Shown here: one piece after another, positions 1 to 55,198 of the stretch
Position numbering within the stretch: position 1 is the first letter of the stretch
Layout of the letters: each line of letters begins with the position of its first letter
NCBI RefSeq assembly: GCF_029960785.1
Contig: NZ_JASBQE010000081.1
Coordinates: forward strand, 1 to 55,198
Length of the DNA stretch: 55,198 nucleotides
Source: Polyangium sp. 15x6
GTDB lineage: Bacteria; Myxococcota_A; Polyangia; Polyangiales; Polyangiaceae
Direction: 5' to 3'
The notes under the pieces: generated by a model
What the model was told of the DNA's origin: nothing
Database searches by the model: none
What the model saw: the letters and a program-made list of their open reading frames with translations, nothing else
Position numbers and translations under genes: made by a program

Positions 1-1061
1 AGCGTGACGACGGCGGCGAGGCCGAGGAAGCGGCGCGAGCGCGAGGGAGCGCGCGCGCTCGGCGCGGGCGGCGTGCGATGCGTGGCGGCGCGGCGCGGCG
101 ACGAGCGGGTCGTCGTGGCGCGCGCGGAGGTGTTCGCGGGCGGGCGCGGCTCCTTTCCGGAGCGACGCGCGGCGGTCGCGGGCTCGTCGTTTCTGCGCAC
201 GAGCGTCGTGATCGGCGTGGCGAAGGGCGCGAGCAGAGCGGCGATGTCCTCCATCGAGCCGTAACGATCGGCGGGCTCCTTGGCGAGCGCGCGCAGGACG
301 ATGGATTCGATCTCGGGCGGCACGCCGTCCATCGGCGGCGGGTCGTCGCTCAGGATCGAGGCGATGAGGCTCACGGGCCCGCGATCCGAGCGGAACGGGA
401 GCTTGCCCATGAGCAGCTCGTACGCGGTGACGCCCCAGGCGAATTGATCGGCCCGCGCGTCGATGAACTCGCCCTTCACCTGCTCGGGGGCCATGTACGC
501 GGGAGTGCCGATGAACGAGCCGTCGCCGGTGCGCGTGGCGAAATCGTCCTGCCCCTCGGCGGCGAGCTCGTCGTCGGTGCGCCGCGCGATGCCGAAATCG
601 AGGACCTTGATGGCGCCGTCCTCGCGGATCATCACGTTCTCGGGCTTGACGTCGCGATGCACGAGCCCGGCGCGGTGCGCGACGCAGAGGACCTCCGCGA
701 CCGCGGAGAGCAAGGCGATCCGCTCGCCGATCGGCGCGTCTTTGCGGATGAGGTCGCGCAGGAGCTTGCCCTGCACGAGCTCCATCGCGATGAACGGCGT
801 GCCCTCGTGCTCGCCGACGTCATAGACCGCGACGATGCCGGGATCGCTCAACGCCGCGGCGATCCGCGCCTCGCGCAGCATGCGACGCACCTGCCGGCTC
901 CACGATTCGCTCGCGCCCTGGGCGTCGCGGCGGAGCACCTTGAGCGCGACGGCGCGACCGAGGCGCGTATCCTGCGCGCGATACACCTCGCCCATGCCGC
1001 CTTCGCCGAGCAGCGCTTCGACGACGTACCGATCGAACCTGTCTCCAGGCGAAAGGGGCAT
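1..1061 (-). CDS. Ser/Thr protein kinase, 3' end cut by window edge
   Basis: This is the N-terminal part of a eukaryote-type Ser/Thr kinase. About 353 residues are visible and no stop occurs before the left edge. The glycine loop GEGGMGEV lies at about residues 19-26, the ATP-anchoring Lys is K41, the catalytic HRDVKPEN is at 135-142, DFG is at 155-157, and a GTPAYMAPEQ activation segment follows. After the kinase lobe comes an Arg/Ser/Thr-rich linker and the start of a hydrophobic stretch at the window edge, probably a membrane anchor. Over the first 160 residues it aligns without gaps to the kinase at 4893-1960, and I count 107 identities. It starts 54 bases after the methyltransferase stop and on the same strand, so it may be co-transcribed with the borosin-like genes. 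The substrate is unknown. Confidence 0.92.
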   Translation of the reverse strand, partial: MPLSPGDRFDRYVVEALLGEGGMGEVYRAQDTRLGRAVALKVLRRDAQGASESWSRQVRRMLREARIAAALSDPGIVAVYDVGEHEGTPFIAMELVQGKLLRDLIRKDAPIGERIALLSAVAEVLCVAHRAGLVHRDVKPENVMIREDGAIKVLDFGIARRTDDELAAEGQDDFATRTGDGSFIGTPAYMAPEQVKGEFIDARADQFAWGVTAYELLMGKLPFRSDRGPVSLIASILSDDPPPMDGVPPEIESIVLRALAKEPADRYGSMEDIAALLAPFATPITTLVRRNDEPATAARRSGKEPRPPANTSARATTTRSSPRRAATHRTPPAPSARAPSRSRRFLGLAAVVT

Positions 1062-1115
1062 GGCGCAGAGGGTAGCGCGAAGGGAGGTTCGCCGGAAGGA
1101 TGGCGAGGGCGCGAT

Positions 1116-1913
1116 TCAGCGCTTCAGGTGCTCGGATCTGATGCTGAGCGCGCCGCACGTCTCGTCGTCGAGTTCGTCGCGCAGGGCCGGGGGAACGTAG
1201 AGCGTGGTGGCGGGGCTGAGCTCGGCGTCGGCGAGGGCGCCGAGGGGGATACGCTCGATACGCGCAGGGCAGTTGATGAAGATGGCGGCCTCGTAGAGCG
1301 TGACCTCGTGGTTCTCGGGGTAATGCTCGCGGAGCCGCTCGACGAGGAGGTGAATCCAGCGGCCTCGATTGCGCTGGGGCTGGTACGTCGGGTCGCCGAA
1401 GCTGCCGACCTGCCACAGGATCAGCGCGGACGTGGGGTCGATGGGCTTCCTGTACAGGACGAACCGCGTGGCCTCGTGGCTCACGCAGCCCGGGTTCGCA
1501 GGGTCGACGCCGAGGTCGGCGAAGAGACAGTCCTCGGCCGAGACGGCGGGGAGCATGATGGCGTCGTAGCCCTCGGCGCGCGCCTTGCGCACCGCCTCGT
1601 GGGTCGGGAAGGCGAAGACGCCGGGATGGCCGTACGCCGCGAAGCACGTCCGGTGGCCATCACGCACGGCGCTGAGGACGCGCTCGACCATCGCGTCGTA
1701 CGCCTCCTTGCGAGCCCCACCCAGCCGGTAAAACCGGCCGAGCGATTCCGCGGCGGGCTGGATCTGCTTGATCACCTGCTCGCCCACGATGTCGGCGACG
1801 AGGTAAAACACCTTGCTCGACGCCTTCAACCTGGCAATGGTGTCCCCGCCGAGCTGACCGACCGTCCTGATGCCGGTCCCCACGACGGCGAGCGACCCCT
1901 TTTCTTTGATCAT
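1116..1913 (-). CDS. Borosin-type peptide backbone N-methyltransferase (split borosin, SonM-like)
   Basis: This 265-residue protein has the tetrapyrrole-methylase fold: an N-terminal VVGTGIR glycine motif, YGHPGVFAF at 94-102, a SAEDCLFADLG segment near 125-135, and a C-terminal half typical of the class. It resembles the split-borosin methyltransferase SonM of Shewanella more than cobalamin or siroheme methylases (for example GHPGVF, ISAEACLWADLG-like and FYxxxGxxxxRxxY blocks). Tyr62, Arg68, Tyr72 and Tyr94 reproduce the spacing of Tyr66, Arg72, Tyr76 and Tyr98 in the fungal borosin enzyme OphMA (6, 4 and 22 residues apart). The protein ends soon after the fold, so no peptide is fused to it. 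The expected reaction is SAM-dependent alpha-N-methylation of peptide bonds in a partner peptide, and the likely partner is the product of 5261-5034. The start is the ATG at 1913, 46 bases after the upstream kinase stop. The remaining alternative is a tetrapyrrole methylase, which the Tyr/Arg set argues against. Confidence 0.88.
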   Translation of the reverse strand: MIKEKGSLAVVGTGIRTVGQLGGDTIARLKASSKVFYLVADIVGEQVIKQIQPAAESLGRFYRLGGARKEAYDAMVERVLSAVRDGHRTCFAAYGHPGVFAFPTHEAVRKARAEGYDAIMLPAVSAEDCLFADLGVDPANPGCVSHEATRFVLYRKPIDPTSALILWQVGSFGDPTYQPQRNRGRWIHLLVERLREHYPENHEVTLYEAAIFINCPARIERIPLGALADAELSPATTLYVPPALRDELDDETCGALSIRSEHLKR

Positions 1914-1959
1914 CCTGCGCGATGCCTCCCATGCCCGCGGACGACACGCGCCGCGGGCT

Positions 1960-4893
1960 TCATTCGCCGCATTTCAATGCCTTCGCCCGAACAGCGGCCG
2001 CCTGTGCCGTGACCGAGCCTTTCACCCGGCCCCAGCGCCCGAGTACAGTGCGGTACGCGGCGCACGCGCCGGATTTGTCGTTCCGTTGCTCCCGGACGAG
2101 CCCGAGGCGAAAGGTCGCGACCGTATGCTGCATGGGCTCGTCGAGCGCCGTGCAGGAGCGAGCGGCGATCTCGAGGTGCGGCAGGGCGCGCTCCGCATCC
2201 CCTGCCAGGCTATGAAGGCCGCCGAGCCACATCTCCACCTTGGGCGCCATTTGTGTATAGAATGCCGCAGGCTGCAGCGGGGGCTGCACCGCGAGGGCCT
2301 CCCGCGCCTCGGCCTCGCTCCGTGCAGGCGCCGCGTACCCGACGAACCAGACGGCCGCCTGTTTCGTATCGCCCGTCCCGTCGACCCAGCCATTGGCCCA
2401 CGCCTCGCGCGCCGCGGCGTATCCTGGAGTGTCGAGCGCTCCTCCCCGCCGCTTCGCCTCGAGGAAGGCCATCGTCGAATCCCACCAGGTGAGCTGAACG
2501 ACCGGCCTCGTCCACGCCGAGCGTTGCGCGAGGAATCGATCCGCGACCTCGGCGGCCCGTTTGTCTTGGCCCAGCTCCTCGTAAAGCTGGACCAGCGCGA
2601 GCGCCGGGACGACGTGTTTCTCCTCCAGCGATTCGCCCGCGATGTCCTTCTCCAGATCACGGGCGAGCCGCTCGGCGGCCTCGAAGTCGCCGAAGACCAG
2701 GGCGTGATGGATACGCAGCCGGCCGGCCTGCTCGATGCGCCCCTGATCCCGGAACCTCTTCGCGGCTTGCTCGACGGCGGCGTTCACGGCCGGAGGAGGC
2801 TGCCCGCCGGCGTGGAGAGCGACGGCGAGCTCGTTATGCGCGATCGCCGAGGTCGGGGCCTTGGTGATCCAGCGGCGCACGTCGCCCTCGAGGAGATCAC
2901 ATTGGCCGAGGTACTTGCGCGCGCGGATCCGTTCGAGCAGGCAATCCACCGACGCCGGCACGAGCTCGACGCAACGATCGAGCGACGCCAGCGCCTCCGT
3001 TTGTCGTTCGACCCGGAAGAGCGAATAGGACCGCACCTGCCAGCAATCGGCGTATTTCGGATCGAGCTCGATGCAGCGGTCGGCGAGCGCGAGGAGCCTC
3101 GTAGGCTCGGCGCGCGCCTGAATGGCCACCTGCAGCTCGACGAACTCGGCGTCTCCCGGATACCGCCGGGAGGCCTCCTCGATACGCTTGACGCCCTCGG
3201 CCACGTCCGGCGGATCCCGCTGCAGGAGCGGCTCGAGCGCGTCGAGCAGGACCTTGTCGCGCTCCGTCATCGTGCCGCGGAGCTCCATGGCGCGCTGGAA
3301 TGCCATCCGCGTCCCGGCGGTGTCCGCGCGGAACCGCTCGATCAGCGCCAGGCGTAGATATGCCGAGCCAAACTTATTGTCGGCCTTCGTCGCGCGATCG
3401 AAGGCCCCCCGCGCGACCTCCCAGGAGGCGTCCCGCAAGGCTTGCAGGCCTTCCTTGTACGCGGTGAGCGCCTCGGGGTTCGACGATCCCGAAATGGGCA
3501 GCTCCGTGATCGGCGTGGGCGCGGGCGCGGGCGTGGGTATGGCCACGGGCGGGGGCGTGGTGTTCTTCCGATACCAGAGGGTCCCCCACACCGCCGCGGC
3601 CACGACCCAGATCGCGCTGAGGCCCACCACCGCCCAGCGCGGCAATCGCCGTCCGAGCCTCGGCGGGGGCGTCGTCAGCATGGCCGGCGATTCGAGCGTG
3701 GTCACCGCCGTCGTCGTTTTCCCCGCGTTCCCCGGCATCTCCACGCGCACGATGGGCGTGGGCGGCGGCGCCGTGCTCCGGCCGGGCTTGTCGTGATCCG
3801 GCGAGCGCATCGTGTGCGTCGCCAGCGCGTTTCGCGGCGGCGGCGTGGACTCCGACTTCGCGCCGATCGGGATGCTGGGCAGCGTCTTCCGGGCCGGCAG
3901 GACGCGCGCGTTCGGCGCCACGTCCTCCGGGGCCAGGGTCTCCGGCTGCGTGGAGTCCGGCCCCGGGATCAAGGCATCGTGCAGGCCGCCCGCGTTCTCC
4001 GCCGCGACGTAAGGCGCGAGCGCGTCGACCACGAGATCCATCGAGGAGAATCGGTCGATCTTGCGCTTCGCGACTGCGCGCTTGAGGACACGCTCGATCA
4101 CCGACGGCACGAGGCCTTCGAGCGACGGCGGCTCGTCCTGCAGGATGGCCGAGAGCAGCTTGATGCCTTCGAAGTCCGCGCCGAACGGCACGCGGCCCGT
4201 GATGAGCTCGTACGCGAGCACGCCCCAGCCGAATTGATCCGTCCTCGCGTCGACCGGATCGCCCGTGAGCTGCTCGGGCGCCATGTACGCCGGGGTGCCG
4301 ACCATCACGCCTTCGCTCGTGACCGTGTCGGCCCCGCGCATCGACCCGACCTTGGCCAGATCCGCTCCGCGCCGCGTGGAAGCGACGGCCTCGTCGGCGT
4401 CGAGGTGCACGCGCCGCGCGATGCCGAAGTCGAGGACCTTGATGGTGCCATCCTCGCGCAGCATCACGTTTTCCGGCTTCACGTCGCGGTGCACGAGGCC
4501 TGCGCGATGCGCGGCGGACAGGGCGCGCGCCACGTCGAGCAGCCACCCGAGTCGCGTGGAAATCGAGGCGCCGCCGCCGATCAAGCGCCGGAGCGACAGG
4601 CCCTCGATGAGCTCCATCGCGAGGTAAGGCAGGCCCTCGGCCTCGCCGATGTCGTAGATGGCGACCGTGTTCGGGTGGTTCAGCGCCGCGGCGGCGCGGG
4701 CCTCGCGCAGCATGCGAACGAGGGCGCGCTGCCAGCCCTCGGGATCTTCAGCGGCCTCTTTGCGCAGGACCTTGAGCGCGACGCGACGTCGCAGACGGCT
4801 ATCGCGCGCCTGATACACCTCGCCCATGCCCCCCTCGCCGAGGAGCGCTTCGATCACGTACCGGTCGAAGGTGTCGCCCGGGCGTAGGCGCAT
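1960..4893 (-). CDS. Membrane Ser/Thr protein kinase with C-terminal TPR region
   Basis: This 977-residue protein begins with a complete kinase domain: GEGGMGEV at 19-26, K41, HRDVKPEN at 135-142, DFG at 155-157 and GTPAYMAPEQ. The catalytic residues needed for activity are all present. A Pro/Thr-rich linker follows, then one membrane helix at about residues 416-440 (AVVGLSAIWVVAAAVWG). The last ~510 residues are helical TPR-like repeats, such as the repeats around PEALTAYKEGLQALRDASWE. The predicted layout is a cytoplasmic kinase with an extracytoplasmic TPR sensor or scaffold. The gene lies between the putative borosin precursor (140 bases upstream) and its methyltransferase (46 bases downstream), all on one strand. 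Its kinase domain is the closest relative in this window of the one at 1-1061, so the two probably arose by duplication. A role in controlling or sensing the peptide product is an inference. Confidence 0.94.
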   Translation of the reverse strand: MRLRPGDTFDRYVIEALLGEGGMGEVYQARDSRLRRRVALKVLRKEAAEDPEGWQRALVRMLREARAAAALNHPNTVAIYDIGEAEGLPYLAMELIEGLSLRRLIGGGASISTRLGWLLDVARALSAAHRAGLVHRDVKPENVMLREDGTIKVLDFGIARRVHLDADEAVASTRRGADLAKVGSMRGADTVTSEGVMVGTPAYMAPEQLTGDPVDARTDQFGWGVLAYELITGRVPFGADFEGIKLLSAILQDEPPSLEGLVPSVIERVLKRAVAKRKIDRFSSMDLVVDALAPYVAAENAGGLHDALIPGPDSTQPETLAPEDVAPNARVLPARKTLPSIPIGAKSESTPPPRNALATHTMRSPDHDKPGRSTAPPPTPIVRVEMPGNAGKTTTAVTTLESPAMLTTPPPRLGRRLPRWAVVGLSAIWVVAAAVWGTLWYRKNTTPPPVAIPTPAPAPTPITELPISGSSNPEALTAYKEGLQALRDASWEVARGAFDRATKADNKFGSAYLRLALIERFRADTAGTRMAFQRAMELRGTMTERDKVLLDALEPLLQRDPPDVAEGVKRIEEASRRYPGDAEFVELQVAIQARAEPTRLLALADRCIELDPKYADCWQVRSYSLFRVERQTEALASLDRCVELVPASVDCLLERIRARKYLGQCDLLEGDVRRWITKAPTSAIAHNELAVALHAGGQPPPAVNAAVEQAAKRFRDQGRIEQAGRLRIHHALVFGDFEAAERLARDLEKDIAGESLEEKHVVPALALVQLYEELGQDKRAAEVADRFLAQRSAWTRPVVQLTWWDSTMAFLEAKRRGGALDTPGYAAAREAWANGWVDGTGDTKQAAVWFVGYAAPARSEAEAREALAVQPPLQPAAFYTQMAPKVEMWLGGLHSLAGDAERALPHLEIAARSCTALDEPMQHTVATFRLGLVREQRNDKSGACAAYRTVLGRWGRVKGSVTAQAAAVRAKALKCGE

Positions 4894-4966
4894 GGCGTCA
4901 TGCTACCCCGGTACGGGCGCATTCGCTAAGAACATGCTACGCGGCAAATTTTAGACAGGTAGAAGC

Positions 4967-4989
4967 GCACGCGGGCTCACCCCGCGTGC
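4967..4989 (-). terminator. Stem-loop downstream of the precursor gene
   Basis: A perfect 9-bp inverted repeat, GCACGCGGG / CCCGCGTGC with a 5-base loop, lies about 45 bases past the stop of the 75-residue peptide and before the TPR kinase start at 4893. There is no U-run directly after it on the minus strand, only an AT-rich patch near 4946-4953. It could act as a partial terminator or as an RNA-stability element that gives more peptide than kinase and methyltransferase mRNA. This is a position-based inference. Confidence 0.35.
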
Positions 4990-5033
4990 CTCCCCCAAGC
5001 ATCGCTCGGTATGCGGGACCCCCCCGGGGGAAC

Positions 5034-5261
5034 TCAAAACATCATGAGCACCGGGCAGTTCCACGGCGCCGAGGCGGGTCCGCCACGCTCCGTGCAAAGC
5101 CAGTCCGACATCAGCGCGGCGTTCGCGCTCTGCACGACCAGGCGCTCTTCCTCGCCCAGGTTGACCTGCTTCATCAGCTCGTCGGGGTCCTGGAGGAACG
5201 CGGCCAAACGGGACGGATCGAGGGCCATATCGGCCAAAAACCGACCAAGAGAAGCTTCCAC
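5034..5261 (-). CDS. Putative split-borosin precursor peptide (SonA-like)
   Basis: This small gene encodes 75 residues. Residues 4-55 look like a compact helical binding domain (LGRFLADMALDPSRLAAFL, then DPDELMKQVNLGEEERL). The layout matches the borosin-binding domain of SonA, which also has an N-terminal LxxFxxxLxxD helix, an 'NPEAVM..HGLTDEQ' turn and a final helix before the core. The tail from about residue 56 is flexible (CTERGGPASA) and ends in the hydrophobic PWNCPVLMMF, the likely core that receives backbone N-methyl groups. The start is the GTG at 5261, preceded by GGAG with a 6-base gap; no in-frame ATG lies close upstream. Codons 2-8 are AT-leaning, as is common at starts, while most later codons end in G or C, which supports true coding. 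A separate gene in another frame is unlikely here. The precursor role is inferred from domain pattern, size and the co-directional methyltransferase. Confidence 0.82.
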   Translation of the reverse strand: MEASLGRFLADMALDPSRLAAFLQDPDELMKQVNLGEEERLVVQSANAALMSDWLCTERGGPASAPWNCPVLMMF

Positions 5262-5344
5262 GTGGGGCTCCGTACGTCGTGCGGCTCTGAATCGACGATG
5301 ACTCCATCGCCCATTCGACGGGACGACAGGCCGGCAGTGGTTTC

Positions 5345-5374
5345 AGTTTACGTAGGAACGCTCGCGCAGGGCAA
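5345..5374 (-). promoter_or_regulatory. Candidate sigma70-like promoter for the precursor gene
   Basis: On the minus strand TTGCCC (5374-5369) and TAAACT (5350-5345) are separated by 18 bases. Each matches the sigma70 consensus at four of six positions. The site lies 84 bases upstream of the GTG start in a patch that is clearly richer in A/T than the surrounding genes. It would give the peptide gene its own transcript. The match is weak and myxobacterial promoters are variable. Confidence 0.33.
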
Positions 5375-5414
5375 GCATTTTCTGTCTGGTGGGATCTTGC
5401 GGGTTTGGGAGGCC

Positions 5415-5434
5415 GGGGGCGCGGGCGCGCCCCC
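5415..5434 (-). terminator. GC hairpin just after the acyl-CoA mutase stop
   Basis: An 8-bp perfect stem, GGGGGCGC / GCGCCCCC with a 4-base loop, starts directly after the mutase stop codon at 5436-5438. There is no clear U-run. The position suggests it ends or stabilises the mutase transcript and separates it from the peptide gene, which would fit a separate promoter at 5345-5374. Confidence 0.4.
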
Positions 5435-5435
5435 G

Positions 5436-7187
<1,752 letters not shown>

Positions 7188-7252
7188 CAGTCGCGAACCT
7201 TCCGGCCGCAAATGTAGCGCGCGAAAGCCCGGCTTGTCTTCTTCCTGCGGCC

Positions 7253-7744
7253 CTACGGGCAGCCGGTCGGCTCGAACACGTCGGAGGCGACGGAGGTGGC
7301 GCCGACATCGAGGCTGTCCTGGATGGTGCCTGCGATCCGGACGCCCGCGGGCAGGCAGAGCGCGTTCTCGGTCTCCTCTGGGATCGTCTTGTCTCCGAGG
7401 TCGTAGAAAAAGTCGAACGTGACCTCGCTGTCAGGCTGCACGACCACGGGGAACGGCTTCGGGGAGAGGAGCGACAAGCCGGACACGACGGACTGTTGGT
7501 TCGGCGCGTCCGTGATCGCGAGCGAGCCGAGCTGCACGGTGCTCGGCCCACTCGCGCGTGGACCGAGCACGAGCTTGAGCGTGAACGAGCCGGTCACCGT
7601 GGCGCCGAGCACGCCGGCCTGGACGTCGGCGGTCGGCGCCGAGATGCTCGGCTCCACGAAGACGACGTCCTCGTTCTCGCCGATGCACCCCGCGAGGAGC
7701 GAGGAGAGCGCGAGGAAGGCTGGGAGGGCGCGAAGCTTCATCAT
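7253..7744 (-). CDS. Small predicted lipoprotein, function unknown
   Basis: From the ATG at 7744 the protein has a classic lipoprotein signal: a short charged start, a hydrophobic stretch and the lipobox LLAGC. The mature part of about 143 residues is rich in beta-prone sequence (for example [14 protein letters not shown] and [11 protein letters not shown]) and has two further Cys near the C-terminus that could form a disulfide. No known domain is recognised. It lies 65 bases upstream of the acyl-CoA mutase start and on the same strand, but a functional link is not obvious. It is probably anchored to the outer or inner membrane facing the periplasm. Confidence 0.78.
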
Positions 7745-7886
7745 GAAGAGACGATAAAACAAGGCGACGTCGAGCGGCGGGAAGAAGAGGCGCGATTGCC
7801 GGGCGGTTCGACCTCGCAATCGAGGCGCAATGCGAGGGAGCCGAGCCTCCCCCGCGGCCTCGATTGCGATTGCGGAAGGAATGGCC

Positions 7887-9779
7887 TCAGGGCGCCGGCG
7901 AGGTGATCCCCTTCGATCGCGCCTTCTCGCAGCCGAGCTCGACGCCCGTCGGACCGGCGTCGGTGCGGACGATCTTGAACTCGACGCGGCGGTTCTTGTC
8001 CCAGGCGACGGCGTTGTTCGCGGGATCGACCGGGCAGAACGGGCCGTAGCCCATGGCGCGCAGGCGGCTCGCGTCGACGCCGCGCTCGATGAGCGCCTTC
8101 ACCACGGACTCGGCGCGGGCCTGCGTGAGCTTCACGTTCGCGAACTCGGCGCCGCGCACGTCGGCGTGGCCCTGCACTTCGAGGAGCTTCAGGCTCGGGT
8201 TGCCCTTCAGCGTGGCGGCGACCGCGTCCACGATCGGAAGCGACTGCGCGAGGATCTCGGCGCTGCCCGTCTTGAAGAGGATCTTCTCCAGGATGAGCAC
8301 GTTGTTGTCCTGCACGATGACGCTGCCCTTGTCGGGGCAGCCGTCTTCATCGTCCTTGCCGTTGTACGTTTCGGGTTCGTCCGGGCACTTGTCCTCGGCG
8401 TCGAGCTTGCCGTCCGCGTCGTTGTCGTCCTCGGGACAACCGTCGTCGTCCTTGAAGTTGTCCTTGTCCTCCGGCGTGTTCATGCACTTGTCGCGCACGT
8501 CGGGGATGCCGTCCTTGTCGTTGTCGTCCTCGGGGCAGCCGTCGGTGTCCTCGAAGCCGTCCTTGTCCTCGGCGTTGTCCGGGCAGCCGTCCTCGGCGTC
8601 GAGGATGCCGTCGCCGTCGCGATCGCCGCTGCGAACCTGCACGGGCTCGTCGACCGGATCGTCCTCGGGGCAGCCGTCGGTATCCTCGTCGCCGTCCTTG
8701 TCCTCGCGTTCATCGGGGCACTGGTCGACGTCGTCGGGGATGCCGTCCTTGTCGCGGTCCTCCTCGAAGGGCTCGAAGACGAAGGCGAGCATGCCGCGCT
8801 GCGAGGCCGACTGGAAGCCGGGCAGGTAGCCGACGCCGCCCGCGAGCGAGAGGTACGAGTTCTTCTGGATGAAGACCTTGAAGCCGGCGAGGACCTCGGC
8901 GCTCAGGCGTTGCTTCGCGTTGGAGTCGCCGCCGAGGAGGTAACTCGCGTAGGTCTCGGCCGTGATGTCGAACTTGTCGCCGATGCGAACGCTCGCCGCG
9001 AAGCCGCCGGTGCCGAGGTTTCCGTACTGAAAAACGCCCGATTTCAGCTGCGCGAGCCCGGCCTGATCGAGGCCGAACGTGGGGTTTTCCCCGGTGTGGC
9101 CGCGGTAGCCGGCGTTCAAGCCGAGGCGCACCATGTTCGTCTTGCCGAACTGCTTCTCGACGATGAGCTGGGGCCAGTAAAAGAAGCCGGGATCCGCGCC
9201 GAAGTTGCGTTGCCCGCCGATGCCGTAGCCGCCCTGGACGAGCAGGGCGAGGCCGATGGGTCCGTCGGGCGAGAGCAGGCGGAGCTTTCCGTGCAGGGCG
9301 ATGTGGCCGAGGGCCTCCGCGGTGAGGCCGTCGTCGGTGTAGTTGCCGGGGACGCCGGGGCCGATGTCCGTGACGCTCGTGCCGTAGTTGAGGACGACGG
9401 GCGCGCTGAGGCCGAGGACGAGCCGATCGGCGATGCCGTAGTTGAAGCTCAACGTGCCCTGCAGGGCGTGGTCGACGAGGTAGTCGGAGCCGTGGCCGGG
9501 CGCGAGCTCGAGGAGGTTTCTGCCGTAGTCGAGGACGAGGCCGAAGCTGATGGCGTTGCCAGGCAGGACGCTCGCGCCGTTGACCGAGAAGAAGCCACGT
9601 GAGTCGACGGCGGGCCGGAAGAGGTGCAGGTCGGCGCCCTCGCCGTTCGACGCGGGGATGCGCTCGGTGCTCGTGGTCTGCGCGGACGCGGGCGCGGCGA
9701 TGGTGAGGAGCGCGGAGAGCGCCACGAGCGTCGCGACAGGGCGGCGACGCAGGCCGGTGAGCAAGCCAAGGGTCGTCAT
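7887..9779 (-). CDS. OmpA-family outer membrane protein with thrombospondin type 3 repeats
   Basis: The protein has 630 residues. A signal peptide ends near ASAQ (about 34). Residues 40-335 form a beta-rich region that is probably a membrane barrel similar to those of other myxobacterial OmpA proteins. Residues ~338-480 are Asp-rich repeats of the DxDxDGIPDxxDxCPD type, which bind calcium in the thrombospondin type 3 family. Residues ~495-610 are an OmpA C-terminal domain with GHADVRG, a later QARAESV and RLRAMGYG, which binds peptidoglycan. The expected role is linking outer membrane and cell wall, with the repeats as a stalk. It is divergently transcribed from the gene at 9933, with 153 bases between them. 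Confidence 0.95.
   Translation of the reverse strand: MTTLGLLTGLRRRPVATLVALSALLTIAAPASAQTTSTERIPASNGEGADLHLFRPAVDSRGFFSVNGASVLPGNAISFGLVLDYGRNLLELAPGHGSDYLVDHALQGTLSFNYGIADRLVLGLSAPVVLNYGTSVTDIGPGVPGNYTDDGLTAEALGHIALHGKLRLLSPDGPIGLALLVQGGYGIGGQRNFGADPGFFYWPQLIVEKQFGKTNMVRLGLNAGYRGHTGENPTFGLDQAGLAQLKSGVFQYGNLGTGGFAASVRIGDKFDITAETYASYLLGGDSNAKQRLSAEVLAGFKVFIQKNSYLSLAGGVGYLPGFQSASQRGMLAFVFEPFEEDRDKDGIPDDVDQCPDEREDKDGDEDTDGCPEDDPVDEPVQVRSGDRDGDGILDAEDGCPDNAEDKDGFEDTDGCPEDDNDKDGIPDVRDKCMNTPEDKDNFKDDDGCPEDDNDADGKLDAEDKCPDEPETYNGKDDEDGCPDKGSVIVQDNNVLILEKILFKTGSAEILAQSLPIVDAVAATLKGNPSLKLLEVQGHADVRGAEFANVKLTQARAESVVKALIERGVDASRLRAMGYGPFCPVDPANNAVAWDKNRRVEFKIVRTDAGPTGVELGCEKARSKGITSPAP
8331..8766 (-). 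repeat. Thrombospondin type 3-like Asp-rich coding repeats
   Basis: About six imperfect units of the form DxDGxxDxxDxCPD plus DxDGCPED lie inside the OmpA gene. Asp spacing and the paired Cys fit calcium-binding thrombospondin type 3 repeats. They are protein-level repeats, not a mobile or phase-variable DNA array. Confidence 0.85.
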
Positions 9780-9932
9780 GACTCGGTCCTCAGTCAGGCG
9801 GATCTTGCAGCGCGATTTGCGCGGAAACCTGAAAAATGGGTATCACCAGCCCTATACAACTGCAAAAGGATCGCAAGGATCACGCGGACCTCTCCGTCCA
9901 CGTTCTCCGTCGATCTGCTACCGTGCTCGGCC

Positions 9933-11324
9933 GTGCGCCGCCCTCGCTCCTTCGCACGTCGCTCGCTCGCGGCCCTCGTGATCACCGCGACGACGGCCTG
10001 CACCGCGAGCGCGAGCGCGCAGAGCAAACCCACGCTGAGCGGTTCGTGGTCGGCGAGCTCCGTGTCGGAGAGCTGGTCTTTCGACGGCTGGGTGGACGCG
10101 TGCGGGCCGAAGCCGAAAGGTCAAGGCGGCGGCGGCGGGTCGGTGCAGATCCGCGAGCAAGGCGGAGAGCTGTCGATCGTGGGCGCGGGGCGCGCCTGGA
10201 GCACGGCCGAGTGCTGGGAGCAAGCGCCGGGGCTCGGGCGCGTGAGCCACTCGCAGTCGGGCGGCGGGCGGTTCTGGCGGACGCGGTGCAGCCTCTCGAA
10301 CGAGAAGCAGCGCATCACCGTGACGACGACGGTGTCGGCGACGGACACGTCGATCGCGATGCAAGAGACGTCGGAGCACAAGGTCACGGCCGAGGGCGCG
10401 ACGTGCACGGCGACGGCGAGCCGGTCCCGATCGTTCGGGCTCGTGAAGCGCGACGGCGAAGAGGCGGCGCCGAGCGCCTCGGCGAGCGCGTCCGCGAGCG
10501 CTGCGCCGCCGACCCCGCCCCCGAGCGCCGCCGCGAGCGCCGCCGCGCTCCCGCCCAAGGCGCCGCCGAAGGTGTGCAAGGTGGCGGGAGATCCGGCCCG
10601 CCTCGAGGTGTACCCGGCGAGGAAGACGCTGCGGCCGGGGGATCGTTTTTCCTTCCGAACCGTGGTCACGGACAGCGAAGGCTGCGCTGTCTCGGTCAAG
10701 CCGACGTGGGCGGTGACGCCCGGGCCGTTCGCGGCGAAGGTGACCGTCGACGGGAGCGGGACCGTCACGGTGGCCGAAGGCGCCGAGGAGGGGCGGGTCG
10801 AGCTCGTGGCGACGGTGTCCGGCAAGGGCGTGCCCGTCGCCGTGGAGATCACGAGCCCGACGAAGTACGACGCGCTCCTCTCGGCAGGCACGCTCGACCC
10901 GCAGGGGTCCGAGCAAGGCGCGGTGGCGGTGATCGCCACGGGCGCCGTGGGCGGGCGCAAGGGGGTCGCGGACGACGTCGGCCAGGAACGCAAGCAGACG
11001 TTCGTGGCGATCGTGATCGGCCTCGCCTTCGCCCTCGGCTTCGCGGGCCTCGTGCTGATGCGGCGCGGTCGGAGGCCGGCGGAGGCGGAAGCCGAGACGG
11101 AAGCCGAGCTCCACGAGGAAGCGGAAGCCGAGGCGGACGCGGAAACCGAGGCGGACGAGGACAGCGTGGCAGAGGCCCCGAAAGCCCGGGCCTCGGCACG
11201 ATCCACCCCTACACGCGCGACGGCGCCGTCCGGGAAGGTCTGCCCGACGTGCGGGGAGCGCTACGGCGCGGAGGCGCAGTTCTGTGGGGCAGACGGCACG
11301 ACGCTCGTGCCGCTGAACCGGTGA
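9933..11324 (+). CDS. Membrane protein with Ser/Ala linker and C-terminal zinc ribbon
   Basis: The most likely start is the GTG at 9933, because it places an Arg-rich N-region directly before a signal sequence (SLAALVITATTACTASASAQ). The protein has 463 residues. The first ~150 mature residues are a beta-rich domain with a SYSQSGGG-like and Cys-containing pattern that I do not recognise. A low-complexity Ala/Ser/Pro linker follows (about 170-210), then a possible Ig-like domain (RPGDRFSFRTVVTDSEGC), one membrane helix near 350-370 (FVAIVIGLAFALGFAGLVL), a Glu/Ala-rich charged stretch, and a last zinc ribbon with CPTCGERY and FCGADG. By topology the ribbon would be cytoplasmic. It is likely an envelope-spanning sensor or scaffold. 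The next gene, 197 bases downstream, is also a zinc-ribbon membrane protein. Confidence 0.78.
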   Translation: MRRPRSFARRSLAALVITATTACTASASAQSKPTLSGSWSASSVSESWSFDGWVDACGPKPKGQGGGGGSVQIREQGGELSIVGAGRAWSTAECWEQAPGLGRVSHSQSGGGRFWRTRCSLSNEKQRITVTTTVSATDTSIAMQETSEHKVTAEGATCTATASRSRSFGLVKRDGEEAAPSASASASASAAPPTPPPSAAASAAALPPKAPPKVCKVAGDPARLEVYPARKTLRPGDRFSFRTVVTDSEGCAVSVKPTWAVTPGPFAAKVTVDGSGTVTVAEGAEEGRVELVATVSGKGVPVAVEITSPTKYDALLSAGTLDPQGSEQGAVAVIATGAVGGRKGVADDVGQERKQTFVAIVIGLAFALGFAGLVLMRRGRRPAEAEAETEAELHEEAEAEADAETEADEDSVAEAPKARASARSTPTRATAPSGKVCPTCGERYGAEAQFCGADGTTLVPLNR

Positions 11325-11382
11325 GGTCCGTCGGTAGACCCGGGCGGCTGACTCGCACGTCGGAGGAGCATCTGTAGGTTGC

Positions 11383-11412
11383 TTGATCGCGCTCGTGCGA
11401 AACCGTTATGCT
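11383..11412 (+). promoter_or_regulatory. Candidate promoter upstream of the GltJ-like gene
   Basis: TTGATC (11383-11388) and TATGCT (11407-11412) with an 18-base spacer resemble a sigma70 promoter and sit in the least GC-rich part of the 197-base gap before 11522. The downstream leader would be about 100 bases. This is a weak consensus match. Confidence 0.3.
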
Positions 11413-11521
11413 TTGTGACGGCGTACGGAGAGGCCGGTAACGACCGGACCCGAGGTCCTCGGCGAGAGAGCAAGACGATCGTTCGTGCACGTGCGCGAGA
11501 CCCGGAAGGGCAGCTTTCCCC

Positions 11522-13114
11522 ATGAAGATTACGTGTCAGTCGTGCCAGGCGAAGTACACGATCGCCGACGAAAAAGTCGTCGGTAAGACCGTCAAGATCA
11601 AGTGCAAGAAGTGCGGCTCGGCCATCGTGGTCAACGCGAACGAAGCCGCACCCGACGCACACGGCCAGGCGGGCCAATACGAAGACGAAGACGACGGGGC
11701 GACCCGTGTCTTCTCGGGTGATCCGAACGCCGCCGCAGCAGGCAGCGGCGGTGGCGACGAGTGGACGGTCAACGTCGGCGACGACGATCAACGCACGATG
11801 TCGACCGCCGCGATCGCAGCCGCGTACGCGGCCGGCACGGTCACGAACGACACGTACGTCTGGAAGGACGGCATGTCGGACTGGCTGCCGCTGTCGCAGG
11901 TCGCCGATCTCGTGGCAGCCGTGGGTCGCAGCAGCGGCGTCGCCGCAGCCGCCCCGCCGGCCGGGGACGACATGAACGCGACGCTGATGATGCCCGAAGG
12001 CTCGGGCGCACCCGCAGCCGCGCGGGCGCAGGCGGCTGCGCGCAAGACGGGTGGTCGTCAGGGTCAGGATCTCTTCGGTTCGTCGAAGGGCGAGCCGGAG
12101 CCCGCGCGCGCCTCGGTGCCGCCCGCCGGGCCGAAGGGCAACGCGGTCGGCGAGCGCAACGAGAACTCGGTGCTCTTCTCGCTCTCGGCGCTCACCGCGG
12201 CCGAGAAGGCCGCCACGAAGGACGAGCCGAAGAAGAAGGACGGCCGCGGCGGCCTCGACGACATCATGAACCTCGGCGGCGGCGGCCTCGGCGGTCCGAT
12301 GCTCGCGCCGCCTCCGCTCATGGCGCCCGTCGTGGAGCCGCCTCCGCAGCCGATGATGGCCGCGATGCCTGGCATGATGACGGGCACGCAGGTGCCGCTC
12401 ACGGGCACGCAGCTCCCGCTGACCGGCACGCAGGTGCCGCAGGTCGTGATGGTGCAGGTGCCCGAGCAGAAGAAGAGCTCTGCGGGCCTCGTCATCGGCA
12501 TCGCGCTCGGCATCGTGGTCGCAGGCGCGGCCGCGTTCTTCCTCCTGCGCGGACAGCCGCAGAACACGACGACGGCCGAGAACACGACGACGGCGGCCCC
12601 CACGGCGTCCGCCGCGCCCACGACGCCCACGGCCGCGCCCACGGACACGATCGCGGCGGCGCCCTCTGCGACGACGAGCGCGGCGCCGACGACCGATACG
12701 ACGACGAAGGTCGGAACGACCGGCGGCGGCCCGGTCGGCGGCACGGGGCCGAAGCCCAACAACACGGCCGCGCCCACGGCGACGACGGCGGCGCCGACGA
12801 CGACCGCCGCGCCCACGGCCGAGCCTCCGCCTGCAGAGGGCGGCAAGGAGTTCAACCGCGGCGCGGCTTCGTCGGCGCTCGGCTCGGCGGCCGGCGCGGC
12901 GAAGAGCTGCAAGACGGCGGATGGCCCGACGGGCACCGGCAAGGTGAAGGTGACGTTCGCGCCGAGCGGCAACGTGACGTCGGCGCAGGTGCAAGGCCCG
13001 CCCTTCGCGGGCACGTCGGTCGGCGGCTGCGTGGCCGGCGTCTTCCGCGGCGCGCGCGTCCCGCCCTTCGACGGCGCGCCCGTCAGCGTCACCAAGTCCT
13101 TCACGATCAATTGA
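11522..13114 (+). CDS. Zinc-ribbon/GYF membrane protein of GltJ/AgmX architecture
   Basis: The 530-residue protein starts with an MJ0042-type zinc ribbon (Cys5, Cys8, Cys28, Cys31). A GYF_2-like domain follows at about residues 80-130 (TYVWKDGMSDWLPLSQV). Then come a long Ala/Pro-rich cytoplasmic linker with a short repeat TGTQVPL, one membrane helix at about 318-342 (AGLVIGIALGIVVAGAAAFFLL), an Ala/Thr-rich periplasmic linker and a TonB/AgmX-like C-terminal domain from about 440 (GKVKVTFAPSGNVTSAQV). This order matches GltJ (AgmX) of the Myxococcus gliding machinery, where the ribbon and GYF domains bind cytoplasmic regulators and the TonB-like part reaches outer membrane partners. Here there is a single C-terminal domain and no neighbouring Glt genes, so a gliding role is not shown. 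It may be a general envelope energy coupler. Confidence 0.9.
   Translation: MKITCQSCQAKYTIADEKVVGKTVKIKCKKCGSAIVVNANEAAPDAHGQAGQYEDEDDGATRVFSGDPNAAAAGSGGGDEWTVNVGDDDQRTMSTAAIAAAYAAGTVTNDTYVWKDGMSDWLPLSQVADLVAAVGRSSGVAAAAPPAGDDMNATLMMPEGSGAPAAARAQAAARKTGGRQGQDLFGSSKGEPEPARASVPPAGPKGNAVGERNENSVLFSLSALTAAEKAATKDEPKKKDGRGGLDDIMNLGGGGLGGPMLAPPPLMAPVVEPPPQPMMAAMPGMMTGTQVPLTGTQLPLTGTQVPQVVMVQVPEQKKSSAGLVIGIALGIVVAGAAAFFLLRGQPQNTTTAENTTTAAPTASAAPTTPTAAPTDTIAAAPSATTSAAPTTDTTTKVGTTGGGPVGGTGPKPNNTAAPTATTAAPTTTAAPTAEPPPAEGGKEFNRGAASSALGSAAGAAKSCKTADGPTGTGKVKVTFAPSGNVTSAQVQGPPFAGTSVGGCVAGVFRGARVPPFDGAPVSVTKSFTIN
12380..12442 (+). repeat. Three tandem 21-base coding repeats
   Basis: Three 21-base units encode TGTQVPL, TGTQLPL and TGTQVPQ in the linker just before the membrane helix of the zinc-ribbon/GYF protein. 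Unit length is a multiple of three, so copy-number change would keep the frame and alter linker length. Confidence 0.8.
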
Positions 13115-13115
13115 C

Positions 13116-13140
13116 GGCCCGGGGCTCGCAAACGCGGGCC
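13116..13140 (+). terminator. Weak stem-loop after the zinc-ribbon/GYF gene
   Basis: GGCCCG and CGGGCC form a 6-bp stem around a 13-base loop right after the stop at 13112-13114, followed by CTTCCCC rather than a U-run. It may slow or partly end transcription before the next gene at 13163, but it could also be chance in GC-rich sequence. Confidence 0.25.
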
Positions 13141-13162
13141 CTTCCCCGTACCCTCGGCAGCC

Positions 13163-14356
13163 ATGTCCCAACGCCGAAGCTTCGTGCACCTCGGCCTCGG
13201 TGCGCTCGCCGTGGTCGGCATCGCCCTCGCCGGCGCGTCCTGCGTCGCAAAGACCCCAAGCAGCGTCGCGTGTGGTGACGAGGTGCGTCCCACCATCGAT
13301 TGCTCGAGCGAGATCCCCGAGGGCGACATCGGTGTCCTGAACCTCGCCTCGGAGACGGCGACGTTCGAGGATGTCGCGATCCGTCGCATCTCGGCGGAGA
13401 CCGAGAAGTTCGTCGCGGCGCACACGCGCCTCTGCCGCGACTACAACGCGTGCGCGATCGACAAGGCGACGTACGACGAGGAGAAGAAGGCGCTCCTCAA
13501 GCTGCTCACTCCCGTTGGCTCGCTGATCGCGGCGGTGAAACAGGCGTCGTCGGAGGACGAACGGCAAGCCGCGCTCGACGCGCTCTACCAGCACACGGTG
13601 CCGGAGGCGGAGCGCAAGGAAGAGCTGACGCTCACGCTGTCGATGGAGGCGGAGCTGCCGGAGAGCGCGGGCGGCGGGACGCGCACGGTCAAACCGGACG
13701 AGCCGCTGCCGACGAACACGCGCGTGTTCTTCAAGGTCGAGGTCAAGCCGCGGGCGTACGTCTACATCTTCCAGAACAACGCGACGAGCGGCCTCACGGT
13801 GCTCTTCCCGGACGAGCGGATCGGCACGAAGAACCCGCTCGATGGCAGCCGGGAGTCACGCATCCCGAACGGGGAGCTCAGGTTCCGTTTGAACGAGAAG
13901 GACCTCGGCTTCGAGGACATCTACATCGCCGCGTCACGCACGCCGCTGCAGAGCCTGGACGAGGCGCTCGCGCGCGTGCGTGACGGGAAGGTCACGCGCA
14001 TCAAGGACGACAAGCTCCTCGACGGGATGAAGCACCTGCCGGTCGAGGGCGCAGGCGCGAAGAAGGACTCGAAGTGCCGCGACGCGGGGCTCGAGAGGTG
14101 CCCGCGCATCCGTGGGCTCGAGCTCGACCTCGGCGGTGCGTCGGGGAGCAATTCGGGGATCAAGCCCGCGTCATTCGTCGCGCGCACCGAGCCTGGAGAC
14201 GGGCTCATCATGAAGGTGTTCTCGTTCCAGCACACGAGCGAGGGCGCGGCCTACAAGGACGCGGCGGAGAAATACGCGAAGCTGCCGGCGCCGAAGACGC
14301 GCGGAGGGCTCATCATCGAGCGAACGCGCACGCGAGGCGGTCTGATCATCGAGTGA
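13163..14356 (+). CDS. DUF4384 lipoprotein with C-terminal RGGLIIE repeats
   Basis: The 397-residue protein opens with a Tat- or Sec-like signal (SQRRSFVHLGLGALAVVGIALAGASC) whose ASC could be a lipobox. A helical region at about 60-150 is followed by a DUF4384-type domain (about 155-280; KVEVKPRAYVYIFQNNATSG, LTVLFPDE), a beta fold often found with caspase-like or kinase proteins and in envelope proteins. After a region that resembles no family known to me, the protein ends in two identical heptads, RGGLIIE, at the very C-terminus. The two copies use different synonymous codons. It follows the zinc-ribbon/GYF gene by 48 bases and probably shares its transcript. Its last 11 bases overlap the convergent ATPase gene. 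Confidence 0.85.
   Translation: MSQRRSFVHLGLGALAVVGIALAGASCVAKTPSSVACGDEVRPTIDCSSEIPEGDIGVLNLASETATFEDVAIRRISAETEKFVAAHTRLCRDYNACAIDKATYDEEKKALLKLLTPVGSLIAAVKQASSEDERQAALDALYQHTVPEAERKEELTLTLSMEAELPESAGGGTRTVKPDEPLPTNTRVFFKVEVKPRAYVYIFQNNATSGLTVLFPDERIGTKNPLDGSRESRIPNGELRFRLNEKDLGFEDIYIAASRTPLQSLDEALARVRDGKVTRIKDDKLLDGMKHLPVEGAGAKKDSKCRDAGLERCPRIRGLELDLGGASGSNSGIKPASFVARTEPGDGLIMKVFSFQHTSEGAAYKDAAEKYAKLPAPKTRGGLIIERTRTRGGLIIE
14297..14353 (+). repeat. Duplicated TRGGLIIE tail
   Basis: The codons for TRGGLIIE occur at 14297-14320 and again at 14330-14353, the second copy ending at the stop. Arg, both Gly and Leu codons differ between copies while the residues are the same, which suggests selection on the peptide sequence. 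Confidence 0.8.
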
Positions 14357-17300
14357 AGGCAGCGCCCCCCGGCGTGCCCACGTCCGCGAGTCGACGGGCT
14401 TCCTCAAGCAAACGCCGCGTGGGCGCCCGGAGCGAGACCTGCCGACCCTCGACGTCGCGCACCACGTCCCGGAGCCTCGTCATCGTGGCAGCAGACTCGT
14501 TCGTCCCCGTGCGCGCGGCGTGAAGCGCCAACCAGAGATCGGCGCGAGCCACGAAGTCCGCGTCGCCCGTCGCCTCGGCACGGGAGCGGGCGAGCTCCGC
14601 GTCTTCGATCGCCGAGGGATCGCCTAGCCGCGAACGGATCTCCGCGCGACGAAGCAAAGACACGATCGCCTGGTAGTCATGGCCGCCTGCAAAGGCCAGC
14701 GCGATCGCCTCGTCCGCGGAAGCCCGCGCTCCGTGGAGATCTCCCGTCTGGAGCAAGGCGTCCGCGCAGATCGACTGGGCCCCCGTGAGCACGACATGAT
14801 CACCGGCCGCCCGCGCCGTCTCCACGGCGAGCTTCACGGCGACGACCGCCTGCTGCGGATTGCCCGCGCGAAGGTGGGTCGTCGCGACGTTGGCGAGGAC
14901 CTCGCGGTGCAACGTGCCGAACTTGAACGTCCTGGCTCGCTCCGCGATGCTTTCGAAGAGCGTAATTGCAGCGGCGAAGTGGCCTGCGTTCGAGTGCGCG
15001 ATGGCGAGGTAGCTGTCCGCGTCGAGCTCGGCCCAAGGGGACTTGAGATCGCGGGCCGCGCTGCGCGCCATCTCGACGGCCCGAACGAGCCGCGCCTGAT
15101 CGCTGGGATCAACCTCGATGATCAGGTCGAGCCGCATGGCGAGCGCGCGATATCGCAGATCGAGCGACGTCTGCCCCGCAACCGCGATCGCCTCCTCCGC
15201 GAGCGCGAGCCCGCGACGCCCACGCACGAGGCGCGCCACGGCGAGCCGCGTCTCGATGCGCAGGACGAGGTCACCGTGCGCGTCCGCGTCCGCGACGAGC
15301 GAGGGATCGTGATCGGACGGTAGATGCCGGAGCGTCGCGGCGATCGCGAGCGTGAGCACGCGTGCTTCGAGCCGCACGCCCATGTCCATGACGCCGTCGA
15401 GGTGGATCCTCTCCAGCCGATCTTTCGCCTCGGCCGCGCGACCCGCGCGGAAGAGCGCGTCGACCACGTGCAGCTCGGCGCGCGCGCGCTCGTCCCCCTT
15501 CGCCACCTGCGCGAGCTTCTCCGCGAGCTCGATCGCCCGTTCGAACTCGCCGCCCGCGAGCGCCTTCGCCACGGCCTTGCCGTACCAGCGCGCGGCCTCC
15601 TCGCGCTCGCCGAGCGACTCGTGCCCCGCCGCGAGGAACGACGCGTTCTCCTCGGCGACCTCGCTCCGCCCCACGGCATCGAGCAAGCTGCGGTGGATGC
15701 GGCGGAACCACGGCTTCTGCCGCACGTCCTCGAGCGCCGCTTGCCGCACGATCTCCTGCGCGAACCCGTACTCTTGCCGCTCGCCGCGCACGATGAGCAG
15801 GCCCGACTCCACGAGGAGCTCGAGCGCCTGCTCCACGCTCCGCGCGTTCGTCCCCGCCGCCTCCACCGCCGCGACGAGCTGCTCCACCGGCAAACCCGAG
15901 CCGTAGAGCGCGACGCACGCCAGCACGTGTTGAGCTGCCCGCTCGCCGTCCGATCCTGGATCGAAGAACGAGTCGAGCCGCGCGCGCAAGAGGTCCCTGA
16001 CGCCCGGCACCGAGGCGCGCAGGATCGACTCGTCGCGCGGTCGCCACGCGGCGTCACGCCAGACGAGCGAGCCGGTCTCGTTCCACACGAGGAGCGGCTG
16101 CACGAGGAAAAACGGCACGCCGCCCGCGCCCTCGACCACGGCACGCTCGATGTCCTTCGCGATCGGCGCGACGTTCTGCACGAGCGCGGAGGCGTCCTTC
16201 GTGGAGAGCGCGTCGAGCATGACGCGCGTCGCACCCGCGCCGATGCCTTGCTCGACGCGACCCACGAAGCGCCGCAGCGAGACGCTCGGGTTCGGCTCGT
16301 CGCGTACGGTCACGATGACGAAGAGCCGCCCGCGCCCCTTGCGGATCGCTCGATCCGTCAGCATGCGCAAGAGCCCTTGCGTGTGCTCGTCCGCCCACTG
16401 CGCGTCGTCCATGTCGAGCACCGTGGGCTCTTCGAGGCTCGCCTCCACGAGCGCCTCCTCGATCGCCTCGATCGACGCGTCCAGCGCGGCGCGTGTCATC
16501 GCGGCCTCGACCGAGAGCGCGCGCTCGATGGCGTCGCGCATGCGGCCGAGCCCCTTCACGCCCTCGATCGCGGTGCGCAGCGCGCGGAGCGGCGTCCTGC
16601 GCTCGACCGAGCAACGCGCGTCGATCACGCGCCCGAAGCCATACGCCGCCGCCGCCGCGACGATCTCGTCCGCGACGCGTGTCCTGCCCACGCCGAACGA
16701 TCCCGTCACGAGCGCGACGCGCACGCTGCCCGCGGCCGCCTCCTCCGCGGCGCGCTCGAGCACCTTCACCGCCGCGTCCCGACCGACGAGGCGTGGCCTG
16801 TCCGTGAGCTCCTGCGGCGCGTTCTTGTCCTCGCCCACGAGCTTGCGAACCGCCCGATCGATCGGCTGATGCTCGCGGTGCTCGCCGATCTCCGGATCGG
16901 TACAGCGCCACGGCTTGCCGGGCGCGTGCGGGCCGTCCGCGAAGAGCAGCCGCTTGTCGACGAGCGGCAGGTACGGCGACACGGGCATCCACGTCCCGTC
17001 TTCGCGCACCACGTACGCCACGCCGGCCTCGACGCCCGCGGACAGCGCGCCCTTCGTCTTGCGCCAGACCCCGCCCCGGAGCGGCGTGCCCATGCGCGCC
17101 TCGTACGTCGGCGGATCGAGCGACACCACGCACCGGAGCGACAGCGACAGGAGCGCCTCGGTATTTTCGAGGAGCGCCATCAGCTTCTCCAGCGCGTTGT
17201 CGCCGGAGCCGCCCCGATGGATGAAATCGTTACGAGCAGAAACGAGCTCGGTCAGCGGACGCTGCGAGGTGAACGCGAGCATCTGCGCGAGCGCCGGGTC

Positions 17301-17726
17301 GTAGGGCTTGAGCGCATTGCCGACGGTGCGCGTGAGCTCGCACCACATCCCGTCCGAGATCCGCGCCGCCCGCGCGAGCGCCTCCGCCAAGGGCCTCGGC
17401 GCGGCCGCGCCGCCGAGCTTCGCCACGAGCGCGGCGAGGCCGAGGGAAAAACCATAACGAACGATGCCGATCCCGAGCTCGAAGAGGCGCTTGCGCACGC
17501 CGGTCGCGTCCCCCTCGGCCCGCGCGATCTCCACGCCGACCGCGAGCGTGGCGACCGGCTCGGGCATCGTCGCGATACGCCCCGCGAGCTCGTCGAGCAT
17601 GTCCTCGTCGAGCGGCTTCGGCGGCCGGAGGCTGCGGAAGGTGCGTGGCTCCGCGTTCTCCTCGTCGGCGGGGAGATCGTCACGCGCCTCTTCCGGGGCC
17701 TTGCCTTCGTCCAGGGGTTCGACCAC
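14346..17726 (-). CDS. Large AAA/TPR ATPase (AAA_16/STAND-like) with altered Walker A
   Basis: The protein has 1126 residues. Residues 1-300 have no family I recognise and contain a segment ending in SARNDFIHRGGSGDNALEKL. The nucleotide-binding module begins near 315 (RPRLVGRDAAVKVLERA), with a P-loop reading GSFGVGRT, where the usual Lys is Arg, and a normal Walker B VLDMDDAQWAD. The C-terminal half is helical TPR-like repeats, as in AAA_16 and MalT-type signalling proteins. No DNA-binding domain or kinase domain is attached. It starts 52 bases after murB on the same strand and is probably the last gene of that operon. It could be a signalling ATPase; loss of the Lys may weaken hydrolysis. 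Confidence 0.88.
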   Translation of the reverse strand: MVEPLDEGKAPEEARDDLPADEENAEPRTFRSLRPPKPLDEDMLDELAGRIATMPEPVATLAVGVEIARAEGDATGVRKRLFELGIGIVRYGFSLGLAALVAKLGGAAAPRPLAEALARAARISDGMWCELTRTVGNALKPYDPALAQMLAFTSQRPLTELVSARNDFIHRGGSGDNALEKLMALLENTEALLSLSLRCVVSLDPPTYEARMGTPLRGGVWRKTKGALSAGVEAGVAYVVREDGTWMPVSPYLPLVDKRLLFADGPHAPGKPWRCTDPEIGEHREHQPIDRAVRKLVGEDKNAPQELTDRPRLVGRDAAVKVLERAAEEAAAGSVRVALVTGSFGVGRTRVADEIVAAAAAYGFGRVIDARCSVERRTPLRALRTAIEGVKGLGRMRDAIERALSVEAAMTRAALDASIEAIEEALVEASLEEPTVLDMDDAQWADEHTQGLLRMLTDRAIRKGRGRLFVIVTVRDEPNPSVSLRRFVGRVEQGIGAGATRVMLDALSTKDASALVQNVAPIAKDIERAVVEGAGGVPFFLVQPLLVWNETGSLVWRDAAWRPRDESILRASVPGVRDLLRARLDSFFDPGSDGERAAQHVLACVALYGSGLPVEQLVAAVEAAGTNARSVEQALELLVESGLLIVRGERQEYGFAQEIVRQAALEDVRQKPWFRRIHRSLLDAVGRSEVAEENASFLAAGHESLGEREEAARWYGKAVAKALAGGEFERAIELAEKLAQVAKGDERARAELHVVDALFRAGRAAEAKDRLERIHLDGVMDMGVRLEARVLTLAIAATLRHLPSDHDPSLVADADAHGDLVLRIETRLAVARLVRGRRGLALAEEAIAVAGQTSLDLRYRALAMRLDLIIEVDPSDQARLVRAVEMARSAARDLKSPWAELDADSYLAIAHSNAGHFAAAITLFESIAERARTFKFGTLHREVLANVATTHLRAGNPQQAVVAVKLAVETARAAGDHVVLTGAQSICADALLQTGDLHGARASADEAIALAFAGGHDYQAIVSLLRRAEIRSRLGDPSAIEDAELARSRAEATGDADFVARADLWLALHAARTGTNESAATMTRLRDVVRDVEGRQVSLRAPTRRLLEEARRLADVGTPGGAAFTR

Positions 17727-17778
17727 GTCGACAGGGTAGCGCGTAGCCGCGTTCGCGGTTGCAGAACACGCCGTAAAA

Positions 17779-18924
17779 TCAGGTCGTTGGGTGCCCCACG
17801 AGGTCCTCGACCTCCTCGGGCCGGAAGCCGAGCATCACGGGCTCCGGCACGAGCCGGACGCCGAAGCGCGCGAGCACGCCGTCGCGGATGCGGCGCGCGA
17901 AGCGGAGGATGTCTTCGGCGGTCGCGCCGCCACGGTTGACGATCGCGAGCGCGTGGCGCGTGGACAGACCGACCGGTCCGTCGGTCGTGCCCTTCTTGAA
18001 TCCAGCACGCTCGATGAGCCACGCGGCCGGGATCTTCACGCGACCCGGGCCCGCGACGAACTGCGGAAGGGTCTCGCCGGGCTCGAGCACGTTCGCGGCC
18101 TCGATGCGCGCGCGGGCCTCGGCGAAGGCCGCCTCGTCGAGCGTCGGGTTCACGAAGAACGAACCGGCGCTCCGCGCGTTCTCGTCGCCCGCCTCGACGA
18201 GCATCGACTTGCGACGGCGTAGCTCCAGCACCGCTTTGCGCACCTCCGCGAGCGAGGGCGACGGCCCGGCGCCCGTCTCGCGCAGGTATCGATCGAGCTC
18301 GGCGTACCGCACGGCCGCCGAGCCGCCGCGCTGAAGGGAAAACGTCACGCCGACGATCACGAACCTGCCGCTCGCCCGGCGCTTGAAGACGCTGTCGCGA
18401 TACCCGAAGCGGCAGCCGAGCCGATCGATGCCCACGGTCGCGCCGCTGCGCCGATCGATGCCGTAGACGAACGTGATCACGTCGCCCGCTTCCTGACCGT
18501 ACGCGCCGATGTTCTGGATCGGCGCCGCGCCCACGTCGCCCGGGATGCCCGAGAGGCACTCGAGCCCGGCCCAGCCTTGCTCGACGGTCATCGCGACGAG
18601 CGCGTCCCACGACTCGCCCGCGCCCGCGCTCAGCGTGACGCGATCTCCCTCGATCGCGTGGTTGTAGCCGGAGACCGCGACCCGCAGGACGAGGCCGTCG
18701 ACGCCGCGATCCGCGACGAGCACGTTCGAGCCGCCGCCGAGCACGGTGACGTCGAGGCGATGGTTGCGCGCCCAGGCGAGCGTGTCGTGCACGGCCTCCT
18801 CGGTGCGCGCCTCGACGTACCGCGCGGCCGGTCCGCCGACGCCGAGCGTGGTCCGCGGCGCGAGCGGCACGTCGAAAAGCATGCCCATCGGCGCGCGCGC
18901 CGACTCGGGCGGCTGGGGACGCAT
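17779..18924 (-). CDS. murB: UDP-N-acetylmuramate dehydrogenase
   Basis: The product (381 residues from the ATG at 18924) reduces UDP-GlcNAc-enolpyruvate to UDP-MurNAc with NADPH and FAD in peptidoglycan synthesis. The FAD site VLGGGSNVLV, the GIPGDVGAAPIQNIGAYG block, the type I loop FGYRDSVFK, the catalytic Ser in AGSFFVNP and the C-terminal Glu in LVPEPVMLGF are all present, so it is of the E. coli type I class. A start at 18888 would remove 12 residues and is possible. It lies 11 bases downstream of the large lipoprotein gene, not next to other mur genes. Translation is probably linked with its upstream neighbour. Confidence 0.95.
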   Translation of the reverse strand: MRPQPPESARAPMGMLFDVPLAPRTTLGVGGPAARYVEARTEEAVHDTLAWARNHRLDVTVLGGGSNVLVADRGVDGLVLRVAVSGYNHAIEGDRVTLSAGAGESWDALVAMTVEQGWAGLECLSGIPGDVGAAPIQNIGAYGQEAGDVITFVYGIDRRSGATVGIDRLGCRFGYRDSVFKRRASGRFVIVGVTFSLQRGGSAAVRYAELDRYLRETGAGPSPSLAEVRKAVLELRRRKSMLVEAGDENARSAGSFFVNPTLDEAAFAEARARIEAANVLEPGETLPQFVAGPGRVKIPAAWLIERAGFKKGTTDGPVGLSTRHALAIVNRGGATAEDILRFARRIRDGVLARFGVRLVPEPVMLGFRPEEVEDLVGHPTT

Positions 18925-18935
18925 CGTACGCAAGC

Positions 18936-21900
18936 TCAGGGCGCCACCTTCACGCGCGTGCCCGCCATGAACCCGTCGTCCACGGCGCGCACGCGCTCGA
19001 CGAAGCTGTCGTACTCGTTCGCCGACACTGTGCCCGTCGGCAGATCGAGCAGGAACGACTCCTCGATCACGCCTTCCTTGTACGTGCCCTCGCGTGACGC
19101 GGAGAAGCGGTCGTGCGCGACCTTCACGGACGCCGGCGCGCGCGCGATCGTGGCGCCCTTGGGCAGCTCGATGCGGCGACGCACGCGGTACTGGAACGGC
19201 CTGTCGATGGTGAGAGCGCTCTCGCGGCCCGCGCGCGACGCGTAGAACGAGGCGAGCGTGCTCGAAAAACCCCGCGCGAGGTGCATCGGCTCGAGGCCCG
19301 GCAAGAGCCACGTCTTGCCGTCGCGGGTCTCGGGCTGCGAGTAGCCGTAGATCGCGATCTTCGCGCGCACCGAGACCTCCCACGAGCCCTCGCTCGATCC
19401 GAGCTCCACGTCCTCGACGTCGGCCCAGGGCACCCACGTGAGCACCACGTTGCGCAGCATCTCGCGCCGATCCGTGCCGACGACCATGTCGAGCGAGTCC
19501 GCGAGCGACTGCGCCTCGCGCCCGCGCAGCGCGATCGAGAACGTGCCGCGCGCGACGCCCGACGCGTCGAGCGCGAGCCGGATCTCCACCTCGTCGCCCT
19601 TCTCGCTCGCGTCGCCCTGCACCGTGACGAGGCTGCCGTCGGGCAGGATCGCGTTCCTTCCTCGAAGCTCCGGGCTCACGCGGCCCGGAGGCAAGGGCGG
19701 GCCATCGACGTCCGCGTCGATCCAGAGCTCGCCCTCGGGCAAACGCGCGACGACGAGCGGATACCGGAAACGGCCTACGTGCGGCGGGAAATCGGCGGCG
19801 CCGCTGAACGGCTCGGTCTCGGCGATCGCGAGGCGCGCGTCCACGCCGAGCTCGCGCAGCGCGCGCCACACGACGAGGGCGCGGCTGCCCTGACCGAGCT
19901 CGAGCACCGTGCGCGCCGTCGTCTGTTGCGGGCCCGTGCCGTACATCGCCGACACGTCCGAGAGCTCGCCGCCGCCGGGCACCTTCACGCGCTTGCCCAC
20001 GGCCGTGACCACGCGCTCGACGAGCGCGCGCGACGGCGTCGTGACGGTTCCGGCGGCTTCACGGGCGAACCGCGCGACGTACGGATCCTTGTCTTCGAGC
20101 GCGCGGACGTGATCGTCGAGCAAGCGCCCGAGGTTCGCCCAGGTCTGCGTGCCGAAGCTGATCGTCACCGACTGTTCGAGCCGCGGCACGCCGTCCTCGA
20201 TGCGGCGCGGCTCCTTGTTCTCGATGCGCCAGACGCGGATCTCGTCGCCCTTCTCCGTGCGCACCTGGGGCTTACCGAGCAAGGGATGCGACCAGAGGCC
20301 GAGCGCGAGCGAGGCCGGGCGGCGGAGCTCGATCTCGGCCTCACGCACGCCGGTGCGGGCCGGCAGGAGGTCGGGCCCGTCCACCACGATCTGCCCACCC
20401 GCGTCCGGCACCACGAACCCTTCGAGGATCTGCTCGACGTAGTCGCCCTTTTCGAGCTCCGAGAGATCGCTGTGGCTCTGCGCCGCCATCGCCACCTGAT
20501 CGGGCTCGACCACGCGGCCGTCGCGCTTGTGGATCCGGCGCCGGAGCAAGCGCTGCGCGGCGTTCGCCTCGATCGCGGGCCCGTACGAGACGGCGCCCTC
20601 CGCGACGTCCGTCGTGCCCGACACGCGCCGCAGATCGTAGACGAGGTACCGGAGCACGCCGCCCGCATCCACGGCGTATCGCTCGACGTGTCGCAGCACC
20701 GCCGTGCCCGCGCCGGGCATCACGTTCGCCGCCCGGTCCGCCGAGACGAGGCGCGCGCCTTCGGCCTCGAGGTCGCGCGCTTGATCCGGTTCGAGCGCGA
20801 GGATCCGGCGCAGGATCGGGATCGCGTACGGCGCATCGGTCGCCACGCGTTGATCACGCTCGAGGCGCGGACGTACGAGGTCGGAGCGATTCCTGCCGGC
20901 CGCGAAGCCGAGCGCGTCGAGCAGACGCCTCCGCGCCGGCGGCGTCGCATCGTAAGCCGCGATCGTCGCGTCGAGGTCTCCCGCGAGCACGTGAAGCCCG
21001 ACCTCCGTGTCGCGGAATGCATCCGGCGCAGAGCGCAGACGCCGCACGCGGCCGAGCTCCGAGAGGGCCGCGCGCGTGTCTCCGCGCTGCTGATGCGCGT
21101 ACATGCACGCGAGATCCGCGCGGCTCGTCCCTCCCGTGCACGCGGCCTTCACGGCATCCGCGCCGATCCGCCCGTGCAGATACGTATCGACCCGCGCGAG
21201 CAGCGGCGATCCCGGCACGGCCGTCTCCAGCGCGCGATACGCCTCCTCCGCGACGTCGAGCATCTGCCCACGTTTCGCCGCTGCCGCCACGTAGGTGAGC
21301 GTCATCGGATCCGTCACGGCCTTCTCGGCCGCGGGTTTGTCCGCGGGCTGCTGCCCTGTCGCCGGCGGACGCACGCCGAGCTCGCCGAGCGCGTCCGTGA
21401 GCCCCTCGACCACGCGCCTCCGCTCCGTCAGCGCCGCGCGCGTCACGAGCGCCTCCCAGGCCTTCGGCCACTTCGCGAGCGCCTTCTCCGTGTAGGCGCG
21501 CAGCCGCTCGATCTGCTTCGAATCCGGCAGATCGTCGGCCTTCGACGTCGCGCGCGCGGCCAGCAAGAACGCGCGCGGGCTGCTCGTCTCCGGCAAACCT
21601 CGCTCTTCGATCAGGTGCTCCGCGTCGCGCGCCTCGCCGAGCCCGAGCAGCGCGGCCGTCGTGAGCGCGAGCGTCGGCTCGCCGGGCCTCCACGCCGTGA
21701 GCTCGATCGGCATCGCACCGCCGGTCTTGCCCACCGTGGCCACGTCCCCCGCGCTCGGCGCGCGCAGCGGCAAGGGCAGACCGTCGTCGCCCCACACGTC
21801 GAGCTCGATCTGATCGCCGTCGCTCATCTGCCCGACCCGCACGACCACGCGCGCGCGCCCGGCCGGCAGGTCGATGCGCCCGAGCCGCGTCACGGCGCCG

Positions 21901-22733
21901 TCGCCGGCCTCGAAGCCGCGACGAAGCACGCGCGTCCCCGCGATGTCGACGACCGCCGCCGACGTCGACGAGAGCGACAGAAACACCTTCTGCTCGCGCG
22001 GGTTGTCGATGTCGACCACGACCGCGCGCACGCCCGGCAGCGAGAACGTCGCGTTCACGTCGAGCCTGCACGCATCCGCGCGCACCACGTGCGGCGTCAC
22101 CTCGGCGAAGAACGGCCGCGCGCCCGGGTACGTCGCGCCAAACGCGCCCGACGGCGCGATCTGCGACGGCTCGGCGAGGCCTCGCAGCGCGGCGAAATCG
22201 AGCGGCGCGATCAGGGCTGCTTCCCGCGCGCACCCGCGACGCTCGCCCCACACCATCGCCGCCTGCTCTTGCCCCACGTACATCGCGAGCTCGTGCAGCG
22301 CCGTCGCCAGCATCCCGCGCATCACCGGGAGCATGCTCCCATCGTCACCCTGCGCGAGGCGCTCCCCGGCCGCGGTCCATGCCGCGCGCAGCCGCTCCAC
22401 GACCGCGGGGATCCCGTCCCGCGAGCGATACGCCACGGCCTGTTCCCCGGGCAACCCGAGCGCCTCGACTTCCCGGAACGCGAGCGCGTCGAGCGACGCG
22501 ACGACCGTGGCGAGCGCCTCGGGATCACCTGCGTTCGCGATGGCCCGATCGATCGCGTCGAGGTACTTCGCGGACGCGAGCGGATCGACCGCCTCGGCGT
22601 CGAGCGCCTCGACGAACGACTCCGCGAGCTTGGCGGACGGTGGTGCTTGCGGCGCGACGGGCGTCGGGCCGAGACAAGCGGCGACGAGGAGCGCCGCGGA
22701 GACGAGCCCGAGGCGGGCGGAATGAAGGCGCAT
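18936..22733 (-). CDS. Large lipoprotein with DUF3857 and degenerate transglutaminase-like core
   Basis: The ATG at 22733 has a GGAG site and begins a lipoprotein signal with lipobox VAAC; the protein has 1265 residues. The middle holds TPR-like helical repeats. The C-terminal third follows the DUF3857-transglutaminase-like layout (for example SYGPAIEANAAQRLLRRRIH, then a region near 945-1000). At the position of the catalytic Cys the sequence reads GQGSRALVVW, with Gln948. The His position is occupied by Tyr or Pro (FRYPLVV), while the Asp of LWIDAD remains. The gene at 41916-37846 has the same overall plan with an intact Cys-His-Asp set. This copy is therefore probably a non-catalytic peptide or polymer binder in the periplasm. 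The next gene, murB, starts 11 bases later. Confidence 0.85.
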   Translation of the reverse strand: MRLHSARLGLVSAALLVAACLGPTPVAPQAPPSAKLAESFVEALDAEAVDPLASAKYLDAIDRAIANAGDPEALATVVASLDALAFREVEALGLPGEQAVAYRSRDGIPAVVERLRAAWTAAGERLAQGDDGSMLPVMRGMLATALHELAMYVGQEQAAMVWGERRGCAREAALIAPLDFAALRGLAEPSQIAPSGAFGATYPGARPFFAEVTPHVVRADACRLDVNATFSLPGVRAVVVDIDNPREQKVFLSLSSTSAAVVDIAGTRVLRRGFEAGDGAVTRLGRIDLPAGRARVVVRVGQMSDGDQIELDVWGDDGLPLPLRAPSAGDVATVGKTGGAMPIELTAWRPGEPTLALTTAALLGLGEARDAEHLIEERGLPETSSPRAFLLAARATSKADDLPDSKQIERLRAYTEKALAKWPKAWEALVTRAALTERRRVVEGLTDALGELGVRPPATGQQPADKPAAEKAVTDPMTLTYVAAAAKRGQMLDVAEEAYRALETAVPGSPLLARVDTYLHGRIGADAVKAACTGGTSRADLACMYAHQQRGDTRAALSELGRVRRLRSAPDAFRDTEVGLHVLAGDLDATIAAYDATPPARRRLLDALGFAAGRNRSDLVRPRLERDQRVATDAPYAIPILRRILALEPDQARDLEAEGARLVSADRAANVMPGAGTAVLRHVERYAVDAGGVLRYLVYDLRRVSGTTDVAEGAVSYGPAIEANAAQRLLRRRIHKRDGRVVEPDQVAMAAQSHSDLSELEKGDYVEQILEGFVVPDAGGQIVVDGPDLLPARTGVREAEIELRRPASLALGLWSHPLLGKPQVRTEKGDEIRVWRIENKEPRRIEDGVPRLEQSVTISFGTQTWANLGRLLDDHVRALEDKDPYVARFAREAAGTVTTPSRALVERVVTAVGKRVKVPGGGELSDVSAMYGTGPQQTTARTVLELGQGSRALVVWRALRELGVDARLAIAETEPFSGAADFPPHVGRFRYPLVVARLPEGELWIDADVDGPPLPPGRVSPELRGRNAILPDGSLVTVQGDASEKGDEVEIRLALDASGVARGTFSIALRGREAQSLADSLDMVVGTDRREMLRNVVLTWVPWADVEDVELGSSEGSWEVSVRAKIAIYGYSQPETRDGKTWLLPGLEPMHLARGFSSTLASFYASRAGRESALTIDRPFQYRVRRRIELPKGATIARAPASVKVAHDRFSASREGTYKEGVIEESFLLDLPTGTVSANEYDSFVERVRAVDDGFMAGTRVKVAP

Positions 22734-22812
22734 CGGCGGCTCCATGCTGCCTCATCCACGCGCGCTTGGCACGCGCGGCGAGGTCAGGCGCAGCGAGGTC
22801 ACGCGCAGGCTG

Positions 22813-23127
22813 CTAGGCGGCCGGAGATTCTTCGTACACGCGGATGCCGTACTTCTCCATGCACCAGAGAAGCCCGATGACCAGGCTCCGCTTGTCGTCC
22901 ACGAACGAAGGTTTTTTCCCTTCGAACGCGTGCCCCACGAACTGGAAACCCCAACCCACGGTGAACAACGCCCCCGCGAGCGGCAGGCCGACGAGCGTCG
23001 CGCCCACGGGGAAGCTCATCGCGATGAGAGGGATGCCGATCTTGTGGCAAGCCTGGTTGCGCGGATCGCGGTGATCGTCCTGGTACTTGTGGAGGAGACG
23101 GGTCCACTCGGCGTTCAGGGAAATCAT
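22813..23127 (-). CDS. Mpo1-like DUF962 membrane protein
   Basis: The 104-residue protein carries the DUF962 signature: YQDDHRDPRNQACHKIGIPLIA near 15-36, with His19 and His28, and two hydrophobic stretches, ending with GHAFEGKKPSF. In yeast the relative Mpo1 is an iron-dependent dioxygenase for 2-hydroxy fatty acids, and bacterial members may act on similar lipids. The full-length match and correct size suggest a working gene. It starts 15 bases after the TPR gene stop and 79 bases before the large lipoprotein start, so it lies within the same operon. Confidence 0.9.
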   Translation of the reverse strand: MISLNAEWTRLLHKYQDDHRDPRNQACHKIGIPLIAMSFPVGATLVGLPLAGALFTVGWGFQFVGHAFEGKKPSFVDDKRSLVIGLLWCMEKYGIRVYEESPAA

Positions 23128-23142
23128 GGTCGGGCGCGAAGA

Positions 23143-24768
23143 CTACCACGAGCGCCCGCCACGCGGCCCCCTCCGTGACCCCGGACCGAAGATCCGCGAC
23201 GGAGGCCCCGAAGGCGGCTCCGCGCCCGCGAGCAGCCGCGTCGCCTCCTCGCTCACCGCCGCGCCGTCCTCCGCCTCGCCGCTCGTCGTGAGCGCATCCC
23301 CGAACCGCCAGAGCGAATCGGCGAGCTGGTAGCGCACCTCCGCGTTCTTCCCGCTCCGCGCATAGAGCTTCCGATCGATCGCAACGGCCTCGCGATACGC
23401 CGCGACCGCGCCGATGACGTCGCTCGCGTGCACACACGCGTCCGCGAGTCGCTTCAGCGAATACGACACCTCGCCGAGCGCCTCGGGCCCCTCCCCCATC
23501 GCCGAAAGCACCCGCCGCCGCAGCAAGAGACACTCCGAGAACGCCACCGCCGCGTCCGCCGGCTTGTTCGCGGCGAGCCGCGCATCGCCGATCCGCTCGA
23601 GCGCATCCGAGAGCTCGAGCAAGGCATCCGGCCCCTCGTCGCCTTGTCGCATCGCGCGGATCGCTCCGAGCGCGAACTCCTCGAAGCGAGAGGCCGCCAC
23701 GTGCTCGCGGCGCTCCCGCGCGATCCGCGCCGCCAGGCAATACCAGGCCGGCGGCACCTGCCCCGGCATCCGCGCTCCGTACATCGCGAGCGCCTTCTGC
23801 ACGTGCACCGCCGCGCGCGACAGATCCTCGTTCTCCGTCGCGATCTCCGCGAGCACCGCGAAGACACGCGCCTCGTCGAGCGCGTCCCCGCGCACGCGGA
23901 GCAGCGTCGCCGCCTCGTCGGCCGCGTCCTTCGCGTCCTGCATTCGACCTTGCCGCAAGAACCCTTCGGCCGCCTCGACGAGCGCGTGCGCGCGGATCAC
24001 CTCGGGCCGCGGCGGCGGAGGCGGCGGCGTCGGCCGCGAGCCCATCGTCGCGGGCGCGAACGACGCCGCGGGCATCGACGGCGTCGACGCGCGCGCCGAG
24101 TTCTCGGCTTGCCAGGCCTTGAGCCGCTCCGGGTTCTGCGAGATCGCCACGAGGTCGTCCGGATCGGCTGGCGCGACGCGCATCGAGCTCGTCGACGGCC
24201 GCGTCCCGCCGCGCACCGGCAGCGGCGTGCTCGGCCGCACCGCGCCCGCATTGCGCGGCGTGATCAGGAACGACATCGCCTTCACCTGCCAGAGATCCGG
24301 CGCGGCCTTCGACACGGGATCCACGACGCCCGGCGGCGCGGCGAGCACGATCCCTCCGAGCAGGACGCCACGCACCTCCTCGAAGAGCGCCTCGATCTCG
24401 ATCACCGTCTGCTCCCACGCGCGCGTCCACGGCGTCTCGGGCGCGCCGGGCGCCTCGGCGTGGAGCGCCTCGATCCACACGAGCGACGCGTTCGCGAGGC
24501 TGCGATCTTCGAGCAGCCGCGTGGGCAGGCCGAGCAGCTCTTCCGGCGTGCTCGGCACGAGCGTCACCATCGCGTGATTCTCGGCCGTCACGTGCCGCTC
24601 GACCCGCTCGCGCAGCGTGCGCAGCTCCGCCGGAACGGGCGAGAACACGAAGCCGACCCAGAACCCGATCACGTTGTCGAGGCGGTCGCGGAGGTACTCC
24701 CACGCCACTTCACCGCGGATCGCCGGTGCTTTCGGCGCCGGTTGTTCTCCCTGTCCCCACCCTGTCAT
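23143..24768 (-). CDS. TPR protein with APDLW-type N-terminal domain
   Basis: The 541-residue protein has an N-terminal domain of about 180 residues that ends with APDLWQVKAMSFLI. This resembles the 'RxAPDLWxxRxxxF' end of a degenerate P-loop-like domain found in many bacterial TPR and STAND signalling proteins, but I cannot confirm it. A Pro/Ser-rich linker follows (about 180-250; a run of Pro), then at least four TPR-like repeats at 255-510. No signal peptide or membrane segment is seen, so it is probably cytoplasmic. It is the first gene of the minus-strand operon that runs to 14346 and is divergent from the lipoprotein gene at 24908. Confidence 0.82.
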   Translation of the reverse strand: MTGWGQGEQPAPKAPAIRGEVAWEYLRDRLDNVIGFWVGFVFSPVPAELRTLRERVERHVTAENHAMVTLVPSTPEELLGLPTRLLEDRSLANASLVWIEALHAEAPGAPETPWTRAWEQTVIEIEALFEEVRGVLLGGIVLAAPPGVVDPVSKAAPDLWQVKAMSFLITPRNAGAVRPSTPLPVRGGTRPSTSSMRVAPADPDDLVAISQNPERLKAWQAENSARASTPSMPAASFAPATMGSRPTPPPPPPRPEVIRAHALVEAAEGFLRQGRMQDAKDAADEAATLLRVRGDALDEARVFAVLAEIATENEDLSRAAVHVQKALAMYGARMPGQVPPAWYCLAARIARERREHVAASRFEEFALGAIRAMRQGDEGPDALLELSDALERIGDARLAANKPADAAVAFSECLLLRRRVLSAMGEGPEALGEVSYSLKRLADACVHASDVIGAVAAYREAVAIDRKLYARSGKNAEVRYQLADSLWRFGDALTTSGEAEDGAAVSEEATRLLAGAEPPSGPPSRIFGPGSRRGPRGGRSW

Positions 24769-24907
24769 CGGTTCGTGACACGCGCAGGCCGCCGTCGAGC
24801 GGCCTCCCGGCTCCTGGCGAACCTTATCACCATCGCGGCCGCGTGGGCCCCTCGCACACGCGAACCTTTACGCCCTCGCCCACCTTGGCCTACCCTACGA
24901 ACACCTC

Positions 24908-26005
24908 ATGGCGCGCCGAGTCACTCGATTTCTTCGTTCCGTCCCGCACGCGGGGCTCGCGGTCGTTCTCCTCGCCTCTGCGTGCGGCGGTCAGCAAACG
25001 CAGACCAAGCCGAAGCCCGTCACGAATACGAACACCGAGGCCACGGAGCCCGAGGACGACGGCCCTGCGCTCGGCCCGCTGACGCTCACCCTCCCCGACG
25101 CTGCGGCCTCGGCGTGGGTGGGACAGCGCGGCAACTACGTCGATACGCTGAGCGGCATCTGGGGCCTCGACAAGCTCGTGATCGCCGTCGGCGGCGGCGG
25201 GACGATCCTGCGCAGCGAGGACTCCGGCATCAACTGGACGCGACAGGCCTCGCCGAAGGACGCGTGGCTGCGATGCGTCTGGGGCAGCGGCCCGGACGAC
25301 ATCTACGTCGTCGGCGGCAATGCGATCATGCACTCGACGGACGGCGGCATCACGTGGTCGCCGCAAAAGATCCCGATCACGGGCACGTTCTTCATGGCGG
25401 TGTGGGGGAGCGGCCGGGACGACGTCTACGTCGTGGGCGGCGATGGAAACATCCTGAACACGACGGACGGCGGAAAGACGTGGACGAAGGACAACAGCGG
25501 CGTGGTCGGCACGCTGTACGACGTGTGGGGCAGCGGCGCGGACGACATTTACGTGGTGGGCCAGGCGAGCAAGGACGGCGCGCCGATCGTGCTGCAATCG
25601 AAGATCGGCGGGCACCTCTGGTCGAAGCTGCCGGTCGACTCGCTCGACTCGCCGCTCCGACAGATCGACGGAGCGAGCGTCGATTACCTGTACGCGGTGA
25701 GCGCGAAGGGCACGGTGTACGAATCGAACGACCGCGCGGCGAGCTGGAAATCGATCGGGAGCTTCGAGGGCGACGAGCTCCTCGGCATTCGCGTGGTGGG
25801 CAAGGGCGACCTCTACGTGGTCGGCCGCAACCAGCAGTTCCAGCACACGATGGACGGCGGCAAGACCTGGAAAGACGAGCTCAGCTGGCCACACGGCGCC
25901 GCGGCAATCCAGGGCATCTGGGGCAAGGGCAAAACCGAGCTGTTCCTGGTCGGTGAGGGGACGCTCGAAGCCGGGCAGAAGGGGAGCCTGGTGCGGCGGA
26001 GGTGA
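24908..26005 (+). CDS. Lipoprotein with Ycf48/BNR-type propeller repeats
   Basis: A signal peptide with the lipobox LASAC is followed by a Thr/Lys-rich linker and a propeller of about six repeats with the pattern WGSGxDDIYVVGxxGxILxTxDGGxTW, for example GSGRDDVYVVGGDG. Such repeats occur in Ycf48 and in sialidase-like BNR proteins. Myxobacteria carry many lipoproteins of this kind with unknown function. It has 365 residues and all repeats are intact, so it is probably a surface or periplasmic binding protein. The stop lies 5 bases before the Uma2 start at 26011. Confidence 0.9.
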   Translation: MARRVTRFLRSVPHAGLAVVLLASACGGQQTQTKPKPVTNTNTEATEPEDDGPALGPLTLTLPDAAASAWVGQRGNYVDTLSGIWGLDKLVIAVGGGGTILRSEDSGINWTRQASPKDAWLRCVWGSGPDDIYVVGGNAIMHSTDGGITWSPQKIPITGTFFMAVWGSGRDDVYVVGGDGNILNTTDGGKTWTKDNSGVVGTLYDVWGSGADDIYVVGQASKDGAPIVLQSKIGGHLWSKLPVDSLDSPLRQIDGASVDYLYAVSAKGTVYESNDRAASWKSIGSFEGDELLGIRVVGKGDLYVVGRNQQFQHTMDGGKTWKDELSWPHGAAAIQGIWGKGKTELFLVGEGTLEAGQKGSLVRRR

Positions 26006-26010
26006 GGGCG

Positions 26011-26610
26011 ATGGCAGACGCGCGTGCTACCCTTGGCAGCATCATGGGCACGGCCGGGCGTATTGTCCCCAATCAGCGCATGACCTTCGAGGAGGCGGCC
26101 CGTCTCGATCCCGACGAGCAGGCGGGCGAGCTCGTCGATGGGGAATGGGTTCCGATGACCAGGGGCACGTGGAGACACGGCGAGATCGTTCTCTCGATCG
26201 GCTTCCTGCTGAGGCTTTATGCACGCGAGCAGCCTGGCTGGAGCGTGTCCGTCGCCGATCCCGGGGTGAAGCTCGCGCGAAACCCTGATCGCCTACGCGG
26301 GCCCGACGTCGCCATGGTGCGGAAGGAGCGGGTGCCCACGGGCAAAGGCGTGGACGGCTGGCTCGAAGGGGCGCCGGACCTCGCCGTGGAAGTCGCGAGC
26401 GACAGCCAATCCATTTCGGAAATGACCAAGAAGGCGCTCGAATACATCGCCGGCGGGTCGCAAATGGTTTGGCTCGTCGATCCGGAGCCCCGCCGCATCG
26501 TGCTCTTCACGCCCCCCAATCAAGTGAAGATCCTCGGCCCCGACGACACGCTCGACGGCGACGACCTGCTGCCGGGCTTCTCCTGCAAGGTCGCGGACAT
26601 GTTCGTGTGA
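26011..26610 (+). CDS. Uma2-family PD-(D/E)XK nuclease-fold protein
   Basis: The protein (199 residues from the ATG at 26011, chosen for the GGAGGT site 7 bases upstream) has the Uma2 fold: TFEEAARLDPDEQAGELVDGE near the N-terminus, then a PD-(D/E)XK core with GPDVAMV, LAVEVAS and a downstream Lys pair before LEYIAGG. Asp, Glu and Lys that bind metal and act in catalysis are present. Uma2 proteins are common in cyanobacteria and myxobacteria, usually in many copies; the biological role is poorly known. An upstream in-frame GTG at 26002 overlaps the previous gene and a downstream ATG at 26044 is also possible. Confidence 0.93.
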   Translation: MADARATLGSIMGTAGRIVPNQRMTFEEAARLDPDEQAGELVDGEWVPMTRGTWRHGEIVLSIGFLLRLYAREQPGWSVSVADPGVKLARNPDRLRGPDVAMVRKERVPTGKGVDGWLEGAPDLAVEVASDSQSISEMTKKALEYIAGGSQMVWLVDPEPRRIVLFTPPNQVKILGPDDTLDGDDLLPGFSCKVADMFV

Positions 26611-26776
26611 CATAGTTCACCGAACCAGTCTCCGTCTTTTTTTCCTTCACATCCCGGAACCTCCGCAACCACCGGTCGAACGGCAGGACGACGCGGCCCC
26701 GCGCCGCGCTTCGCCTGCGCTCCCCGACCTTTCTGCGGCCCCGCCGACGGCGGCGTGCCGGACGGAGGATTCCATC

Positions 26777-27979
26777 ATGCGCACCACGACCTCGCTCTGC
26801 CTCTTCGTCCTCCCCCTCGCGCTCGGCGCATGCGTCGACCAGGGTGCATTCCCTGGTGATCTCGAAGGCGACGACCTCGCCGAAGAGACCACGAAGATCC
26901 GCATCACGGTCCTCGATCACGACGACAATGGCGAGCAGACCGAGAAAGTCGTCGACATGGACGCGCGTGAATTCGCGGCGCTCACGGCGAAGCGCCGCGG
27001 CGCGCCCGCGGGCTCCGCTCCCGAGGCGCAGGGCGAGGACGACGTGGGCACGTCCGCGCAGGCGCTCACCGTGCAGAGCAACGCGGCGAATTGCACGTCG
27101 AAGGGGCTCCTCATCTACTCGCAGCCGAACCTCGGCGGTGAGGTCCTCTGCTTGATGACCGTGGGTCACGAAGCCGCGGGCACCACCGGCTTCTCGCTCC
27201 CGTGGGACTGGCGCCGCGAGAACGGCGGCAAGTATCCCATGAGTTACTGGTCCGGCGACGACGCCGGTCGGTTCGCCGCGTATTTCTCGGAGATCGCGTT
27301 CGGCCCCTGGATGGTCGTGAATGACGCGCCCTATCCGGCCACGGACGCCGTGTACGTGTACATGCAGCGCTTGCTCGGCGCGCCGGCGACGGACCCGTCG
27401 ATCGCGGTCCCCTCGAATTACCCCCTCGTCCACAAGATGGCCGCGAAGGGGCACCAGATCTACGTCTGCGACGGCTCGCAATGGGTCCTCTCGGCGCCCT
27501 CGGCCGTTCTGCTCGACCCGCACGCGCCCTTCGACGTCCTCGGTCACCATTATGCCGGACCGCAATGGCGCGGCAATGACGGCAGCACCATCCGCGGCCG
27601 GAAGGTCTCCGAGGTCCCGTCGCCCGATCCGAATGCGATCCCCTGGCTCGAGATCGAGGTCATCGAGCGCTCGGGCAGCGGCGTGTTCTCGCCGATCGCC
27701 TTCATTCAGCGCGTCAACACGGCCTCCGGCAAGGCGCCGGCCACGACGTGCAGCGCGGGCAACCGGAACCAGCTCGTCTGGGTCGACTACACGGCGGATT
27801 ACTACTTCTACGCCGCCCCCACGGCGCCCGCGGGCTGGGTATGCGCGCCCTCGTACTACAATGGAAATGACGGCTGCGACTGCAACTGCGGCATGCCGGA
27901 CCCGGACTGCGTGAAAGAAAATCAGACCCTTTATGGTTGCGGCGGGCAGTGCACCATCTCCGGGACTTGTGTACCTTGA
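26777..27979 (+). CDS. DUF3455 lipoprotein with Cys-rich C-terminus
   Basis: The signal peptide ends in a lipobox (LALGAC). A propeptide-like acidic region precedes the N-terminal part. The DUF3455 domain is seen from about 215 (HQIYVCDGSQWVLSAPSAVL, GHHYAGPQWRGNDGS, WLEIEVIERSG, IQRVNTASGKAP, YTADYYFY). The C-terminus has a compact Cys-rich block (DGCDCNCGMPDPDC) followed by two more Cys pairs, a type of tail seen on secreted myxobacterial proteins. The product has 400 residues and is probably exported and disulfide-bonded. The ligand is unknown. The 166-base gap before the gene has no clear promoter, but a T-rich run near 26637 follows the Uma2 gene. Confidence 0.88.
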   Translation: MRTTTSLCLFVLPLALGACVDQGAFPGDLEGDDLAEETTKIRITVLDHDDNGEQTEKVVDMDAREFAALTAKRRGAPAGSAPEAQGEDDVGTSAQALTVQSNAANCTSKGLLIYSQPNLGGEVLCLMTVGHEAAGTTGFSLPWDWRRENGGKYPMSYWSGDDAGRFAAYFSEIAFGPWMVVNDAPYPATDAVYVYMQRLLGAPATDPSIAVPSNYPLVHKMAAKGHQIYVCDGSQWVLSAPSAVLLDPHAPFDVLGHHYAGPQWRGNDGSTIRGRKVSEVPSPDPNAIPWLEIEVIERSGSGVFSPIAFIQRVNTASGKAPATTCSAGNRNQLVWVDYTADYYFYAAPTAPAGWVCAPSYYNGNDGCDCNCGMPDPDCVKENQTLYGCGGQCTISGTCVP

Positions 27980-28007
27980 TTCTCTCGCGGAAAGGACGGT
28001 GAACGCC

Positions 28008-28688
28008 ATGGTCATGCATATCGAGGACGGCAAATACACGCTCCAGCAGAACCGCAAAGAGGTCGGCCTGGTCGTTGTCACGGGCGGCGTGGAGCACTGG
28101 TATCTCTACAGGAAAGTGCCGACGGACAAGGACGCCACGCACGGTATCTACACGGCGCCGAGCGACACGGCGCGGCTTGGCACCCCCGGCTCGTTCGGGA
28201 CGGCGGAGGGCATCGAGACCACGTTCGTTCCCGAGACATCGTTCGATCCGAAGTCCTTCGATCCAAAGACCTTCCGGGCCCCGGCCGGCACCGACGCGAA
28301 ATACATCGAGGCGAGGTGCACCCATCTCGGCGAGGTCACGGCCGCGCGGGTGACGCGCATCGCGACCATGCCCGGGAACGTGGGACAGATCGATTGGGGT
28401 CCCTATCAGGTCTGGCAGAACGGAAAGCTCGTCGGATACGTCGACGTGGCTCCGTATCGAGAAGCCGGTGCCACGAGCGTCCGCGCGCACGAGAGCTGGA
28501 TGCTCTTCACCAGCGGATTCCCCAGCGATGGGGCCCATGGGAGCTACACGCCCCCCGGCGCCTCCGGCGGATCGTACGGCGTCCAGTTCGTCCGCCTGAC
28601 GAGCCCCTCGGGCCACGCGGCCACGCTCATCCCGACCGGGACCGTCTACGAGACGATTCTCGCCGATTGCAACGTCCCCACCCGCTGA
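28008..28688 (+). CDS. Hypothetical protein, 226 residues
   Basis: I do not recognise a family. The ATG at 28008 has an AAGGA site 11 bases upstream; GTG 27999 would be too close to it. The sequence is soluble, with aromatic-rich beta-prone segments (VEHWYLYRKVPTDKD, QIDWGPYQVWQNGKLVGYV) and a C-terminal half with Gly/Ser turns. No signal peptide is seen, even though the upstream gene encodes an exported protein. The last 43 bases overlap the 3' end of the convergent kinase gene, an unusual arrangement that supports both reading frames being used. Codon third positions are GC-rich throughout. Confidence 0.75.
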   Translation: MVMHIEDGKYTLQQNRKEVGLVVVTGGVEHWYLYRKVPTDKDATHGIYTAPSDTARLGTPGSFGTAEGIETTFVPETSFDPKSFDPKTFRAPAGTDAKYIEARCTHLGEVTAARVTRIATMPGNVGQIDWGPYQVWQNGKLVGYVDVAPYREAGATSVRAHESWMLFTSGFPSDGAHGSYTPPGASGGSYGVQFVRLTSPSGHAATLIPTGTVYETILADCNVPTR

Positions 28689-31117
28689 AGGAGCCGCGAG
28701 AGCGCCTCCTCGATCGAAAGCACGTCGAGCCGACAGGACGCATGCTCCGCCGGCACCGCGCTCGCCATCTCGGAGAGCGCCGCCTCCTCCACCGCCACGG
28801 CGACACCGCCCTCCGCGAGGAGCGCGAGCACCTGGATCCCCACGCTCGGCACCGGACAGGCGCGCGCCTTCGCGAGGATCGCCTCGACGTTCTCCCCCGA
28901 CAAACGCTCCCCCGCCGCGACGAGCAAGGCCCCCGCGACGAGCCTCCCGAGCGGATGCCCCGTCCCGGAAAAACACCGAAATGCCCGCCCGGCGAGCGCC
29001 CGCGTGGCCTCGGGATCCCCTTTCCGATACGCCACCGCCGCCTCCGCGACCGAAACGAGCCCCTCGACGTGCAGGCTCCCGAGCCGCGACGCGGCCTCCA
29101 CGAGCTCCTCGTCCGGCCCCTCGCCGTCCGTCTTCCCCGCGCGATAATCGATGCAGCGGCGCAGCCATTCGGCCCTCGCTTCGAGCATGGGCAGCCGGAA
29201 CCTCCGCGCGAGCTCCGCTGCCGCCGCCGCGCCCGCGGCCGCCCGCTCCAGCTGAAACGCCTCCATCCACGCCGACGCCGCATCCAGCCGCGCCGCGATC
29301 TCCGTCGATCGAAATGGCGTGCCCTCCGCCGCTTCCTCTTCGAGCCGCGCGGCCTCCTCGAATCGATTCTGGCAATACCTGAGCCTGCCGAGCCACGCCG
29401 CGTGCGCCGCCTGCGCCGCCCGATCCCCGCTCGCGAGCGCCCAGGCCCGCGCCTCCTCGAGCACCGCCTCCTCGCGCCCGAGCGACACGCGCCGCGCCGC
29501 GAGCACCCGCACCCCGTAACGCAACCGTTCGAGGCGTGGATCCGGTAGCCGCGGCAAACCCTCCGCCAGCTCGGCCGCGCGCTCGGTCCACGCATTCACC
29601 GCGAGCGCCACGCGCACGAGCCGCTCGAGCGCGCGCGTGAGTTCCGTCCCTGGCCCCGGCCGGCAAAGCTCGTACAGCGCGCGATCGAGCCCCTGCGGCG
29701 ACCCCTCGGTGAGCGCGATCTCGACCCATTGCGAGAGCAATCGTTCGAAGATGTCCGCGGGCATCTCCGAAAAACCCCGCAACGCCCGGAGCCCCTCTTC
29801 GAGATGGAGAACGGCGCGCGCGAGCCGCCCCTCCGCCGCGAGCGCGGCCGCCGACGCCATCGCCTCCTCCGCAATGGCGAGCGCCGGCGGCGCGCCCTCG
29901 GCCACGAGCATGCTCGCGAGCCGCACCGGCGTTTCGAGCGCGTCGATCGCCTCGCGATTCATCGCCAGCAAATCCCCATCCCACCGGCAGAGCCCCGCGC
30001 TCGTCCAGGCCTCGATCTCTTGCTCGATCCGGGCCGGATCCCCGCCGGTGCGCGAAAACAAGAGACGCGCCGCGTCCTCCCGGAGGTGCAGCAGCCGATC
30101 CGGCCCCGCGAAAAGCGTTCGCAGGTCCGCCTCCTCGATTGGTTTGTCAGAGGCGATGATTGCTTGCACGGCCGACGGTGTCCGCGAAGCGCCCCCTCCC
30201 CGAAGAACCTCGGCGACCTCGGCCGCCGAGCGCGGGCGTTCGTCGGAATTCGTGGCGAGCAGCCGATCCACCACGGCCGCGACATGCGCGGGCACCCCCT
30301 CCACGAGCGACGCGAGCGCGGGCGGCCGCCCCGTGAGTTTTCCGCGCAAAAGCTCCGCGAGGTCCGCCGACGCATGCGGAAATCGGCCCGTGAGCGCATG
30401 AAACGCCATCACGCCGACCGCATAGAGATCCGTCCGCGCGGAGAGCGGCAGTTCGGCGATCTGCTCCGGCGCGAGATACGCCGCCGTGCCCACGATCATC
30501 CCCACGCCCGTGATCCGCTCGGCCGTCGCCGCGCTCAGGCACGAGAGCCCGAAATCGAGGATCGTCGGCCGCCCCGCCCCGTCGACGAGCACATTGCCCG
30601 GCTTGAGATCCCGATGCAAGAGACCCACGGCGTGCACCCGCGCGAGCGCCTCGCAGAGTTTCACGAGCGGCCGTTCGAGCGCGGCCCACGTGCAGGGCAC
30701 GGCCACGCCCGGAAATGGCGCGCCCTCCGCGCGTTCCATCACGACGAACGGATGCTCGTCCTCGATTCCCTCGTCGATGAGCCGCACGATCCCGGGGAGC
30801 CGCAGGAGCCGGAGCGATGCGACCTCCCGGCAAGCACGCGCGGCGAGCTCCCCCGTCCCGGGCCGCAGGATCTTCAATGCGACGCGCTCGCCCGACAGAC
30901 GATCGTGCGCGTCCCACACCTCGCCATGACCGCCGCGCCCGAGGCGCCCATCGAGCCGATATCGCCCCGCGATCCACGCTCCTTCCCGCGCGAATTGCGG
31001 CAGCGGCAGCACGCCGCTCACGTGCGCGGCGGCCCGCAGAAACGCGTCCGACTCGCCGACGTCCTCGAGCCCTTCGAGATCGAGCGTATCGAGCGATTCG
31101 TCGGGCGCGGAATTCAT
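28646..31117 (-). CDS. Ser/Thr protein kinase with C-terminal helical repeat region
   Basis: The 823-residue protein has an N-terminal acidic segment (about 1-50), then a full kinase domain: GRGGHGEV, VALKIL with the ATP Lys, HRDLKPGN in place of the usual KPEN, DFG in ILDFGLS, and GTAAYLAPEQ. From about residue 330 to the end it is composed of Leu/Ala-rich helices that resemble TPR or AAA-associated repeats, without a membrane helix. Thus it is likely a cytosolic kinase. It begins 4 bases after the stop of the sigma factor gene at 31760-31122, which strongly suggests one operon and functional coupling. The KPEN to KPGN change still leaves the metal-binding Asn. Confidence 0.93.
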   Translation of the reverse strand: MNSAPDESLDTLDLEGLEDVGESDAFLRAAAHVSGVLPLPQFAREGAWIAGRYRLDGRLGRGGHGEVWDAHDRLSGERVALKILRPGTGELAARACREVASLRLLRLPGIVRLIDEGIEDEHPFVVMERAEGAPFPGVAVPCTWAALERPLVKLCEALARVHAVGLLHRDLKPGNVLVDGAGRPTILDFGLSCLSAATAERITGVGMIVGTAAYLAPEQIAELPLSARTDLYAVGVMAFHALTGRFPHASADLAELLRGKLTGRPPALASLVEGVPAHVAAVVDRLLATNSDERPRSAAEVAEVLRGGGASRTPSAVQAIIASDKPIEEADLRTLFAGPDRLLHLREDAARLLFSRTGGDPARIEQEIEAWTSAGLCRWDGDLLAMNREAIDALETPVRLASMLVAEGAPPALAIAEEAMASAAALAAEGRLARAVLHLEEGLRALRGFSEMPADIFERLLSQWVEIALTEGSPQGLDRALYELCRPGPGTELTRALERLVRVALAVNAWTERAAELAEGLPRLPDPRLERLRYGVRVLAARRVSLGREEAVLEEARAWALASGDRAAQAAHAAWLGRLRYCQNRFEEAARLEEEAAEGTPFRSTEIAARLDAASAWMEAFQLERAAAGAAAAAELARRFRLPMLEARAEWLRRCIDYRAGKTDGEGPDEELVEAASRLGSLHVEGLVSVAEAAVAYRKGDPEATRALAGRAFRCFSGTGHPLGRLVAGALLVAAGERLSGENVEAILAKARACPVPSVGIQVLALLAEGGVAVAVEEAALSEMASAVPAEHASCRLDVLSIEEALSRLLQRVGTLQSARIVS

Positions 31118-31121
31118 TCGC

Positions 31122-31760
31122 TCACCGATCGTCGTCCTCGGGAATCAACCCCTCGCGGCGCGCCCGCTCGCGGAGCCCGTCCTTGACGAGCTGAAATCGC
31201 TTCCGGAGCCGCGCGGCTTCGCGCTTCAGCGCCTCGCCTTCGAGCGGCGGCTCGCCCTCGCCGCGCAGGACCTCCGCGAGCTCGAGCCACGAGAGCTGCC
31301 GATCCACGCGCAGCACGAGCAGCTCCTGGTCCTCCTCGGGCAATTCGGCGCGGAGCTCGGCGATCCGGCTCTTCACCTCGGAGCGCTCGAGCGGCGCGGT
31401 CGTGCTGCGAATCGCGGCGGCGACGCGCGACACCACGGACCCGCCGTCGAGCGGCGCCTCGCGCTGACGCCGCCGATGCGCCTCGCGGCGATGGTACAGG
31501 GACGTTCGTCGCGCGACGGCATACACGAACGTGCGGAGCGACGACATCCAGGCGAAGTTCGGCAGGCTCTTCCAGAGCGCCTCGGCGAACTGCGCGAATA
31601 CATCGTCCGCCTCGTCGCGGTCCTGGTGCCGCGTCCCGAGGAACGTGTAGACCTCGGCGCCGTACGCCTTCAGCGCGACGGTCGCGGCCCCCTCGAAGTC
31701 CCCGCGTTCGCAGAGGCTCTTCGCCTCGAACTCCAGATCGTCGCGCTTCCGTGCCTCCAT
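31122..31760 (-). CDS. ECF-like sigma factor upstream of a Ser/Thr kinase
   Basis: The protein (212 residues) has a sigma region 2 (about 25-90; YTFLGTRHQDRDEADDVFAQF, then WMSSLRTFVYAVARR) and region 4 (about 130-195; RIAELRAELPEEDQELLVLR, LSWLELAEVL), with no region 1 or 3. It is an extracytoplasmic-function-type sigma factor. No anti-sigma gene is seen beside it; instead the next gene is a Ser/Thr kinase 4 bases downstream. In the literature, ECF groups exist that are controlled by linked Ser/Thr kinases, and this pair fits that picture. The start is uncertain: ATG 31760 has no good ribosome site, and GTG 31778 is an alternative. Confidence 0.87.
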   Translation of the reverse strand: MEARKRDDLEFEAKSLCERGDFEGAATVALKAYGAEVYTFLGTRHQDRDEADDVFAQFAEALWKSLPNFAWMSSLRTFVYAVARRTSLYHRREAHRRRQREAPLDGGSVVSRVAAAIRSTTAPLERSEVKSRIAELRAELPEEDQELLVLRVDRQLSWLELAEVLRGEGEPPLEGEALKREAARLRKRFQLVKDGLRERARREGLIPEDDDR

Positions 31761-31797
31761 GAACGTTCGAGGATACACCTTTTTCGAGAAAGCGCGA

Positions 31798-34416
31798 CTA
31801 CATCGGCACGGCCGGCAGCCACATGCGGACCGTCGTCCCCTCGCCGAGCTTGCTCGTCACGTGGAGACGTCCCCCATGGTCCGTGACAAACCTTTGCGTG
31901 AGCGTGAGCCCGAGGCCCGTCCCCTGCCCCGGCGGCTTCGTCGTGAAGAAGGGGTCGAAAATGCGGTCGAGGTTCTCGGCGGGAATCCCACACCCGTTGT
32001 CGCGCACCTCGATCTCCACGAAAGGCGCGGCGTCCTCCGCCGATTGCCGCGGCCGCGCGAGGACGGAGACGGCGCCGCCCTCGGAGACGGAATCGAGCGC
32101 ATTGGCGACCACGTTGAGCAAAGCCGCATCGAGCTGCGCCATGTTCGCGAGCACCGCCGCAGGCGCTCCCGGATCCTGCGAGACCTCGAGACGAACCCCG
32201 CGCGCGCGCGCCTGCGCCGCGGTGAATTCGAGCACGCGGTCGAGCGCCGCCCGCACGTCGCACGGCTCCTGGCCCGTCGGATGACCGCGCGAATAGTCGA
32301 GCAGCGTGTGCACGAGGCCCGAGCAGCGGGCCGCCTGCGATTCGATGGTGCCGAGCGCCTTGCGGAGCGCGGCCTCGTCGAGGATCCGCCCCTCTGTCGC
32401 GCCGAGCCGCCGGAGCAAGAGCTGCGCATTCATCAGGATGATGGCGAGCGGATTGTTGATCTCGTGCGAGAGGCCCGCGAGCATGGTGCCCACCGCGGCC
32501 ATCTTCCCCGCCTGCATGAGCTCCTCCTGCGTCTCCGAGAGCCTCTCGAGCGTCCGCGCGAGCTCGCGGTTTTTCTCGGCCAGCTCCGCGTGCGCGCGGT
32601 GCAGGCGCTCGGCCGCGCGCACGCGCGCCGCGAGCTCGGCCGGATCGAACGGTTTGCCCAGGTAATCGTCCGCGCCGGTATCGAGGCCCAACGCCGCCGC
32701 GGCGTGCCCGGCCCGGGCCGTCAAGAGAATGACCGGAATATCCCGCCATGTGGAATCATGCTTGAGCCGGCGGACGAGCTCGAAGCCATCCATCTCGGGC
32801 ATCATCACGTCCGACACGATGACCTCGGGCCGCCTCGCCTCCACGGCCTCGAGCGCGGCGCGGCCGTTCGTCACGAGCTCGACGTCGCATTCGGCGGAGA
32901 GGATATCCACCAGGTACGACCCCATGTCCGGATTGTCCTCGACCACGAGCACACGCGGCCTTTGCCCGTTCGTCGGGACGTACCGAGCGCACGCCGCGGC
33001 CCGCGGCGCGGCCGCCTCGAAATGGCCCGCATGGGGGGCGGGCGGCCGCGCCTCCTTGGGCTCGGGCGCGAGCCACGGCGCGGCGACGCGGTCGGCGGCC
33101 CACGGGAGCCTCACGAAGAAACGCGAGCCCACGGAGACCTTGCTCTCCACGGAGGCCTTTCCACCCATCAGCTCCGCGAGCTCTTTGACGAGCGAGAGCC
33201 CGACCCCCGTCCCTTCGTGCTTGCGCGTCGCCGAGGCGTCGATCTGCTGGAACCGCTGAAAAAGCAAATATTGCTTGTCCGCCGGAATGCCCGGCCCCGT
33301 ATCCTCGACCGACAGCTCGAGCTCGGCGCCGACCTTCTGCAAGCGCACCACGATGCGCCCCCCCTCCGGGGTGAACTTCAGCGCATTGCCGAGCAAGTTC
33401 AGCACGATCTTCTCGAATTTGCGCCGATCGAGCGGGACCTGCTCCCGGACCATCGCCTCCAGCGAGAGCTCGACGCCGGCGCGTTCGGCCGAAGGACGCG
33501 CGGCGTCGACGATATCGGCGCAGAGCTCGGCGGCGTCGACGGCCTCCCAGTCGACCGTGAACTTGCCGGCCTCGATTTTCTGATGATCGAGGATGTCGTC
33601 GACGAGGCGATGGAGCCTGCGCGCGTTGCGCTGGATGCGCTCGAGATCCGTGCGCACCCGCGGCGAGAGGGGCTCGGAATCGTTTTCGCCCTTCGAGAGC
33701 ATCGAGGCGAGCGGGCCCAGGATCAGCGCGAGCGGCGTGCGCAGCTCGTGGCTCATGACCGTGAGGAACTGCCCCTTTTCGCGGGCCGCGTCGTCCGCGA
33801 CCTCTTTGGCTCTCTGGAGATCGATCTCCATCTGCTTGCGCTCGGTGATGTCCGCGTAAATGCCGAGCAGCCCGGCCACTTCGCCCTGCTCGTCGCGGAT
33901 CGGGACCTTGCTCGTGAGCAGCGTGCGCTGCGCCCCGTCCATGCGGAGGACGGGCTCTTCGATGTCGAGGATGGGCGTGCCGCTCTCCATCACCTCGCGG
34001 TCGACCTTGACGAACGCGTCCGCGTCCTCGCGCCGGCTCCAGATGTCGTAATCGGTCTTTCCGACGAGGTTCTCCAGCGTCTTCGTGCCCGAATCATTCA
34101 AAAAATTCTGGTTCCCACCCAGAAAACGACCCTCGCGATCTTTCCAGAAAATGGCGTGAGGGACGTTCGCGATGACGTACTTGAGCACGGCTTGCTGCTG
34201 CTCGAGGGCGTCCTGCGCGCGCTTGCGTGCCGTGATGTCCGTGGCGACGCCGAGCACGCCCGAGCTCTTGGTCTCCGATATTCGAAGCGGCATAGAATGA
34301 ACCTCGTACCAGGCGCCCTGCCGCAGGGGCCAAGCGCCTTTGCCAGGCGGGCCGCCTCCGGCATCGGGCGCCACGGTGACGACATGGGAGCATGGTGCAG
34401 GCTCAGTATAATACAT
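31798..34416 (-). CDS. Hybrid histidine kinase with two kinase cores and a truncated first PAS
   Basis: The protein has 872 residues. Residues 1-65 look like the second half of a PAS domain only, ending in GVATDITARKR. A full PAS follows (about 75-195), then HisKA with SHELRTP and an ATPase lid with NALKFTPEGG and DTGPGIP. A receiver domain comes next at about 475-590 (VLVVEDNPDM, SDVMMPEMDG). A second histidine kinase core (SHEINNP, then NALDSVSEGG and DNGCGIP) ends the protein. Both catalytic His and the receiver Asp are present. An in-frame TAG sits two codons upstream of the ATG at 34416, so the missing PAS half cannot be restored by an earlier start in this frame. Confidence 0.92.
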   Translation of the reverse strand: MYYTEPAPCSHVVTVAPDAGGGPPGKGAWPLRQGAWYEVHSMPLRISETKSSGVLGVATDITARKRAQDALEQQQAVLKYVIANVPHAIFWKDREGRFLGGNQNFLNDSGTKTLENLVGKTDYDIWSRREDADAFVKVDREVMESGTPILDIEEPVLRMDGAQRTLLTSKVPIRDEQGEVAGLLGIYADITERKQMEIDLQRAKEVADDAAREKGQFLTVMSHELRTPLALILGPLASMLSKGENDSEPLSPRVRTDLERIQRNARRLHRLVDDILDHQKIEAGKFTVDWEAVDAAELCADIVDAARPSAERAGVELSLEAMVREQVPLDRRKFEKIVLNLLGNALKFTPEGGRIVVRLQKVGAELELSVEDTGPGIPADKQYLLFQRFQQIDASATRKHEGTGVGLSLVKELAELMGGKASVESKVSVGSRFFVRLPWAADRVAAPWLAPEPKEARPPAPHAGHFEAAAPRAAACARYVPTNGQRPRVLVVEDNPDMGSYLVDILSAECDVELVTNGRAALEAVEARRPEVIVSDVMMPEMDGFELVRRLKHDSTWRDIPVILLTARAGHAAAALGLDTGADDYLGKPFDPAELAARVRAAERLHRAHAELAEKNRELARTLERLSETQEELMQAGKMAAVGTMLAGLSHEINNPLAIILMNAQLLLRRLGATEGRILDEAALRKALGTIESQAARCSGLVHTLLDYSRGHPTGQEPCDVRAALDRVLEFTAAQARARGVRLEVSQDPGAPAAVLANMAQLDAALLNVVANALDSVSEGGAVSVLARPRQSAEDAAPFVEIEVRDNGCGIPAENLDRIFDPFFTTKPPGQGTGLGLTLTQRFVTDHGGRLHVTSKLGEGTTVRMWLPAVPM

Positions 34417-34515
34417 TGCCTACATCCACGTGGAGGACGAACTGCTCGTTTTCGGCCGCCGAACAGGTTCGTCAGGAACGGACAGCGCCGCTCGAGGTCG
34501 GCACGAGCGGCCGCT

Positions 34516-37128
34516 TCACGGTTTCAAGAAGAACGGATTCGACGCCGCGAACGGCCGCCTCCCCGGATGCAGCGGAGCGAGGTCGCCGCCGCCTTTCGCA
34601 TGAAATAGCACCCAGTTCCGCGGACGCGACGGATCCAGCGTCACCGTGACCTGATTGACGAATTTTTTCGACGGGCCGGCCCAGCCATCCACCGGGAGCA
34701 GCGCCTCGGTCGATACCGTCTTTCCATTCACGATCGTTTCCAGCATGCTCGCGTCGACCCAGCTCGCCGCCTCGATCGTCAGCGTGAACGTCGCCACCCC
34801 GCCCGCGCCGGTCTGCACCATCTGCCCGGGGTTTTCCCCGTTCGGGCCCGTCGCCGTCATGAACAGGCCGCCGCTGATCGTCGAGCCGCCGCTCGCGATT
34901 GCGTCGCGCACCAGCTCTTTCGTCAGCTTCGTCGGATCGTCGTGACCGAAGGACAGGCACGTCCGCGGATAGCCCACCGGGCTCGTCCTCACGTGGTGGC
35001 TGTCGGAGCTACCCACGGCCCAGACCGTCATCCCCGCCTCGAGGAGCGCGAACCAGTCCGCGATCGACTCGTCCCGGTTCGCCTCGAAATCGGAGTCGTT
35101 GAAGACCTCGATCGCGTCGAAATCGTCGCTCCAGAACCCGTCGCGGCCCTTGCCCGTCTTCCGATCGAGCGCCGCGGCGCTGAAATACGCCTGGAATCCG
35201 CCGCCGCTCGGGTGGTTCACGATGAGCACGGGGTTATCGGGCAGCGCGCGCACCAGCGCGAAGACGTCCTTCGGGTCCTTCCCGATCCAGTCGACCGCGC
35301 CGTTGTTCGCCTGCTTCGGGTCCGGCGTCATCGGCACGACCCCGAAATGCCCCCACGTGAACGTCGTCAGCTCCTCCGACGCCATGCCGAACGCCCATTG
35401 CGTGAGGCCCATGTTCTGGATCGAGGGCTGAAAATCAGCGACCCACTCGTGCTCGCTCGACACGGGGATGTCGAGCCCGTCCGCGATCGCGCCCCGCAGC
35501 TTGTGCTCGAACCGATCATTCGAATCCGCCGAGAACTGCGAATGAATGTGAAAATCGGCGCACATCACGCCCGTCGTGTCGACCGAATGCGCGAGGTTCG
35601 CCGGGAGCTCCAGCGTCTCGCCCGCCGCAACCGTGACGTCCGTCGCGAGCATCTCCCATTCGTAGCCGCGCGACACGATCACCGTATGCTCGCCCGGCGG
35701 CACCGACACCGTCGCATTGCCGTCCATCGCGAAGACCTGATGCAATCGCCCATTCGCCTCGTCGAGCACGCCGAACGCCTCGGGCGCCCCGGCGAGCGTG
35801 TCTTTCGGCACGACCTGCACGCGCACCGGCAGCGCCGCGCCCGACGCCGTCTCCTTCGCGACGACGTGAATCGTGCCGTTCGGATCGAGCGGAATGGTCG
35901 CTGTCGCCTCGTCCGCGCCGACCCCGAAGCCCGCGTGCGGCGCATATCCTTGCTTTTGCGGCACGAGCGTCACGGGCGCGCCCGGCGGCACGTGCACCAC
36001 GAACGAGCCGAACGAGTCCGTCCGCGTCCGGCTCAAATACTCGCCTTCCGGGCTCATCGCGTGCAGCCACGCGCCCACGACACCCTTGCCCTGCGCGTCC
36101 TCGACCGTCCCCTTGATCTCGCGCCACGGCGCCTCGCCCGAGACGCGCCGCACCGCCTCGCGCAGGCCGTCGTAATCGGGACCGCCCGCGATGATCTCCG
36201 CCCGATCGATCGTCTTCGCCGAGCAAGCATCCACGACGAACCCGGGCCCGTAGAAGAGGGAAAAACCGCTGACCGTGAGGCCATACGCGAGCTCGTGGCC
36301 CGGAATGCGGAACGCGAAACCGAAATCGCCGCCGTCGAAGCCCGCCCACGCGACGCGGCCCGAGGGCTCCGCGAAGCCGAATTCAGGCGTGACGAGCTGC
36401 GTGTTCGAGTAATGGAAGAAGCCGAGCAGCTCGTCCGGATCCAGCCGTTCGACGCCGAGATCGATGGGCTCGTTCGACTTGTTGACGAGGCCGATACGCA
36501 TCGTGACGCGCTCCTCCCCCGGCTGGAGCACGTAATCGTACACCGCCTCGTGCTCGTACGACCGCGGGAACAGATACGCGAGCGGCCCCTGCATGAACGG
36601 GATTTTCGAGAGCTTGCCCGCGACCCGCACGATGGCCTCGCCGCCGTCCGAGCCGTCCTTCAGCACCGTGACGCTCGTGGGATCGATCATCTCGATCGAG
36701 AGCCCCGTGAGCGTCTCGTTGTACATCGAGACCCCCGTGGGCTTGCCGTCGGCGTTCGCCTTGTCGATCGAGAGGATCTCGCCGCCGAAACGCGCATACC
36801 CGTCGGAGAAATCTTTATCCTCGATGAACACCACGATCTTGTCGTTCGCGAGGACGAAATCCCCCGGCTCGATCTGCTGCCGGCCATGCCCCGGCTGCGC
36901 GATGCCCGAAAGATCGGTCACCCGACCCGCGCGCGCCTGCCCCGCCGCCTTGGCGCCGAACGGCTCCTTGTGCCCGTTCGGGTCGCCGACCTCGAAGGCC
37001 AGGGCGTCGCAATTCCCGTCCGGCGGGGGCTCCTCGTCGGGGCCGCTGCACGCAGCGACGAGGGGCACCTGGACGAGGACGCAGAGAAGCGCACGGAAGG
37101 AAGGCGCGGCAAGCGAAGGACAACGCAT
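34516..37128 (-). CDS. CehA/McbA-like PHP-domain metallohydrolase lipoprotein
   Basis: The ATG at 37128 has a strong GAGGAGG site and starts a lipoprotein signal with lipobox VAAC; the protein has 870 residues. The first half is beta-rich. At about 385-450 a carboxypeptidase-regulatory-like domain is seen (IKGTVEDAQGKGVVGAWLHA, PPGAPVTLVPQKQGY). The C-terminal half is a PHP-type hydrolase with DFHIHSQFSADS near 560, SSEHEW, NHPSGGG and SSDSHH, the metal-ligand His/Asp pattern of CehA/McbA carbaryl-type and related phosphoesterases. The substrate is unknown. It probably acts in the periplasm or on the cell surface. Its stop lies 99 bases before the start of the hybrid kinase. Confidence 0.9.
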   Translation of the reverse strand: MRCPSLAAPSFRALLCVLVQVPLVAACSGPDEEPPPDGNCDALAFEVGDPNGHKEPFGAKAAGQARAGRVTDLSGIAQPGHGRQQIEPGDFVLANDKIVVFIEDKDFSDGYARFGGEILSIDKANADGKPTGVSMYNETLTGLSIEMIDPTSVTVLKDGSDGGEAIVRVAGKLSKIPFMQGPLAYLFPRSYEHEAVYDYVLQPGEERVTMRIGLVNKSNEPIDLGVERLDPDELLGFFHYSNTQLVTPEFGFAEPSGRVAWAGFDGGDFGFAFRIPGHELAYGLTVSGFSLFYGPGFVVDACSAKTIDRAEIIAGGPDYDGLREAVRRVSGEAPWREIKGTVEDAQGKGVVGAWLHAMSPEGEYLSRTRTDSFGSFVVHVPPGAPVTLVPQKQGYAPHAGFGVGADEATATIPLDPNGTIHVVAKETASGAALPVRVQVVPKDTLAGAPEAFGVLDEANGRLHQVFAMDGNATVSVPPGEHTVIVSRGYEWEMLATDVTVAAGETLELPANLAHSVDTTGVMCADFHIHSQFSADSNDRFEHKLRGAIADGLDIPVSSEHEWVADFQPSIQNMGLTQWAFGMASEELTTFTWGHFGVVPMTPDPKQANNGAVDWIGKDPKDVFALVRALPDNPVLIVNHPSGGGFQAYFSAAALDRKTGKGRDGFWSDDFDAIEVFNDSDFEANRDESIADWFALLEAGMTVWAVGSSDSHHVRTSPVGYPRTCLSFGHDDPTKLTKELVRDAIASGGSTISGGLFMTATGPNGENPGQMVQTGAGGVATFTLTIEAASWVDASMLETIVNGKTVSTEALLPVDGWAGPSKKFVNQVTVTLDPSRPRNWVLFHAKGGGDLAPLHPGRRPFAASNPFFLKP

Positions 37129-37231
37129 GAGACCTCCTCGCGAGGCGGAATGCCCGACCTCAATGGATAGTCTTACGTTTCGGTGACGGCCTTGTGAAGC
37201 CCCCAAGACGACGCAGGTCGATCGTTGGGGC

Positions 37232-37849
37232 TCAAAACGAAGAGAAGGGCTCCTTCAAGAACGCGATCTCCTCGTCGGTCGAGGCGCGCCCGAGGATCAC
37301 GTTGCGGTGCGGGAAGCGGCCGAAGCGCAGGATGATGTCGCGATGGCGCACGGCGTAATCGAAGTACGCCGCGAAGGCGCCCCGCGCCTCCCCGGTCACG
37401 ACGTCGAGGAGCGCTCCGAACCGCGCGACCGCGAGTTCCTGCACGGCGAGGTCCTCGGCGTGCTCGAGCGGCAAGTACACGAAGAGCCGCTCGACGGGCC
37501 GGAGCCGGAGATCCTCGTCCGCCGCGATCATCGCCCGCGCCGTGGCGAGCGCGATGGGATCGCCCTCGAACGCGCGCGGCGTGCCGCGAAAGATGTTCCG
37601 GGGGAACTGATCACAGAGCACGAGGAGCGCGAGCCGACCGCGCTGCGTCTCCCCCCACGAAGCGAGTTCACCGCGCAGGGCGCGCTCGACGAGATCGCCG
37701 AACGTCTCGCGCAGGAATCGATCCGTCGCGTCACTCCGAACGAACCAGAGCGCGTGCTGTCGCTTCACGATCGTGGCGTCGTCCGCGTCCGGGCCGAACC
37801 ACGCCGCGAGGACGTTCGAGATCTCGTCCGCGCCCCCCTCGTGGCTCAT
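37232..37849 (-). CDS. DUF924 protein
   Basis: The 205-residue soluble protein has a full DUF924 pattern: LAAWFGPDADDATIVKRQH at the N-terminus, LLVLCDQFPRNIFRG in the middle, LRPVERLFVYLPLEHAED and RHRDIILRFGRFPHRN. DUF924 proteins are all-helical and have unknown function; some resemble TPR folds. The start ATG at 37849 overlaps the stop of the upstream transglutaminase gene by 4 bases (ATGA), so translation is coupled. The functional link between the two is not known. Confidence 0.93.
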   Translation of the reverse strand: MSHEGGADEISNVLAAWFGPDADDATIVKRQHALWFVRSDATDRFLRETFGDLVERALRGELASWGETQRGRLALLVLCDQFPRNIFRGTPRAFEGDPIALATARAMIAADEDLRLRPVERLFVYLPLEHAEDLAVQELAVARFGALLDVVTGEARGAFAAYFDYAVRHRDIILRFGRFPHRNVILGRASTDEEIAFLKEPFSSF

Positions 37850-40800
37850 CGCGACGCTTTCTCCGCGGTCTTTTGCGGCGCCGTCTTGCTCGGGTCTCCA
37901 GGCACGAGCCGCACGAGCCGGTGCATGAGCCCATCGACCCGCTGCAGCCACGCGCGCCACTTCGTGTACTTGTCGACCGGAATCGTCGACAGATCGAACA
38001 CGAGCGTGCGCTTCACGACGACCGCGCCGCCCTCGCCCGGAGAAAACTCGATCTTCGCGCGGCCGAACTCACCGCCGGCCTCCTCGCCGCCCGGCGGAAG
38101 CTCCGCGAAGACGTAGCCCTCGGGCGGCACGATCGTGATCGCGCGCGTCTCGTGCCTCGGCGCGAGGAACGGCGGGAGCACGACCGGCAGCGTGCGCGAC
38201 GAGAGCGGCGCGAGCTGCGACGTGAGCGTCGCCGTGTCGCTCACCGGCACCACGAGCTCGTTGCCTTCACGCCGCGCGATGCCCTGGCTCGTCGCCTCGT
38301 ACGAGAGCTTTGCCGCGCCGCCGGGCAACGCGCCGTCGAAGCCGACCTCGCCCTTGAGCTCCACGCCGGGCACCCACTTGCCCGTGAGGTACGTCTCGGC
38401 CCATTGCTTGCGCGCGTCGGGCTCGACGAGGTTCGTGCGCGCCTCGAAGGCCGCGTCGCCGACGTGCCGCTCGTTCGCGGTGAGCTTGCCGCGGCCCTGG
38501 ACGTCGAGCTCGATCCGCCACTCGGCGTCGATGCCGTGATCGTCGGGCGAGCTCGCGGGCGTCTCGATCATCTTCGCGGGGCCGTCGTCGATGAAGAACG
38601 CGAGCGTGCGCGCATCCATCGCCGGCAGCGGGCCGAGGCGGCTCTGCGGGCTCGTCGCGTCGAGCCACATCGCCGGCGCGCCGTCCTTCGCGGGCAGGTA
38701 CGCGATGCCGTGATCGAACATCGGCACCGCGACCTTTTCGCTGCGCAGGAGCATCGACTGCCCCGTGTAACGCGTCTGCACGAGGACCTCGGTCGCCTCG
38801 ATGCCGATCGCCTTGAGCAGCGTGATGAGCAGCATGGCCTTGTCGTCGCAGTCGCCTTGCTTTCTCGCGAGCGAGATCTGCGGTCGGTTCGGCAGCCAGG
38901 CCTCGCCCGAGACGTAGTTCACGTACCGGATCGAGTCGGCGACGTAGTCGAAGACCGCGCGAATCTTCTCGTCGCGCGTCTTCTTTCCCTTCGTGAGCTC
39001 GGCCGCGAGCTCCTTGATGCGCTCGTCGGGCGTGGAAAAACCCTCGACCGCGCTCTTGTACCAGTTGCGGAAATCACCCCAGCCCGCGAACGTCGAGCCC
39101 ACGACGACGGGCACCGTCTCCGCGATCGGCGGCGCGAGCGGCTCGTCACGCACGTTCGTCGGGTTGTCCCACACGAACCGCTGGATCAGGCGATCTCCGA
39201 CGGTCTTCGTCTCCGATCGATCAGCCTTGCCGTTGATCACGTCGACGGCGAGCGGCGAGGCCGCGGGCGAGTCCACGACGACCTCGTTGAACAGGATCGG
39301 CCGCGTATCCATCGAGCCGACGTAGTCGATGAAGTAGAACGGCGCGTCGCCGCGGCGGCCCACGGGATCACGCGTCCACGAGCGCACCGCGATCTCCACG
39401 ACGTCGCCCGACGAGAGCTTCGGCCAGCGCACGAACGCGCCGCGCCCGCCGCCGCCTTGCTCCTCGGGCAGCGCGATCGAGCCGTCCTTCCTGTGCACGC
39501 GCGCGAAGAGCAGCTCCGTGCGATCGCCCTCGGCCGGGATGTCCGGCTCGAAGAGGTCCATCTCCGTGCGCGGCTCGACCACGATCTCCCGCGCGTAATG
39601 CATGAGCTGCGAGACGCGTCGATCCGGGTGGTACGTCACGACGCGCGTCCAGTGGAGCTGCCGATCGAAGACCTCGCCCTTCTTCGCCGGGTTCGCCTTG
39701 GCCCGCGCGAGGAAGACGCTCGGCTGCACGATCGCCTGCTCGTCGGGCATCGCCGTCTTGCCCTGCGGCATGCGCGTGCGGAGCGCGATCTCCGCCTTGC
39801 GTTGCTGATCCGTGGGCTCGAGCGCGAGCGCGCGCGCGAGCGCCTCGGTCACGCGCTCCGCCGGCTCCGACGGCGGTTTGCCTTGCCGCACCTCGTCCGC
39901 GAGCACCGCCTTGCGCGCGGCCGCGAGCCCGTCGAACGCCGACGCCTTGTTCGGCGAGAGCAAGGTCGCCACGTAAAACACCTCGCGCGCCCACGCGTTC
40001 CGGCCCGCGTCGAGGAGCTGCCGCCCGATCGCCACGAGCTCGTCGGCCGATCGCTGATGCGCGAGGCTCTCGGCCGCGGCGCGCTCGAGCTCCGCGCCGC
40101 CCTGCACCCGGAACGCCGACACGTAACGGCTGTCGCGCGCGCCCGCGCGTTGCTCCACGAGCTTGCGCGCCGCGACGAGCGCCGTCTGCGGATCGGCGCG
40201 CGTCACCGAGGAGAGCTCGGCCCACACGGCCGTCGGCGCGCGCCCGCGCTCCTCGCCCGTCATCGCCATGAGCTCGTCGCGATGCGCCCGGTACGCGCCC
40301 TGCGCGCCCATCTGCGAGCGCCCCGCGATCTTGAGCAGGCGCGCTTCAAGGTCCGTCGCGGTCGCGAGCGGCGCCTCGCGGACGCGCGCGATCGCCCAGT
40401 CGGGATAACGCGCCGCGAGCGACGACTCGAAGAGCCGCCGCTGCGCGAACGCCGCCGTCGCCTCGTCGTTCGCCGCCTTGCCGCGCTCGAACGCGAGGTT
40501 CAGCCGCTCGCTCCGCTCCGCGCCGAACGGCGAGACGTACCCCGCGAGCGCGAGCACGTCGGGCGACGTGTCCTTGCCACGGAGCGCCGCTTCGAGCAGC
40601 CCCGGCGCGCGCGGCGAACGTGCGTCCTCCGCGCCCCCGAGCGTCCGCAGGATCGCCGCCCGCAGCGCTGCATCCGGGCTCGGATTCGCACCCACGTCGA
40701 GGCCCACTTCGAGCTGCGTCTTGACCCGCGTGACACCCTTCGGCGGCTTGATCTCCGCCGCCACGCGCGCCTCCTTCGCCGGATCCGCCTTGCCCTGCTT

Positions 40801-41916
40801 TTTCTCCGCGGCCGCGGGCAGCACCACGCTCGTGATGTCCGACGACGACGACACGGTGACCGCCGCGCCCGCTTCATCCGTGAACCGCAAGCGCACGCGC
40901 CCCTCGTCCGAGGTCGCGCCCGAGCAGACCTTCACCGCGACGAGATGCGGCCCCGGCACAGGCTCGATCCGCGCGGCCAGCCGATCCAGCACGAGGCGCG
41001 GATGCACCTCCTCGCTCATCGCGACATCGGCGCCGTCCCAGAGCAGCCGCACCTTGCCCGTCGCCGCGACATGCACGAGCACGGGCTTCTGCGCCTTTCC
41101 CCCGGGCGGGTTCGGGAAGACGACCTTCGACGCGAGATACGTGCAGCTCTCGGCGCGCGGATGCACGTAGAGGTCGAGCGGAACGCCGCGCCACGTCGAC
41201 GACTGCGGCAGGATGCGCCGCCACGCGACGTCGTACACGCCCCACGAGTACCGCGCCGACGTGTCGTTGAATTTCTGCCCCGGCGCCTCCGGGCCTTCCT
41301 TGTCGCGAATCCCTTCGCCCTTGTCCTGGAACGGACCGAGGATCGCAAAGGACCGCACGAGCCCACTCATGTCGGGCGCGACGTCGTACGAAATCGACTT
41401 CGAGGAAGCCCACGCAGGCCCCGCCGGGTTCGGCGTCAGCCATGCCGCGAGCGCCCGCGCATCCCCGGCGACCGGCGACTTCGTCGTGGCCACCGTGCGC
41501 AGCGCCCCGCGCACTTTTCCGAACGTCGCGCGCTCATCGAGCGTCGTCGCAACGAGCAGCCCCGCGAGCGCATCCGGCCCGCCCGCCGTCGCGCGCTGGA
41601 TCCCGAGATCCACCATCGGATCCGGCTGCGCCGCCGTCCATCGTGAAGGCGCCTTCGGCAAGGACGCCTGCGCGCTCGAAGCTTTGTCCTGCTTGCCGCC
41701 GCCCTTGTCCTGGACGCCCTTGTCCTTGTCCTGGACGCCTGCAGCGGGCTTCTTCGTGGTCGCGGGATCGGCCTTTTTCCCGGGCGATTGCGCGAGCGCC
41801 GTGCCCGAGACGAGCCCCAGCGTGATCACCCACGCGATGCCCCTCTTCCACGACGCCCCGGCGCGCAGTCGTCGTGTTCCCTCGCCGATGGCCTGCGCGA
41901 TCGAAGACCTTTCCAT
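37846..41916 (-). CDS. Secreted DUF3857/transglutaminase-like protein
   Basis: From the ATG at 41916, with a GAGG site, the 1356-residue protein has a signal sequence (WVITLGLVSGTALAQ) and a Lys/Asp/Gln repeat region (GVQDKDKGVQDKGGGKQDK) near residues 60-85. A beta-rich region and TPR-like helices follow (about 250-750). DUF3857 covers about 760-960 and a transglutaminase-like core sits near 970-1100. The catalytic set is Cys1023 (GDCDDKAMLL), His1069 (MFDHGIAYL) and Asp1086 (MWLDATSP), all intact. It may cleave or crosslink peptides or polymers in the periplasm. The gene at 22733 is a relative with a destroyed triad. The DUF924 gene is translated from its stop codon. Confidence 0.9.
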   Translation of the reverse strand: MERSSIAQAIGEGTRRLRAGASWKRGIAWVITLGLVSGTALAQSPGKKADPATTKKPAAGVQDKDKGVQDKGGGKQDKASSAQASLPKAPSRWTAAQPDPMVDLGIQRATAGGPDALAGLLVATTLDERATFGKVRGALRTVATTKSPVAGDARALAAWLTPNPAGPAWASSKSISYDVAPDMSGLVRSFAILGPFQDKGEGIRDKEGPEAPGQKFNDTSARYSWGVYDVAWRRILPQSSTWRGVPLDLYVHPRAESCTYLASKVVFPNPPGGKAQKPVLVHVAATGKVRLLWDGADVAMSEEVHPRLVLDRLAARIEPVPGPHLVAVKVCSGATSDEGRVRLRFTDEAGAAVTVSSSSDITSVVLPAAAEKKQGKADPAKEARVAAEIKPPKGVTRVKTQLEVGLDVGANPSPDAALRAAILRTLGGAEDARSPRAPGLLEAALRGKDTSPDVLALAGYVSPFGAERSERLNLAFERGKAANDEATAAFAQRRLFESSLAARYPDWAIARVREAPLATATDLEARLLKIAGRSQMGAQGAYRAHRDELMAMTGEERGRAPTAVWAELSSVTRADPQTALVAARKLVEQRAGARDSRYVSAFRVQGGAELERAAAESLAHQRSADELVAIGRQLLDAGRNAWAREVFYVATLLSPNKASAFDGLAAARKAVLADEVRQGKPPSEPAERVTEALARALALEPTDQQRKAEIALRTRMPQGKTAMPDEQAIVQPSVFLARAKANPAKKGEVFDRQLHWTRVVTYHPDRRVSQLMHYAREIVVEPRTEMDLFEPDIPAEGDRTELLFARVHRKDGSIALPEEQGGGGRGAFVRWPKLSSGDVVEIAVRSWTRDPVGRRGDAPFYFIDYVGSMDTRPILFNEVVVDSPAASPLAVDVINGKADRSETKTVGDRLIQRFVWDNPTNVRDEPLAPPIAETVPVVVGSTFAGWGDFRNWYKSAVEGFSTPDERIKELAAELTKGKKTRDEKIRAVFDYVADSIRYVNYVSGEAWLPNRPQISLARKQGDCDDKAMLLITLLKAIGIEATEVLVQTRYTGQSMLLRSEKVAVPMFDHGIAYLPAKDGAPAMWLDATSPQSRLGPLPAMDARTLAFFIDDGPAKMIETPASSPDDHGIDAEWRIELDVQGRGKLTANERHVGDAAFEARTNLVEPDARKQWAETYLTGKWVPGVELKGEVGFDGALPGGAAKLSYEATSQGIARREGNELVVPVSDTATLTSQLAPLSSRTLPVVLPPFLAPRHETRAITIVPPEGYVFAELPPGGEEAGGEFGRAKIEFSPGEGGAVVVKRTLVFDLSTIPVDKYTKWRAWLQRVDGLMHRLVRLVPGDPSKTAPQKTAEKASR

Positions 41917-42010
41917 GGGTACCTCGATGCATAGCGCGGCCCGTCGGGGGGATCGAGCCCCTCGGCCCTGTTCTTGGCCCACCTCGACGCGCGTCTCTAC
42001 CCTCCCGCGC

Positions 42011-42496
42011 ATGCGCCGCGTCTCTCGTTTGATCGCTGCCCTCGCGCTCGCCTTGACCGCCTCGCTCGCGCCCGCTTCGAGCGCGTTCGCGCGTGGCAAG
42101 GCCACCGTGGAGTGGACCCGCGTCGACGCCCCGGAAGGAAAAGAAGGCGACCGGATCGCCCGCACCCTGCGCAACCTCCTCAAAGAGGCCAGCCGCAAGG
42201 CCGATTTCGGCAAATCCGGCAAGGTCGCGCTCCGCGCAAAGATCACCGAGTACGTCGTCGAGAAGAAGGGCGACGTCCTGCGCATCCGCTGCACCGTCGT
42301 CGGTCGTGTCGAGGGCGGGGCCAGCGCGAAGAGCCGCATCTCCTTCGGCGGTGACCCGAACGACCCGAAGGCCCTCGAGAAGCAAGTCCTCACGATGGTC
42401 GCGCACGGCGTCACGAGCCGCCTGGCCGCGATCGCCCGCTCTCGCGCCGAAGCCGAGGAAAAGAAGAAAAACGCGGCGCGTGAGGCCGAGGACTAG
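42011..42496 (+). CDS. Small secreted protein, function unknown
   Basis: The 161-residue protein has a signal peptide (LIAALALALTASLAPASSAFA). The mature part is a compact domain with alternating beta and helix (KVALRAKITEYVVEKKGDVL, IRCTVVGRV) and a charged C-terminal helix with many Glu/Lys. No known family is recognised, although short secreted proteins of this shape occur in myxobacteria. It is transcribed divergently from the transglutaminase gene, with 94 bases between the starts. A stem-loop lies 1 base after the stop. Confidence 0.78.
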   Translation: MRRVSRLIAALALALTASLAPASSAFARGKATVEWTRVDAPEGKEGDRIARTLRNLLKEASRKADFGKSGKVALRAKITEYVVEKKGDVLRIRCTVVGRVEGGASAKSRISFGGDPNDPKALEKQVLTMVAHGVTSRLAAIARSRAEAEEKKKNAAREAED

Positions 42497-42497
42497 A

Positions 42498-42522
42498 AGA
42501 GCGCCGCGTTGTTCGGCGCTCT
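42498..42522 (+). terminator. Stem-loop after the small secreted protein gene
   Basis: AGAGCGCCG and CGGCGCTCT form a perfect 9-bp stem around a 7-base loop, starting just after the TAG stop at 42494-42496. A run of U is lacking, so it is a terminator or a 3' end stabiliser by position only. Confidence 0.45.
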
Positions 42523-42675
42523 GCGAGATTGCGCAGCAAGCTCGCCTCTAGGGGGTGAATCGGCCGGGCTTCGCCTGGCCGAGAGGGGGGCGCGAGGCGT
42601 CCCCCTCGGGACCCGACGCGTTTCCGAATCGCCTCTCGACCCTCGCGGCAAATTGATTTAGTCCAGGGAGTCGAC

Positions 42676-43098
42676 ATGGAATACGACCGCATGCTCGCGA
42701 CGCTCTTCGAGGAAGAGGACCGCGCGCGCGAGATGGCGAGCAAGCTGATGAAGGTCTCCCAGGAGTCGCGCGAGGCGGCCTCCGCGGAGCGTCAGAGCCT
42801 CGTCGCCTTCCTCAAGGGCCCGATGGAGCGGCACATGGCGTACGAGGAGCGCGCCGTCTTCCCGCAGCTCGACCGCCGCGGCCTCGGCGCCGAAGTGCAA
42901 GTCGCGCTGCGCCACCACGCGATGATCCGCGAGGACGCCGAGAAGCTCGACGCCGCGCGGCCCGGTGACGACGTGAGCCAGCTCATCTTCGACGTGGCGC
43001 GCCGCATGCTGCACCACACGAACTTCGAGGGAGATTACATCTACCCCGAGCTCACCTACGAAGCCTGGCGTGATCTCATGAAGGAGACCGCGGGGTGA
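42676..43098 (+). CDS. Hemerythrin/HHE-like protein
   Basis: The 140-residue all-helical protein has HHE-type ligand residues: His53 and Glu57 in RHMAYEE, His80/His81, and His113/His114 with Glu118 in HHTNFEGDY. In the first helix, where hemerythrin usually has a His, this protein has Glu/Asp (FEEED at 11-15), so the di-iron site may differ from that of the oxygen carrier type. Such proteins store or sense iron, O2 or NO. It has its own 179-base upstream gap, and a Ser/Thr kinase starts 52 bases after it on the same strand, so a sensor-kinase link is possible but not shown. Confidence 0.88.
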   Translation: MEYDRMLATLFEEEDRAREMASKLMKVSQESREAASAERQSLVAFLKGPMERHMAYEERAVFPQLDRRGLGAEVQVALRHHAMIREDAEKLDAARPGDDVSQLIFDVARRMLHHTNFEGDYIYPELTYEAWRDLMKETAG

Positions 43099-43150
43099 AC
43101 GCCGCGCTCTCGACATCTGCCCCGGGCGCCACGTACTCTGTGGGTTCCTG

Positions 43151-45040
<1,890 letters not shown>

Positions 45041-45051
45041 AACCGAAAAGG

Positions 45052-45089
45052 AAAAACCCCGCCACTGCTGGTCGCAGCGCGGGGTTTTT
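45052..45089. terminator. Bidirectional Rho-independent terminator
   Basis: AAAAACCCCGC (45052-45062) and GCGGGGTTTTT (45079-45089) form an 11-bp stem ending in a T-run on either strand. It sits between the kinase stop and the dnaK stop, so it can end both transcripts. An inner TGC/GCA pair extends the structure. Confidence 0.92.
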
Positions 45090-45139
45090 CGTTCAGGGAC
45101 GCCCCAGCGTGTTTGCCGGGGCGTCCTCGCTTCTACGGA

Positions 45140-47044
<1,905 letters not shown>

Positions 47045-47378
47045 GGAACCTTTTCCTCCGAGACGGTCGCGCACGTGATTCGGCGCATGCGAGGCAGAGC
47101 GGCCGGGGAGAGCCTGCCTGGGAAACGCTACGTAGTTGAGCCGGAAACCTCTGAAATCCTTCTTGTTTTCCGAGTCGCTCCGGCTTTGCGGGTCGCTTCG
47201 CGGTCGAAAGTAACCACACGCCCCCTCACGTCAACGGAAGCGCAGGCAGAACTCGGAAAAATCCATGCCCGGGCCCGGACGTCCTGGAAGAACCCGCCCG
47301 TCATGCTGACCGTCCCTTGCGATCTCCGGGAGGTGCGTGCTAAGAGGCTCGGCCCTTCTTCGGAGGAAGGACCGCGCC
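47045..47378. other. 334-base divergent regulatory gap between dnaK and rpmE
   Basis: This is the only gene-free stretch above 300 bases. It holds the start regions of two divergent genes. On the minus strand there is a possible promoter (47234-47207). A GGAGGAAGG ribosome site precedes rpmE. I see no inverted repeat of the CIRCE type, no tRNA and no small gene that I could support. T-rich patches occur near 47159-47170. Confidence 0.7.
47207..47234 (-). promoter_or_regulatory. Candidate dnaK promoter
   Basis: TTGACG (47234-47229) and TACTTT (47212-47207), with a 16-base spacer on the minus strand, would give a leader of about 150 bases. The -35 part is a good match and the -10 part a poor one, so a heat-shock or ECF sigma could also be involved. 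Confidence 0.35.
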
Positions 47379-47591
47379 ATGAAGCAAGGCATCCACCCCA
47401 ATTACGTCATGTCGACGATCAACTGCGCCTGCGGCTCGGTCGTCGTCACCCGTTCGACCCGCGGCAGCTTCACCACCGACATCTGCTCCGCGTGCCACCC
47501 CTTCTACACGGGCAAGGCGAAGGTCATGGACGTCGCCGGCCGCGTCGACCGCTTCCGCAAGAAGTACGCGCAGACGCAAAAGGCGACCTGA
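47379..47591 (+). CDS. rpmE: 50S ribosomal protein L31
   Basis: The 70-residue protein has the L31 start MKQGIHPNY and four Cys at 16, 18, 36 and 39, so it is the zinc-binding (C+) form. The strong GGAGGAAGG site upstream supports the start at 47379. The gene order rpmE, DUF1385, prfA is common in bacteria. Confidence 0.97.
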   Translation: MKQGIHPNYVMSTINCACGSVVVTRSTRGSFTTDICSACHPFYTGKAKVMDVAGRVDRFRKKYAQTQKAT

Positions 47592-47693
47592 TCCCGCGCG
47601 GAATTTCCCATTCCGCCGGTCTCCCCCCGTGGGGCGCCCGCTCTGCGGGGGGGCGCCTCCCACTCGGGTACTTCCCGCGCTAGAGTCTTCCCG

Positions 47694-48812
47694 ATGAGCC
47701 AGGAAGTCGCGCGCCCGTACATCGGCGGGCAAGCCGTGATCGAGGGGGTCATGATGAGATCCCCTCGCTCGCTCTCCATCGTTTGCCGCAGACGCTCGGG
47801 CGAGCTCGTGGTCCGTGAACGGGCCGCGCCCACGCTCGCGCAAGGTCCGCGCACCTGGCCGCTCGTGCGTGGCATCGTCACCGTCGTCGAGTCTCTCAAG
47901 CTCGGCTCGCAAGCCCTGCGCTGGTCGGCCGATCTCTACGAGCAGGACCTGGACGACGAGGACAAGCCGAAGTCGACGAAAAAGCCGCCGACCGCGAGCA
48001 ACGTCCTCACGGCGCTCTCGCTGCCGATCCTTTCGCTCGTCACCTCGGGCGGAGAGGCGGCCCCGTCCACGGGGAGCAAGGGTGCGGGCGGGTTCGGGTT
48101 CATCTCGATCCTGTTCGCCGTGGGCCTGTTCGTCGCGGCGCCGCAGGCCGGCGCCGAGGGCATCAACAAGCTCTTCAAGCTCGGCCTCGACGTCGGCTCG
48201 CCGGGCTTCCAGGCGCTCACGGGCGCGGCGAAGCTCCTCATCGTCGTCGGCTACATGCTGCTCATCCGGCAGGTCGCCGAGATCCGCCGCGTGTTCCAGT
48301 ACCACGGCGCCGAACACAAGGCGATTTCGACCTACGAGGCCCACGAGGAGCTCACGGTCGAGAACGCAGCCAAGAAGACCACGCTCCACGCGCGTTGCGG
48401 CACCACGTTCCTCGTGATGGTCGCGCTCGTGTCGATCCTCGTCTTCTCGGCCATCGGCGCGCTCCTGCCGACGATCCCCGGCGGACGGCTCGCGCAGAGC
48501 GTGGGCTTCTTCTTCATGAAGCTGCCCTTCCTGCCGTTCATCGCCGCCATCACCTACGAGCTGCAGCGCTTCTTCGCGCGCTTCTGCACCGTGGGCCCGC
48601 TGCAGGTCCTGCTCTGGCCGGGCTTCCTCGTCCAGAAGATCACGACCGCGGAGCCCGAGCCCGCGCAGCTCGAGGTGGCGCTCGCGTCGCTCCGCGCGAC
48701 GCTCTGGCGCGAAGCCGCGGCCACGAGCGCGCCCGCCGAGGTGCCCGACCGCGTCTTCCCCGATTACGGCCGACTCCTCGCAGACCCGGGTTACGTCGGC
48801 GCGCGCGTCTGA
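47694..48812 (+). CDS. DUF1385 (YqhQ-like) membrane protein
   Basis: The 372-residue protein begins with YIGGQAVIEGVMMRSPRS, the DUF1385 signature, and has several membrane helices, for example FGFISILFAVGLFVAAPQAG and TFLVMVALVSILVFSAIGALL. The conserved block YHGAEHKAISTYEA is present in the middle. The role is not known, but the gene is very often next to prfA. The stop lies 15 bases before the prfA start, which suggests one operon. Confidence 0.95.
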   Translation: MSQEVARPYIGGQAVIEGVMMRSPRSLSIVCRRRSGELVVRERAAPTLAQGPRTWPLVRGIVTVVESLKLGSQALRWSADLYEQDLDDEDKPKSTKKPPTASNVLTALSLPILSLVTSGGEAAPSTGSKGAGGFGFISILFAVGLFVAAPQAGAEGINKLFKLGLDVGSPGFQALTGAAKLLIVVGYMLLIRQVAEIRRVFQYHGAEHKAISTYEAHEELTVENAAKKTTLHARCGTTFLVMVALVSILVFSAIGALLPTIPGGRLAQSVGFFFMKLPFLPFIAAITYELQRFFARFCTVGPLQVLLWPGFLVQKITTAEPEPAQLEVALASLRATLWREAAATSAPAEVPDRVFPDYGRLLADPGYVGARV

Positions 48813-48827
48813 ACTCGGACCTACCCC

Positions 48828-49919
48828 ATGTTGCCGATCGCGAAGCTCGAAGCCGTGGCGCGGCGCTTCCGGGAGCTCGAGCACCTGCTCTGCTCGCCCG
48901 AGGTGCTCGCCGATCACGCGAAGCTGCAGAAGCTCAACAAGGAGCGCACGGACCTCGAGCCCGTCGTGGCGCAGTTCGCGCGCCTCAACGACATCGAGCG
49001 TCGCATCGCGGAGGACCGCGAGGTGCTCGCCGATCCCGAGCTCGGCGAGCTCGCGCGCGCGGAGCTGCCCGAGCTCGAAGCCGAGCGCGAGGCGATCGCG
49101 AACGACCTCGAGCTCTTGCTCCTGCCGAAAGATCCGAACGACGCGAAGAACACGATCGTCGAGATCCGAAGCGGTGAGGGCGGCGAGGAGGCGGCGCTCT
49201 TCGCGGCCGACGTCTTCCGCATGATCGTCCGGTACGGCGAGACGAAGCGCTGGAAGGTCGAGATCCTCAGCGTGAGCGAGGCTTCGGCGGGCGGGTACAA
49301 AGAGGTCATCGCGCTCGTCACGGGCCAGGACGTCTACTCGCACCTCCGTTACGAGGGCGGCGTGCACCGCGTGCAGCGCGTGCCCGCGACCGAAGCGCAG
49401 GGCCGGATCCACACGTCGACCGCGACCGTCGCCGTGCTGCCCGAGGCCGACGACGTCGACGTGCAGATCGACGACAAGGACCTCGACATCTCGATCGCGG
49501 CCTCCGGCGGCCCCGGCGGGCAGGGCGTGAACACGACGAACAGCGCCGTGCAGATCCGCCACATCCCGACGGGCATCATCGTGAAGTGCCAGGACGAGCG
49601 TTCGCAGCTCAAGAACAAGGCGAAGGCGCTCAAGGTGCTGAAGAGCCGCCTGCTCGACATCGAGCGCAAGCGGCAAGAAGACGCGCTCAGCGCCGAGCGG
49701 CGCACGATGGTCGGTTCGGCCGACCGATCGATGAAGATCCGCACCTACAACTACCCGCAGAACCGCGTCACCGATCACCGCATCGGCCTCACGCTGCACA
49801 AGCTCGACCGCATCATGGACGGTGACCTCGACGAGCTCATCGCCGCGCTGCGCACGCATCGCCAGGCCGAGCTCCTGAAGAAGGGCGGCGCGGAGGATCG
49901 CCCCGCCGAGATCGAATGA
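48828..49919 (+). CDS. prfA: Peptide chain release factor 1
   Basis: The protein (363 residues) recognises UAA and UAG stops. It has the catalytic GGQ in GGPGGQGVNTTNS, the codon-recognition PAT motif in RVPATEAQGRIHTS and the C-terminal ending YNYPQNRVTDHRIG. The size is normal. The following gene overlaps the stop by 4 bases (ATGA). Confidence 0.98.
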   Translation: MLPIAKLEAVARRFRELEHLLCSPEVLADHAKLQKLNKERTDLEPVVAQFARLNDIERRIAEDREVLADPELGELARAELPELEAEREAIANDLELLLLPKDPNDAKNTIVEIRSGEGGEEAALFAADVFRMIVRYGETKRWKVEILSVSEASAGGYKEVIALVTGQDVYSHLRYEGGVHRVQRVPATEAQGRIHTSTATVAVLPEADDVDVQIDDKDLDISIAASGGPGGQGVNTTNSAVQIRHIPTGIIVKCQDERSQLKNKAKALKVLKSRLLDIERKRQEDALSAERRTMVGSADRSMKIRTYNYPQNRVTDHRIGLTLHKLDRIMDGDLDELIAALRTHRQAELLKKGGAEDRPAEIE

Positions 49920-50509
49920 TCACGCGGCCCGACCTCGAGGCGCTGCTCGTCGCGCTCGTGCTCGTCCCGGGGACGTACTCGCGCAACCGCTTCTTTTCGC
50001 TCTTCGCCGACCCCGAGGCGGCCCGCGTCCGCCGCCGCGCCAAGCTCCTCCGCAGCGTCATCGTCGAGGTCACGCAGAGCGACCCCGCCCGCCGCGGGCA
50101 CATCGTCGCGATCGACGAACAGAAGGACGGCGGCGCGACGTTCACGTACGTCGTCCCCTCGCTGAACCTGCGCCGCACGACGACGCTCTCCGAGCTCGAG
50201 CTCTCGATCGTGCGTTACGCGCTGGCGCACCGCGCGGGCTCGATCGCGCCGGCGACGCCGCCGGACGAGAAGGCGTTCGCGCCGCTCGGCGAGGACGATC
50301 CGGTGCGGGCGCGCATCGAGGACACACTGCGCAAGCTCGCGCCGGACCTCGCCGCGCTCACGTCGAGCGGCCCGCTCGCCGCGGACGAGGCCTGTGACCT
50401 CGACGAACCGTGTGATCCGGACGAACGTGACGAGCTCACGGAAGCCTGTGCGCCTTCCCCCGCGGCGTCCGGTCTTTCTTCTTTACCCGAGGGGGCGACC
50501 GAGCGATAA
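49916..50509 (+). CDS. Unknown protein translationally coupled to prfA
   Basis: The 197-residue product has no family I recognise. The N-terminal ~110 residues look folded, with RFFSLFADPEAARVRRRAKLLRSV and a beta-rich FTYVVPSLNLRRTTTLSELEL segment. The C-terminal third is acidic and low in order (DLDEPCDPDERDELTEAC). In many genomes prmC, the release-factor methyltransferase, follows prfA, but this protein has no SAM-binding motif or NPPY. The ATGA overlap with prfA argues for coupled translation and perhaps a related task, which is inference. Confidence 0.8.
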   Translation: MITRPDLEALLVALVLVPGTYSRNRFFSLFADPEAARVRRRAKLLRSVIVEVTQSDPARRGHIVAIDEQKDGGATFTYVVPSLNLRRTTTLSELELSIVRYALAHRAGSIAPATPPDEKAFAPLGEDDPVRARIEDTLRKLAPDLAALTSSGPLAADEACDLDEPCDPDERDELTEACAPSPAASGLSSLPEGATER

Positions 50510-50539
50510 CGCGAGCCTCGTGCATCCGGGGAGGACGAG

Positions 50540-50878
50540 ATGTGCATCTTCTGCAAGATCGCGAAGAAAGAGATCCCGGCGAAGCTCGTGCTCGAGGACG
50601 ATGACCTCGTGGCGTTCCACGACACCAATCCTCAGGCGCCGATCCACGTCCTCGTGATCCCCAAGCAGCACATCACGGGGATCGGCGAGGTGACCGACGA
50701 ACACGTCACGGTGCTCGGCAAGCTGCTCGTCGCGGCGCGTCGCGTGGCCGAGGACGCGGGGCTTTTGCCATCGGGTTTCCGCGTGGTCGTCAATCACGGC
50801 CAGCACGCAGGACAGACCGTGCACCACCTCCACGTGCACGTGCTCGGAGGACGGCCGCTCGCGTGGCCGCCGGGCTGA
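50540..50878 (+). CDS. HIT-family nucleotide-binding protein (HinT-like)
   Basis: The 112-residue protein has CIFCKIAKKEIPAKLV at the start, HVLVIPKQHI in the middle and the histidine triad HHLHVHVLGG near the end, all typical of HinT. HinT enzymes hydrolyse phosphoramidates of AMP and related nucleotides. The size is the family norm and the triad is complete. It follows the unknown gene by 30 bases. Confidence 0.97.
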   Translation: MCIFCKIAKKEIPAKLVLEDDDLVAFHDTNPQAPIHVLVIPKQHITGIGEVTDEHVTVLGKLLVAARRVAEDAGLLPSGFRVVVNHGQHAGQTVHHLHVHVLGGRPLAWPPG

Positions 50879-50895
50879 TCGAGGCGAGGAACACG

Positions 50896-51378
50896 ATGCG
50901 GAACGCTGTCTTGATGGGGTGCGTGGTCGCGTCGATCGCGCTCGTGGGCTGCGGCGACGAGAGCAACGGCGCGCCGGCGGCGGATTACGTCAGAAAGACG
51001 ATCGAGCTCGTCGAGCACGCCGACAACGAGACGATCACGCACACGGACGCGGCGATGATGGATTCGGTCGGCGACATCCTCACGTTCGCGAACCCCGTGT
51101 TCGACAAGGCGAATGCGAACCAGGTCGCGACGGACCAGGGGTATTGCATCCGCACCGAGGTCGGGAAGTCCTGGGAATGCGAGTGGACGATGTTCCTCGC
51201 CGAAGGCCAGATCTCGGTCGCCGGGCCTTTCTTCGACACGGAGGAGTCCAAGCTCGCGATCACCGGCGGCACGGGCGCCTACGCGCAGGCGAGCGGCGAG
51301 ATGTACCTCGGCTTCCGGGACGTGGCGCCGCCGAAGGTCGAATACGATTTCGTGTACCACGTGATCGTCCCGTATTGA
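50896..51378 (+). CDS. Lipoprotein with dirigent/AOC-like barrel
   Basis: The ATG at 50896 places a signal peptide with lipobox (ALVGC) at the start; the protein has 160 residues. The mature domain has the pattern DQGYCIRTEVGKSWECEW, QISVAGPF and ITGGTGAYAQASGEM, characteristic of the allene-oxide-cyclase/dirigent-like barrel. Bacterial relatives are exported and of unknown role. It is 17 bases after the HIT gene, so probably expressed with it. Confidence 0.85.
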   Translation: MRNAVLMGCVVASIALVGCGDESNGAPAADYVRKTIELVEHADNETITHTDAAMMDSVGDILTFANPVFDKANANQVATDQGYCIRTEVGKSWECEWTMFLAEGQISVAGPFFDTEESKLAITGGTGAYAQASGEMYLGFRDVAPPKVEYDFVYHVIVPY

Positions 51379-51390
51379 GGGACGTTCCCG

Positions 51391-53427
51391 TCAATCGACG
51401 CGCGAGGCCGCCGCGGCCATTCGGTCGATCCAGGCCGCCTCGGTCGCGCCGAGCGGCGGATTGCGTTCGAGGCGCGCTTCGAGGGGGCGCGGGCGGGTGA
51501 GCGGATCCTTCGAATGCGCTCGCAAATGCGCCGAGCGGATCACGCCGGCGCGGCCGTTCATGCCGAAGAAGAGCGCGAAGAGGTCGGGGCCGACGGCGCG
51601 GCGCGGCGAGGGGCGCACCTCGAATTCGGCGCCGGAGCGGAGGCGCGCGGTGAAGCCGGCGACGAGGTGATCGGCCGGGTCGAGCCACGGATCGGGCGCG
51701 CCGGGGGCGCCACGCGAGAGCCAAGCATCGACGGTCGTCGAAGAGAGGTCGGGCGCGCCGCTGCCGAGTCCAAGCGTGAGGCCCGAACGGGCCAGAAAGG
51801 TCTCCACCTCGGCGAGCGTGGCCTCGCCGCTCGCGTGCACGAGGAGCGAGGCGCGGTCGAGCGTGAGGCTTTGAGGCGGCGGCGGGACGGGGCGGCGCTC
51901 GGGTGGGTCGCGCGGCAGGAGGTTGCCGGGGTTCATGATGCCGCGCGGGTCGAGGACGTGGCGCAGGGCGTGCACGACGTCGATGCCGCGCCCGAGCTCG
52001 GCCCCGAGCCGCGGCGCCTTGCTGCGGCCCACGCCGTGGTGATGCGAGAGCGTGCCGCCCGCGCCGATGGCCGCGTCGAGCGCGGTGCGCCAGGTCCAAT
52101 CGTAGACGGACTCCATCGCGGCGGGCGTGGGCGCGCTGCCGGCGAACGTGAAATAGATGCTGCAGCCGTCCGGATAGGCGTGCGAGAGGTGCGCCATGAC
52201 GAACACGTTCTTGCCGAGCGCCTCGCGCACCGCGCGGTAAAGCTCGCCGAGGCGCGACCACGGGGCCGCGACCTCCATCGTGTCGCTGAAGGCGCCCGCC
52301 ATGAAGACCGGCGATTGCCGATAACTCACGCTGTACCGATGCGAGAGCCAATGCCGCGCCGGCGCTTCGCCGAGGTCACGCGCGCCGCTCGAGAGCGCGA
52401 TCTGCTTCGCCCGGGCGAGATCCGCCTCGCTATGCGCGGCCTGCCCCTCGAAGACCAGGATCAACGTGGCCCCGCCGAGCCAATCCGACGGCGCCGCATC
52501 GACGATTCGATTGAGCACGCCCGGACGGCGCAGGATCCGCCGCAGGACGGCCGCGCCAAACCCGGCGCCTTCGCCTCGCTCTTCGAGCGTCTTTTTCGGC
52601 CCAGAATGCTTGCGCCGGCGCACCGAGCCGAGCCGTGCGATGAATGAATCGAACACGTCGTAGAGGCGCGCGACCGCGGGGCGGATCCCGCTCTGGAACA
52701 TCTGCCGCATCGCCTCCCAGCCGGCCTCGACCGTGGGGAACGAGAAGGCGCCGAACGCGCGCGCCGCGGGCGCCGGGTGGAGCCTGAGCCGCGCGGAGGT
52801 GACCACGCCGAGCACGCCCTCGCTGCCGATGATCAGCGGCGTCGCGTCGGGCCCGTGGAGGCGGCGATCGAATCGGACGATCTCGCCGTCGCCGACCACG
52901 CATTCGAGCGAGGCGACCATGTCCTCGATCTTGCCGTAAAGCCCGGAGCATTGCCCCGCGCTGCGGGCGGCGACCCAGCCACCGACGGTCGAGCAGAGAA
53001 TGGACGAAGGAAAATGCCCGAGCGTATGGCCCGCGGCATTGAGATCCTCTTCCAGCCGGATCCCCAGCGCGCCGGCCTCGACGTCGAGCACGCCCGCCTC
53101 CGCGTCGAGCCGACGGACGCGGTCGAGTCGCTTCAGGTCGAGGACGACCGTGCGTTCGTCCGGTAAAACACCGCCGCAGACGCCCGAGCCCGCGCCGAAC
53201 GGGACGAGCGGGATGCCCTCCCTCGCGCAAAAGCGGACGACGGAGGCGACGTCCTCCGTGTTGTTCGGCCAGACGACCACGCCGGGCCGGTGATCGGCGA
53301 TGCGGCCGTCGGAGACGGCGAGGTGGTGGCGTGGCCAGAGGTCGCGCGCGTATGCGATTCGATCGACCGGCGAGGCCGAGACCGTGAGGTTCGGCAGGGC
53401 CTGACCGAGCGCCGCTTCGAGGTTCAC
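51391..53427 (-). CDS. FAD-linked oxidase, alkyl-DHAP synthase-like, with a second flavin-type domain
   Basis: The 678-residue protein has an FAD_binding_4 domain (about 40-215; VPFGAGSGVCGGVL, STVGGWVAARSAGQCSGLYG, IGSEGVLGVVTSARL) and a C-terminal substrate domain with the triple His SHHHGVG at 461-467. The triple His is the active site of alkyl-dihydroxyacetonephosphate synthase, which makes ether lipids; Myxococcus uses such an enzyme for its ether lipids. Past about residue 535 the chain continues with a second, shortened copy of the flavin domain (LLVHASGEATLAEVETFLARSG, LFFGMNGRAGVIRSAHL), without the FAD-binding loop. The GTG start overlaps the upstream methyltransferase stop. The ribosome site is weak, so a later start is possible. 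Confidence 0.85.
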   Translation of the reverse strand: MNLEAALGQALPNLTVSASPVDRIAYARDLWPRHHLAVSDGRIADHRPGVVVWPNNTEDVASVVRFCAREGIPLVPFGAGSGVCGGVLPDERTVVLDLKRLDRVRRLDAEAGVLDVEAGALGIRLEEDLNAAGHTLGHFPSSILCSTVGGWVAARSAGQCSGLYGKIEDMVASLECVVGDGEIVRFDRRLHGPDATPLIIGSEGVLGVVTSARLRLHPAPAARAFGAFSFPTVEAGWEAMRQMFQSGIRPAVARLYDVFDSFIARLGSVRRRKHSGPKKTLEERGEGAGFGAAVLRRILRRPGVLNRIVDAAPSDWLGGATLILVFEGQAAHSEADLARAKQIALSSGARDLGEAPARHWLSHRYSVSYRQSPVFMAGAFSDTMEVAAPWSRLGELYRAVREALGKNVFVMAHLSHAYPDGCSIYFTFAGSAPTPAAMESVYDWTWRTALDAAIGAGGTLSHHHGVGRSKAPRLGAELGRGIDVVHALRHVLDPRGIMNPGNLLPRDPPERRPVPPPPQSLTLDRASLLVHASGEATLAEVETFLARSGLTLGLGSGAPDLSSTTVDAWLSRGAPGAPDPWLDPADHLVAGFTARLRSGAEFEVRPSPRRAVGPDLFALFFGMNGRAGVIRSAHLRAHSKDPLTRPRPLEARLERNPPLGATEAAWIDRMAAAASRVD

Positions 53428-55198
53428 TTGCGCTCGGCCACGATGACGAGCCGCGGAGACTCCGAGCCGAAGAAGACGCCCGGATGCGCGGGGTGGCCGG
53501 TGACCTCGACGACCTTGAAATCGGCGTCGTGCATCATCTTGCCGATCTCGTGCAAGGCGTAGAGGCGGATCGAATAATCGATTTCACGCGAGCGGCCGTC
53601 GTCGAACATGGCCGTGCGCTTGACCTTGAGGCGGCTCGTGAAGAAATCGACCTGCATCTCATCCATGCACACGCAGCCGTCGCCCTCGAACCAGACGAGG
53701 CTCGGCTGGCGAGGGGCCACGTAATCACGGTTGATGATGTCGAGCACGAGGATGCCGCCGATGCGCAAGGCGCGGTGCATGCGGCGCAGGACGTCGAGGT
53801 TCTTCTCGTCGTCGAAATAGCCGAAGCTCGTCGACCAGCAATACAGGCCGTCGAAGACCTGGTCGAACGCCATCTCCCGCATGTCGCCCTGCAGGAAATT
53901 GAGCTTTTGTGCGCGGCCCTGCGCCTCGTCGGCCGCGAGCGCGAGCATGTTGAGCGAGAGGTCGTAGCCGACGACGCCATACCCGCGGCTCGCGAGCTCG
54001 ACGGCGTGCTGGCCCGTGCCGCAGGCGAGGTCGAGGATCGTCGCGCCTTTCTCCAGGCCGAGGCACTGCTCGATGAAATCGGCCTCGCGACGGATCACCT
54101 TGGCCTCGGTGCGATCCATCGTGCGGATCATGTCGTCGTCGAAGAGGTCCTCCCACCAGGGGCGCTGCCTTCGGCGGCTCGGCTCGGGCAGGCTGGGCGG
54201 CTTGGAAGCCGCAGCCGCAGGCGGCGGGGTCGCCTGCGCGGCCGGCGGCGGAGGCGGGCCCTTGGGCGGCGGGAGCGAGGTCGACGTGGTCGGCACGACG
54301 CCCGGATCGGGGACCGTCGGCGCCTGACGCCTCGGCGGCGGAGGCGGCGGCGGCGGCTTCTTGGGGCCGGACGTCTGCTGCGCGTCCGCCGTGGAGGCCT
54401 TCCGCTCGCCCTCCGAGACACGCTCGGGCTCGATCTCCTCGAACGCATCGACCTCGTCCGCCCTGGCCTCCTCGGCGACGGCGGAGACGAGGTCCTCGTC
54501 CGCCTCCTCCTCGGCCACCTCGACCACGAGCTCGGGCGCCGATTCGAGCTGCTTCGCGCGCGGGGCCGCCTCGAGCTTCTCGATCGGCGTGACCGGCGTG
54601 TCCATCGCAGGGCGAGGCGGGGCCGCGGGCGGCGGCGCGAACGCCACGGTCTGCGCCTGCTCGGACGCGAACTGCGCGGTGATGGCTGCGACCTCGGGCG
54701 GGCGCGGCGTCCAGCCCTCCTCGACGAGCTCCTCCCCGGGGAGCTTGGCCGGCGGGACCCACGAGCCCCGCGGCTTCGACGTCGTCGCCTCGGCCGCGGA
54801 CATCGCGGGCGGCGGCTCCGAATAGACCTTGACGGGCGGCAGATCGTCGCCGACCGAGAGGATCCGCATCGGCTGGATGACCGCGTCGTCGCTCGCGTCC
54901 GGCGAAGCGGGGAGCGGCTCGGGCGGCGGCGCGGCTTCGGCCACGGGCTCTGGCGCCGGCGTCGCCGTGTCGTCCGGCAGGGCGATCTGCCCCTCGGACG
55001 CGGGCATCGAGTCGTCTTCGGTCCTCACCGCGCGGCGCGAGCGACGGCGCGGCAGCGGCGGGGGCGCGGCGCCGCGCTCCGGCTCCGCGGCGGCAGCGGC
55101 CGGCGTCTCCGTGGGCGCCTCGATCTGAGGCACCGGGGGCGCGGGCGGCACCTCGGGCACGGGGGCCGCGACGGGCGGGTTCGACGCGCGGGGCGGCG
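53424..55198 (-). CDS. SAM methyltransferase with long Pro/Ala-rich N-terminus, 5' end probably cut
   Basis: The C-terminal ~240 residues are a class I SAM methyltransferase: ILDLACGTGQHAVELASRGY, VVGYDLSLNML, GDMREMAFDQVFDGLYC and GGILVLDIINRDY. Before it lies a low-complexity region of at least 330 residues, rich in Pro, Ala and Glu with runs of Pro. No stop is found up to the right edge; a GTG at 55160 is a possible start but the true start probably lies outside. Its stop overlaps the FAD oxidase start (GTGA), so the two are translated together. The substrate is unknown. Confidence 0.83.
   Translation of the reverse strand, partial: PPRASNPPVAAPVPEVPPAPPVPQIEAPTETPAAAAAEPERGAAPPPLPRRRSRRAVRTEDDSMPASEGQIALPDDTATPAPEPVAEAAPPPEPLPASPDASDDAVIQPMRILSVGDDLPPVKVYSEPPPAMSAAEATTSKPRGSWVPPAKLPGEELVEEGWTPRPPEVAAITAQFASEQAQTVAFAPPPAAPPRPAMDTPVTPIEKLEAAPRAKQLESAPELVVEVAEEEADEDLVSAVAEEARADEVDAFEEIEPERVSEGERKASTADAQQTSGPKKPPPPPPPPRRQAPTVPDPGVVPTTSTSLPPPKGPPPPPAAQATPPPAAAASKPPSLPEPSRRRQRPWWEDLFDDDMIRTMDRTEAKVIRREADFIEQCLGLEKGATILDLACGTGQHAVELASRGYGVVGYDLSLNMLALAADEAQGRAQKLNFLQGDMREMAFDQVFDGLYCWSTSFGYFDDEKNLDVLRRMHRALRIGGILVLDIINRDYVAPRQPSLVWFEGDGCVCMDEMQVDFFTSRLKVKRTAMFDDGRSREIDYSIRLYALHEIGKMMHDADFKVVEVTGHPAHPGVFFGSESPRLVIVAERK

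Follow-up and report, generated by a model that had tools for sequence, protein, structure and literature searches.

Why should Ser/Thr kinases be encoded between and after the genes of a putative borosin pathway? The question is raised by one end of a 55,198-nucleotide contig of the soil bacterium Polyangium sp. 15x6 (G000:C255; the whole contig is called the window here), part of a 13.4 Mb genome. The original prediction for this stretch had placed four co-directional units in a row: a 75-residue peptide with a borosin-type binding domain, a TPR kinase, a SonM-like methyltransferase and a second kinase. One bacterial borosin product has been reported since 2021. In that year no split-borosin pathway with a final product was known, according to PMC8429565, and split borosins are widespread in bacteria according to PMC11285071.

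A reading-frame check recovered the four frames on the minus strand in the predicted order (Table 1), and the intergenic gaps were recounted as 140, 46 and 54 bases, as originally given. The proposed block had extended over positions 1–5374; by gene calling, positions 5262–5374 add no part to it. The second kinase had been taken as a whole unit and proved to be incomplete in the window. Contig C244, the start of which overlaps the start of the window, carries the rest of kinase 2, followed by kinases 3 and 4 and, at the end of the array, by a GAF–SpoIIE gene (SpoIIE, 1e-44). We call the latter phosphatase-like, taking SpoIIE domains to be Ser/Thr phosphatases. Thus the idea of 'paired' kinases held insofar as kinases belong to the system, but it understated their number, which is four in the array, and other lineages carry other architectures.

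Table 1. Coordinates of the features of the borosin–kinase block in the window
Feature	Position	Strand	Description
Split-borosin precursor	5034..5261	-	75 aa, GTG start
Precursor binding domain	about 5261-5088	-	residues 1-58
Precursor loose tail, probably holding the core	about 5087-5037	-	residues 59-75
Gap between precursor and kinase 1	4894..5033	-	140 bases
Kinase 1	1960..4893	-	977 aa; N-terminal Hanks Ser/Thr kinase, TM stretch, C-terminal TPR superhelix
Borosin alpha-N-methyltransferase	1116..1913	-	265 aa
Kinase 2, first 353 residues	3..1061	-	open at contig end; rest on contig C244

The methyltransferase matched Pfam PF00590 (TP methylase) at 1.7e-15. Its best match among solved structures was SonM (1.8e-55), and all 25 solved sequences at 1e-3 or better were either SonM forms or fungal peptide N-methyltransferases; MroMA and dbOphMA, which are among them, we take to be borosin enzymes. 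SonM residues Y58, R67 and Y71, which stabilise the deprotonated amide (PMC8429565), align with Y62, R68 and Y72 of the window enzyme; all 20 aligned relatives keep R68 and Y72, and Y62 varies. The SonM-like assignment was therefore upheld by both the match to solved sequences and the conserved catalytic residues. Four TP methylases score above the Pfam cut-off in this genome, two of them borosin-type. A quickly built tree held 96 borosin-type rows; in it the other two, which served as outgroup and were labelled CobA-like and RsmI-like by the analyst, paired together on terminal branches of length 10 and away from all the borosin-type rows (support 83). Hence the enzyme does not group with the cobalamin or siroheme methylases, as the outgroup is distant and the solved relatives are SonM or fungal enzymes. 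We give almost no credence to the reading that it is a tetrapyrrole or other small-molecule TP methylase with an unrelated small gene next to it: the PF00590 label and a single NCBIfam match, to a YabN model and far under its cut-off, speak for it, whereas the solved relatives, the tree distance and the binding-domain partner encoded beside the enzyme speak against it. A relative of the methyltransferase is present in 10 of 183 genomes of the order, including all six of the genus.

For the precursor, the early GTG start of the original prediction was retained: the same codon is ATG in three and GTG in two of five congeners, and paralogous precursors start with the same helix. Gene calling on the window chose a later ATG. 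Single-sequence searches were uninformative, with a weak Pfam match (LigA, 0.021) and no useful match in the PDB, and the placement of the peptide therefore relies on its family profile and its fold. A 25-row profile that includes the precursor matched SonA at 7.7e-18 and also OphMA-type enzymes near residues 320–375 (2.5e-4). AlphaFold2 predicted five helices over residues 5–58 followed by a low-confidence tail (mean pLDDT 75.9), and the binding domain of SonA is a five-helix bundle (PMC8429565). When the model was compared by Foldseek, 29 of 31 matches were SonA chains, with target TM scores of up to 0.83 at E-values of 0.6 or worse; the rmsd was 1.4–2.6 in 24 of the 29. The profile match and the five predicted helices bear out the claim of a borosin-type binding domain. 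The methylated C-terminal core of split borosins is usually hydrophobic; here, across six Polyangium genomes, the precursor tail, CTERGGPASAPWNCPVLMMF, is constant to WNCP and variable beyond. The small gene is also kept beside its partners in the congeners, and dN/dS values between congeners of 0.21–0.35 for the precursor, 0.14–0.33 for the methyltransferase and 0.20–0.30 for kinase 1 indicate purifying selection. Together, the SonM match, the SonA profile and the predicted fold make the block a well-supported candidate split borosin module, type IV-like, as had been proposed for the split architecture.

Both window kinases gave strong Pkinase matches in Pfam (4.6e-40 and 2.5e-44), and in each the HRD motif lies at residue 135 and the DFG motif at residue 155. 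In kinase 1 a hydrophobic, transmembrane stretch runs from residue 421 and a TPR superhelix from about residue 473; structure prediction folded the C-terminal 536 residues into a superhelix of helices (pLDDT 83.2), and the closest structures were TPR proteins, O-GlcNAc transferase among them, at an E-value of 1.8e-7 and a TM score of only 0.28–0.37. The 'TPR kinase' of the original prediction is thus confirmed for kinase 1 in its kinase domain, its one transmembrane helix and its predicted superhelix. The window kinases stayed under the cut-offs of the TOMM kinase/cyclase model TIGR03903 (124.5 and 133.9 of 705.75 bits), of the PASTA kinase model NF033483 (262 and 286.5 of 450 bits, with no PASTA match in Pfam) and of the LanL/LanKC models NF038150 and NF038151.

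The gap between precursor and kinase 1 is conserved in part. Roughly 60 bases adjoining the kinase 1 start are kept in six of six Polyangium genomes, and the precursor-side part has no conservation across the same genomes. The conserved block may hold a promoter or a translation signal of kinase 1's own, in which case precursor and kinase 1 may be transcribed apart. A hairpin in this gap looks strong to the eye in the window, yet it folds no better than shuffled sequences (z -1.31), and across the six genomes z ranges from +1.90 to -2.19 with folded stretches that differ in their bounds; an attenuator is therefore not claimed.

The order precursor, kinase 1, methyltransferase, kinases 2, 3 and 4 is kept in all five congeners. 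One extra precursor/methyltransferase pair lies between kinases in congener G151 and two such pairs in G152, where six other genes also precede kinase 4. A mutase adjoins the precursor in four of the five; none was called in G148. Lipoprotein-like and OmpA-like genes are conserved among the congeners as well, synteny being general here.

Three of the five congeners (G148, G149 and G151) carry a second precursor–kinase–methyltransferase copy at another site, with 57–58% identity in the methyltransferase and 54% in the TPR half. The flanks of this second site look different in the three genomes when the first residues of called genes are compared. Its precursors have a core-like SPWSCPYxLGCP followed by a long tail of Ser/Thr-Arg repeats; the 176-residue frame at locus L028 holds 28 Ser and 10 Thr. 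Of the 16 methyltransferase genes in the six Polyangium genomes, 12 have a same-strand kinase that is adjacent or separated from them by a precursor only, the four others being G000:C41, G152:C9, G152:C3 and G151:C129.

We also asked where else the TPR half of kinase 1 occurs. It matched 31 places in the five congeners, and the best 23 of the 31 (E 1e-96 or better) all fall within borosin loci, the arrays accounting for 20 and the second site for three, although the array kinases are tandem relatives and their shared TPR family therefore partly reflects duplication. The remaining eight matches are weaker (2e-67 to 2e-17); at seven of them neither a methyltransferase nor a binding-domain protein was found in 18 kb, and the eighth, G149:C1:11470561, is outside that count. 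The window genome has a weaker match too, on G000:C275. Myxobacterial TPR Ser/Thr kinases generally have an N-terminal kinase domain, one transmembrane helix and C-terminal TPR repeats. What sets kinase 1 apart from this general kind is that borosin loci hold most of its TPR subfamily.

To extend these observations beyond Polyangium, 84,980 genomes were scanned, which yielded 494 relatives, and 77 loci were kept; these are the nearest of the 494 and no random sample of borosins. Six-frame translations were limited to frames of at least 60 aa. At the 72 loci outside Polyangium, 17 same-strand kinase domains lie no more than 4 kb from the methyltransferase, against two at 4–10 kb (binomial p 7e-5; 521,862 versus 644,511 bases searched). 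The excess persisted when related loci were merged by hand (10 versus 2, p 0.007) and when both strands were counted (19 versus 4, p 2e-4). A same-strand kinase occurs within 5 kb at 16 of the 72 loci, which belong to Acidobacteriota (six), Cyanobacteriota (four), Planctomycetota (two), Myxococcota (two), and Actinomycetota (one), with one unclassified. At L112 the order is kinase–methyltransferase–kinase–methyltransferase, and enzyme and second kinase abut. Since 56 of the 72 outside loci and four of the 16 Polyangium genes lack such a kinase, it is not required for borosins in general. Flanks are short in 25 of the 72, two of which (L056 and L081) end just upstream of the enzyme, so that many 'no kinase' labels say little; among the 47 loci whose flanks reach the full 5 kb, a same-strand kinase is present at 11 and absent at 36. 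Mapped on the enzyme tree, the kinase label changes 13 times (possibly too high a count, given the short flanks) compared with 27.5 times in shuffles, and at least seven changes are forced by starred branches. The tree leaves out L040–L044, which are copies of included loci, as well as L038 and those second domains, in L086 and L100, that scored below 250 bits. On this phylogeny, the label is clustered by kinship and still appears to have been gained or lost several times.

Binding domains accompany most of these enzymes. An initial profile pass with 18 Polyangiaceae peptides gave 94 matching rows across the whole set of scanned loci at a cut-off of E 0.01. With the iterated profile, a binding domain was found within 8 kb at 66 of the 72 outside loci, a count made on the same loci on which the profile was iterated; seven negative-control loci gave no match better than 0.36. 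The six outside loci lacking a match below 1e-3 are L065 (1.5e-3), L056, L046, L103, L081 and L080. Precursors at other kinase loci have DPDPDP-type tails (cyanobacteria) or Lys-rich tails (two Acidobacteria). A Ser/Thr-rich tail was considered as a general mark of kinase-linked precursors and rejected, being confined to the L028–L030 type. In the ten kinases scanned, the C-terminal part was TPR in six, WD40 in one, FGE-sulfatase in one and nothing named in two. The kinase of L063 has FGE-sulfatase, and the one cyanobacterial giant kinase that was tested has AAA/GAF/SpoIIE. As these domains stand in place of TPR, one shared binding mode is unlikely.

Conserved order, the second-site trio, the specificity of the TPR subfamily and the linkage in other phyla all agree with the original view that the kinases are part of the system, and this genome context supports a functional link between kinases and borosin. 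That they sense or control the peptide, as the original prediction also suggested, is a hypothesis. We propose that the five-helix domain would let the small protein dock onto the methyltransferase, a separate protein, and that the enzyme would methylate backbone nitrogens in the C-terminal tail of the precursor. The Ser/Thr kinases that are interspersed with these genes and follow them would be dedicated partners, most likely with a receptor-like layout in which the kinase domain would lie in the cytoplasm and the TPR superhelix outside the inner membrane. By binding the methylated peptide, or the precursor tail, the superhelix would alter kinase output. Of these steps, methylation, the role of the tail as core and the topology are all deduced, and so, most of all, is peptide binding by the TPR domain. 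A split borosin module whose receptor-like kinase partners read the peptide is our preferred reading, to which we attach about equal measures of belief and doubt.

Its main rival is that the kinases add phosphate to the tail of the precursor or to the methyltransferase, which would serve either as one more tailoring step or as an on/off switch. HRD and DFG motifs are present in both kinases 1 and 2, and the Ser/Thr-Arg repeat tails of the second-site precursors resemble a kinase substrate. Kinase domains in lanthionine synthetases, moreover, work in biosynthesis. We nevertheless consider this reading unlikely, if deserving of attention, because Ser and Thr are not abundant in the precursors at other kinase loci and the large C-terminal sensor-like domains would be left unexplained. 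A different reading would do without a secreted product: the precursor would act inside the cell as a regulator, with its binding domain serving as an adaptor and its methylated tail docking on the kinase encoded beside it or modulating that kinase. Pfam named neither an exporter or other transporter nor a peptidase in the block or in the next six precursor-side genes (the mutase, one gene of the OmpA family, two carrying other domains and two that Pfam leaves unmatched), and secretion to an outer TPR domain is therefore unexplained. This counts against a secreted signal and makes an intracellular regulator more conceivable. The same genome also encodes a further binding-domain protein whose tail is long and for which the 19 kb of sequence covered contained no methyltransferase. 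The TPR part, however, is predicted beyond the transmembrane helix, and we rate an intracellular role as distinctly improbable.

The kinases could also be accidental neighbours, a tandem array that happens to flank a borosin in a kinase-rich genome. A first look gave 339 kinase candidates in the 13.4 Mb, 150 of which were scored, and synteny is general among the congeners, in which other genes are kept too. Chance does not readily explain the near/far control within the outside loci, the trio repeated at a second site, the preference of the TPR subfamily for borosin loci or the recurrence of kinase linkage in other phyla, and we regard it as very improbable.

Among known systems, the closest is the type IV split borosin SonM/SonA of Shewanella oneidensis. 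As described in PMC8429565, it has a separate methyltransferase (263 aa there, 265 aa here), a precursor of about 75 aa with a five-helix binding domain, and the catalytic Y58/R67/Y71 matched above; the core differs between SonA and the Polyangium precursor. It has no cluster kinase, the lone 'kinase' in that text being a cloning enzyme, whereas in Polyangium receptor-like kinases are encoded in between. Borosin types 0–XI, as covered by PMC11395268 and PMC11285071, share the split architecture and likewise include long stretches after the core. The word 'kinase' is absent from the main text of both papers; the Fig. 1 legend of PMC11395268 lists a GGDEF domain among borosins, and a link to a signalling domain therefore has precedent. 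No description of kinases in borosin clusters was found in the literature searched, a scope that lies outside the main surveys (Imani 2022, Cho 2022). Hanks-type kinases do occur with other RiPPs, in the TOMM kinase/cyclase (TIGR03903) and LanL/LanKC (NF038150, NF038151) families, where the partner domain is a cyclase or a synthetase, respectively, and not the TPR repeats of kinase 1.

Returning to the receptor-like reading, the recurrence of the linkage allows a broader and more tentative proposal, which we find somewhat doubtful as yet: borosin methyltransferases may have been recruited repeatedly, in several phyla, into a peptide–kinase module in which a methylated peptide is encoded beside its own transmembrane kinase receptor, and part of the bacterial borosins would then be signals or kinase ligands, not antibiotics. 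A conserved kinase partner provides a concrete handle on the purpose of borosins, namely a receptor candidate, a ligand candidate and simple assays. That the same borosin–kinase partnership is found in distant bacteria hints at a signalling job for these peptides, and it would supply a ligand class for some of the many orphan Ser/Thr kinases of myxobacteria.

The roughly 60 bases immediately upstream of kinase 1 in the borosin block (window positions 4894-4955) are conserved in all six Polyangium genomes, and the remainder of the gap separating the precursor from this kinase is not conserved across the same six. The conserved stretch may be kinase 1's own promoter.

In the second-site precursors, found at three congener loci, a core-like motif is followed by a repetitive tail whose units are of the Ser/Thr-Arg and SVR kinds; at L028 eleven such units were counted. 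This tail differs from those of all other precursors seen in this analysis and is a candidate kinase substrate.

The loci L034-L037, L094, L096, L106 and L114 are a separate borosin type, common to Polyangiaceae and cyanobacteria, whose precursors carry DPDPDP-type tails. A giant kinase of 1357-1900 aa lies close to the precursor, except at L037, where none was called. At the Polyangiaceae loci of this type a protein of 354-385 aa, which matches TPR at three of the four, adjoins the precursor, and FHA-domain regulators adjoin two of them, L035 (on the opposite strand) and L037.

A 170-aa protein encoded elsewhere in the window's own genome combines a borosin binding domain (E 3.8e-16) with a long tail that matches nothing in Pfam. 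No methyltransferase was found in the 19 kb around it; it is an orphan binding-domain protein.

Features and their locations
Feature	Location	Strand	Remark
Gene with kinase domain	window 28646-31117		distant from block
Gene with kinase domain	window 43151-45040		distant from block
GAF-SpoIIE gene, Ser/Thr phosphatase-like domain	L128:7996-9630 (G000 contig C244)	+	last gene of kinase array
Binding-domain protein, 170 aa	L129:9129-9641 (G000 contig C204)	+	
Second-site precursor	L028:13032-13559	-	
Second-site precursor	L029:4958-5485	+	
Second-site precursor	L030		same gene as L028/L029
Two tandem borosin methyltransferase domains, one open frame	L095:9995-11671		
Two tandem borosin methyltransferase domains, one open frame	L101:9992-11611		

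At four congener loci (L022, L023, L024 and L027), kinase 4 is followed by a gene whose beginning is similar to the GAF-SpoIIE gene. If kinases and a phosphatase are paired in this way, that would suit a signalling module.
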